The notes: generated by a model from the letters alone, not told the origin. A DNA stretch of 44,948 nucleotides from Candidatus Thorarchaeota archaeon (GCA_004524435.1 SDNO01000002.1:1-44948), one strand, 5' to 3'; numbered from the stretch's first letter, positions 1-44,948 are shown. Program-made: numbers and translations.

Positions 1-33
1 ACCGAGCTCATCCTTAGCAAGCGTCTTGACAAC

Positions 34-492
34 TTGAGTGATGAACCATCTGGAGGGTTAGATTCGGCTCGATTCACCGTATCCAAGGACTCGACTAAGG
101 AGGCACAGATGACCGTGAGAAGGGGTCTCGGCAAAAACTTCGATGATCATGTCGGAGAACTGCTGAAGAAGTACCCCCAGATTCCGCTTCAACTGATAAT
201 CCGAAAGAACAACGGAGAAGTCATCGGTGGTTTCTGTGGCTATTCAATCCTTGGTACCATGACCATAGATGACCTATGGGTACATGCGAGGTATCGTGGT
301 CAAGGCTATGGGACTGACCTGCTGGAGCATGCCGAAGCCATAGCAAGAGAGAGAAAATGCATGGCGGTTCAGACTGCTTGCTTCTCCTTTCAGAACCTTG
401 CTTTTCTGAGGGGAAGAGGTTTCGAACCGTTCGGAGTATCTGATGTCTATCCAAAGAGCGTCAAGGAGTACTATCTGATCAAAAGGCTATGA
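34..492 (+). CDS. GNAT-family N-acetyltransferase (reading frame is open to the window's left edge, so the start may lie outside)
   Basis: Motif A 'IDDLWVHARYRGQGYGTDLLEHAEAIARERKCMAVQTACFSFQNLAFLRGRGFE'; no stop in frame between position 1 and 34. Confidence 0.8.
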   Translation: MSDEPSGGLDSARFTVSKDSTKEAQMTVRRGLGKNFDDHVGELLKKYPQIPLQLIIRKNNGEVIGGFCGYSILGTMTIDDLWVHARYRGQGYGTDLLEHAEAIARERKCMAVQTACFSFQNLAFLRGRGFEPFGVSDVYPKSVKEYYLIKRL

Positions 493-811
493 GTAGTAGC
501 CGTTCATTGTATGTTGGACAAACTTGGACACCAGAGAGTTGTCCTCCCAGGTAACGGCACTGGGTGGTCTCTGTCATGGTCAGCGATAGTGTGTCAGTGA
601 CCAGCTCTCAGTCATGGGCTGGAGGATATAAACTCCTGCGCTGAAATGTCCACGTTTTCGGTAGCTGCTGATATACCCCAAGACCTGTCTTTCATCTGGA
701 TTTGGCCCATCTACTACACATGCCACATTTTTGCTATGACTATGATACGAAAGGCTAATCTCAGAGCTATACGATAGGAGCTGTTTGGATTGATCGGGAG
801 ATAGACAGAAG

Positions 812-2308
812 ATGAAGCCCATAGGGAGCATTACTCTCTTCTATAGATTCTTAGATGCTGAAGATCGGGCTATTATGGATGCTATAATGGAAAAGGCAAC
901 TGGCTATGTTGATTTTATCCATATGTTGGGACAGCATCTCTTGAAAACCGAAGCCTCTCCGAAACTCGTACATGTATGTGTCAGACTTGCACGAACAATA
1001 GAATCCTATGGTCTAATGGAACGACTAGGAGAGAGATATCCTGAGAACGATCTTATACGCCCACACTACGTCTGGGCAAGAGTTCGTACTGGCACGGCAG
1101 AAGTATCTGCACTAGAAGAAGCGACCAGAGTTGCAATAGAGGCACATCACGACGACTGGATTGCTTTCTCATTCCACTTCCTAAGATTGTCGACCGACCT
1201 CCCAGCAAGCACCAAGGCTCACCTAGATAATCTATCAGCGATGGACCGAATAGTGAAAGATAATCCTGAGCTCTCATTTCTGGGGTCATATGTTCCCTAT
1301 CTCATATCCATGGACAAAGAGAGAGAAGGGTTCATAGATGAAGCGATAGATCTGAGAAAGAAATCGGTTGCCATTGCAGTGGAATTCGATGACTACATCC
1401 TTGCCATTCCCATTCTGAGAGAACTAGCCCCTTTGATGATGAAGAAATACCCTTCAGAAGCTATGAGGATCATTAAGAATTTGGAGGATTACTATCCGCA
1501 TCTAGGTACTCCCGCCTCAGAATCCTCATACTATCAATCAATCAGAGGCTATCTGCATCTAATTCGTGGCGAGTTTGATACTTCGGTTGAAGCCTTCGAA
1601 CGAGCGATAGACATAGTGGAGAAACAACATCCCTTTTCGACGCTGAGAAATGTTCCACATAGGTTGGCATTGACCTATCTTGATATGGGAAGAATGGAGA
1701 GCGCTGCGGAATGGGCGAACTTTGCTTTAGCCTCCAAATCAACTTCAACTGCGTATCCGTTCCTCATGCCTCTTGCCCATCTGATACTGAGCTGTGCACT
1801 GTGTGAGACGGGAGATGTAGACGAAGCAGAGGAACAGCTCTCTCTGGGCCATGAATCATCACTAAAGATTGGGAATGAGTCAATCCTTATCTACAGCTAT
1901 TATGCAAGTGGTCTGATTGACATCGCTCAAAACGATATTCTCTCAGGAATGGCAAGTCTGGAACGGGCTCTAGAGATTGCCGAGCGTCTGATCATCCGAG
2001 ACCGAATTCATTCGATTCTCCTGAAACTTGTCGAGTGTGAAATCGCTCTTTCTGACGCGGACGTATCTGAACAGACCTCAGGTCGGTGGATGGACCGTCT
2101 GGAGTCTGTACTCCTGAAAGATGATTTTCCTGGGATTCGTGGTCTGTCATCGCTTCTGAAAGCTCGGTTTCGTATCAAACAAGGGCGAATTAAAGAGGCA
2201 TATGAAATCTTGAAGGAAACAAGGACCTTGGCCAGTAATCCTGGTCTACAGTATCTGAATGAGAAAACCGATGAGGTACAATCGAAGGTAGAACACACAT
2301 CTGGATGA
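812..2308 (+). CDS. TPR-repeat / helical repeat protein
   Basis: 498 aa, repeated TPR-like helices ('GEFDTSVEAFERAIDIVEKQHPFSTLRNVPHRLALTYLDMGRMESAAEWANFAL', 'SGMASLERALEIAERL'). Confidence 0.65.
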   Translation: MKPIGSITLFYRFLDAEDRAIMDAIMEKATGYVDFIHMLGQHLLKTEASPKLVHVCVRLARTIESYGLMERLGERYPENDLIRPHYVWARVRTGTAEVSALEEATRVAIEAHHDDWIAFSFHFLRLSTDLPASTKAHLDNLSAMDRIVKDNPELSFLGSYVPYLISMDKEREGFIDEAIDLRKKSVAIAVEFDDYILAIPILRELAPLMMKKYPSEAMRIIKNLEDYYPHLGTPASESSYYQSIRGYLHLIRGEFDTSVEAFERAIDIVEKQHPFSTLRNVPHRLALTYLDMGRMESAAEWANFALASKSTSTAYPFLMPLAHLILSCALCETGDVDEAEEQLSLGHESSLKIGNESILIYSYYASGLIDIAQNDILSGMASLERALEIAERLIIRDRIHSILLKLVECEIALSDADVSEQTSGRWMDRLESVLLKDDFPGIRGLSSLLKARFRIKQGRIKEAYEILKETRTLASNPGLQYLNEKTDEVQSKVEHTSG

Positions 2309-2405
2309 TGAGAGCTAAGAATCTAAACCAAGACACGGCCTACTGCTATCTCGAAAGCTTGATAAGCACACCCAGAGGTCGGGAGCCGAGTCAGGTGATG
2401 GTCAG

Positions 2406-2852
2406 ATGAAATATGACATAATTGCGGAGCCAGTTGTAAGATCCCCCGGTGAAGGAAAACCAAGAAGGGGACGCGGCTTCAGTCGCAAGGAGATCGAAGA
2501 GGCAGACATCACAGTGAATGAGGCGAGGGATATGGGGCTCATAGTGGATCTGAGACGAAGAACTGCCTACCCTGAGAATGTCGAGGCGCTGAAGGAGTAC
2601 GAAGAAGATCTCAAGACCGTCGCTGATGAACTCGTCGAGGCGATGACTCCATCCGAGGACGTCGAAGAGGCAATCAAGGAACTCTCATCACTATCCTCAG
2701 TCAAGAAGTCCGAGGCGATGGCTCTCGTTGAGGCCGATGTCAAGAGTCTTGAGGACCTGGCATATTGTGACATAGAGAAAGTGTCGAACAAGACTGATAT
2801 CGATCCAGACCGACTGACCAAGATGGTCGAGGCTGCCCTGAAGAAGATATAG
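2406..2852 (+). CDS. rpl13e: Ribosomal protein eL13 (L13e) with C-terminal helix-hairpin-helix-like extension
   Basis: 'RRGRGFSRKEIEEADITVNEARDMGLIVDLRRRTAYPENVEALKEYEEDL' matches the eL13 core (RAGRGFS..E...AGI...AR.IGI.VD.RRRN...ENV..LK.Y). Confidence 0.8.
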   Translation: MKYDIIAEPVVRSPGEGKPRRGRGFSRKEIEEADITVNEARDMGLIVDLRRRTAYPENVEALKEYEEDLKTVADELVEAMTPSEDVEEAIKELSSLSSVKKSEAMALVEADVKSLEDLAYCDIEKVSNKTDIDPDRLTKMVEAALKKI

Positions 2853-2876
2853 AGAGAACAGAGCGAGGCTCGAAAG

Positions 2877-3983
2877 ATGCAGGAGCTGGAGTATGGTCGG
2901 CTCGTGCAAGTCCTACGAGAAGGCCGCGAAACAAAGACACCCGTCTTGCTACCTGACTTCTTTCTCGATCACTTTGTTATAGCAGAGGACTTCGCCAGTT
3001 TTGACGCCCAACTGGAACGACTTGCCAACCGGGGTGGTGGCAATCTCACCGGCACCTCTCAGTTCATCCGTCGAGGGGGAAATTCAGTCAACACTGCATC
3101 TGCGTTGCTCTCCCTTGGGGCGCACCCTGTCCTGATTGTGAAAACCGACCCACAGGGGTCCCGCCTCCTTCGTGAGATGACCCCACCTGAGTTGGACCTC
3201 TCCCACGTTAATACAAACGGCACCCTCTCGTCCACTGTTTCTCTTGAGTTAGACCACAGGGGTCGGCGAGTCAACCTGATGGTTAGTGACAGTGGATCTG
3301 CTGCGGACTATGCCTTCTCAGACCTTCAGGATGCAGACAAGGAGGCGATGCGCTATTCGGGACTCGTTGGACTGCTCTGTCTTAATCACAATCTTGAGGC
3401 TCCAATTTTAGCATACGATGTCTTTTCTTTCGTACGAAACGAGTCAGACGCAATGACATTCATGGACATGGGTGATCCGTCCAGTAATCCTGGCATTGTC
3501 AAGCCGCTTGCAACGGATGTGCTTGCCAACGGCCTGGTTGACATACTCGGCGCAAATGAGAATGAGATCTGCTGGCTTGCCTCTGTTCTCTCTGATGACA
3601 AGAAGTGGATGAATGCCGTCAATGAGCCTGACGACTGGCTTGATGCCGCGAAGTTGGTTTCGCAGATGACGGGTGCTCGTATTGACATGCACACCCCCTA
3701 CTTCGCTGCAACAGTGGAAGATGACTCTACCACAGGAATCCCTGTTTTCGATGTCGAGAACCGAGTGATATGTGGAGCAGGGGATGCCTGGAATGCTGGT
3801 GATATCTACGGCACACTTCTGAATCTAGAATCTTCTCTGCGACTTGTACTTGCGAATGCAGTGGCCGCTCTGTACGTGTCCTCTTCAGACGCTTCTCATC
3901 CGTTTCCCCGCGACTTGATCGATTTTCTAGAGTCGAATCCGCCCGTTTCGGAACATGGTAATAAGTTACTTATGCGCTCTTGA
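2877..3983 (+). CDS. PfkB-family carbohydrate kinase
   Basis: N-terminal 'RRGGNSVNTASALLSLGAHPVLIVKTDPQGSRLL' and C-terminal 'CGAGDAWNAGDIYG' PfkB signature. Confidence 0.8.
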   Translation: MQELEYGRLVQVLREGRETKTPVLLPDFFLDHFVIAEDFASFDAQLERLANRGGGNLTGTSQFIRRGGNSVNTASALLSLGAHPVLIVKTDPQGSRLLREMTPPELDLSHVNTNGTLSSTVSLELDHRGRRVNLMVSDSGSAADYAFSDLQDADKEAMRYSGLVGLLCLNHNLEAPILAYDVFSFVRNESDAMTFMDMGDPSSNPGIVKPLATDVLANGLVDILGANENEICWLASVLSDDKKWMNAVNEPDDWLDAAKLVSQMTGARIDMHTPYFAATVEDDSTTGIPVFDVENRVICGAGDAWNAGDIYGTLLNLESSLRLVLANAVAALYVSSSDASHPFPRDLIDFLESNPPVSEHGNKLLMRS

Positions 3984-4029
3984 GCAGGTATGATGAGCCT
4001 CTCAGAGCATACTGGATGGTATTTGCGCG

Positions 4030-4956
4030 TTGAACCTAGAGAGAGTACTGACAAAACTGAAGTTTGATGAATCAGTCAGTGGTTACGCTCTCTTGACCAA
4101 CGATGGCTCTCCATTCCTGTCATTTGCACTCCCCGAGCATTCCCTCCCTCTGATTCAAGGGACAATGAAGATACATGCCTCCTCACTGAAGATGATGAAT
4201 ATCATGACCGGTGATGGGGTTGTGATTCTTGCGCGCGTGAACCCCGAATGGGTGTTAGCCGTGAACTTCTCAGAGTTACAGCTCGGGATTGCGCTGAAGC
4301 GAACGCAGGATGTTGTGGAGCTGCTGAAAGAAGTAGATCTCCCTGCTCCTCCTACTCCTGATGAGGAACCAGAAGAGGAGATGGAGCCCGAACCAGACGT
4401 TCCTGAAGCAGAGATAGAACCGGCAGAGACTTCCGAACCAACGGAGGAAATCATTGAGGAGATTCCACTTGATGAGGTTGAGATACGTCACGGATGCCTC
4501 ATATTGCGTGGCCCTCTGTATAATGATGCAGCAAGCATTGACTCGGAGCTGAGCCGTACTCTCAAAGAGAAGTACTCGGGTCTTGGAACAGACATTCTGC
4601 TAATGGTAGACGAGAAGCGAACCACCCTCAAGATTGCTGAGATTCTTGGCAAGACGGTAGATAACGTCATTCAAGTGCTATGTTGGTGCGTTTCGAAGCG
4701 CATCTTAGATGCAGAGTGTCCTGAAGAACAGGAGTCAGGCATTCGTGAGATAGTCGAGGTTCCGCTTTTCGAGGGCTCTCTCGAAAAGGCCAAGAAGGAG
4801 CATCGGCAGGTCTTGGAGCTGTGCAATGGCATCAACACACTGCATGAGATTGCAGCGAGGTTAGGCGTCCAGTATTTCGAGGCTCTACAGAGCACTCTGC
4901 CCTACAAGGGTAAGACTCTACGATATGTAAAACGAGATAAATCCACCAAAGGATAG
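4030..4956 (+). CDS. Roadblock/LC7-like N-terminal domain + acidic linker + tandem winged-helix-like domains (paralogue A)
   Basis: N-terminus 'VSGYALLTNDGSPFLSFALPE...VVILARVNPEWVLAVNF..LQLGIALKRTQDVVELL'; Pro/Glu-rich linker; C-terminal 'VPLFEGSLEKAKKEHRQVLELCNGINTLHEIAARLGV'; TTG start. Confidence 0.6.
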   Translation: MNLERVLTKLKFDESVSGYALLTNDGSPFLSFALPEHSLPLIQGTMKIHASSLKMMNIMTGDGVVILARVNPEWVLAVNFSELQLGIALKRTQDVVELLKEVDLPAPPTPDEEPEEEMEPEPDVPEAEIEPAETSEPTEEIIEEIPLDEVEIRHGCLILRGPLYNDAASIDSELSRTLKEKYSGLGTDILLMVDEKRTTLKIAEILGKTVDNVIQVLCWCVSKRILDAECPEEQESGIREIVEVPLFEGSLEKAKKEHRQVLELCNGINTLHEIAARLGVQYFEALQSTLPYKGKTLRYVKRDKSTKG

Positions 4957-4963
4957 TGAAATT

Positions 4964-5470
4964 ATGGGTATTAAGGGAAAACTGGCTTGGGCCCTCAAGA
5001 TTGACAAGGTCTCAAAACCACTCTTTCAGGCAATCTATCGTGAGATGATGAACTTCCTCATCCAGACTAGTGATACAGTCGATGAGGTCAATCGAAAACT
5101 AAAGGACCTAGGCTTCAAGGTGGGAGAGCATTTGCTCATGGACTACGCCGAACGAATTCGCGAACACGCAGCAGAGTTCCATGAGTTCGGTTCCACATTG
5201 CAACTCGCATACAAGGTCAACTCGGGACAAGACTTCACAAGTGCTTGGGTCAGTGATGACAGGAGGACAATCAAGTTCTCCGATGATAACTGTCCAATAT
5301 GTGAGGGAGTCGAAATCACAGATATGCCTGGTCTGCAGTACTGTAATCTCATCAGTGGCGTCTTCCAAGCAGTCCTCGATCTTCGTGGTTTTCAGGGTGA
5401 GGCCTACCAGGAGTCTTGCAAGGCTCTGGGTGACTCCACCTGCACGTGGACCATTCATAAGATAGATTGA
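4964..5470 (+). CDS. V4R-domain protein (4-vinyl-reductase-like, Bet3/TRAPP-related fold)
   Basis: 'CPICEGVEITDMPGLQYCNLISGVFQAVLDLRGFQGEAYQESCKALGDSTCTWTI' with V4R cysteine pattern. Confidence 0.7.
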   Translation: MGIKGKLAWALKIDKVSKPLFQAIYREMMNFLIQTSDTVDEVNRKLKDLGFKVGEHLLMDYAERIREHAAEFHEFGSTLQLAYKVNSGQDFTSAWVSDDRRTIKFSDDNCPICEGVEITDMPGLQYCNLISGVFQAVLDLRGFQGEAYQESCKALGDSTCTWTIHKID

Positions 5471-5547
5471 GCTCCCCCTCAGAATGGCGTATGTATAAAA
5501 GATGAAGATGGGTGTCGAGTCAGTAGAGAATAATCGGAGGCTATTCG

Positions 5548-6048
5548 TTGGGTCAAGGCATAGGCACTATTGTTGGTCTTGTGACTACTTTCGCAGTTGT
5601 CTTCATCATCCTCTCCTTTGGAATATTCATCCCTGAAGATGTGATTGACCCGTCGATAGTTGCGGATTTCATGAATCGCCCCGATCTTGAGCTTAAACTC
5701 GCTGTTGTCGGGACAATCCTTTATCCTCCCCACCTAGGAGTGCAATTATCATTTGGGGCTCAGGGCGGGACAGTACTCATGGCTCTCGCGTGGGGTGTTG
5801 GTGGGCTGCTAGCCGGCCTTCTTTCACGCGATATTGTAGGCGGAATCTTTGCAGCCGTCTTTGCGGTGGTCATCGGTGCCTTTCTGACCTGGCTTCTCGT
5901 ATTCTTCATTGGCACTGCAGATATCTCGCAGATTTTGGGTGCCCCTTCCCTATTACTACTACAGTTTGTCTTGGAGGGCATGCTTTATCCCTCCATAGCT
6001 GCAATAATTGGTGGCCTGCTTGGCGGTGCTATCACAAGAAAACGCTAG
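5548..6048 (+). CDS. Multi-pass membrane protein
   Basis: About four hydrophobic spans; TTG start; TATA-like GTATAAAAGA at about 5491-5501. Confidence 0.65.
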   Translation: MGQGIGTIVGLVTTFAVVFIILSFGIFIPEDVIDPSIVADFMNRPDLELKLAVVGTILYPPHLGVQLSFGAQGGTVLMALAWGVGGLLAGLLSRDIVGGIFAAVFAVVIGAFLTWLLVFFIGTADISQILGAPSLLLLQFVLEGMLYPSIAAIIGGLLGGAITRKR

Positions 6049-6055
6049 AACTGGT

Positions 6056-6622
6056 CTAGCTCTGAGTTTTCTGCTCCAAGACTCTGCCGCACTCTGAGCA
6101 TAGAATAGGATTTGATTTGAATACTGCTCCACATTGGCATCGGGTTTCTATTCTCTCTGGTGCCTCCGGAGGCTCTTTCGCGCGGATTCTGTTGACTATG
6201 AGTGTGGCCGGAATCGAGGACACGAGAGATAACTGAGAGGTAAGCAGGGCTACGATGAAAGAGACCAGAATCACCACATTCCTGTCAGTCTGATACCAGA
6301 AACTGGGATTGAGGAGAAGTGTAGATGCGAGGTGTACCGTTCCGATGACCAAGCCGACCCATACGGCGGTCCTTACATTGGTCCACGTCCCATCCGAAAA
6401 CAGCCCAGACAAGAATCCAATGAGCAGCCAGGCCAATAGGTGCTGCAGAAAGTCTATACCCCAACTCAGAGTGGAGAAGGTGTTCAAGAGGACGGAGGAT
6501 GCCGCCAAGAAAATGGCAAAGGTCCCATAGGGCACAGGGTACTCCGGGATGTCTAGCCCCAGGGCATAGAGCACGAGCGAGCCGACAACAAAACTGAGAA
6601 TCGCCCCGATGAGGTTTTTCAT
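6056..6622 (-). CDS. Multi-pass membrane protein with C-terminal zinc-ribbon (CxC..CxxC)
   Basis: Four to five hydrophobic spans followed by 'CQCGAVFKSNPILCSECGRVLE'. Confidence 0.7.
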   Translation of the reverse strand: MKNLIGAILSFVVGSLVLYALGLDIPEYPVPYGTFAIFLAASSVLLNTFSTLSWGIDFLQHLLAWLLIGFLSGLFSDGTWTNVRTAVWVGLVIGTVHLASTLLLNPSFWYQTDRNVVILVSFIVALLTSQLSLVSSIPATLIVNRIRAKEPPEAPERIETRCQCGAVFKSNPILCSECGRVLEQKTQS

Positions 6623-6973
6623 GATTTTTGCACCACGAGAACACTAGCTTCCAGTCATCGATGGTCCAAAATAAAGATAGGTGTTCTGATGCGCTGCTGG
6701 CAGCGGTCCAGCGATATGTAGATCTTTGCAGAAGTGCAGGACTCGGCTGGAGGGATCAGATTCTGTACGAGAATACTTCTTAACACCTCCCTCATTATTG
6801 AATGACGTGGACGTCCTTCGAATCGGAACCCACGCATTGGGAGATGATTTCATCACGTTCAGCCGCTCCGTCTGAGAACTTGGTTTATCGAATACCACAA
6901 CGCTTTTCAGACTACTGCGGACTTCCTGATACTTGAAGGACTAGTTTCCTCAGCGAATGCGAGGTGTAGCAGA

Positions 6974-7969
6974 TTGGCCAGTGACTTAGAAAGAGCTCTG
7001 TCGAAACTACGTTTCGACGATCAGGTTCTTGGATACTCCTTGATGACCAAAGGAGGTCGTCCATTTGTCAGTTTCTCATTTCCTGATGAGCTGTTTCCCC
7101 GCGTCAAGGACAGCATCAATCTCTACAAGTCTGATTTGAGGCTCATGACCATTGATACGGAGCAGGGCCTTGTTGTCTTGGCTCCGGTTGATGATAATTG
7201 GATTCTGACTGTTCTATATGTGCCAGAACTCCAACTCGGTCTCGCAATCGCAAAGACCAAGAACGTCCTTCGTCTTCTAGAGGGAATCGAGCTCCCGCCT
7301 CCACCTGAGGATTTCGAGGAATCAGCAGAAGGGAACCTAGAGGTTCTGGAGAGCATCGCCATTCAGGCAGCATCCACGGAGGCTGTTGCACCCTCCCCTA
7401 CTTCTACTGAGCCCACGCCGCCTCCGGTTGAACAACCGGAACCAACAGTAGAGCTTGAACCGGAAGAGCTATCCCCCAGCGATTTCCAGCTTGGACCATC
7501 AACAGTACCCGGCCGGGGCGAGGCCTATGCAAAGGCTCTGTCCCTAGACTCTGAACTTTATCAGGAGATGAAGAAGTCCTACCGCAACTTCGGATTCGAT
7601 GTTCTGATGTTGGTGGACGGGAATACCTCCGTTTCCGACGTAGCGGACTCGATGTTTCAGCCCCTTGAGCGAGTGATAGAGCTGCTCAGATGGGCTGCGT
7701 CGAAAGACATTGTTACTGCTCCTTTGGCCGAACCGTCTGAGGTGTCTGGCGGAAAGACGGGCGGTTTTGGTCGGTTTGTGAAGGTGCCCCTATTCGAAGG
7801 CGATCTGTCCAAGGTACGTCCTGAGGACAAACCGATAATCGAGATCTGCGATGGTACAAAGACGCCAGAACAGATTGCGAAGTCCACGGGTCTGCCAGTT
7901 CCAAGAGTAATCCAAGTATTGGCGCAATACAGACGACACGGTCTGCAAATGATTGGCAAGACCATCTAG
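6974..7969 (+). CDS. Roadblock/LC7-like N-terminal domain + linker + tandem winged-helix-like domains (paralogue B)
   Basis: 'DLERALSKLRFDDQVLGYSLMTKGGRPFVSFSFPDE...LVVLAPVDDNWILTVLYVPELQLGLAIAKTKNVLRLLE' aligns end to end with paralogue A at 4030-4956; TTG start. Confidence 0.6.
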   Translation: MASDLERALSKLRFDDQVLGYSLMTKGGRPFVSFSFPDELFPRVKDSINLYKSDLRLMTIDTEQGLVVLAPVDDNWILTVLYVPELQLGLAIAKTKNVLRLLEGIELPPPPEDFEESAEGNLEVLESIAIQAASTEAVAPSPTSTEPTPPPVEQPEPTVELEPEELSPSDFQLGPSTVPGRGEAYAKALSLDSELYQEMKKSYRNFGFDVLMLVDGNTSVSDVADSMFQPLERVIELLRWAASKDIVTAPLAEPSEVSGGKTGGFGRFVKVPLFEGDLSKVRPEDKPIIEICDGTKTPEQIAKSTGLPVPRVIQVLAQYRRHGLQMIGKTI

Positions 7970-8001
7970 ATATCCAGACTACCAGAAGAGGTCAGATCTC
8001 A

Positions 8002-8475
8002 ATGGCAAAGATAGAGAATCCGTTGTTTCTAAGCATCTATTCCAAAATGGTTGATGACATTCTCATGTCCACAGCGAATGTGGAGGAAGCAAATGAGAAG
8101 CTGCGAGAACTTGGCAGTGAGATGGCTCAGCAAATCTATCTTACAACTGAGATTGTTGACAAGACCAAAGAAACCATCACGACTCGGGAAGACGTTTCGA
8201 AGCTGATTGAAGTTCTCTTCAAAGTATTATTCGACAAGAAACCGTCTGATATAGACATGGAGTCTGCTAGAGGCTCAGTACGAGTCAGCGATGAATCTTG
8301 TATCTGGTGTCAAGAGGTCAATCTGGAGGGAATGCGAGGTTTCGGGTATTGTGAGGCCTTCAGTGGAATCCTTCAGTCCATTCTACAGTTCAAAGGTGTA
8401 GATGCAAAGGTCTTCGAGGAGTCCTGCAAGGCGACCGGAGCCGAGCAATGTACCTGGAATGTACGTCTTGTCTAG
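8002..8475 (+). CDS. V4R-domain protein
   Basis: 'CIWCQEVNLEGMRGFGYCEAFSGILQSILQFKGVDAKVFEESCKATGAEQCTWNV'. Confidence 0.7.
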   Translation: MAKIENPLFLSIYSKMVDDILMSTANVEEANEKLRELGSEMAQQIYLTTEIVDKTKETITTREDVSKLIEVLFKVLFDKKPSDIDMESARGSVRVSDESCIWCQEVNLEGMRGFGYCEAFSGILQSILQFKGVDAKVFEESCKATGAEQCTWNVRLV

Positions 8476-8524
8476 CACATCATGACAAGAAACTTAACCA
8501 TCTACGCGATAGAAAGCCTACTGA

Positions 8525-9097
8525 TTGGTGAGCCTCAGAATGTCAAAGGAGCAAGATATCATAGAATGGTGGCAAGGTCGCCTCAAAGAGAGAGAGCTGA
8601 TGCGTGCTTTCTTCAGCAAGACTTGGACAAAAATCGGAAATCGCATCGAGGTAATGTTTCCAGACAAGACGAAGGACCTCTATTACAGTGCAGGTAGGCT
8701 TGCCGGTCTAGAGGCCCAGCGAGAGTATTTCAAGATAGGTAAGCAGACCCCACCAGGCGATTTCAAGGGCATCATCGAGTTCATCAAGATGGCACTAGAG
8801 ACCCTCATCGTCCCCTTTGGCGATATCAAGATTGCGAAGCTGTACAAACTCTTCCTGGATGAGGAGGCAATTATCGAGGTCAAAGACAACCCCTACGCGG
8901 CGGGTCTTGACAGTGATGAGCCCACCTGCTACTTCCTGAAGGGGTTCATAGAGGCAGTCCTAGAATACTTGACCGATTTCAATAGAATCGAGTATGAGAA
9001 ACTCGTGGTCACTGAAGAAACGTGCATGTCGATGGGAGCTGAAGCGTGCACTTTTCAGATCACGATGTCCTATCCCGCCCGTGGTGAGAGACCCTAG
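8525..9097 (+). CDS. Divergent V4R-domain protein
   Basis: 'CYFLKGFIEAVLEYLTDFNRIEYEKLVVTEETCMSMGAEACTFQI' retains the C-terminal V4R pattern but lacks the CxxC; internal ATG at 8540 also possible. Confidence 0.6.
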   Translation: MVSLRMSKEQDIIEWWQGRLKERELMRAFFSKTWTKIGNRIEVMFPDKTKDLYYSAGRLAGLEAQREYFKIGKQTPPGDFKGIIEFIKMALETLIVPFGDIKIAKLYKLFLDEEAIIEVKDNPYAAGLDSDEPTCYFLKGFIEAVLEYLTDFNRIEYEKLVVTEETCMSMGAEACTFQITMSYPARGERP

Positions 9098-9161
9098 ACT
9101 TCTTGGAGTACAATAGTACATCCTTTCATCGAAACCAAGCTTTAACTACTAATCCACCCTA

Positions 9162-9938
9162 ATGGGCTCGGTCTACACCATGAATGGCAGGACTACGAAA
9201 CAGATTCTTGCGACAACAGCATTCCTCTTGCTCATAACAGGTATGTTGGGGCTCTACCTTGTACAGATGGATTCTGGGGAGCAGTCCCTTGCCGTTCAGG
9301 ATCTCTCTTTCTCCGAAGGCACAGGAACTAGCGGTCTTCTGAACTCGACCCTAAGCATAGCCCCGGTGGAATTCGGCACGATGGATGCCTTCTCTTGGAC
9401 AGGATGTGCAGGTTCAATCTCAGGGCTGTTTGCATTGGGTCTTGGAACCGTCGCGACTGAGCGACGCGAAAGGAGCAGCGGGAAGCTGCGTGACCGAGTG
9501 GTGGCTGAAATTGCAGACCAGCCAGGAATACACTTACGTGAATTGAAGCGCACAGTCGACTGCGCCATGGGGGCTCTTCAGTATCACCTGCGAAATCTTG
9601 AAGATGAGCGTGTGGTTGAGTCTCACAAGTCAGGGAATACGAAGCATTTCTTCCTCTCTGAGTTCTCTTCGGACTCGGAAGTGCTCCATCTTGCCTCGGT
9701 GCTACGAAATCCCACCGCTCGAGTCATCCTTTGTGAGATTCTTGACGTTGGGAGGATAACTCAGGCTGAACTCAGCAGAAGCTTAGAACTCGATAAGAGC
9801 CTAGTCTCCTACTATGTTAGCAGTCTTCTAGAAGACGGCATTCTCAACTCCATTCGCGTCTTTGGCAGAGAGAAGCCGCTGGTACTAGCTGACTGGGCTC
9901 GGATGGAGCTTCCCAGTCTACTCTCTCTGATTCAGTAG
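9162..9938 (+). CDS. Membrane-anchored winged-helix (ArsR/MarR-like) transcriptional regulator
   Basis: N-terminal hydrophobic segments followed by two wHTH units ('GIHLRELKRTVDCAMGALQYHLRNLEDERVVES', 'ITQAELSRSLELDKSLVSYYVSSLLEDGIL'). Confidence 0.7.
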   Translation: MGSVYTMNGRTTKQILATTAFLLLITGMLGLYLVQMDSGEQSLAVQDLSFSEGTGTSGLLNSTLSIAPVEFGTMDAFSWTGCAGSISGLFALGLGTVATERRERSSGKLRDRVVAEIADQPGIHLRELKRTVDCAMGALQYHLRNLEDERVVESHKSGNTKHFFLSEFSSDSEVLHLASVLRNPTARVILCEILDVGRITQAELSRSLELDKSLVSYYVSSLLEDGILNSIRVFGREKPLVLADWARMELPSLLSLIQ

Positions 9939-10062
9939 AAGCGTGGTACGTTCGCCGTCCTACCTCTATCCTTATCTTCACAAAGGAATTGATGCCCAAC
10001 AAGGAAGGCGGGCCCATCAACGGTCCCAGTAGTTCGAACAAGTAACAACAGAGGCTACTTCC

Positions 10063-10812
10063 ATGGATGATGAGGCGTTTCTAGGAATCGATGAATCAGT
10101 TGATGACCTTGACATAGAGGGTCTGGAAGAGGTGGAGTATGCCGTTCGACTCAGCAATGTAAGCCGAACCTATACTCTTGGTACCCGAGAAGTTACGGCT
10201 CTGAACAATGTGAATCTAGAAGTGAGATCTGGTGATTACGTGGTCGTTCATGGTCCCTCTGGTTCTGGAAAGACGACTCTCTTGAACATCATCGGTTGCA
10301 TCGATCTGGCGACCTCAGGGCGGGTCCTCGTCATGGACGTGCCCATAGGTGACTACGACGAGTCTTTCAGAGCCACTTTCCGTCTTGCTAACACGGGTTT
10401 CGTCTTTCAGAGCTATAACCTCATTTCGACGCTGACCGCAATTGAGAATGTCATGTTTCCAATGCAGCTCCAAGACCATCCCGAGTCCGAACTACGAGAT
10501 GAAGGATCTCGACTGCTAGACTTGGTCAATCTAGGGGAACGTCAAGACCATCTGCCTTGGCAGTTGAGCTCTGGAGAGCAACAGAGAGTGGCGATTGCTA
10601 GAGCGCTTGCAAATGATCCCCCCGTACTTCTCGCGGACGAACCCACAGCAAATCTGGATCAGGAGAGTGCACAGATGATACGCGACATACTCTCGGGTCT
10701 GAACAGTGATGGCAGGACTGTCATCGTCATGACTCACGATCCAGCCATCATCTCTCATACAGGTACTCGCAGATTCACCATGAGCAAAGGAGAGCTGTCG
10801 GCGATTGAATGA
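10063..10812 (+). CDS. ABC transporter ATP-binding protein (LolD/MacB type)
   Basis: Walker A 'GPSGSGKTT', signature 'LSSGEQQRVAIARAL', Walker B 'VLLADEPTANLD'. Confidence 0.9.
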   Translation: MDDEAFLGIDESVDDLDIEGLEEVEYAVRLSNVSRTYTLGTREVTALNNVNLEVRSGDYVVVHGPSGSGKTTLLNIIGCIDLATSGRVLVMDVPIGDYDESFRATFRLANTGFVFQSYNLISTLTAIENVMFPMQLQDHPESELRDEGSRLLDLVNLGERQDHLPWQLSSGEQQRVAIARALANDPPVLLADEPTANLDQESAQMIRDILSGLNSDGRTVIVMTHDPAIISHTGTRRFTMSKGELSAIE

Positions 10813-12658
10813 AACACAGGACTACGCAAGCACTGACCTGAAGAGAAGACCCTTTCGCAGCGGTGTTGTTCTTCTCTCCATGACGACGTCCGTTGCCTCA
10901 ACGGTGTTTCTCTTCCTATTCGCGAACTCACTGCTCGATGTTACACTCCTGTTTACGTCTACAGGGTTGATGCAGTCTCTGAGTGTATTCTTTGAGGCAT
11001 TCATCTGGGCAACTCTGCTTCTGGTTATCGTGCTTGGTGGCGTTGTGGTCTCTAGTACCATCTCAATGGAGATGGTCAGCAGAAGAAAGGACATCGGACT
11101 CATGAAATCCATAGGTTCTCTGATGGATACCATATTTGACCACTTCATGGCTCAAGCGGTGATTCTCCTTCTGGCAAGCATCGTTCTGGGTGTTTCCTTT
11201 GGCACACTGTTCTATTTGATTGGGATGGGCTGGCTAGCATCTATGGCTCCCGGGCTGGAGTACACGTTTCAGTTTCCCTTTGTTCAGATTGGTCTCCTCG
11301 TCGGAATCTACCTCTTCCTCGGGTATTTCGCCTCACAGAAGCCCATCTACGATGCGGTGCACGAGTCACCCATTTCGGCATTGAATCCCGACATTGGTGA
11401 TCGTGTTCGTCGGGTTGGCTTGTTTGACTCCTTCGGATTACCCTTCAGGATTGCAACTCGGGGAACGGGACGTCGTGTCAAGGGGATGAGACGAACTCTT
11501 CTCTCTCTCTTCTTGGGTGTGACCATTGCATCAGTGATTTGGATAGGCGGCGGAATTGTTGAAACAACCACGGATGCCTACATAACCCGGTCAATGGGAA
11601 CGAATGTCATAGCTGTTGGAAATCCTCAGCTTCTTCAGCAATATTACAATGCCTACACCCTGACAGGGTCAGTGCTTGACTCCAACTTCTCCTTCGTCGG
11701 CAGCGACTCGCTTCTGCCTACTAGCTTGATCCAGAGTCTTGAGGATAACAGCCATGTTGAGTCATTGGAGTCCCGTCTAGTACACTATACCGGAATCAGG
11801 GAACTGCCTGGAATCATTCGGAATCCTACCACTAATGAGTACGAATGGGTCGGCCAGAACCGAACCAGTTCCTGCCTCATAATGGGAATAGACTGGCAAG
11901 AGACAGAGTCCACCTGGTACTATGAGGGGCTTGAGCCAAACGCCACAAATCAGGCCTGGGTCGGAGGCACGCTGGCCAATCAGGTCTACGAGGACCCTCT
12001 TGTACAGAGCCTGGCATTTGGGGGATTTGCCTTTGACATTCAAGCCGTCGCCTTTGAGTTGGCAAATGGTGGGATGGTCGCAATGGTCGATATTTCAGCC
12101 TTGCAGACGGTCTTAGACCTAGATGGGGCGAATCTACTGCTCCTCCGTGTGGACTCTTACTCAGAGGAGGCCATCTCCGAAATTGAATCTCTGGCTGAGG
12201 ACTACGGTTTTGGCATCTACCTTCAGGATGAGATTCTAAATGCAAATCTTGGAATCATCCACGACATCTGGTTCCTTCTGCAGCCGTTGTCTGTCATGGC
12301 ACTCATCGGTGCATTTCTGAATCTCATGAACTACCTCTTGGTATCGGTGTTCAGCAGGTTCCGAGACTACAAAATCATGCGAAGCATTGGCGCAACTCCA
12401 GACTTCATCGTCAAGACCATGATTGCAGAAGGCCTTGACATGGGTCTGAAATCGGGCGTTCCTGCAGTACTTGCTGCGACGCTCTTCAGCGTATACTTCT
12501 TGGTCCCTGAAGCCGCGGTCCCCTCTGTGCTCTATCTTCCGGCTTCCATGACGGTCATGATTATGTTTCTCGTCATAGTCACGCTTCTTGCTGCAATACC
12601 CGTCTACTACATCTTCAATAGGAAGTCAGATTTACAAGTATCCGAGTTCTCCGTGTGA
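10805..12658 (+). CDS. FtsX/MacB-like ABC transporter permease
   Basis: 'EMVSRRKDIGLMKSIGSLMDTIFDHFM' and 'SRFRDYKIMRSIGATPDFIVKTMIAEG' FtsX signatures; overlaps the ATPase stop; TTG start. Confidence 0.85.
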   Translation: MNETQDYASTDLKRRPFRSGVVLLSMTTSVASTVFLFLFANSLLDVTLLFTSTGLMQSLSVFFEAFIWATLLLVIVLGGVVVSSTISMEMVSRRKDIGLMKSIGSLMDTIFDHFMAQAVILLLASIVLGVSFGTLFYLIGMGWLASMAPGLEYTFQFPFVQIGLLVGIYLFLGYFASQKPIYDAVHESPISALNPDIGDRVRRVGLFDSFGLPFRIATRGTGRRVKGMRRTLLSLFLGVTIASVIWIGGGIVETTTDAYITRSMGTNVIAVGNPQLLQQYYNAYTLTGSVLDSNFSFVGSDSLLPTSLIQSLEDNSHVESLESRLVHYTGIRELPGIIRNPTTNEYEWVGQNRTSSCLIMGIDWQETESTWYYEGLEPNATNQAWVGGTLANQVYEDPLVQSLAFGGFAFDIQAVAFELANGGMVAMVDISALQTVLDLDGANLLLLRVDSYSEEAISEIESLAEDYGFGIYLQDEILNANLGIIHDIWFLLQPLSVMALIGAFLNLMNYLLVSVFSRFRDYKIMRSIGATPDFIVKTMIAEGLDMGLKSGVPAVLAATLFSVYFLVPEAAVPSVLYLPASMTVMIMFLVIVTLLAAIPVYYIFNRKSDLQVSEFSV

Positions 12659-12683
12659 CGATAACCTTCTTTAGAAGAAGCGG

Positions 12684-14372
12684 ATGGCCAACCTTAGGGA
12701 TATCACTATGTCCGGTAGGGACGAACAGGAATTCTCAATTCATTGGATTCAGGATGTTGTTGACAGGGTTCTTGCCCGAGATGTTGATGATTATCTGATA
12801 TCTGCTGGAAAGAGTCCAAGTGGAAGAATCCACATAGGCATACTAAGAGAGCTTATCGTATGCGACGTCATCAAACGCAGACTAGTGGAGCGGGGCAAGA
12901 ACGCCCGGACTATGTTCGTCATCGATGACTATGATCCTGTCAGGTCCTTCCCGCCCTCGACTTCTCTCTCACTTGACAAATACGCCGGAGTGCCCTATTC
13001 TGACGTACCCGACGAGTTTGGCTGCTGTGAGAGCTACGGCGCACACTGGGCAAATGAGCTCATAGAAACATTTCCTGAGTTTGGTATTGACCCTAAGATT
13101 GTATGGACATCCAAACTCTATGAGACCTCGGAGATGCTTGAGGAGGTTCGGATATGCCTCCGGAAGACCGAAACCATTCGTGACATCATGGTGGAATACG
13201 TGGCGCGCGACTTCAACGAGGAGCAGAAACAGCAGTATACTGAGGGGATGAAGACCTGGTTTCCTGCATCTATAGTCTGTCCTAATTGTGGGCGCCTGCA
13301 GAGTGGTGTCAAGGGCGGGATTGAACCTAACAGGGTGACCGAATATGATCCCAACACCGATGAGGTCAGTTTCGCCTGCCCTGGGTGTGGACATGCTGCG
13401 ACCCTCCCTCTCAGCGATGTTCGCATCAAGCTCACTTGGAGGGTTGACTGGCCTGCAAAGTGGCATCTCTTTAAGGTCACGTGCGAGCCTGCAGGCAAAG
13501 ATCACGCTGTCAAGGGGGGTTCCTACGATACTGGTCTCGAGGTATCTCGAAGAGTCTTTGGATGGAAAGGTCCTGTGAAGGTACCATACGAATGGGTCCA
13601 AATTGGTGGTCGCGACATGGCCACTTCTGAGGGAATCGTGTTCATTCCGAAGACTTGGCTTGAGATTGCACCTCCCGAGCTCTACAGGTTCCTGATGTTG
13701 AAAACCGACCTGAAGAGGACCATCAATATCCAACCAGACCGTATTCCCGACTTAGTAGATCGGTACGAGCGCTTTGAACGGAGTTACTATGGAATCGATA
13801 ATCCCACAGACGAGGAGCGAGAACTGGCCGAACTACTGTATCCATTGAGTGAAGCGGAAACACCCAGCGAGCACTTCATTCCAAAGTTGTCGTACAAGTT
13901 TGCGATAGTGACTTCCCAGCTAGAGGCGCTGCTGGGTAAGGAAGTTGTCCTAGAGAGATGCAAGGAGGCCGTCCGAAAGCAACATGATATTGAGGAGCTT
14001 TGCCCCGAAACAATCTCCCACATCCCGATTCGTTTGAGCCGGGCCAGGGCTTGGGTCTCCGAGTTTGGCTCTGAACGGGACCAGATTCAAGTCACCGAAG
14101 AGGTTCCCCAGGATGTGCGCCAGACTCTGAACGAGCAGGACCGAGAGTTTCTTGCCACGATGCTTGAGCTACTCAAAGGCCAGCCGAAGAATGACGAAGA
14201 GCTCCAGACTGCAGTCTTTGAAACAGCAAGAGAGATTGGCATGAAGCCTCGCCGGGCATTCACCGTATTCTATCGATTACTCATCTCCAGAAAATCGGGT
14301 CCGCGACTTGGTCCTCTCCTCAATCTCTTGGGGCCGGATTGGGTTGCACAGAGGATAGAGTCCATACTCTAG
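12684..14372 (+). CDS. lysK: Lysyl-tRNA synthetase, class I
   Basis: 'SAGKSPSGRIHIGILRELIVCDVIKRRL', zinc ligands 'CPNCGR..CPGCGH', 'EIAPPELYRFLMLKTDLKRTINI'. Confidence 0.85.
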   Translation: MANLRDITMSGRDEQEFSIHWIQDVVDRVLARDVDDYLISAGKSPSGRIHIGILRELIVCDVIKRRLVERGKNARTMFVIDDYDPVRSFPPSTSLSLDKYAGVPYSDVPDEFGCCESYGAHWANELIETFPEFGIDPKIVWTSKLYETSEMLEEVRICLRKTETIRDIMVEYVARDFNEEQKQQYTEGMKTWFPASIVCPNCGRLQSGVKGGIEPNRVTEYDPNTDEVSFACPGCGHAATLPLSDVRIKLTWRVDWPAKWHLFKVTCEPAGKDHAVKGGSYDTGLEVSRRVFGWKGPVKVPYEWVQIGGRDMATSEGIVFIPKTWLEIAPPELYRFLMLKTDLKRTINIQPDRIPDLVDRYERFERSYYGIDNPTDEERELAELLYPLSEAETPSEHFIPKLSYKFAIVTSQLEALLGKEVVLERCKEAVRKQHDIEELCPETISHIPIRLSRARAWVSEFGSERDQIQVTEEVPQDVRQTLNEQDREFLATMLELLKGQPKNDEELQTAVFETAREIGMKPRRAFTVFYRLLISRKSGPRLGPLLNLLGPDWVAQRIESIL

Positions 14373-14422
14373 ATGCCTGCTCTACCAGACTCCGCAACAG
14401 CTTTATTAGCAGGTCGAAAGTG

Positions 14423-14439
14423 GGCCACGAGCTGTGGCC
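14423..14439. promoter_or_regulatory. Perfect inverted repeat GGCCAC-GAGCT-GTGGCC near the predicted start site of the phosphatidyltransferase gene
   Basis: TATA-like CTTTATTAG at 14401-14409; inverted repeat about 20-30 nt downstream; ATG at 14450. Confidence 0.4.
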
Positions 14440-14449
14440 TGTGATCTAG

Positions 14450-15172
14450 ATGCTGGGTAAACTGAGAGAAAGATATCAGAGAGCGATGCTGCCTGTTGGA
14501 AGGGTACTGGCTAAGACCGGCATAACCCCTAATGCTATTACTGCGTTGACTCTGATGGTTTCGATTGTGAGCGCTTATTTCTTCTATCTCGGAGACTTAT
14601 TGGTTGGCTTCGTGATAATGCTCTTGACTGTAGTCATGGACATGTTTGATGGGGCGGTGGCGAGGGCGGCTAATCTTGCATCTCCATTTGGCGCAACTTT
14701 CGATCATACGCTCGACCGATACGCCGAGTTCTTCTTCATTCTCGGACTCATGGCTGGCCCGTCTGGCACACCGAATATCGTATGGTGGCCTTATGCCACA
14801 GGTGATAGTTTCGTTCCTTGGTTCTGGGGATTTGTCGCCCTCTTTGGAATGCTCATGGCAAGCTTTTCCAGAGCAAAGGCTGAGTCCGTGGGCGGCATGG
14901 AGAACTGTGCTGTCGGAATTGCCGAGCGACAGGAGAAGCTCCTCCTCCAGTTTGCAGGCATTCTCTTGCTTGCGTTGCCTACGACGAACATCTGGATGGA
15001 TTTCCTCAGTATCTTTCCGACACCATTCACGACATTCTTCGCTGCAATCCAGATTACCAATGTACTCACACTCTGCATTGTAATTGTGGCCATTCTCTCT
15101 CATATCACTGTGGCTCAGCGTTTAGCATACGCACGAAAGGTCATCTTGTCAGAAGAGCAGGAAGCGACATAG
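14450..15172 (+). CDS. CDP-alcohol phosphatidyltransferase (likely archaetidylinositol phosphate synthase)
   Basis: 'DMFDGAVARAANLASPFGATFDHTLDR' = DxxDGxxARx(8)GxxxDxxxDR; 'ENCAVGIAERQEKLLLQ'. Confidence 0.8.
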   Translation: MLGKLRERYQRAMLPVGRVLAKTGITPNAITALTLMVSIVSAYFFYLGDLLVGFVIMLLTVVMDMFDGAVARAANLASPFGATFDHTLDRYAEFFFILGLMAGPSGTPNIVWWPYATGDSFVPWFWGFVALFGMLMASFSRAKAESVGGMENCAVGIAERQEKLLLQFAGILLLALPTTNIWMDFLSIFPTPFTTFFAAIQITNVLTLCIVIVAILSHITVAQRLAYARKVILSEEQEAT

Positions 15173-15173
15173 A

Positions 15174-16085
15174 ATGTATAGAGCACTTGTCGTGGGAAAC
15201 CCTGCTTACCGAAAGATGGTCGGTGCATCCGGTGGGAATGGTCAGCATCTTCCCTCTGGGCCTGCTATACATACAGCGCAAGTCATCACTAAGCTGGGTG
15301 TCGAGGAATCTGCACTGATTGGGTGCACCTCGAGAAGTACGAGGCAACAACTGTCTGCTGACCTCGACCTCTGTGGCATCAAAGAGCGGCATCTCATCGA
15401 GTGTGAGGAGACCAATCGTTTCACAATCAACCTGCCTGGAACCACACCCCCCACATCGGAGCTCATGGGGCTTGGTGATGCAATTCGGATACGGGATTTT
15501 CCTGAGGAGTTTCTGAGAACAGAGTGTATCCTTCTCAGTCCGATACTCCAGGAGGTTGATATGGAACTCATAGAGTGGCTCTCCAATTCTTCTGATGCAA
15601 TCATCCTCTGGAATCCTCAGCTGTACCAGGTGAGCTTGAAACGAGGATTGGCCGCGAACATTGATACGCGTACAATACGTCAAATCCTCCGCTTGGTGGA
15701 CGTAATCAAAATCAACCGCACTGAAGCGTTTCTCATGACGGATGACAAAGACCCCTTTGTTGCTGCTGAAATCCTCGTTGAATGGGGGGCCCCCCTCGCC
15801 GCGGTCACTTTAGATTCTGAGGGCAGCATAGTCTATGATGGCAAAGATTTCTTCGTCGTTCCAGCATATCCAGCCAAGATAACAGAGACATACGGTGCAG
15901 GAGACGCCTATCTGGCAGGCTTTGCCCTGAGAACGATAGAGGGCGCCAGTCTTGCTGAGTGTGGCGCCTTCGGGACTGCCGCAGCCAGTATGATGATTGA
16001 ACGTTTGGAATGTGAATCCAATATCACGTATCCGGGGATAATGAAGCGCTCAGAAGAGCTATATCCAAGAATCACTGTTCGTTAG
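15174..16085 (+). CDS. PfkB-family sugar kinase
   Basis: 'ITETYGAGDAYLAGFALRTIEGASLAECGAFGTAAASMMIE'. Confidence 0.85.
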   Translation: MYRALVVGNPAYRKMVGASGGNGQHLPSGPAIHTAQVITKLGVEESALIGCTSRSTRQQLSADLDLCGIKERHLIECEETNRFTINLPGTTPPTSELMGLGDAIRIRDFPEEFLRTECILLSPILQEVDMELIEWLSNSSDAIILWNPQLYQVSLKRGLAANIDTRTIRQILRLVDVIKINRTEAFLMTDDKDPFVAAEILVEWGAPLAAVTLDSEGSIVYDGKDFFVVPAYPAKITETYGAGDAYLAGFALRTIEGASLAECGAFGTAAASMMIERLECESNITYPGIMKRSEELYPRITVR

Positions 16086-16429
16086 CTTACCTGTGTGAGA
16101 TCAAAGACCTTCTCAAGCGTTTCAAGTAGGAATTCTTTTGCATCTCTCATCGCCTGTAGCCCCTCATCGGTTATCCCGTAGTATTTCCGGGGTGACTCGT
16201 CTCGCTCTTGTTCCTCGATGAGCCCATCTTTCACAAGGCGATATATTATTGCATAGCCGCTTACGGTTGCCGGCGAGAAACCGAATCTCTCGGTGACCAG
16301 ATTCTTGATCTCATACCCGTACCTTGGTTTCTCCTGTAATAGGCGGAGAATATAGATCCACAACATCTCTTTGGTGAGTTTCTTGACCAATCTATGAATT
16401 GCTTTTGGCCGGTCTGAAGACGGTTTCAT
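16082..16429 (-). CDS. PadR-family transcriptional regulator
   Basis: 'LLQEKPRYGYEIKNLVTERFGFSPATVSGYAIIYRLVKDGLIEEQ...RKYYGITDEGLQAMRDA'; ATG at 16429 overlaps the upstream TrmY stop (ATGA). Confidence 0.85.
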   Translation of the reverse strand: MKPSSDRPKAIHRLVKKLTKEMLWIYILRLLQEKPRYGYEIKNLVTERFGFSPATVSGYAIIYRLVKDGLIEEQERDESPRKYYGITDEGLQAMRDAKEFLLETLEKVFDLTQVS

Positions 16430-17022
16430 CTGTTTTTCATCCCTTCCATTTCCGAGATCACCGACGCTATGCAATGGCTACTCAGATAGCTGTGCGGTCC
16501 CAATGAGATTGGGCTGATGTCTAGCTGGCCAATCATATGCAGGATGTCCTTACCAAATCCCTGATGGTCTCCAAGGATAAAACTGTTCTGCGCTTCCACA
16601 TCGAGGTTCGTGATAGACCGGATATCCGGCCCACTCTCCTCGAGCACCCAGAGGCTGCTATTCTCCTCCGCAAGAAGACTTCGGAGTAGTTCCTTCGTGT
16701 CAACTGATTGTTTCTCTATGAGGTCGCTATCATTGCCATCTAAGACCGACTGGATCTCTTCAGCCCACGCTCTCTCCCCAACAGGTATTCTCCCGCCAGG
16801 ATGGTGGAACAAAAGAGCGACATCCTCCGGTAATAGGACGATGAGCTCAAGGGCGTTTCTTGGCCACTGGTCGGGTCCCCAGTCAAAACAGGCAGCAAGA
16901 TCACGGCAGAGAAGGTCTATCCTCTTCCCTGAGCCGGGAAGGTCCTTCAGAATGAATCTCCCATCTCTCGGGCCGTCTAGAAGCAGTTGAATGAACCTGA
17001 GCAAAGGTTGTTCTCGAGTCAT
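16426..17022 (-). CDS. trmY: tRNA (pseudouridine(54)-N1)-methyltransferase TrmY
   Basis: 'RFILKDLPGSGKRIDLLCRDLAACF', 'NSFILGDHQGF', 'ISLGPHSYLSSHCI' SPOUT/TrmY motifs. Confidence 0.8.
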   Translation of the reverse strand: MTREQPLLRFIQLLLDGPRDGRFILKDLPGSGKRIDLLCRDLAACFDWGPDQWPRNALELIVLLPEDVALLFHHPGGRIPVGERAWAEEIQSVLDGNDSDLIEKQSVDTKELLRSLLAEENSSLWVLEESGPDIRSITNLDVEAQNSFILGDHQGFGKDILHMIGQLDISPISLGPHSYLSSHCIASVISEMEGMKNR

Positions 17023-17099
17023 CTGGAATACCAGCTACCTTGAAGTTACAAGTTCTTGATGCCTTGCGTATTGAATGATCGGGCATTGTGGATTTGTTC

Positions 17100-17399
17100 T
17101 CAGCTTCTGCGCTTGCCCTCTTCTCGAATCTGTACGCGTCCCGAGTGCACAGCGCAACTAATGCAATAGTACTGAGTGATCTTCTTCGTATGGATGAAGG
17201 CACCCTGTTTCCTCAATTCCCGTGCCAGCTGTGGGTCAACAGGAGATACTCGGCGTGTGTACTTCTTTGCCTTGTCTGCGGGGACAATCCGTCCGCATTT
17301 GGAGCACTGTACTGTACCGGTCTTTCCTGATTTACCCTTGCTTCGGCCACCCGATTTTCTCTTTTTAGCCAATTCTAGACCACCGTATGGGGTTGTCAA
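17100..17399 (-). CDS. rps26e: Ribosomal protein eS26 (S26e)
   Basis: 'KRKSGGRSKGKSGKTGTVQCSKCGRIVPADKAKKYTRRVSPVDPQLARELRKQGAFIHTKKITQYYCISCAVHSGRVQIR'. Confidence 0.9.
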   Translation of the reverse strand: MTTPYGGLELAKKRKSGGRSKGKSGKTGTVQCSKCGRIVPADKAKKYTRRVSPVDPQLARELRKQGAFIHTKKITQYYCISCAVHSGRVQIREEGKRRS

Positions 17400-17444
17400 C
17401 GGGGCCTCAGAGGCTGACCTTAAAACATCTTGCCTTACGCCGAA

Positions 17445-18518
17445 CTACCAGAACGGACTGAAGGTCTCAACGATAGACTCCATGATTCTCTCGTTGCTCT
17501 CCACAATGAGTTCGTTTATCTCTCTCTCCACTTGATCTTGTAGCGAAGGGAGTGATTTCTCGGCTAGGCCATGGAGAGATGCTTCAATGGATGGCCCGAT
17601 GGCGAAGGGATTGTAACCCCCCTCTAGTACCCAGAATGAGCCCATTGCATTCACCTCACGCACCAGATCAGAAACTGCTTTTCCAATATGGTGAAACGTA
17701 GAACTATCAACGTCCATGTTTCCTACAGGGTCAGCATAATGGGGGTCATAACCTGCCGAAACTGCAATGATATCAGGATCGAAGGAACGAACGGCCGGTT
17801 CTATGATTTTTTCAAACGCACTTCTATAAGAGGCATCAGGTGAGAAGTCAATGAGGGGAATATTCACGTTGGTGCCTTCTGCATCACCATATCCAATCTC
17901 TGAGAAGTGGCCTGTGCCGTAGTTCTCATAGTCGTATTCATGAATCGAGATGTACTGTACATCCGGGTCCGCATAGAACACATCTGCTGTACCATTGCCG
18001 TGATGATCGTCGAAATCGATGATGCTAACTTGCCCGATTCCATCCTTGGCTTGAAGGTTCTTCACTGCGATGGCAATATTATTGAAATAGCAGAGTCCCA
18101 TTGCGGTGGAGATGGATGCATGATGACCTGGAGGACGCATGAGCGAAAAGGCATGACGAACCTCTTTCTCATACACAGCTTCTCCCGCACGCACGGCTCC
18201 ACCCACGGCACGTAGAGCACTTCGTAGGAGTTCTGGACTAGCATATGCCGCCTCTCCAATCTGCCCGCTGCCCAGATCTGTCATGAGTCTGACTGAGTCA
18301 ACAAGGTACTCGCTATGAACACTCAGAGCCATCTCTATGGGCACCTTGGGAGCTTGCTGGGTCTTCACTCTTCCAAGCACCCCTCGTTCCTTGAGATAGA
18401 CTTCTGCCATCTGCACTCGCAATGGGTTCTCAAAGGACTCCAGATGGGGGCGTGGAAAGGGCATATTATGCTGGATTGAGCTCGGATGTGAGAGAAACAG
18501 AATCTTGTCCCAGGCCAA
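17445..18518 (-). CDS. Histone deacetylase / acetoin-utilisation (arginase-deacetylase) family protein
   Basis: 'RPPGHHAS', 'IIDFDDHHGNGTADVFYADPDVQYISIHEYD', 'IIAVSAGYDPHYADPVG', 'LEGGYNP'. Confidence 0.9.
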   Translation of the reverse strand: MAWDKILFLSHPSSIQHNMPFPRPHLESFENPLRVQMAEVYLKERGVLGRVKTQQAPKVPIEMALSVHSEYLVDSVRLMTDLGSGQIGEAAYASPELLRSALRAVGGAVRAGEAVYEKEVRHAFSLMRPPGHHASISTAMGLCYFNNIAIAVKNLQAKDGIGQVSIIDFDDHHGNGTADVFYADPDVQYISIHEYDYENYGTGHFSEIGYGDAEGTNVNIPLIDFSPDASYRSAFEKIIEPAVRSFDPDIIAVSAGYDPHYADPVGNMDVDSSTFHHIGKAVSDLVREVNAMGSFWVLEGGYNPFAIGPSIEASLHGLAEKSLPSLQDQVEREINELIVESNERIMESIVETFSPFW

Positions 18519-18564
18519 GAATATTCACCAACGTCAGGCAGTGCATTGTTTCATTAAATCCTTG

Positions 18565-20103
18565 TCATCCCGTGAGTTGTATCTCCTCTACCCTCAGAAC
18601 TGCCTCTCGGAGGATGTTGGCCACTTTTCGAGTCAGTTCTCCGGTTTCCTGCAGAATCTCTAGGTTTTCTAGTCGCTCTTTCGTGATCAAGTCCTTGACC
18701 ATTTTGCGTGCAGATGTCCATGCTCGGGTCTCTGTTATCCACAGATATCCATCCCTCTCATAGGCATTAGGATGCTGAGCTTTGAACTGCTCTGCGGCAT
18801 TCTTCATACGGAGAGGCGGCCCTCGACGCGGATACTCCTTTTTCACAGACGGTCGCTCCAGCAGGAATCCGAGGGCGTATCTCGGTGTTTCGAAGTACAG
18901 CTCGAAGATACAGTCGCCGAATCGTTTCTCTCCAGTTCGTTCTCTTGAAATTCTTTCACTGATTCTGTTCGCCTGACTATACAGTTTATCCCTGAGGATG
19001 GTATAGTGCTCGGAGCCCACCGATTCGAATTCTATGCCTACGAAATGCTCCTGCAGTTCTGGGGGTAAGGGTGCTGTGCTTATGGGTTCTTCAATGAACA
19101 GACCAAAGACGGCGTCTGAGTCTTTGGAATGAGCGGCATCAAGCAATTCATGTACTCTGCTGATTGTCCAGTCAACGCTTCTTCTGGAGAAGCTCGAGGC
19201 GACATTCCTGTCAGTATCTACCGGGTCAATCACAAACACGTAGTCGTTCCGGAATTCTGGCGTGTTCTTCAACTGAGCGAGAGTTCTATCCCTTGGATCA
19301 AGAGGGTTCTCCCGTAGACATTGCATAGCTCTGACTGCCCCATCCAGTCCTTCTCCCCATATCACCATGAGTTCCAAGCAGTAACCGGTGAGTCCCATTC
19401 TACCTACTGCACATCTGTCCCCGTAGGCGTGACCCGCCCGTATGAATGATTTCAACAATCGTACATCTGCCCTGAGTCTATCATCAAGCCGCTTCGATAC
19501 GCATCGAGTATGATGGATGGTACGATCCACCGCAGTAATAGGTCCCTTTGCTTGAAGGTAGTCCGCAGGTAAGTCGAAGCAGGTAACAATGTCCGCTTCT
19601 AGACCTTCCATCATCAATGACAGATAGGGGTGCTGTGAGTAGGTCTTCTTGATGTTCTCTGCTCCAGTTGACTCAGCAGCTGGCCGAAACCAGTCATCTA
19701 CAAACCTTTCCAACTCAGCACTGAGTCTTCGGTCCCTCTTCTCGGGAGGTAGTTCCAAGACTGAATGAAAGCATTGAGGCTTCAGAGCAACAAAGAGGTC
19801 AATGTCTGCTGCGCCTCTTAGTTGCGTCTGTTTTCGCCCGGTTGAACCATGGGGCTCAATGAATGAGTACTCCACGTCAAGGGTTTCGGCTCTCTCTTCT
19901 AGGGCTGTGGTTAGACTCTCAATGATTCGTCTTTGTTTTGTAAGTTCATCCTCAGTTGGAGTGATCTCTGCTAGAATACGTTCTCGTAGTTCTTGGTCCA
20001 GTATATCACTCAATCCATGGTACCCAGAAGATTGGTGTCCGATAATCGCTAATAACTTTCGGCTTCTTCTCCAGCTAGAGTTTATAGGAGCTTGCCCTCT
20101 CAT
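18565..20103 (-). CDS. cca: CCA-adding tRNA nucleotidyltransferase, archaeal class I
   Basis: 'YSFIEPHGSTGRKQTQLRGAADIDLFVAL', 'LRADVRLLKSFIRAGHAYG', 'GLTGYCLELMVI'. Confidence 0.88.
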   Translation of the reverse strand: MRGQAPINSSWRRSRKLLAIIGHQSSGYHGLSDILDQELRERILAEITPTEDELTKQRRIIESLTTALEERAETLDVEYSFIEPHGSTGRKQTQLRGAADIDLFVALKPQCFHSVLELPPEKRDRRLSAELERFVDDWFRPAAESTGAENIKKTYSQHPYLSLMMEGLEADIVTCFDLPADYLQAKGPITAVDRTIHHTRCVSKRLDDRLRADVRLLKSFIRAGHAYGDRCAVGRMGLTGYCLELMVIWGEGLDGAVRAMQCLRENPLDPRDRTLAQLKNTPEFRNDYVFVIDPVDTDRNVASSFSRRSVDWTISRVHELLDAAHSKDSDAVFGLFIEEPISTAPLPPELQEHFVGIEFESVGSEHYTILRDKLYSQANRISERISRERTGEKRFGDCIFELYFETPRYALGFLLERPSVKKEYPRRGPPLRMKNAAEQFKAQHPNAYERDGYLWITETRAWTSARKMVKDLITKERLENLEILQETGELTRKVANILREAVLRVEEIQLTG

Positions 20104-20129
20104 ATCCTCCCTGTATACAGTCTCATCGA

Positions 20130-20633
20130 GTGTTCGATATGGCTCCGTTAGTGCCGATTGTAATCACGATCCTCAAACATCAGGATGACTACCTCTTCAT
20201 CAAGCGACGAAAATCTCCATACGAAGGCCTTTGGAGCTTGGTTGGAGGAAAGATCGACTTGGGCGAGCATGTCAAGGAAGCGGCAGAGCGCGAAGTCCTC
20301 GAAGAAACCGGAACAGGTAATCTGACGGACTATAGATATCGTGGTCTTGTCTCTGAGCGTCTCGTTGATGATCGTGGCTCCCTCCAGGCGCACTTCCTCA
20401 TCTTCGTTAGTAGTGCAATAGTGTCGGACTATCATCAGGATTCCAGAGAGGGCGAACTCCGTACCTTCACTCGAAAAGACATTCTCTCGTCGAGGAAGGA
20501 TTTCCTCCCCTCCGATTGGTACATGTTCAAATCGTTCGAGCTGGATAATGAAGCAGGTGTACCCTACGAAGCGGAGCTTGTCCATGACGGTGCGGGCTAT
20601 CACCTGAACTACTATAGGAAGGCCTACGATTGA
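20130..20633 (+). CDS. NUDIX hydrolase
   Basis: Nudix box 'GGKIDLGEHVKEAAEREVLEETGT'. Confidence 0.88.
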   Translation: MFDMAPLVPIVITILKHQDDYLFIKRRKSPYEGLWSLVGGKIDLGEHVKEAAEREVLEETGTGNLTDYRYRGLVSERLVDDRGSLQAHFLIFVSSAIVSDYHQDSREGELRTFTRKDILSSRKDFLPSDWYMFKSFELDNEAGVPYEAELVHDGAGYHLNYYRKAYD

Positions 20634-21604
20634 TAGTCGGCGATGTTGAGATTCTCCCGCTAGCTGCAGAGACTATGGGAGTACGCTCCCTATGCACCGT
20701 AGTTGTAACACCAGATCTACGAATCTTGTTCGACCCATCTGCGGGACTTGCAAAGAGATACGGCCTTGAACCACACCCCTTGGAGTACAAAGCCCTTCAG
20801 AGCTGCCTAGAGAGAATCTTTGTTGAGGCCCGAAAAGCCGATGTACTCTCTATATCTCACTATCACTATGACCATGTCCGACCTGGCTTCACGAACTTCC
20901 GATACAATTTCAGCTCGCGAGAGGAACTGCAAAGGATGTTTGAAAACCGTCTGGTTCTTGCCAAGGACAACAGGGAGAACATCAATCCCTCGCAGCGCCG
21001 TAGAGGATACTACTTCGAAAAGGATGTTGAAGATGTCGTCACAGCCATAAAGTGGAGTGACGGAAAGCGATTCCGTTTCGAAGATACGATGCTGACATAT
21101 TCTCCTGCCCTGAGCCATGGCCCCAAATCGAGCCCTCTTGGATATGTTGTGGCGACCTGCGTCGAGTATGGTTCCATACGCATCGTATTCGCTCCTGATG
21201 TCCAAGGTCCCGTTGAACAAGAAACAACTGACGTACTACTCTCAATGAATCCCGACTTGATGATAGTGGGAGGGCCGCCTATCTACCTGCATGTGTTTAC
21301 CGACGAACATCGGGCAGCGGCCCGGGCATCGCTGTGTAGGTTAGCAGCAGTTGTTCCCATCTTGGCTGTGGACCACCACCTGCAACGATCCCCCTCATGG
21401 AGAAGATGGCTCTCTCCGGTTTACGGCTCTGCAGAAGAAAACGGAAATCAGGTGACCACTTTGGCTGCACTCGCTGGTAAAGATGTGCAGTGCTTGGAGG
21501 CCGAGCGTCAACTTCTGTATCAGACCCGCCCACCATCTGATGAGTTCAGAATCTGGACCGAAGCAACCGACGAATACAAAGACTCGCATATGCCTCCATT
21601 GTGA
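20630..21604 (+). CDS. Metallo-beta-lactamase-fold protein, UPF0282-like
   Basis: 'RILFDPSAGLAKRYGLEPHPLE' and 'SISHYHYDHVRPGF'; overlaps the NUDIX stop. Confidence 0.75.
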   Translation: MIVGDVEILPLAAETMGVRSLCTVVVTPDLRILFDPSAGLAKRYGLEPHPLEYKALQSCLERIFVEARKADVLSISHYHYDHVRPGFTNFRYNFSSREELQRMFENRLVLAKDNRENINPSQRRRGYYFEKDVEDVVTAIKWSDGKRFRFEDTMLTYSPALSHGPKSSPLGYVVATCVEYGSIRIVFAPDVQGPVEQETTDVLLSMNPDLMIVGGPPIYLHVFTDEHRAAARASLCRLAAVVPILAVDHHLQRSPSWRRWLSPVYGSAEENGNQVTTLAALAGKDVQCLEAERQLLYQTRPPSDEFRIWTEATDEYKDSHMPPL

Positions 21605-21660
21605 GGATAGAGGAATACATCATAGACATGTTTTAGGGCAGAGTTTCTGTAGGACCTGGT

Positions 21661-21936
21661 ATGGAGTCATCTGAGAGTTCAACCATCGCTACATTCAGTG
21701 CGGAGACCATCCGCCATCTGATAGGTGGCATGGGGATTGAACTCCTCTCCCTCATTCAGCAAGGTTGTGTGAACGACTACGAACTCAAGCGCTATAGCTC
21801 GATCACCCAAGGCTGTCTCGATGTGAAGATTCCTTTGTTGAAGACTCTCAGCCTACTCACAGGCGATTCAGATGGCTATGAAATCACAGCACTGGGCGAA
21901 ACATTCTTGCAGAGGGTTCTTGGATGGGAAGACTGA
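21661..21936 (+). CDS. Small hypothetical protein (possible winged-helix-like)
   Basis: 91-aa ORF in a tight same-strand run; overlaps the next ORF by 13 bp. Confidence 0.5.
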   Translation: MESSESSTIATFSAETIRHLIGGMGIELLSLIQQGCVNDYELKRYSSITQGCLDVKIPLLKTLSLLTGDSDGYEITALGETFLQRVLGWED

Positions 21937-22352
21937 AGACGCTGACAAAAGGTAGGCTCACAGAAGTGAGGGATGGCCATCTACTTCTGGGATCATTCGC
22001 CTCAGACATGGACATTGACGATGGATCTTCTGTCTTAGTTATCGGAACGAAGAGTCGTTTCCTTCGTGTCATCGGGGTGGACCGAGACCTAGTAGTACTT
22101 ATTCGGGTGAGCTTCTCTCTGGAAGGGTTCACGGAATCCGCCAAGGAGGTCTTCTCAGAGATCAAGAGTCGATCGATAGCCATGGTTCATTCCACAGGGT
22201 TCTGCCCATTCGAGGATTCCTGTGTTTGGGAGGGGTATTTCAGTCCGGAGCCTAAGGACAATATTGAAGAGCTTGCTAGATGGATTGAAAAACGACCAAG
22301 TGTACTTGGTGTTGAGATCGAACGCCTAACCGGCGACTTCGGTGAGGCGTAG
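21924..22352 (+). CDS. Hypothetical protein
   Basis: 142-aa ORF co-directional and overlapping with its upstream neighbour. Confidence 0.5.
   Translation: MGRLKTLTKGRLTEVRDGHLLLGSFASDMDIDDGSSVLVIGTKSRFLRVIGVDRDLVVLIRVSFSLEGFTESAKEVFSEIKSRSIAMVHSTGFCPFEDSCVWEGYFSPEPKDNIEELARWIEKRPSVLGVEIERLTGDFGEA
22322..22350 (+). other. Strong hairpin at a stop codon (ACGCCT-a-ACCG-[GCGACTT]-CGGT-g-AGGCGT)
   Basis: 10 complementary pairs interrupted by one A/G mismatch, ending on the T of the TAG stop of 21924-22352. Confidence 0.5.
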
Positions 22353-22379
22353 CCACGATCATTCAAGAGGGATTGTGAA

Positions 22380-22937
22380 TTGGAGAGCTCAGAGCTGAAA
22401 TCAACACGGGCCATCCTTGACAGGTTCAAGAAGGCGACGGAAGAAGCTAGCGAGCTCCTTAGAAACCAGGAATACCAGCAGGCCATGGCTCTCTACTACG
22501 ATGCAAGTCGGTCGGCAGATGAGATGTGTGAGAGATTCATCAAACTGCTGATGAAGACGGCTCCGAGTAATGCGCACCGCATTCTTCTCGTCGAGGTCCT
22601 AAGCTGGAGACTGAGATACTACACCACCCAGTACGACTATCATCTGGCAGTGGCCCAGACGCTGAGCGGCCTACCACGCGAAGAGTGGATTGCTAGGCTC
22701 GAAACCATCCTTGTGCTTTCCCAGAGTCTTGTTGCCAAACTCCTACCGTTTCTAAAGGATGTGACAGATCCAGGAATCACGGGCCGCATCAGGCAGGTAT
22801 TGACTGACTGGGTCTCTGGTATTCATGATCTGGTGGCAAATCTCCGTGTCTGGGGAATCCCTAGTGCCCAAGCAGCTCAAGTACTAGAATGGGCCTTCGA
22901 CAATAGTATAGAAGCGCATCCCCTCGAAGACGAGTAG
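22380..22937 (+). CDS. All-helical hypothetical protein
   Basis: 185-aa ORF, TPR/MIT-like N-terminus 'ATEEASELLRNQEYQQAMALYYDASRSADEM'; TTG start. Confidence 0.55.
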   Translation: MESSELKSTRAILDRFKKATEEASELLRNQEYQQAMALYYDASRSADEMCERFIKLLMKTAPSNAHRILLVEVLSWRLRYYTTQYDYHLAVAQTLSGLPREEWIARLETILVLSQSLVAKLLPFLKDVTDPGITGRIRQVLTDWVSGIHDLVANLRVWGIPSAQAAQVLEWAFDNSIEAHPLEDE

Positions 22938-22960
22938 CATAACACATACAAGCCATTTCA

Positions 22961-23179
22961 CTAGGTTTCTTTGGCCTGAGCCTCTATGTAGGCGGATGCC
23001 ACTTCCGTGTCAGCCAGCTGATAGTGGCTATCCACATAACAGACAAGATAGTGATCGTTGTGTTTTATCACTATGGGAGTGGGGAACCTGTCGACGTCCT
23101 TGAGTACGTCAGATGGCACCTTCCAGTAGATCGTTTCCTTGCACACAGGACATTGCAACCATTTGAGTCCTTCAGACAT
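22961..23179 (-). CDS. Small CxxC-containing protein
   Basis: 'LQCPVCKETIYWKVPSDVLKDVDRFPTPIVIKHNDHYLVCYVDSHYQL'. Confidence 0.6.
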   Translation of the reverse strand: MSEGLKWLQCPVCKETIYWKVPSDVLKDVDRFPTPIVIKHNDHYLVCYVDSHYQLADTEVASAYIEAQAKET

Positions 23180-23356
23180 TTGGCACCACCTGTTGATAAG
23201 GACGCAGGCAAGTTGGCAGCTTGAGTAAACGTACTGAAAAAGATTTCTTACACAGGCCTCTGATACATTCTGAGGGTCTGGATGTCGTCAAAGGCGAGTA
23301 CTCAGCTGTCAAATGGTGCATATCTGTGGTCCAATACCGCGACATACAGTGGGTTT

Positions 23357-24190
23357 CTATTCGTCTTCTAGATCGACATCCCATGCCCCAGGATCCTCCA
23401 AGTCTGTGCTCAGTATAGGACGTTTTCTTCTTCTCACGTCCGATAGGTCGGTTCTGTCTGTGTCAATCACTAACTCCTCGGAGGTGCGGTCAAAGTATGC
23501 AGGGATCAGGCCCGTCTCAATACCTTTGAGTACAATCTCCCGGATCCTCTCAAACCCAAGCCCGGTGCTTTCTACGAGGCTAGATAGGGAAACAGCTAGC
23601 TCAGATTCCAGGGTTGTTCTGACGAATCCGATCAACACAAGCCTGAATATCTCCTTAATCTCGAAGTATTTCCGCCTGTCCACAACTCTCGCAACGGCCG
23701 CATCGATATAGCGGGCTGCATCGCCGAACTGGTATTCCGTCAACATGAGTGCAAGATTGATGAGCTCTTTTGCCCCGCCACGTATTGTTTCAGCGGCTGC
23801 GTGGATGAGCTGACGAGAGAGTTCCAGGTCGCCTCCGAGGATTGCAGAATAGGCACCGTCCAACAGCCGATTTGGGTTCTTCTCCTTCTCTGCTGCCAGA
23901 ATATGTGCCTCGGCCGCTATCTGATGATCGATCTCAAACTTATCATGTTCGCCAATCTTAATCCATGCGTTTCCTGCGTTCTTCATGATCTCTGCTGCCT
24001 TGGTATACTCTTGGGCCAACATGCCGTGTTCATATGCTCGCTCGTAGCAATCGGCAGTCTTCGCGAACGATTCCCATCTCTGCCAACACCGTCCCGCTTC
24101 AAGGAAGAGTTCAAAGGCTTCTTGGTTCATGCCTTCTGCTGCACGCTGATTGGCTGTTTCCTCCATCTCGCGGCAGTCACCGGTCTCCAT
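23357..24190 (-). CDS. TPR / alpha-SNAP-like helical protein with C-terminal winged-helix (PCI-like) region
   Basis: N-terminal repeats ('NQEAFELFLEAGRCWQRWESFAKTADCYERAYEHGMLAQEYTKAAEIMKNAGNAW'), C-terminal 'VSLSSLVESTGLGFERIREIVLKGIETGLIPAYFDRTSEELVI'. Confidence 0.55.
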   Translation of the reverse strand: METGDCREMEETANQRAAEGMNQEAFELFLEAGRCWQRWESFAKTADCYERAYEHGMLAQEYTKAAEIMKNAGNAWIKIGEHDKFEIDHQIAAEAHILAAEKEKNPNRLLDGAYSAILGGDLELSRQLIHAAAETIRGGAKELINLALMLTEYQFGDAARYIDAAVARVVDRRKYFEIKEIFRLVLIGFVRTTLESELAVSLSSLVESTGLGFERIREIVLKGIETGLIPAYFDRTSEELVIDTDRTDLSDVRRRKRPILSTDLEDPGAWDVDLEDE

Positions 24191-24263
24191 GGATTACTGG
24201 GCTCCCGATACTGCCTGCGGGACGGAGTGCAGGTATCTAAAGTTTTGCCACGAAATACTCTGG

Positions 24264-24944
24264 TTACCCTCTGACGACACCATCTTTCATTCGGAGAATC
24301 CGCTTGGCGTTCTTAACCAGGTCTTCATTGTGTGTGACTAAGACGACAGTCATGTCCTTCTCCTTGTTCAGTGCCGAGATGATCTTCATGATATTCTCGC
24401 CTGACTTCGAGTCCAGATTTCCAGTTGGTTCATCACAGAAGAGAACCGGCGGATGATTGACAAGGGCACGCGCGATGGCCACACGCTGCTGTTCTCCACC
24501 GCTCAGCTGTCTGGGGAAATGATCCCTTCTCTCCAGCATGTCGACCTCTCTCAGCACTTCCAGTGCCATGGACTCCTGCTTCTGTTTCGTAATCTCCTCA
24601 TTGGGCCACAAGACGGCCTGTATGTTCTCAAATGCCGTCAGATCCTCAATTAACAAGAAGGCCTGAAAGACGAAGCCAATCTTCTGTGCTCTGACCTTGG
24701 GGAGGTCTCTCTCGCTTATCAGCGTGACATCGACTCCGTCAAGAAGAACCCGTCCAGATGTGGGCGCCTCAAGACCGGACATGACATGCAAGAGGGTTGA
24801 CTTGCCGCAACCCGATGGCCCAACAACACCAACAAACTCTCCACGCCTGATCTCTAGATTGACATCCTTGAGCGCAGCGACGGTCTTTTTCCCTGATCCA
24901 TACTCTTTGTTGACCTCTTCCACTTGGATTATTGCGTTTGGCAC
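24264..24944 (-). CDS. ABC transporter ATP-binding protein (LolD/MacB type)
   Basis: Walker A 'GPSGCGKST', signature 'LSGGEQQRVAIARAL', Walker B 'VLFCDEPTGNLD'. Confidence 0.92.
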   Translation of the reverse strand: MPNAIIQVEEVNKEYGSGKKTVAALKDVNLEIRRGEFVGVVGPSGCGKSTLLHVMSGLEAPTSGRVLLDGVDVTLISERDLPKVRAQKIGFVFQAFLLIEDLTAFENIQAVLWPNEEITKQKQESMALEVLREVDMLERRDHFPRQLSGGEQQRVAIARALVNHPPVLFCDEPTGNLDSKSGENIMKIISALNKEKDMTVVLVTHNEDLVKNAKRILRMKDGVVRG

Positions 24945-24947
24945 TTT

Positions 24948-25466
24948 CTATTCCTCCCTGAGAGCTCTCATTGGTGGTATCTTCATGGCACGATACTGTG
25001 CCAGTCCTAGGCCCGGTAGCTGCAACACAACCACTAGGAGCAGTGTGGTCAACATGGGGGCTACTGGAACTACAATCAGCCTCTGTATGTCCAAGAGGAA
25101 CGCGATATCTCCGAAGTATGCTATCAATCCTAGAACCTCGATGCTGAGTTGAAACACGACAAAGAACGCGGCCAGAGCGACGAGGACAACTTCTCCTATG
25201 AGGAGTATCATTATGTCTTGATTGCCCCATGACACGCACTTCAGTATCGCAATATCTCTCCTTCTGAACTGACTGATCAGAATGGCATAGATGGTTGAAA
25301 CAACGAAGGCCAGTATGATCCAGGGCCATTCAAGTCCTATAGGAGCTCCTGCAAGCTCCTTCCCAACTAGTACGTAGAGAATAGCATAGATTATGATGAA
25401 GGAGATGACTCTTCTCCTTGCTCTGAACGCGAATTTTACGCTCTTGAAGAATATTCTAAGATTCAC
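24948..25466 (-). CDS. Minimal FtsX-like permease lacking a large ectodomain (~172 aa)
   Basis: GTG start at 25466 preceded by AGGAGG; 'SQFRRRDIAILKCVSWGNQDIMILLIGE' and 'YRAMKIPPMRALREE'. The ORF-track start at 25595 would overlap the RHH gene. Confidence 0.7.
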   Translation of the reverse strand: MNLRIFFKSVKFAFRARRRVISFIIIYAILYVLVGKELAGAPIGLEWPWIILAFVVSTIYAILISQFRRRDIAILKCVSWGNQDIMILLIGEVVLVALAAFFVVFQLSIEVLGLIAYFGDIAFLLDIQRLIVVPVAPMLTTLLLVVVLQLPGLGLAQYRAMKIPPMRALREE

Positions 25467-25551
25467 AGTATCGCATCCTCCTAAACATGATGTGATGGCT
25501 AGGATGCTCTTGTTTGCAGCATTAAAGTGTCTTGCGGGTGTCTGAAAGAAA

Positions 25552-25731
25552 TTACTCCTGCCTCTCACTCTGGACCAGATGAGGCATCCCATCAACCCAG
25601 AGCTCTTTCATAAGCAGATCCCGAATGGCCACCCGTATAGCCTCACTTCTACTAGGATACATACCCTCTTCTACCAGCTTGTCTATTCCCTTCACGTAGA
25701 TTTCGCTCATCTTTACTGTGATCAGTCGCAC
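25552..25731 (-). CDS. Ribbon-helix-helix (CopG/ParD-type) DNA-binding protein, 59 aa, missing from the ORF track
   Basis: Manual translation MRLITVKMSEIYVKGIDKLVEEGMYPSRSEAIRVAIRDLLMKELWVDGMPHLVQSERQE*; GTG start with GGAGG upstream; classic RHH pattern. Confidence 0.85.
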   Translation of the reverse strand: MRLITVKMSEIYVKGIDKLVEEGMYPSRSEAIRVAIRDLLMKELWVDGMPHLVQSERQE

Positions 25732-25748
25732 TGTCTGGCCTCCCGGCT

Positions 25749-25768
25749 GGTACTACCCGGGTAATACC
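25749..25768. promoter_or_regulatory. Tandem palindromic operator GGTACTACC-CG-GGTAATACC upstream of the RHH gene
   Basis: Two self-palindromic GGTANTACC units at 11-bp pitch, one mismatched pair over 20 bp, directly downstream of a minus-strand TTATAT box (25771-25776). Confidence 0.65.
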
Positions 25769-25939
25769 AGATATAACCTCTTTGTGGATATCTTCAGAAA
25801 TGGACCGCTGGGCGCGAAATGGAAGCTGCGAAAAAAGGCTAAATAGGTTCCATCAGACTCGTCCTTGTCCGTCGATTACTTCACCGTGGGCACGAACGAG
25901 TGAAGTGGTCAGACAATCAACGATCCTATCATTTGAGGC

Positions 25940-26479
25940 TTGACTGTGTCAGAAGCGTTTCAGTACATGCGGAAGGTTGTTATGATTGGCGCCGGGGGCA
26001 GTGGCAAGACCGCGCTTGTCAATCGGTTCCTGACACATAAGTTCTCAGAGCAGTACATAGTCACCATCGGAAGCCAATTCGCTGTCAAGACGGTCGCGGT
26101 CGATAGGGACAATGGGAGTAGTGTCACCGTGAAGCTTCTGGTCTGGGATCTGGCTGGTCAGCAGCGCTTCGACTTCATCCGGTCTAGCTACTATAAGGGA
26201 GCAAAAGGTGCTCTGCTTGTGTTTGACGTGACACGAAAGAACACCTACGATGTCCTTCCCAACTGGATTGAAGAAACAGAGAATGCCCTGGGCCAGCGAA
26301 TCCCCATCATCCTCCTGGCAAACAAGGTTGATCTGGTTGATGAACGAGTCATATCTTCTGACATGGCTCACCAATTTGTGGAGGAGAATGGACTCAACGG
26401 CTATCTCGAAACCAGTGCTCTCACGGGGCAGAATGTTGAGCACGCATTCTATCTACTTGCTAAGTCTAGCCTGAACTAG
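25940..26479 (+). CDS. Rab/Ras-like small GTPase
   Basis: G1 'GAGGSGKT', G3 'WDLAGQQRF', G4 'NKVD', G5 'ETSA'; TTG start. Confidence 0.9.
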   Translation: MTVSEAFQYMRKVVMIGAGGSGKTALVNRFLTHKFSEQYIVTIGSQFAVKTVAVDRDNGSSVTVKLLVWDLAGQQRFDFIRSSYYKGAKGALLVFDVTRKNTYDVLPNWIEETENALGQRIPIILLANKVDLVDERVISSDMAHQFVEENGLNGYLETSALTGQNVEHAFYLLAKSSLN

Positions 26480-26547
26480 CATGTGCTACCGAAACCGATT
26501 TCTATGATTCTTGAGCTCACCATCTACTAGAGAACACAGAAACAGAG

Positions 26548-27693
26548 ATGATTTTGATGGATTTTGAACTAGACATTAAGCTACTCGAAAAGCTCTGTAA
26601 CGCATTTGGTCCAAGCGGTCATGAGCATGAGGTCCAGAAGGTTGTCAAGGAATACGGAATGAGCTACGCTGATGAGGTCAGTCAAGATCGCATGGGTTCA
26701 GTAGTGTTTCAGAAGGGTAATTCCGGCCCGAAGATCATGCTGGCTGGACATGTCGATGAGATCGGGTTTGTTATCACAAAAGTTGAGAAGAACGGTTTCC
26801 TCCGATTCCACCAACTTGGTGGATGGTGGGACCAGGTTCTGCTTGGTCATGAGGTCATACTCAAGCCGTCAGAGGGAGACGGTTTCATCACGGGGATAAT
26901 CGGTGCCCCTCCCCCACACATTCTCTCTCAGGAGGACCGCAGCAAAGTGGTGACTAAAGACAAGATGTACATCGACATAGGTTGCCGTTCTGCTGATGAG
27001 GTGAAGGAGCTGGGTGTTCGTGTGGGTGACCCCGTTGTCCCCCATGCCAAGTTCAGGACGATGAAGCGGAAGTTCAAGGAGAAGAAGAAGAATGGCGCGG
27101 ATGATGAGAAGATAACCCGCGAGGTGACTGTCGCCGCCTCTAAGGCCTTCGACGATAGGATTGGTGTCTTCATCATACTCGAAGTACTTCGGAAACTTGC
27201 CGAGGACAAGGCAGAGCTTCCCAATACAGTCTACTGCGTTTCCACAACTCAGGAAGAGGTGGGTCTTCGAGGTGCGAGGACTGCAGCTCAAATGCTACTT
27301 CCAGATATTGGATTCGCTGTTGATGTAGATATATCCGGAGACGTGCCTGATACTGAGGAGATTGTCCAGAAGATGGGAAAGGGCGTGTCGATATCAGCCG
27401 GAGATGGGTCTATGATTCCTAATCCCCGATTCAGGAGGTTTATCCTCGATATTGCGGAAGAGCATGATATCCGCCATCAGGCTGCTTTCCTGAAGTCGGG
27501 AGGAACAGATGCAGGTATCATCCACATCACAGGCATGGGGGCTCCCTCGGTGTTTATTGGGATTCCAACCAGACATATACACTCCCATCATGGCATCCTT
27601 GATCTGAGTGATGTAGAGAACGCAGTAACGTTGCTAGTTGAGGTTATCAAACGTCTTGATGAGAAGACAGTCAAGAGCTTCACAGAAATCTAG
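26548..27693 (+). CDS. M42-family (TET-like) aminopeptidase
   Basis: 'AGHVDEIGFVIT', 'KAFDDRIGVFIILEVL', 'STTQEEVGLRGARTAA', 'GGTDAGIIH', 'IGIPTRHIHSHHGI'; start may be ATG at 26560. Confidence 0.9.
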   Translation: MILMDFELDIKLLEKLCNAFGPSGHEHEVQKVVKEYGMSYADEVSQDRMGSVVFQKGNSGPKIMLAGHVDEIGFVITKVEKNGFLRFHQLGGWWDQVLLGHEVILKPSEGDGFITGIIGAPPPHILSQEDRSKVVTKDKMYIDIGCRSADEVKELGVRVGDPVVPHAKFRTMKRKFKEKKKNGADDEKITREVTVAASKAFDDRIGVFIILEVLRKLAEDKAELPNTVYCVSTTQEEVGLRGARTAAQMLLPDIGFAVDVDISGDVPDTEEIVQKMGKGVSISAGDGSMIPNPRFRRFILDIAEEHDIRHQAAFLKSGGTDAGIIHITGMGAPSVFIGIPTRHIHSHHGILDLSDVENAVTLLVEVIKRLDEKTVKSFTEI

Positions 27694-27713
27694 CAAGCAT
27701 AAAGATGCGGGCG

Positions 27714-27734
27714 GCTAGAGGTTCTCCCTCTAGC
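27714..27734. terminator. Perfect 8-bp hairpin GCTAGAGG-[TTCTC]-CCTCTAGC between convergent genes, covering the Ino1 stop codon
   Basis: Direct sequence reading; location between convergent ORFs. Confidence 0.45.
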
Positions 27735-28818
27735 GCTCTCTCTTCCCTTCAATGAACTCGTCTACTCTGTCTCTCGCCTCGAAGTCATCAATCTGGTATC
27801 GCGGGTGCTTGAAACTGTACGATGATATACTAGAGAGCTCTCCACCGATTCCTCTGTCCAGTCCTATCTTGATGGCACGAATGACATCAATGATGACTCC
27901 TGCACTATTTGGGGAGTCCTGCACAGACAACTTCAGGTTTAGGTCCAGGGGCAAGTCTCCAAAGGCTCTGGCTCGCATCGTGATATAGCAGACCTTGTTG
28001 TCTCCCAAGAATGGAACATAGTCACTGGGACCAATCTTGGTCGGCAGTTCGTATTTCACACAGCTTGTGACAGCCTCGGTCTTGCTAACCCTCTTTGATT
28101 TCAGGCGGTCCTCTACTTGCATGTTCTCGAAGTCAGTGTTTCCTCCGATGTTCAGCTGGTAGGTGTTATCTAGTACAAGCCCCCTCTTATCGTAGAGTTG
28201 TGCGAGAACTCTGTGCAGAATTGTAGCACCGAGCTGGCTCTTGATGTCATCACCCGCACAGGGTAGACCCTTTTCCTTGAAGCCCTTTGCAATGGGATCG
28301 TCGGGATCAGAAACGATGAACTCCGGTATTGCATTGATGAATCCTATTCCTGCATCGAGGGCGGCCTTGGCATAGTGTCTGGAGCCTTCGGCACTGCCTA
28401 CAGGAAGATAGCTGACCAGAACATCCGCATCAGCCTTCTTCAACTCCTCAGCAACATCCACCGGTTCTATTTCGTCCTCATCATATGCGAAGAACGATTC
28501 TCTCATGTGGGGGGCTACTCCGTCGGAAATGGGGCCGGGTAGCACCTTCACGCCTGACTTCGGAAGATCAGGCGCAAACTTCCAGCAGCAGTTGGGCTCA
28601 GCCCAGATGGCATCTGCTATGTCTAGTCCTATCTTCTTCCTATTAGCCTCGAAAACTGCAACAAACTTCAGATCCTTGGGGAAATATCCTCCAAAATCAA
28701 CATGCATTAGGCCAGGTATCTCTTCATCTGCCTTGGCGTTCCTGTAATAGTGTACGCCTTGTACTAATGCGGAGGCACAATTGCCAAGTCCTGCTATTGC
28801 GACACGAATGTCTCCCAT
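27730..28818 (-). CDS. ino1: myo-Inositol-1(3)-phosphate synthase
   Basis: 'IRVAIAGLGNCASALVQGVHYYRN', 'DDIKSQLGATILHRVLAQ', 'NIGGNTDFENM', 'LNLKLSVQDSPNSAGVIIDVIRAIKI'. Confidence 0.9.
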   Translation of the reverse strand: MGDIRVAIAGLGNCASALVQGVHYYRNAKADEEIPGLMHVDFGGYFPKDLKFVAVFEANRKKIGLDIADAIWAEPNCCWKFAPDLPKSGVKVLPGPISDGVAPHMRESFFAYDEDEIEPVDVAEELKKADADVLVSYLPVGSAEGSRHYAKAALDAGIGFINAIPEFIVSDPDDPIAKGFKEKGLPCAGDDIKSQLGATILHRVLAQLYDKRGLVLDNTYQLNIGGNTDFENMQVEDRLKSKRVSKTEAVTSCVKYELPTKIGPSDYVPFLGDNKVCYITMRARAFGDLPLDLNLKLSVQDSPNSAGVIIDVIRAIKIGLDRGIGGELSSISSYSFKHPRYQIDDFEARDRVDEFIEGKRER

Positions 28819-28877
28819 GAGTATCTCACCGACTATTCTATGAGCATAAAATAGCTGGACCTTTTAAGACTATCGAG

Positions 28878-29693
28878 CTAGTCATCGGTCGATTCGTCGT
28901 CTTCTTTGTCTACATAGTCTGAAAAGAGAACCTTTCTAGCAGCGGCAACCGTCTTGGGTCCGATTCCGGATACCTCCTCCCATTCATCGATTCTCCTCAC
29001 TACCTCAAAGGGGCTACCAAAGAGATTGAGTAGTGCTTTTGCCCTAACGACATTCACACTTGGGAAGCCTGCTATGAAGAACTCTTGCTCATCAGCCATG
29101 GAGTCTAGCCCCTTTCGTGTTCTCACAACCGGCAATCGGGTGCCACTCTCATCTTTATATCTGTCATCCGGAAATAGGACACCATATATGAGGCCAGCAG
29201 AATGGAGTGCATTGAAGCCCTCCAAGACCTCAATACCTCTCTCTTTTACACTCTCTATCAATGCATCAAAAGCGGAGGGGTGGATGTAACTCACTCGTTC
29301 CATCGTAACCATGAATGGTTTGTTCTTTGACTTGTTGCTCTTGAAGGGAATGTATACACACCCCTTGACCGGGTCTCTTCTGATCGAGAGGACATTCTCA
29401 ATCAAGAGGTAGGGTTTCTCGTATTCGAGAAGAGCATCCATCTGCTTCTGAAATCGCGGCACACCCGCTGCACTCCCCTTCAGCGTGTTGACGAGGTCGT
29501 TGACCGTCTTTCGCTCGATTGCGATTCCCTCTGGACCTAGAACATCGCCAATAGGGATCTTCTGTATCGTGTATTGTATCTCTTCCTTATCCAGCATTGA
29601 CATCAAGTGCTTTACGGAGTTCATCCGTTTGCCGCCCGTCTCATGAACGTCGATGACAACGACAGGCACGTTACCAAACAAATCAGTCTGCAT
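28878..29693 (-). CDS. ERCC4/XPF-type nuclease with C-terminal HhH
   Basis: 'VVVIDVHE', 'GIAIERKTVNDLVNTL', 'EWEEVSGIGPKTVAAARKVL'. Confidence 0.85.
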   Translation of the reverse strand: MQTDLFGNVPVVVIDVHETGGKRMNSVKHLMSMLDKEEIQYTIQKIPIGDVLGPEGIAIERKTVNDLVNTLKGSAAGVPRFQKQMDALLEYEKPYLLIENVLSIRRDPVKGCVYIPFKSNKSKNKPFMVTMERVSYIHPSAFDALIESVKERGIEVLEGFNALHSAGLIYGVLFPDDRYKDESGTRLPVVRTRKGLDSMADEQEFFIAGFPSVNVVRAKALLNLFGSPFEVVRRIDEWEEVSGIGPKTVAAARKVLFSDYVDKEDDESTDD

Positions 29694-29695
29694 AC

Positions 29696-30391
29696 CTAGT
29701 CCTCTTCAAATAGGGTCATAACAGCAGCCATGGATACTTCCCTCGCAAGATTTCCGTCGTCTGACGATCCGATGACAATTGCATCGCCATCTTCAGGTCT
29801 TAGGCTGTCAGTTATGAGGAGTGTTTCTTCTGGGTAGGTGCTCAGTATGTTGAAATCATCCGGCGGCATGAGCAATAGTCCTTCTTTCATCACGAGAGTT
29901 GTGGCTCCGGCATTGCCTGCGCCCCCTTGAATGATTGCCTCATCTCTCTGTCTGATGCCGTCCACAACTGACTCTGCCTTTCCTTTGACTATGTTGGCGA
30001 AGGACTGTTTGAAGACGGTCAGGTTGCCGACGTTCAAGAACAGGCCTAGTGGCACATCATTGGTCAGGTCCTCAAAGAGCGAAGCGCCCTCTGCCGTCAG
30101 TTTTTGTCCCTGTCTTCCTTCGGGTGTGATATATCCACTGTCTGCCAGTCTTCTGAGTAGCGTCCTGACACTGCCCTCCCCTATCGACATGTTCTCGCAG
30201 AGCTCATATCTGCCTAGGGGCTGCTGCCGGCCTATCATCACCGTTGCCACGGCGACATGGTACGGTTTGAAGACAGGGGGAACTCTCCCGTCCGCCGGTA
30301 ATGCTAGTTCAGTGAGTGTGTCTTTCCAGTGCACGACGAGCCAAACTCCATAGTGCTCTCCACCCGGCCTGTATTTTACTCTTCGGTCCAT
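29696..30391 (-). CDS. DUF4443-like winged-helix protein
   Basis: 'FKPYHVAVATVMIGRQQPLGRYELCENMSIGEGSVRTLLRRLADSGYITPEGRQGQKLTAEG'. Confidence 0.7.
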   Translation of the reverse strand: MDRRVKYRPGGEHYGVWLVVHWKDTLTELALPADGRVPPVFKPYHVAVATVMIGRQQPLGRYELCENMSIGEGSVRTLLRRLADSGYITPEGRQGQKLTAEGASLFEDLTNDVPLGLFLNVGNLTVFKQSFANIVKGKAESVVDGIRQRDEAIIQGGAGNAGATTLVMKEGLLLMPPDDFNILSTYPEETLLITDSLRPEDGDAIVIGSSDDGNLAREVSMAAVMTLFEED

Positions 30392-30975
30392 TCCAGCCGG
30401 TCATCCTGCATTGACCATATCGATACGCCAAGGTCCTGCTTGATGGCGGCTTCCAGTCTTGGCACTGCTAGGGGTAGTAGCAGGGCATTGGACAGAATGT
30501 GGACGATGGTGAACGGGGCTCCCGAAAGGACTGCTATCCAATATGGGATGCCAAACGCGAGTGAGTAGCCTGCATTTGTCAATAGATCGAAGATCAGCGT
30601 TGTGAAGGAACCCACTCCCGCCAACTTGAGCCTCCCAGGCCGACCATGCGAACTCACGATTTCACCTTTGCCCAGAACGGCCGCAGTTGCACAGACATAG
30701 CTCCAACCGATGACTTGGAATATCCAAATCTGTGGGATGAAGCCCCCCCAGGGGTTGATCATCCCGAAGACCAATGACATCAGTAGAGCGACCCAGATTC
30801 CCATATTGAGGCCGAACACATATGCCGTCACGAAGAGAATGGTTGTCCCGAATTCTACACTAGGGACTGCCACCAATGCATAATTGCCCACTAGGGCAAG
30901 GGCTGTCATCACGGAAGCGAGGGCAACCCATTTGCTCCTGGAGATGTATGTGTCTTTCTCCTCTGACATCTTCAA
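30376..30975 (-). CDS. ECF transporter S component (substrate unassigned)
   Basis: 'SKWVALASVMTALALVGNYALVAVPSVEFGTTILFVTAYVFGLNMGIWVALLMSLVFGMINPWGGFIPQIW'. Confidence 0.75.
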   Translation of the reverse strand: MKMSEEKDTYISRSKWVALASVMTALALVGNYALVAVPSVEFGTTILFVTAYVFGLNMGIWVALLMSLVFGMINPWGGFIPQIWIFQVIGWSYVCATAAVLGKGEIVSSHGRPGRLKLAGVGSFTTLIFDLLTNAGYSLAFGIPYWIAVLSGAPFTIVHILSNALLLPLAVPRLEAAIKQDLGVSIWSMQDDRLEWTEE

Positions 30976-30985
30976 GCCTCCATGA

Positions 30986-31747
30986 TTACTTCTTCGTGAT
31001 GAGGGCCGCGCCCACTAGGAGCACCGCGGCAATGCCCGCTCCTCCTAGTCCTACAATCATGAAAAGGAGGCCTAGCGGAACAGGCTTGACCGGTTCTTTT
31101 ATCGATGACAATTCAAGGGTCAGGATGTAGGGCACTCCGAAGGAATATGATGTGTTGCAGAACACTAGAACTCCTGTTTCTAGGTCATACGCGAGTTCTG
31201 TCTGTTGAGGCGCACCAAACTCAACTGGGTCTTGAACATAGTCGAAGAAGACGCACTCGTGGGTGTGATTTGAAGCATCTAGTTCCCTCAGCGAGACCTG
31301 TATGGAGCCATTCATGTAGTTTCCACTCTTGCGCGCAGCTGCCTCTTGAGCGGTCTCGTTCAGACGTTCGACAGCCTCTGGGTCGATGGGAATAATTAGC
31401 CCCGGGAAGAATGGAGTCTTTCCCCATACACCAAGCACCAGTTCGATTCCGATTCGGGTGTTATTTGCCTGTGTAGTGAGATTTCCTATTGTGAGATTGC
31501 CAGCTATCTCTGGACTCACAGAGGTAACCTCATACTCGACCTTTGATCCCTTCTCCGCAAGCCACGTCTCGGATCCTGACCAGCCCCACGCAAAAGGGAC
31601 TGATGGACTATCGATTACATTCCACTCAATGATTGTATTGCCATTCTGTGAGGGTATTAGGCATTCGTGGTAGTTGACCGGGAGGAGCACTATCGCCAGC
31701 GTCAATGTTGCCCATATGGCTGATTGTCTGATGATGTTGCTTGGCAA
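30986..31747 (-). CDS. Secreted/anchored surface protein (signal peptide, C-terminal TM anchor)
   Basis: N-terminal hydrophobic leader and C-terminal 'LGLLFMIVGLGGAGIAAVLLVGAALITKK'. Confidence 0.65.
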   Translation of the reverse strand: MPSNIIRQSAIWATLTLAIVLLPVNYHECLIPSQNGNTIIEWNVIDSPSVPFAWGWSGSETWLAEKGSKVEYEVTSVSPEIAGNLTIGNLTTQANNTRIGIELVLGVWGKTPFFPGLIIPIDPEAVERLNETAQEAAARKSGNYMNGSIQVSLRELDASNHTHECVFFDYVQDPVEFGAPQQTELAYDLETGVLVFCNTSYSFGVPYILTLELSSIKEPVKPVPLGLLFMIVGLGGAGIAAVLLVGAALITKK

Positions 31748-31753
31748 AGATAT

Positions 31754-32257
31754 CTACTTCCTCACTGATAGTCGTAGAACGATCAAGAACACAACTGCTG
31801 CCAATCCTACTAGGGGAAGTCCGAATAGAAGGGACCTGTCGATTTCGCCCGGCGTTGTGGTGGTGGTTGCGGTTGTTTCTGCGGGTCCAAAACGCCATTC
31901 AATGGTGTCCCCATGCTCAACTGAATAGTGATTTGCAGCTACAGACCCAATATCACCGTTGACCCAATACTGCCACCAAAGACCAAGTTCCGGATCATTT
32001 GCAACGCTAGCGATGGAAGTCACGAAAGCCATGTTTCCATACCATTCGTACTCAATATCGACAACTTCCTCTGTCACGTTCAGTACTGTAGAGCCCTGCA
32101 ATTCCTCATATGAACTGAGTGTCCCATTCCCGAAGTCAAGTATCAGACTCAGGTTATCTGCGTCTGCAATCCTAATTCCCTCAGTCTCTGTTCTGACCGT
32201 CATTGGTACCGTGAGTGATAGTACTGCCACCATTATTATGATCAGATGCATCCGCAC
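31754..32257 (-). CDS. DUF4430 (transcobalamin beta-domain-like) surface protein
   Basis: 'LGLWWQYWVNGDIGSVAANHYSVEHGDTIEWRFG' is the DUF4430 hallmark; signal peptide and C-terminal TM; GTG 32257 or ATG 32251. Confidence 0.75.
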   Translation of the reverse strand: MRMHLIIIMVAVLSLTVPMTVRTETEGIRIADADNLSLILDFGNGTLSSYEELQGSTVLNVTEEVVDIEYEWYGNMAFVTSIASVANDPELGLWWQYWVNGDIGSVAANHYSVEHGDTIEWRFGPAETTATTTTTPGEIDRSLLFGLPLVGLAAVVFLIVLRLSVRK

Positions 32258-32269
32258 GATTATCCACCA

Positions 32270-32294
32270 GTTGTAGGATTGGTTAACCTACAAC
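32270..32294. promoter_or_regulatory. Inverted repeat GTTGTAGG-N9-CCTACAAC overlapping the predicted start site of the DUF4430 operon
   Basis: 8-bp perfect arms; minus-strand TATA-like CTTAAATC at 32307-32314. Confidence 0.5.
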
Positions 32295-32686
32295 CTCTTG
32301 GAATCGGATTTAAGAATTGTCATTGGTCAGAGTGCAGCCTGACGTCTGGAATGCTGCTGTCATTCGGGAGCCTTTGAGATACGGGTCGCTGGATATGTGA
32401 ACTCTGCAAGGGGACCAAGTTAAGAACGAACGCGATTGCACGCCGCATACGCGATGTTTCTTAAAGAGAGTTTACCCAGACGACTTTCCGCTCCATGGAG
32501 ACTGACTCTCCAGCCGAAGGCGTTCATATGACATTCAGTTATGCGTCCCCTTCAAGTCCTATCAGGATATAGACGATTCTTCGAAAATATACGTTTTGGC
32601 GGCATATCCTTCTCTCTCTTCACCGAAGAACCTAAAACTATCTGAACTCCGACAACTCTTGTTTGTTGGTCTTGCGGTGACTGCTC

Positions 32687-33340
32687 TTGAATGATGATAA
32701 GTACAAGCGACTGGACAGAGGGTTTCTCTTCGTCTTTGAGGGCATTGATGGCGCCGGCAAGACCGTGGTTGCAGATAGGATATCTCAGGAGCTGACATCA
32801 GAAGGATTCGACATTGTGCGTCTTCGAGAGCCGACCAATGAGAGCCCGTGGGGTCAGGAGATTCGGCAGAGGTCGCCCGAAGGAGAACTCAGTCCGGAGG
32901 AGGAGCTTACCCTCTTCATTAAGGACCGCCGGTGGCACGTCAGAGAACGGATTCGTCCCGCATTAGAGCAGAACAAAATCGTCCTATTGGATCGCTATTT
33001 CTTTGCGACCGGGGCCTATCAATCAGTCAGCACAGGTATCTCCTGGCAAGACATTCTGAGAAGAAACCGTGTTGAGATATCTCCTCCTGAACCAGACCTA
33101 GTATTTGTTCTGGATCTTCCTGCCGAGGAGGGTCTCTCTCGTATCACTGGTCGAGGCTGCAAGACAAACAAGCAATTCGAACAACTTGATCGTCTGGTCA
33201 GAGTCCGTCAGGCCTATCTGGAGATGAGCCGTGAAGACGAGGCCAACTACTGTGTTGTGGATGCGGTAGAACCTCTGAAAGATGTGGTGGGCCGAGTTCT
33301 ATCCAGAATCCATCAGGAACTGTCTGAACACGTCATATAA
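32687..33340 (+). CDS. tmk: Thymidylate (dTMP) kinase
   Basis: 'FVFEGIDGAGKTVVADRI', 'REPTNESPWGQEIR', 'VLLDRYFFATGAYQ'; TTG start. Confidence 0.88.
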   Translation: MNDDKYKRLDRGFLFVFEGIDGAGKTVVADRISQELTSEGFDIVRLREPTNESPWGQEIRQRSPEGELSPEEELTLFIKDRRWHVRERIRPALEQNKIVLLDRYFFATGAYQSVSTGISWQDILRRNRVEISPPEPDLVFVLDLPAEEGLSRITGRGCKTNKQFEQLDRLVRVRQAYLEMSREDEANYCVVDAVEPLKDVVGRVLSRIHQELSEHVI

Positions 33341-33403
33341 TCGAAAACCCAATTCGCGGTCGAAAAAGTGACAAGCTTTTTTAGATAGACAACGTGCATC
33401 GTA

Positions 33404-34597
33404 TTGAGAAATATCTCCCCGCAGGCCTTGCCTCAAGGGACCGGGAGTAAGAAAAGAATGCCCGTTGCGATGCTCTTAATCGATTGGGACAGTAAGATTG
33501 GCGCCGTTTTGAAGGCGAAAGTCCCGGATGACTTTGCGGACTACTACCGTGAAGACCTGAATACTGAAGCCATGAGGATCTTCACTTCACACGCAATGGG
33601 TGATGCCACTGCGGGATTCTCTACTCTCAGCGTCAGAGTAGGCGGTGAAGAGTACAATGTGGCCTCCTACTACACTGGGATTGTGCGAGAAGAGGAGCAA
33701 TACTGCGTCTCTCTCTTGCTAACACCATCTGAAGATCCTAAGACGTATGAGGCTGCCATCACATCCGTGGTGTCTCCCATCACAAATGCAGTCATATCCA
33801 TGACAGATGCAGAACTTCAGGAAGAACTCGACAACACGTATCGAAGAATCATACGTCTAGCCGGTATGACAGATGAGAGTCGTTTGGCGCGCTTGTTCTA
33901 CGATGAGGTCTCTCGTGCTGTGTTTCCGAAGCTCTGGAAAGGTGGCATCTCCAAAGAGGATTTAGAAGAGTGGCTCAAAATGGTCACTGGGCTTCCCAGT
34001 GTCAGTGTTGACTCGATACTCTCTCCATTCGAGGAGTTGGGCTTGGTCAAGAGCGAGTGGGTTGACGAGATTGGCCGGACTTGTGTGTTCATGATCAAAG
34101 ACCTTGAGGTCTTCAGAGCTCCACCTCTCACTGCGATGGAATCCGCAGCCGAGATTCTGGATCCTGAGCTTGCTGCTCAGTACAAGGCAGAGGTACTGGA
34201 GTTTCTCACGGAATGGAAGAAGACACCTGAAGATACAGTGGCTATCGCTGAGGTACTCGCAGATCCGGATTGCTATGATGTGTTGACCGAACTCCGGACC
34301 CGCCCAGTGAGCGTTGCGGAGCTGGAGGCATCCCTTGGTATTCCTCCCAAGGAGCTCAGAGCTGCAATCGAGACTCTCAAGAAGTACCGTGTGATCTCAG
34401 AAAAGAGGCGGAAGGGCGCCTCTGGCGAGTTTGACAAGTGGCTCTTCCTGCTGAACGACATCCGAGTACGGCTCTTCTTCCCTGAGTACTTCCTTCAAGA
34501 TCTCATCACCGAGCTTGAGAAGACCCCAGATGACTCTCGTGCTCGAGAGATGGTCCACCAGCATCTGCGCCTCTTGCGAGACAATTTCCCAAGGTGA
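33404..34597 (+). CDS. Longin/roadblock-like N-terminal domain + tandem winged-helix domains
   Basis: 'VAMLLIDWDSKIGAVLKAKVPDDF...TLSVRVGGEEYNVASYYTGIVREEEQYCVSLLL'; wHTH 'PVSVAELEASLGIPPKELRAAIETLKKYRVISEKRRK'; TATA CTTTTTTAG ~26 nt upstream of TTG suggests a leaderless start; ATG 33458 alternative. Confidence 0.6.
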   Translation: MRNISPQALPQGTGSKKRMPVAMLLIDWDSKIGAVLKAKVPDDFADYYREDLNTEAMRIFTSHAMGDATAGFSTLSVRVGGEEYNVASYYTGIVREEEQYCVSLLLTPSEDPKTYEAAITSVVSPITNAVISMTDAELQEELDNTYRRIIRLAGMTDESRLARLFYDEVSRAVFPKLWKGGISKEDLEEWLKMVTGLPSVSVDSILSPFEELGLVKSEWVDEIGRTCVFMIKDLEVFRAPPLTAMESAAEILDPELAAQYKAEVLEFLTEWKKTPEDTVAIAEVLADPDCYDVLTELRTRPVSVAELEASLGIPPKELRAAIETLKKYRVISEKRRKGASGEFDKWLFLLNDIRVRLFFPEYFLQDLITELEKTPDDSRAREMVHQHLRLLRDNFPR

Positions 34598-34762
34598 AAG
34601 AGGCAATCTGCACAGGTTATGTCCGGTCTTTCATTCGCTTCTGACGGGACTGAAGAATAGGTCTCCTATCCATTCTTTACTCCGATACTAAGACATGACG
34701 GGCTATCTCAACCAAGGTAGAAGACAGGCAAAGTTCTTATGTGGTGAATGTGTTCAGAATAC

Positions 34763-35075
34763 TGCGGTTCCGAGTTTGCTCGGATTTCCGCATTTCGAAT
34801 GCTCAAATGCAGGGCGTGTGAATTCCCCGTCGGAAACTCGCATTCGCAACATTGGTCCCAAAATTTGAGTTTCTAGCATTGGTCCCCTTGCAAGATCCCC
34901 TTGCAAACTTGCGCATACTGAATTCTTTCGTGCGCCTTGTGATTGGGCTGGTCTATATGACCTGACGGATGCGGAAGGTTCGCCACTACGGCCCTTGGCC
35001 TGGCGAGCCCCGCTCCTACATTTTGGAAGCAGAGAGTCTGATAGTGCTTGGCAGATGACGAATCATCTCAGGCAC
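34763..35075 (+). ncRNA. Candidate structured non-coding RNA (family unassigned)
   Basis: No ORF >=60 aa; stem-loops at 34763-34792, 34796-34846, 34888-34906, 34971-35013 (4+8 bp, AA bulge, nested GGCC stem) and 35044-35075 (7+6 bp, GC bulge, CGAA loop); wobble pairs are consistent with plus-strand transcription; TATA-like element ~25 nt upstream. Confidence 0.45.
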
Positions 35076-35114
35076 GACTTGACAAGGAGAATGAATTGAT
35101 TTCGTCACAGGCCT

Positions 35115-36047
35115 CTACTTCTCTATCGCCTTTCGAAAGTATAGGAGAGTGTATACCTCTCTGTAGCCTAGTTTGTGATAGAGCGAGATAGCCGGTTCTG
35201 CCTCACTATGCACTAAAAGGGATGACCTAGTTATCCCCATGTCAGCAGCTCTAGCCAAGACCGCTTTCAATATATGGGTTCCAAACCCTCTACCTCTGTC
35301 CTGTGACGCGACCCCAAAGCCTTGGATCAACAGGTTCTTTTCCTCCGATGCTTCCCCCTTGTCCAGTAGACGCCCGTGGCAATAAGAGACTATTTCTCCA
35401 TTGTGAGTCCCTACTAGACTGAGTTCTCCAACGAAATCGTCCCGTTTTCTCAACTCTTCGTAGAAGTCGGAGGTAACAGGCACATAACGGAAGTGGCCCT
35501 CGAAGAGTCGATTCTGTAAGTCCGCCCATTGGGACGAATCCACGCCCTCTGCCTTCCTGATCTCATATTCGGGAATGGCTGTGGGGTGAGTGAAATTCCG
35601 AAGACTACGCAATACCATTCTCTTTAGCCCCCCAACCTTGACACATCCCCAGTTCTTCGCGGCATTGATGGCATATTCTCTGAAGCTCGGGACGATGCAT
35701 ACAAAGGCATCGAAGTCTTTCTGCTGATCCATGGACTCTTCAAGCAGAGCGGTACCTATCCCTTGCTGTCTGAAATCTGGATGGACATGAAGGCGCATCA
35801 ACAACTCCCCCGTCCTGCGTCTGTCTGGGAAGAACACCGATGAACCGATGAGTCTGCCCTCGGAATCTCTGGCAAGAATTGCATTCTCTTCTGGCTTACT
35901 CCCGTGTCTAGAAAAGAGAAGCCGTAAGTAATCCCCATCGATATCCCGATGATCCGTATCATCTTGGCTAGTCACTGCGTTATATAGGTCTGCAAGATCT
36001 TCAAGCATATCATTGGAGCCTTTCTCAAGCGATATCATCCCACTCAC
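35115..36047 (-). CDS. Two-domain GNAT acetyltransferase
   Basis: 'LLMRLHVHPDFRQQGIGTALLEESM' and 'LIQGFGVASQDRGRGFGTHILKAVLARAADMGITRSSLLVHSEAEPAISLYHKLGYREV'; start moved to GTG 36047 (or ATG 36038) because the ORF-track start overlaps the divergent gene. Confidence 0.8.
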   Translation of the reverse strand: MSGMISLEKGSNDMLEDLADLYNAVTSQDDTDHRDIDGDYLRLLFSRHGSKPEENAILARDSEGRLIGSSVFFPDRRRTGELLMRLHVHPDFRQQGIGTALLEESMDQQKDFDAFVCIVPSFREYAINAAKNWGCVKVGGLKRMVLRSLRNFTHPTAIPEYEIRKAEGVDSSQWADLQNRLFEGHFRYVPVTSDFYEELRKRDDFVGELSLVGTHNGEIVSYCHGRLLDKGEASEEKNLLIQGFGVASQDRGRGFGTHILKAVLARAADMGITRSSLLVHSEAEPAISLYHKLGYREVYTLLYFRKAIEK

Positions 36048-36143
36048 ATTGATACCGCTCCCATCATGGGATATTAGCCTGATGGACGGCTCCGCTATTC
36101 GGTGCCTTGGATATGACTGAGATAACAATGAGTCCGTCAAGGA

Positions 36144-38042
36144 TTGATTTACATATACATTGAAGGAAGATTCCCAAGGATAGACCATCTTCGTAGCATC
36201 GGTGAACAGGCCTTGATTCATAACACGTTCCTAGTCCGTGTCTCCAACAACAAAGTACTCGCATCGACCCAGTATTGGCCAGTGGATGTTGAACCGGAGG
36301 AGATTGCAGAGTTTATCGAGACCAGGTCAGATCTGCGGTCAGCCGATACCTCCATGTCTGAGATTCCTCTGATAATCGGTGACGACAAGTACCACGGTGT
36401 CGAAGTAGTCCGAGACCTCCTCTTGGTGTTCGTAACAGATACCAGTGAAGATGAACATTCCATCTTTGAACGGATGGAGGATGCGGTCAAGCCCCTGAGA
36501 AGAACACTTGAGAAGAAGGGGCTGGACGAGCTGGTCGAACACTACGAGGCTCTCATCGAACCATCCGTCACTACCCGTCTGAAGATTGCTCTTGTCGGGG
36601 AGGGTGGTGTTGGAAAGACAACGACCCTGCACCTACTGCTCGGCGATACACCTCCAAAGCAATACGTCCCCACCATAGCTCTCAATCTGGAAACCGTGGA
36701 GAACATCCGCTTTGGGAACTACAGCCTCGTTTTGTGGGACTTCGCCGGCCAGGAGCGGTTCAGAACGCTCTGGCGCTTCTACTTCCACGGCGCAGATGTC
36801 ATCTTCTTGGTGTGTGACTCTACGCTGAGGAATGTTATCATCAGTAAGGACATCCTGAAGCTGATACGCCGTGATGCTCCCAAGGTCCCTGTCTTTGCCC
36901 TAGCAAACAAACAGGACAAGCCCAACGCAATGAAGCCTGAGGTCGTCCACAAGATATTGGGGATTCCTACGTATCCCATGGTGGCAATTGACAAGGAACG
37001 CCGTGACGAAATGCTGAGGATTCTGATGAACGCTGCAGCCCAGTATGTTGGGGTAGTGCTTCCTGACCTTCCTGCAAGCGAGCTCCTGAGATTCAGCGAT
37101 GAGGCTGCTGAGAGGGCTGCTGTGGTTGACCTTCGAGGGGAAGATGAGGAAGAGGAGTACGAAACGGTTGAGGTCATCGAAGAGGTGTATGTGGACGAGG
37201 ACGGTCACATCATCGAGGACACAGACGACTACGAGATCATCGAAGAAGTCGTTGAGGAAGTGGAGATTGAACCCGGTGAGGAGCTGGATGTTGAAGATAT
37301 TGATGTGGCGCCCGAGGAGCCTGCAGTCCCTGAGACCAGCACCGATTTCGTGATAGTCGAAGAAGATGAGACCGAAACTGCGGAGGAGATTGTTGAAGAA
37401 CCCCCTGTTTCTGGAGATATCCCAGAACCTGCATATCATTCCTCCACTGAGTTGGTTCCTGTCGAAGAGGAATCTGAAGCCGCCTCTGAAGATGAGGCTA
37501 CATACGAGATAATCCCGATTCAAGAGGAAGAGGGAGAGGCAGAGGAACAGGCAGAGGAACCCCCCACTGAGACTCCTGAAGAGGAATTCGACGTGGAAGT
37601 GGAGGATAAGGGTGCCCCTGCGGAGATATCAGTTGAAGTATCAGACGAAGCCAAAGAAGAGGTGGAGGAGGTACCAGAACCTCCATCTGAGGAGGAGATG
37701 ACTGACGAGCTGCGCCTCGTCAAGGATATCCTCTCCGAAAAGCTAGATGCAGACGACATAATTGCGGAGGAAATAGACCGGACAGCTCCGGATGACCTCG
37801 ATATTGCTCTCGATGCGCTGAAGTGTGAAGAGACTGTGAGCCCGAACGGAACAGAGACTGAGGCTCCGGATGAACTGAGAGAGGATGAGCTTCTAGACCT
37901 CGATAGAATCTTGGGGCTCTTGGACGACAAGACTACACCCCCGCCAGATGACACAGAATCCGCTGAGAAACCGGAGAGTGTAGACGAAGATACCCTTGTT
38001 GAGCTTGAAGAGATAATCGACCCCAAAGAATCTCATGACTAG
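36144..38042 (+). CDS. Longin/roadblock-like N-terminal domain fused to an Arf-like GTPase and a ~300-aa acidic C-terminal tail
   Basis: G1 'GEGGVGKTT', switch 'YVPTIALNLE', G3 'WDFAGQERF', G4 'NKQD'; ~145 residues precede the GTPase; tail rich in Glu/Asp; TTG start. Confidence 0.85.
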   Translation: MIYIYIEGRFPRIDHLRSIGEQALIHNTFLVRVSNNKVLASTQYWPVDVEPEEIAEFIETRSDLRSADTSMSEIPLIIGDDKYHGVEVVRDLLLVFVTDTSEDEHSIFERMEDAVKPLRRTLEKKGLDELVEHYEALIEPSVTTRLKIALVGEGGVGKTTTLHLLLGDTPPKQYVPTIALNLETVENIRFGNYSLVLWDFAGQERFRTLWRFYFHGADVIFLVCDSTLRNVIISKDILKLIRRDAPKVPVFALANKQDKPNAMKPEVVHKILGIPTYPMVAIDKERRDEMLRILMNAAAQYVGVVLPDLPASELLRFSDEAAERAAVVDLRGEDEEEEYETVEVIEEVYVDEDGHIIEDTDDYEIIEEVVEEVEIEPGEELDVEDIDVAPEEPAVPETSTDFVIVEEDETETAEEIVEEPPVSGDIPEPAYHSSTELVPVEEESEAASEDEATYEIIPIQEEEGEAEEQAEEPPTETPEEEFDVEVEDKGAPAEISVEVSDEAKEEVEEVPEPPSEEEMTDELRLVKDILSEKLDADDIIAEEIDRTAPDDLDIALDALKCEETVSPNGTETEAPDELREDELLDLDRILGLLDDKTTPPPDDTESAEKPESVDEDTLVELEEIIDPKESHD

Positions 38043-38140
38043 GCTGCTCAGTTCGAGGTCTATAGCTTCTGCTCAGCTTCTTGCCGTCTCGGAAGACTCA
38101 ATTGAAGGGATATTTCTCAACTAGTGTTAGGGAACAACCG

Positions 38141-38515
38141 TTGAAGATAGAAGACGTCGAAACTAACGAGAATGTGTCAGAGGTAACAGTGAGGGTCATC
38201 TCGAAGGCTCCGCCCCGAATCATACGGACCAGAGGAGGACGGAAGACACAGCTGACCGAACTGTTGGTTGGAGATGAGAGTGGCACCATCATTCTGACCC
38301 TGTGGGGATTTGGGGAGGGCTCCGATCTCATGACTGGCGACGTTCTCAAGATTACTGATGGCTGGGCTAAGGAATGGAAAGGAAAACCGCAGCTCTCTCT
38401 TGGACGGTCTGGCAAGATGGAAGTCATCGAGGATGATGGAACCGTTCCTGAGGTCTCAGAACTTATGGGGCGAATGGATCAGTCGGGCTCCGAGCCGAAA
38501 GCCGAGTCAGATTGA
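38141..38515 (+). CDS. OB-fold single-stranded nucleic acid-binding protein (RPA/SOSS-B-like)
   Basis: 'LKIEDVETNENVSEVTVRVISKAPPRIIRTRGGRKTQLTELLVGDESGTIILTLWGF'; TTG 38141 preferred over the track start 38081. Confidence 0.75.
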   Translation: MKIEDVETNENVSEVTVRVISKAPPRIIRTRGGRKTQLTELLVGDESGTIILTLWGFGEGSDLMTGDVLKITDGWAKEWKGKPQLSLGRSGKMEVIEDDGTVPEVSELMGRMDQSGSEPKAESD

Positions 38516-38522
38516 TTGGTGG

Positions 38523-39020
38523 GTGCCCGCGTTGCTTCAGGGATACCTCTCAGGCCCAATAATACACGAACATCTTCAGAAGAGAGATTTCTACACAGTC
38601 GTGGTTGAGACGCTGAGAGATAGGGACATAGAGGTCTTCGCGCCACAATTCCTCGTTCCAGCAGCCGCCCGAGAGATATACTTACGTGATGTCCAATGGG
38701 TGCGACAATCGGATTTCCTCGTGGGTGAAGTCAGTAACCCGTCTTTAGGCGTTGGAATGGAGATAATGCTAGCCATCGAACTGAAGAAACCGGTGTTGCT
38801 CTTCAGGCAGGCCGAAAGCCCAAGACTGTCTCGTATGGTCTTAGGCGCAAAAGGGAAGGTTCTCTTTGTCTACAAAGAAACTGGTGACGTCGAATCTGTC
38901 CTTCGAGACATCGACTTCGAGAACCTGACGGTCAGGGAATGTCCTCACTGCGACTCGGAGGTTTCCATGAAGTCAGATGATGACTACGTATGTGTTCTAT
39001 GTGGGCAGACCGCGGATTAG
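38523..39020 (+). CDS. Nucleoside 2-deoxyribosyltransferase/DNPH1 (Rcl)-like protein with C-terminal zinc ribbon
   Basis: 'YLSGPIIHEHL', 'DVQWVRQSDFLVGEVSNPSLGVGMEIMLAIELKKPVLLF', 'CPHCDSEVSMKSDDDYVCVLCG'; GTG start at 38523. Confidence 0.75.
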   Translation: MPALLQGYLSGPIIHEHLQKRDFYTVVVETLRDRDIEVFAPQFLVPAAAREIYLRDVQWVRQSDFLVGEVSNPSLGVGMEIMLAIELKKPVLLFRQAESPRLSRMVLGAKGKVLFVYKETGDVESVLRDIDFENLTVRECPHCDSEVSMKSDDDYVCVLCGQTAD

Positions 39021-39980
39021 TTGGTGTATCAGATGGGGAAGGAGATCGATATCCAGTCAAGCGATAGACCGCGAATTGCACTTCTGTTGATTCTCTCTGT
39101 TTCCATGGTTTCGAGTGCGAGCATTCTGATACGCCTTAGTCAGTCGCACCCACTTGTCATCGTATTCTGGCGAACGCTCCTTGGCGCAATACTGATGGCA
39201 TCTCTTGGCCTGATAAGAGGCGACTATACAAGGCAGGCCCGGGATACCGTGCGCCAGAACTGGAAGTGGTTCGTAACGATAGGACTCTTCCTATGCCTTC
39301 ATTTCTCTGCTTGGTTCACCTCATTGTTTCTGACGACTGTGGCTGCAAGCGTGGTATTGACAGACAGCTCACCAATCTTCACAGCGTTGCTGTCCACTTT
39401 CGTGCTAAAAGAGAAGCTCGGGGCCAAATCTTGGGCTGGGACTCTCATAGCTGTGTTAGGAGCGATTCTCCTGGCTTGGGGGGATCTCACATCCACAGGC
39501 TATGGAGCCCTCAGTGGTGATTTGCTGGCTCTACTCAGTGCACTCTTCTTGGCCCTGTACTTCATCGGAGGCCGCAGATTTGCTCGTGGTGTACCTATCA
39601 CAGTCTATACATCTATTGTCTATGCCACCGCATCTCTGTTTACACTAGTGCTCTGCCTCTTACAGGGAGTCAATGTTGTTGTTCTTGAATCAACAGAGAT
39701 GATTCTGTTTTTGGCTCTGGCCATCTTCCCTACAGTTCTTGGACATTCTGTGAACAACTATCTTCTCACATTGGTTCCAGCATATCTGGTATCTGCTGCA
39801 GTCCTAGGCGAGCCCATCGGTGCAACACTGTTGGCGGCTGCCATATTGAATGAAATCCCGCCACCAATCACCTTTGTTGGATTTCTAGTCATACTTGCAG
39901 GTATAGCTCTGGTTCTCACAGACCTTGCCCGTAGGACCCGAGGAAATGGATTAGCCCTTGATGACACCCATGGGTCTTAG
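39021..39980 (+). CDS. EamA/DMT-family transporter
   Basis: About ten TM segments, 'SHPLVIVFWRTLLGAILMA', 'TDSSPIFTALLSTFVLKEKL'; TTG start. Confidence 0.85.
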   Translation: MVYQMGKEIDIQSSDRPRIALLLILSVSMVSSASILIRLSQSHPLVIVFWRTLLGAILMASLGLIRGDYTRQARDTVRQNWKWFVTIGLFLCLHFSAWFTSLFLTTVAASVVLTDSSPIFTALLSTFVLKEKLGAKSWAGTLIAVLGAILLAWGDLTSTGYGALSGDLLALLSALFLALYFIGGRRFARGVPITVYTSIVYATASLFTLVLCLLQGVNVVVLESTEMILFLALAIFPTVLGHSVNNYLLTLVPAYLVSAAVLGEPIGATLLAAAILNEIPPPITFVGFLVILAGIALVLTDLARRTRGNGLALDDTHGS

Positions 39981-41396
39981 CCTTGCCACCATGGTGGCAA
40001 TTCCTGCCTCGTGCGATACCCGGACAACTTCGTCAACATCCTTGTATGCCCCTGGCGCCTCCTCTGCTATGCCTACTGCTCTGGGTGCACGAACAAGTAT
40101 TCCCTCGCTGGCAAGCCGCTTCTGAACATCCTTGCCGTAGAAGTCACGCTTGGCTTGCGTACGACTCATGACTCGACCGGCTCCGTGGGCAGTTGAACCA
40201 AAGGTGAGTTCCATTCCTCGTGGATCGCCTCTGAGGATGTACGAGGCGGTACCCATCGTACCTGGAATCAGGACTGGCTGTCCAATCTTCTTGTAGAGCT
40301 TGGGTGTTTCAGGGTGGTTCGGTGGGAATGCACGAGTTGCACCTTTTCTATGGACTACCACCTTCTTGCGTTTCCCGCCTATCTCGTGCTCCTCAACTTT
40401 TGCCATGTTGTGAGCAACATCGTAGATCAAATGCATGTCCAGGTCTTCTGGGGACTGTCCAAAGACTCGACCGAAAGTTTCCCGTGTCCAGTGCATCATG
40501 GTCTGTCTGTTGGCCCACGCATAGTTGGCTGCAGCGCTCATCGCTGCAAGATATGACTGTCCCTCGTCAGATGTCACAGGAGCACTGCATAACTCTCTGT
40601 CGGGCACCTCTATGTTGTACTTCTTCATTGCCCTGGTCATGGTCTTGATGTAATCGCTGCACACTTGGTGGCCAAGACCGCGGGACCCACTGTGAATCAT
40701 CACCGTGATCTGGCCTTCTTCCTCGATCCCCATGGCCTTAGCTGCTTCTTCGTCATAGATTTCATGAACCGCCTGTACTTCGAGGAAGTGGTTGCCAGAT
40801 CCGAGAGTTCCAACCTGTCTGTTACCGCGCCCCTTTGCATGAGCTGATACCTTGGATGCATCGGCTACCTCTAGACTCCCATTCGCCTCGGTATGATCAA
40901 GATCCTCCTCCCAGCCATAACCGTTCTCTATGTTCCATCTTGAGCCAAGATTGAGGACCTCATCTACTCCGCCTTCGTTGCGAAGATTGACCTTGCTTGT
41001 GCTGCCGACTCCACTGGGAATGTTGTCGAAGAGTCTATCCACTAGCTCTCGTAACTTCGGAGTTACGTCATCTTCTCTGAGATTGGTCCGAAGCACACGA
41101 ACTCCACAGTTGATGTCGTAGCCTACTCCGCCTGGTGAAATGACGCCCTCGTCATAATCTAGGGCTGCCACACCGCCTATCGGGAATCCGTATCCCTGAT
41201 GACCATCGGGAAGAACAATACTCTTCTCCTGGATTCCTGGTAGACAAGCAACATTGGTGCTCTGCTTTAGCGTGTTGTCTTGCTGCATCTTGTTGATCAG
41301 GGTTTGTGATGCGTAAATTCTCACAGGCACTCTCATACACGGTTGGGTGCCCTTTGGTATTTCGTAGAGATTCTCACCAATCTTCTTAACGTCCAA
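39951..41396 (-). CDS. rtcB: RNA-splicing ligase RtcB
   Basis: 'LPDGHQGYGFPIGGVAALDYDEGVISPGGVGYDINCGVRVLRT', 'GTLGSGNHFLEVQ', 'HSGSRGLGHQVC', 'HGAGRVMSR'; no intein. Confidence 0.95.
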   Translation of the reverse strand: MDVKKIGENLYEIPKGTQPCMRVPVRIYASQTLINKMQQDNTLKQSTNVACLPGIQEKSIVLPDGHQGYGFPIGGVAALDYDEGVISPGGVGYDINCGVRVLRTNLREDDVTPKLRELVDRLFDNIPSGVGSTSKVNLRNEGGVDEVLNLGSRWNIENGYGWEEDLDHTEANGSLEVADASKVSAHAKGRGNRQVGTLGSGNHFLEVQAVHEIYDEEAAKAMGIEEEGQITVMIHSGSRGLGHQVCSDYIKTMTRAMKKYNIEVPDRELCSAPVTSDEGQSYLAAMSAAANYAWANRQTMMHWTRETFGRVFGQSPEDLDMHLIYDVAHNMAKVEEHEIGGKRKKVVVHRKGATRAFPPNHPETPKLYKKIGQPVLIPGTMGTASYILRGDPRGMELTFGSTAHGAGRVMSRTQAKRDFYGKDVQKRLASEGILVRAPRAVGIAEEAPGAYKDVDEVVRVSHEAGIATMVARLRPMGVIKG

Positions 41397-41638
41397 GACT
41401 ATACTCTCCTCTCTGGAACAATCGCAACAATCCCAGAATTCGCTTTAAGACTTATGAAACATCGCTTATGTGAAGTCTGTAGAGTCATGTCTGTCCAGTG
41501 TCAGGGAAAACGACTATCACAGTATCTCGCTTCTCTGTGTCTTCCATGCAAATGGTATAGCATCTCATCAGTGATACGATGCCGGTGGAGAAAGAAAGCC
41601 GGTCGAACTTCTATCACTTGGCCGAGGCCATTACGGCT

Positions 41639-41815
41639 CTATTCGATGAGATGATTCAACTTGTCCAGAAGCTTGTCGAATCCTTTCAGCGAACTCAAGT
41701 CGAGGTCTGGGTCAATGAATTTCCGAATTTCGACGATCTCTTCCTCCTCCACATCGTGGAAGAGCCAGAATTCAGGTTCTTTGACTTGTTTTGTCGTTGC
41801 CAAGAGAAAGCTCAC
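41639..41815 (-). CDS. Small acidic hypothetical protein
   Basis: Codon-like minus-strand frame 'MSFLLATTKQVKEPEFWLFHDVEEEEIVEIRKFIDPDLDLSSLKGFDKLLDKLNHLIE'; TATATA at about 41836-41841 fits a leaderless GTG at 41815. Confidence 0.4.
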   Translation of the reverse strand: MSFLLATTKQVKEPEFWLFHDVEEEEIVEIRKFIDPDLDLSSLKGFDKLLDKLNHLIE

Positions 41816-42064
41816 TCCAAATGATACTCTCACTATATACTTCGCGTTTTGCCGATATAACTTCTTTGATACGGGTTTTGTCGAAATACAGTTCGTACAA
41901 CATCGATTGGCTGTTCCCGTGTGCGCTTGCCAGTCTGCTGGTCTTCTCTAAAGGTGCTAGGAACCGGTCTAGTAACACCTAAGAGCGAGAACGCCAAATC
42001 ATTATTAACTCCCGATATGATTACGGGGACGCAATGTACGGAACGCAGGATTGGGTGCAAGATA

Positions 42065-42766
42065 ATGAAGATTGTAGTCACAGGCCCATATGAATCGGGA
42101 AAGAGCTCCATTGTTCATCATATAACCGATGGTGCATGCATCAATGTTGAGCGCAACGGTACCACTATAGCTATGGATCATGGTGTTGCCAACGTGGATG
42201 GCATGAGTGTGTTCCTATTTGGAACACCGGGCCTTCTACGATTCAGGACAATGCGGAAGATTCTCAGTTCTGGTGCTGACGGTATCATATTCGTTGTGGA
42301 TTCAGTCGATGAGGAATCCGACGCCAGAGCCAGACTCTTCTTCAGAGAGATTGCATTCTTCCTTCCCGGAGTTCCCTGTGTCGTTGCGGCAAACAAACAA
42401 GATCTTGCGAGTGCACGGCCTGTTGACAGACTACGTGAGAGTATGAGTTTTCTTGTTGGACTGCCAGTCATCCCCTGTTCAGCTAAGACAGGGGAGAACA
42501 TTGACAATGTACTGCGAACACTGCTCTATCTCTCTATGATGCAATGGTGCTCTGTGTTCAAGAAGATGGCTGAGTATAGTGGTTCATCAGATGGACTCAG
42601 TCAATTGATGGACGACCTAAACATGGATCGAGAGCAGGTTGTTGGCTACCTCAGGCGTTTTGAGCTCCGTAAGCTACTTGAGGTTCAAGTCGGAGACGAA
42701 GAATTCAAGGTCCGAGAGGAAGTCCGACCAATACTGGAGAATCCAATGACCCTGATGCGCCGATAG
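42065..42766 (+). CDS. MglA/COG2229-like small GTPase with C-terminal winged-helix-like extension
   Basis: G1 'GPYESGKSS', G3 'FGTPGLLRF', G4 'NKQD', G5 'CSAKTG'; ~60-aa C-terminal extension; ATG 42065 preferred over the track start 41921. Confidence 0.85.
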   Translation: MKIVVTGPYESGKSSIVHHITDGACINVERNGTTIAMDHGVANVDGMSVFLFGTPGLLRFRTMRKILSSGADGIIFVVDSVDEESDARARLFFREIAFFLPGVPCVVAANKQDLASARPVDRLRESMSFLVGLPVIPCSAKTGENIDNVLRTLLYLSMMQWCSVFKKMAEYSGSSDGLSQLMDDLNMDREQVVGYLRRFELRKLLEVQVGDEEFKVREEVRPILENPMTLMRR

Positions 42767-42829
42767 TTCACAAGCAGAAAGAATCAAAAGCGACCTTAAT
42801 GCGCTCAAGGCACAGACAATGGATGTGAC

Positions 42830-43687
42830 ATGCCCATGAGTGAGGAAGACAATTTCGATGACATAGATCCCGCAATGCTGCTGGAGCAGGCTGCAGACTT
42901 GGAGGAATCTGGCAATAAAGAAGATGCTGCCAAGATGTACAATGAGATCGGGAATATCTACATGTCATTTGCAGAATATGAGGAGGCACACGATTGCTTT
43001 GACCGTTCTCTCACTCTCTATAAAGAACTAGACGATGAAGTGGGCATGAGTGATGCTCTCTACAACCTGGGTGTGGCACAGATCAACTTGGAGCAATGGG
43101 CGGAGGCTGCTGAAACCTGCAAGACGGCCATGGAGAAGTTTGAGAAGTTGGGCAACGAAGAGGGGAAGGCTGACTCTGTCTACGCTCTGGCACTGGCCAA
43201 TCTGGGCCAAGGAGACTTCGATGCGGCCATGGACCTGTTCAAAGATGCTCAGAAGTCGTACAAAGCAGCTGACAATCAACAAGGCGTTGCCAGCACCATG
43301 ATGGACATGGGTAACGCATACGCTGACAAAGAGGATTGGGACAACGCCGTCAAGATGTTCAAGAAGGCCTTGAAGGTCTACGAGGAGATTGATGACAAGG
43401 CCGGCAGAGCCGATGCTCAGTCTCTTTTGGGAGATATTGCGGAGCTCCAAGGTAATCAGAAAAAGGCTGCTGAGTATTTCACTGATGCTGCAAAGTTGTA
43501 CCTCGAGGCTGAGATATACGAGTTCTCTCGAGAGGTTGTCGAACGGGCAGAAAGCAAGATGTGGGACATTCCAAAGTCCACCCGCCGTCGACTCAGAAAG
43601 GTGATCGATGACGTCATCGACGCTCTTCCTGAAGAAGAGGAAGAGGATGAAGACGATGAAGATGACTTCGATGAAGACCTCCTGTAG
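42830..43687 (+). CDS. TPR-repeat protein with acidic C-terminus
   Basis: Repeats such as 'AEYEEAHDCFDRSLTLYKELDDEVGMSDALYNLGVAQINLEQWAEAAETCKTAMEKFEKLGNEEGKADS'; tail EEEEEDEDDEDDFDEDLL. Confidence 0.9.
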   Translation: MPMSEEDNFDDIDPAMLLEQAADLEESGNKEDAAKMYNEIGNIYMSFAEYEEAHDCFDRSLTLYKELDDEVGMSDALYNLGVAQINLEQWAEAAETCKTAMEKFEKLGNEEGKADSVYALALANLGQGDFDAAMDLFKDAQKSYKAADNQQGVASTMMDMGNAYADKEDWDNAVKMFKKALKVYEEIDDKAGRADAQSLLGDIAELQGNQKKAAEYFTDAAKLYLEAEIYEFSREVVERAESKMWDIPKSTRRRLRKVIDDVIDALPEEEEEDEDDEDDFDEDLL

Positions 43688-43794
43688 CGACATAATCCAT
43701 ATGCATAGCTGAGCACGAATGGCAGTCCTGACTACCTCAAGAAAAAGGCTATTTGATTACGGCTCCTCCGCTTTGCTACAAGGAGCTTTGAGAC

Positions 43795-44948
43795 GTGCGA
43801 GGACCGTATCCCGCAATTGCTGCGTTCATATTAGTGCTGCTGTGTATGCCAGGTTTCCTACTTCTGGCGGACAATCCTCACCAAGCCTCTCTGCGGGTCG
43901 AAGAAGAGACTTCACGGGTCAGTCGACACACTCTCTCGGCAAACGCTTCCTCGCTGGCGCCTCTCAGGCGCATCACCTATGTGGCTGATGATCCCCTGTC
44001 CTACAGAGATGAGTTCTCCTACATGGCAGCAGTCCCGAGTTCTGTCTTCCGTAGCGGTGGGACAACCTACATGGCGCCGCTGATACTCAGTCAGAACTCC
44101 CAGTCGGAGATATGGTTGTCAGAAGACTGGGCCAGGTATACGTCGGATGACGGTGGAATCACACAGACGATGATTGTTGGAGACCTCTCTGAGGCAGTTG
44201 CCAAAGAGATCAAGCAGAGGACTGCGACCTCGATATTCCCGTGGATTCGTGGTACTTCCTCGGCTCAGATTGCAGCCGAGCTCGCCGTGGCAGACTGGCA
44301 AAGCTCAAACATAGGCGTCTTCGCTCTCGCTCAGGACTCCTTCGAGAGCCCTTCAATCTCAGGAGGGAACGCGGAACACACCTTCAACAATGATGAGGTG
44401 ACCACATATACGCCCGACGTGACAGTTTCCTCGATGGTCCCCGTTGACGTGGCCTTCACACCTCCATCTGCGTGTGGCTGGATTGAGGCCTCCATCAACT
44501 GGACCGGTAGCGCGTACTTCACCCATACGCTTGCGGACCCTGATGGTCGGATAGTGGACTACTCCGTCTGGACGCAGACCTACTGGGAACGTTTTAGTCC
44601 TCAGCTGGATGCGCCTGTCCCCCTGAAGTTCTGGATTCCCAAGACGCTCGATGGTGAATGGACTCTTCGCCTCTACCCTCAGACCTCAATTACTAGCCCC
44701 CTTCCTCTAGACTTCATTCTCACATACCACCCCAGCTTCAGTCATCAGTTCACCGTCGGGTCTGACGCATCATCTCTGCATATCGATTTGGGTTGGGATA
44801 AGACAGCTGCAGACCTCAATCTTGCCTTAGTGGACCCATCCGGCCGCCTTGTTGACTGGGCACCCTCCGGCAGTGTCATATCTAGTCCTAGTTCGGCAAC
44901 AGTTGACATAGAATATCCCATGGCGGGGACATGGACGGCCATCGTGGC
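43795..44948 (+). CDS. Secreted beta-rich surface protein (N-terminal part; runs off the window)
   Basis: Manual translation from GTG 43795 (GGAG upstream) is stop-free for 384 codons to the window edge: MRGPYPAIAAFILVLLCMPGFLLLADNPHQASLRVEEETSRV... with signal peptide; absent from the ORF track because it has no stop. Confidence 0.75.
   Translation, partial: MRGPYPAIAAFILVLLCMPGFLLLADNPHQASLRVEEETSRVSRHTLSANASSLAPLRRITYVADDPLSYRDEFSYMAAVPSSVFRSGGTTYMAPLILSQNSQSEIWLSEDWARYTSDDGGITQTMIVGDLSEAVAKEIKQRTATSIFPWIRGTSSAQIAAELAVADWQSSNIGVFALAQDSFESPSISGGNAEHTFNNDEVTTYTPDVTVSSMVPVDVAFTPPSACGWIEASINWTGSAYFTHTLADPDGRIVDYSVWTQTYWERFSPQLDAPVPLKFWIPKTLDGEWTLRLYPQTSITSPLPLDFILTYHPSFSHQFTVGSDASSLHIDLGWDKTAADLNLALVDPSGRLVDWAPSGSVISSPSSATVDIEYPMAGTWTAIV

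Follow-up and report, generated by a model that had tools for sequence, protein, structure and literature searches.

Whether a duplicated group of genes in a Candidatus Thorarchaeota archaeon represents a functional module, and what such a module might do, is the question raised by positions 4,030 to 9,097 of the stretch of DNA analysed here, which comprises 44,948 nucleotides in total (hereafter the window). An earlier note on this DNA had described two Roadblock-winged-helix genes (RBH1 and RBH2) and the three genes following them as a candidate undescribed signalling or trafficking module, possibly acting on GTPases encoded elsewhere in the window. An ORF check located all five ORFs at the coordinates claimed; only the start of the last gene, given as 8525, should probably be shifted to 8540 according to an alignment of 17 orthologues. 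The locus comprises the following features, with their basis in brackets:

4030..4956, + strand: RBH1, first copy, with Roadblock domain, Pro/Glu linker and two winged-helix domains (ORF, alignment and paralogy to RBH2)
4964..5470, + strand: TRAPP1, TRAPPC3/Bet3-like, apparently the copy nearest eukaryotic TRAPPC3 (Pfam TRAPP 5.9e-9, phmmer, family profile)
5548..6048, + strand: TM1, small hydrophobic protein separating the two copies, possible associate (adjoins both copies within the family)
6056..6622, - strand: TM2, hydrophobic protein with C-terminal CxxC...CxxC zinc ribbon, possible associate (RBH linkage in a second family too)
6623..6973, no strand: divergent gap of 351 bp, likely to hold the promoter for RBH2-TRAPP2-V4R3 (gene spacing)
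6974..7969, + strand: RBH2, second copy, with Roadblock domain (residues 2-102) and winged helices wHTH1 (185-253) and wHTH2 (268-330) (AlphaFold2, Foldseek)
8002..8475, + strand: TRAPP2, orthologue of the crystallised Thorarchaeal TRAPPC3, PDB 7yh3 and 7yh2 (phmmer 7.2e-75, Pfam TRAPP 9.2e-8)
8540..9097, + strand: V4R3, third Bet3-fold member, of the V4R type (Pfam V4R 1.1e-11; MJ1460, PDB 2osd, 0.008)

TM1 and TM2 are linked to RBH in two families, one of them without TRAPP, and a TM1 homologue adjoins the single RBH of a family other than the Thorarchaeal one. A promoter and terminator scan stayed at chance level with a model of the sigma-70 type, which is not suited to archaea.

Folds of the paired proteins

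RBH1 and RBH2 are full-length paralogues, as had been proposed, with 37% identity over residues 2-298 (E = 5e-51). The Roadblock-like N-terminus ascribed to them was likewise recovered, by the AlphaFold2 model of RBH2, by Foldseek and by a profile search. In the model (mean pLDDT 86.8, from an alignment of 52 homologues), residues 2-102 are predicted to follow the order helix-strand-strand-helix-strand-strand-strand-helix of a complete Roadblock domain, after which a helix, a disordered linker and two winged helices (about residues 185-253 and 268-330) are placed. Foldseek matched the model to Roadblock structures, among them those of MglB, Ragulator and Asgard archaea, with TMt values of 0.58-0.75. 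When the N-terminal domain was searched against the PDB as a profile, the Roadblock structure 7f8m came out on top (E = 7e-5). A profile of full-length RBH sequences found no significant match in the PDB, and RBH2 did not reach the Pfam family Robl_LC7 (E = 0.12, 12.6 bits against a cut-off of 23). The N-terminal domain is, as predicted from its modelled fold and its profile, a divergent member of the Roadblock/LC7 family. The motif 'VPLFEGxLxK...', previously noted in the C-terminal part, is indeed common to both copies, and its location can be narrowed to the second winged helix. Among the partners of TRAPP-type proteins treated below, wHTH2 is the best-conserved part, and the N-terminal domain varies (Roadblock, longin or other).

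All three genes following RBH1 and RBH2 had been taken for V4R genes. This applies to the last one only, since V4R3 exceeds the cut-off of Pfam V4R (PF02830; 45.1 bits against 31) and TRAPP1 and TRAPP2 remain below it with 13.2 and 15.4 bits. The latter two are of the TRAPP/Bet3 type, with 36.3 and 32.4 bits for Pfam TRAPP (PF04051; curated cut-off 27), a family that was matched in none of 14 control genomes. TRAPP2 aligns with 7yh3 over its full length (phmmer, E = 7.2e-75) and is the orthologue of the published Thor-TRAPPC3 (SMTZ1-45, AB25; PDB 7yh3, 7yh2; PMC10933270), the solved structure of which establishes the Bet3 fold of TRAPP2. TRAPP1 is a paralogue (phmmer, 3.8e-24 for 7yh3 and 2.6e-8 for the TRAPPC3 structure 6aq3), and its Cys 110, 113, 127 and 160 align with the zinc-binding cysteines of Thor-TRAPPC3. 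The Asgard family profile of TRAPP1 matches TRAPPC3 at 7e-17, ahead of TRAPPC5 (7.5e-5) and TRAPPC6 (8.5e-5), and TRAPP2 is roughly equidistant from all three (E 0.004-0.2). Judged by sequence comparison, TRAPP1 is nearer to eukaryotic TRAPPC3 than TRAPP2 is. Its placement as orthologue or sister of eukaryotic TRAPPC3 by means of a tree was discarded, as the key forks are weak and long branches meet. In a fusion protein of Sifarchaeum, a related TRAPP domain is well modelled and matches TRAPPC3 with TMt values of 0.75-0.88.

Gene order in Thorarchaeota and other Asgard families

RBH occurs in all but one of the 37 genomes of the Thorarchaeal family, a MAG of 52% completeness being the exception. 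Of 16 mapped genomes, 15 share the order helix-hairpin-helix gene, RBH1-TRAPP1-TM1-TM2-RBH2-TRAPP2-V4R3, ABC transporter and LysRS, and the sixteenth (L046) possesses the same block without TRAPP1. The gap between RBH1 and TRAPP1 amounts to 0-23 bp in 24 of 27 loci and that between RBH2 and TRAPP2 to 13-36 bp in all 25. The earlier note had regarded the retained order as a sign of complex formation. On the level of the family this argument carries little weight, because synteny spans the whole region including LysRS and GTPases 19-29 kb downstream; family-level synteny was accordingly rejected as proof of function. Likewise, the order provides no evidence that the pairs act, as had been suggested, on the GTPases encoded in the window itself (at 25940, 36144 and 42065), which are located 16-37 kb away and outside the operons. 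Moreover, the pairing of RBH1 with TRAPP1 is not obligate, as RBH1 is intact in a genus (g4) in which TRAPP1 is decaying, with an in-frame TAA in genome G003 and only some 33 residues left of it in G023, G032 and G029.

The Thorarchaeal synteny, reaching from the helix-hairpin-helix gene via LysRS to the GTPases, would also be expected if the pairing were an inherited gene order devoid of functional meaning. The comparison with other families speaks against this. A TRAPP1 profile was searched against 228 Asgard genomes, homologues were found in many other families, and the neighbourhoods of 20 TRAPP1-homologue loci and 7 more were inspected. Of the 11 Asgard families that could be evaluated, 9 have the TRAPP1-type gene directly behind or fused to a gene for a Roadblock, longin or other N-domain protein, the N-domain being Roadblock or longin in 8 of these 9, and the partner nearly always features the same winged helix. 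Roadblock-wHTH partners occur in f1 and, directly upstream of the TRAPP1-type gene at a distance of 5-42 bp, in f5, f16, f11 and f12 (gaps of 9 bp in f5 and f16, about 6 bp in f11 and 42 bp in f12). The upstream partner is a longin-wHTH protein in f13 and f14, a different N-terminal domain is attached to the same winged helix in f9, and Sifarchaeum (f7) has a single ORF that combines a longin with a TRAPP domain and lacks a winged helix. A second, separate operon of f13 contains two overlapping TRAPP-like genes, followed after 10 bp by a longin-wHTH gene. Tandem TRAPP genes with no neighbour of the Roadblock or longin type were found in f4 and f6. In f10, which is outside the count of 11 families, the TRAPP1 contig ends near the gene and a longin-wHTH gene occurs beside a transposase in the genome.

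Except for the near relatives f5 and f16, the loci of these families have little in common beyond TRAPP and its partner. With 1-6 partner-type matches per genome, the probability of chance adjacency is about 1e-3 per family and, multiplied over seven families, about 1e-21, a product that takes no account of common descent. The persistence of the pair, with tight spacing and fusions, while the other neighbours differ represents real support for a module, and the pairing of a Roadblock-wHTH gene with one of the Bet3 fold is genuine and of ancient origin. The explanation by inherited order is hardly tenable and, barring errors of alignment or assembly, already refuted by this cross-family comparison. 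Thus, the conservation of the pairing in related genomes, and with it the use of gene order as evidence for a complex, holds in distant Asgard families, and the module is broader and better defined than first proposed.

The longin partners resemble longins of TRAPP. A profile of six partner longin domains, searched against 177,635 PDB sequences, found BET5 first (E = 0.0066), followed by a further BET5 match at 0.074 and TRAPPC1 at 0.38, with Trs23 lower at 1.2; a profile of only three partner longins found no match, so that six sequences were needed. In Pfam, the leading non-HTH family is Sybindin (TRAPPC1/C4) for two longin partners and, for a further one, a longin family of the MON1 type, each below cut-off. 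The resemblance to BET5/TRAPPC1 is modest; it appears specific and was not selected for. The model of the Sifarchaeum fusion was discarded as a source for the contact between longin and TRAPP, as its longin half has a pLDDT below 55.

Proposed complex and competing explanations

The explanation built on these observed folds, homologies, Asgard-wide pairings and fusions, and the one that we slightly favour, is a TRAPP-core-like complex of a GTPase platform and ligand-binding TRAPPC3-like dimers. Each copy would be a co-expressed pair, and its RBH and TRAPP proteins probably assemble into one physical complex. RBH would dimerise via its Roadblock domain and form a platform resembling those to which small GTPases bind. 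Dimerisation is likewise expected of the TRAPPC3-like protein, which would hold a hydrophobic ligand in its cavity, as in the solved orthologue, and wHTH2 may act as adaptor between both halves or as dock for a third protein. In other Asgard lineages, a TRAPPC1/Bet5-like longin would stand in place of the Roadblock domain, by which the module would hold both building blocks of the eukaryotic TRAPP core. The Thorarchaeal duplication of the pair may have yielded a TRAPP1/TRAPP2 heterodimer. As its output, the complex would regulate Ras-family GTPases at the membrane, similar to TRAPP, as a GEF or GAP that responds to lipids or membranes; whether the module regulates GTPases at all appears evenly poised.

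A Roadblock dimer serving as GTPase platform is known from MglA/MglB, to which the proposal for RBH bears a likeness; MglB, however, lacks winged helices and a TRAPP partner, and its GTPase is encoded adjacent to it. In TRAPP itself, the longins TRAPPC1 and TRAPPC4 make the Rab site, with TRAPPC3 flanking (PMC10152722). GTPase genes adjoin the module in two lineages only: two Rab-like genes are located upstream of the first TRAPP/longin-wHTH pair of f13, and in f10 two are oriented divergently to the gene of a TRAPP fusion. In MK-D1, the Thor-TRAPPC3 study describes GTPase genes as generally not in operons with proteins of the TRAPP core folds (PMC10933270).

This distribution also bears on a second explanation, in which the complex acts as a scaffold or as an adaptor in trafficking and does not regulate GTPases, its Roadblock dimer being no more than a platform for helices, as known from dynein light chain or LAMTOR4/5. 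Thorarchaeal operons contain no GTPase genes, GTPase regulation is absent in some Roadblock proteins (PMC10933270), and the linkage of RBH to the membrane proteins TM1 and TM2 extends to the family without TRAPP. The exchange of Roadblock for a TRAPPC1/Bet5-like longin elsewhere nevertheless points to a shared role as GTPase platform, and Rab genes are neighbours in f13 and f10, which renders such a scaffold quite unlikely.

The main rival of the TRAPP-like complex is a split ligand-responsive transcription regulator, in which the TRAPPC3/V4R protein would be the sensor for a hydrophobic ligand, RBH would contact DNA through its winged helices and the Roadblock domain would do no more than dimerise. 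V4R domains are sensory in regulators such as PoxR and MsvR (PMC10933270; PMC3729527), and structure-proven relatives of the TRAPPC3-like proteins carry ligand cavities. In addition, wHTH2, kept in nearly every family, is basic (net charge of +1 to +8 in Thorarchaea and +1 to +5 in other families), with a median of +3 for its recognition helix, a charge compatible with binding of nucleic acids. DNA binding by both winged helices is, however, at odds with wHTH1, which is acidic to neutral (median -2). The Sifarchaeum fusion consists of longin and TRAPP without a winged helix, the longin partners match TRAPP longins, and no conserved regulated neighbour emerged across the families compared. Moreover, Foldseek placed the RBH2 model beside chains of GATOR1/SEA, the tandem winged helices of which make protein contacts, not DNA contacts. 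Taken together, the transcription regulator is considered rather unlikely.

Known systems and significance

The top Foldseek matches of RBH2 were chains of matching length which we take, from the PDB entries, to be those of GATOR1/SEA. The domain order of NPRL2/Npr2 in these complexes resembles that of RBH, as a domain of Roadblock/longin fold precedes tandem winged helices. Nevertheless, RBH2 superposes poorly over the whole chain (rmsd about 21 A, TM about 0.2) and NPRL2/Npr2 has no TRAPPC3 partner. RBH gave no match to Pfam NPR2 (PF06218) and features Roadblock topology with two winged helices; Npr2 consists of a longin domain and three winged helices (PMC3521125).

TRAPP is the eukaryotic machinery that activates the GTPases of membrane traffic. 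Its core (the longins TRAPPC1 and TRAPPC4 with TRAPPC3, C5 and C6) likewise combines longin/Roadblock-fold proteins with TRAPPC3-like ones. Among the subunits, TRAPPC3 appears nearest to TRAPP1, and BET5/TRAPPC1 nearest to the longin partners seen in other families. TRAPP differs in lacking the winged helices of the Thorarchaeal partner, the N-terminal domain of which is Roadblock and not longin. A longin heterodimer of the TRAPPC1/C4 type thus has no counterpart in Thorarchaea and a weak one in other families.

The TRAPP fold has been assigned an archaeal origin (PMC2253512), and all folds of the TRAPP core are known in Asgard archaea (PMC10933270). The same study published the structure of Thor-TRAPPC3 and noted one Heimdall longin-TRAPPC3 fusion, for which reason the designation of the module as undescribed was too strong. 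In its main text, Thor-TRAPPC3 is a homodimer, and the upstream Roadblock-wHTH gene, TRAPP1 and the Asgard-wide pair are unmentioned (PMC10933270). The Heimdall fusion (MBD3190748.1) unites both folds in one chain, as the Sifarchaeum ORF does, and is presented there as a single sequence unconnected to operon pairs (PMC10933270). For the pair of Roadblock/longin-wHTH and TRAPPC3 itself, no report was found in the open-access literature, subscription papers and supplements being outside the search. The present comparison suggests that TRAPP1 and RBH2 are natural partners of Thor-TRAPPC3 which are missing from the published homodimer.

The pair bears on the origin of the eukaryotic multi-subunit Rab exchange factors. 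Before, the TRAPP core folds in Asgard archaea were tied together by one fusion only. The conserved pair suggests that the TRAPP core may have begun as a simple archaeal operon, and an ancestry of TRAPP in this module is plausible, if not quite probable. Only tentatively, the module could be regarded as a living relative of the TRAPP precursor, a Rab-type exchange complex with interchangeable longin and Roadblock domains, from whose Bet5-like longin version the eukaryotic core would have arisen as genes were duplicated and the winged helix was lost. With a pair that is kept and fused across Asgard archaea and matches both halves of the TRAPP core, a defined complex is now available for reconstitution.

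TRAPP1 and its partners in Asgard relatives

The TRAPPC3/Bet3-like gene TRAPP1, which lies directly downstream of the Roadblock/winged-helix gene RBH1, was seen to decay in a single genus, g4, where four genomes carry a damaged copy. In G003 (L035) an in-frame TAA interrupts it. In G023 (L046), G032 and G029, RBH1 is intact and is followed by no more of TRAPP1 than roughly 33 residues from its C-terminal end. A cyclase-like gene is located near the decaying TRAPP1 in two of the g4 genomes. In family f9, the TRAPP1 partner retains the winged helix and features an unrelated, cysteine-bearing N-terminal domain with a CxxC near residue 8 (L086, L087, L089, L090).

Further TRAPP-like arrangements were found elsewhere in Asgard archaea. 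Tandem pairs of TRAPP-like genes, spaced by 0-50 bp, occur in two families (L101, 6448-7479; L094, 6577-7682) and represent candidate obligate TRAPP heterodimers. In addition, a TRAPP/V4R domain is fused behind a long N-terminal extension at L106 (G045:C127), the gene being divergent from two Rab-like GTPase genes. The Thorarchaeal block was present in a record titled Lokiarchaeota (RBin_111, L058) with identity at the Thorarchaeal level, and this label is probably wrong.

Longin-like and GTPase genes of the window

33404-34597, 397-residue protein, longin-like at the N-terminus and winged-helix in its C-terminal part; HTH_20 is the sole Pfam match
36144-38042, Arf-like GTPase fused behind an N-terminal domain, with a very long acidic tail
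41921-42766, divergent small GTPase, C-terminal extension winged-helix-like in appearance

The domain order of the 397-residue protein resembles that of NPRL2/Npr2. The distance between the Arf-like GTPase fusion and RBH2, the second Roadblock/winged-helix paralogue, is unchanged in relatives.

Membrane proteins between the cassettes

5548-6622, small membrane proteins TM1 (5548-6048, +) and TM2 (6056-6622, -, with a zinc ribbon), between the two cassettes

A pair of this type also adjoins the single RBH gene of another family, at loci without a TRAPP gene (L049, L050). The TM1/TM2 pair may be the older RBH partner.
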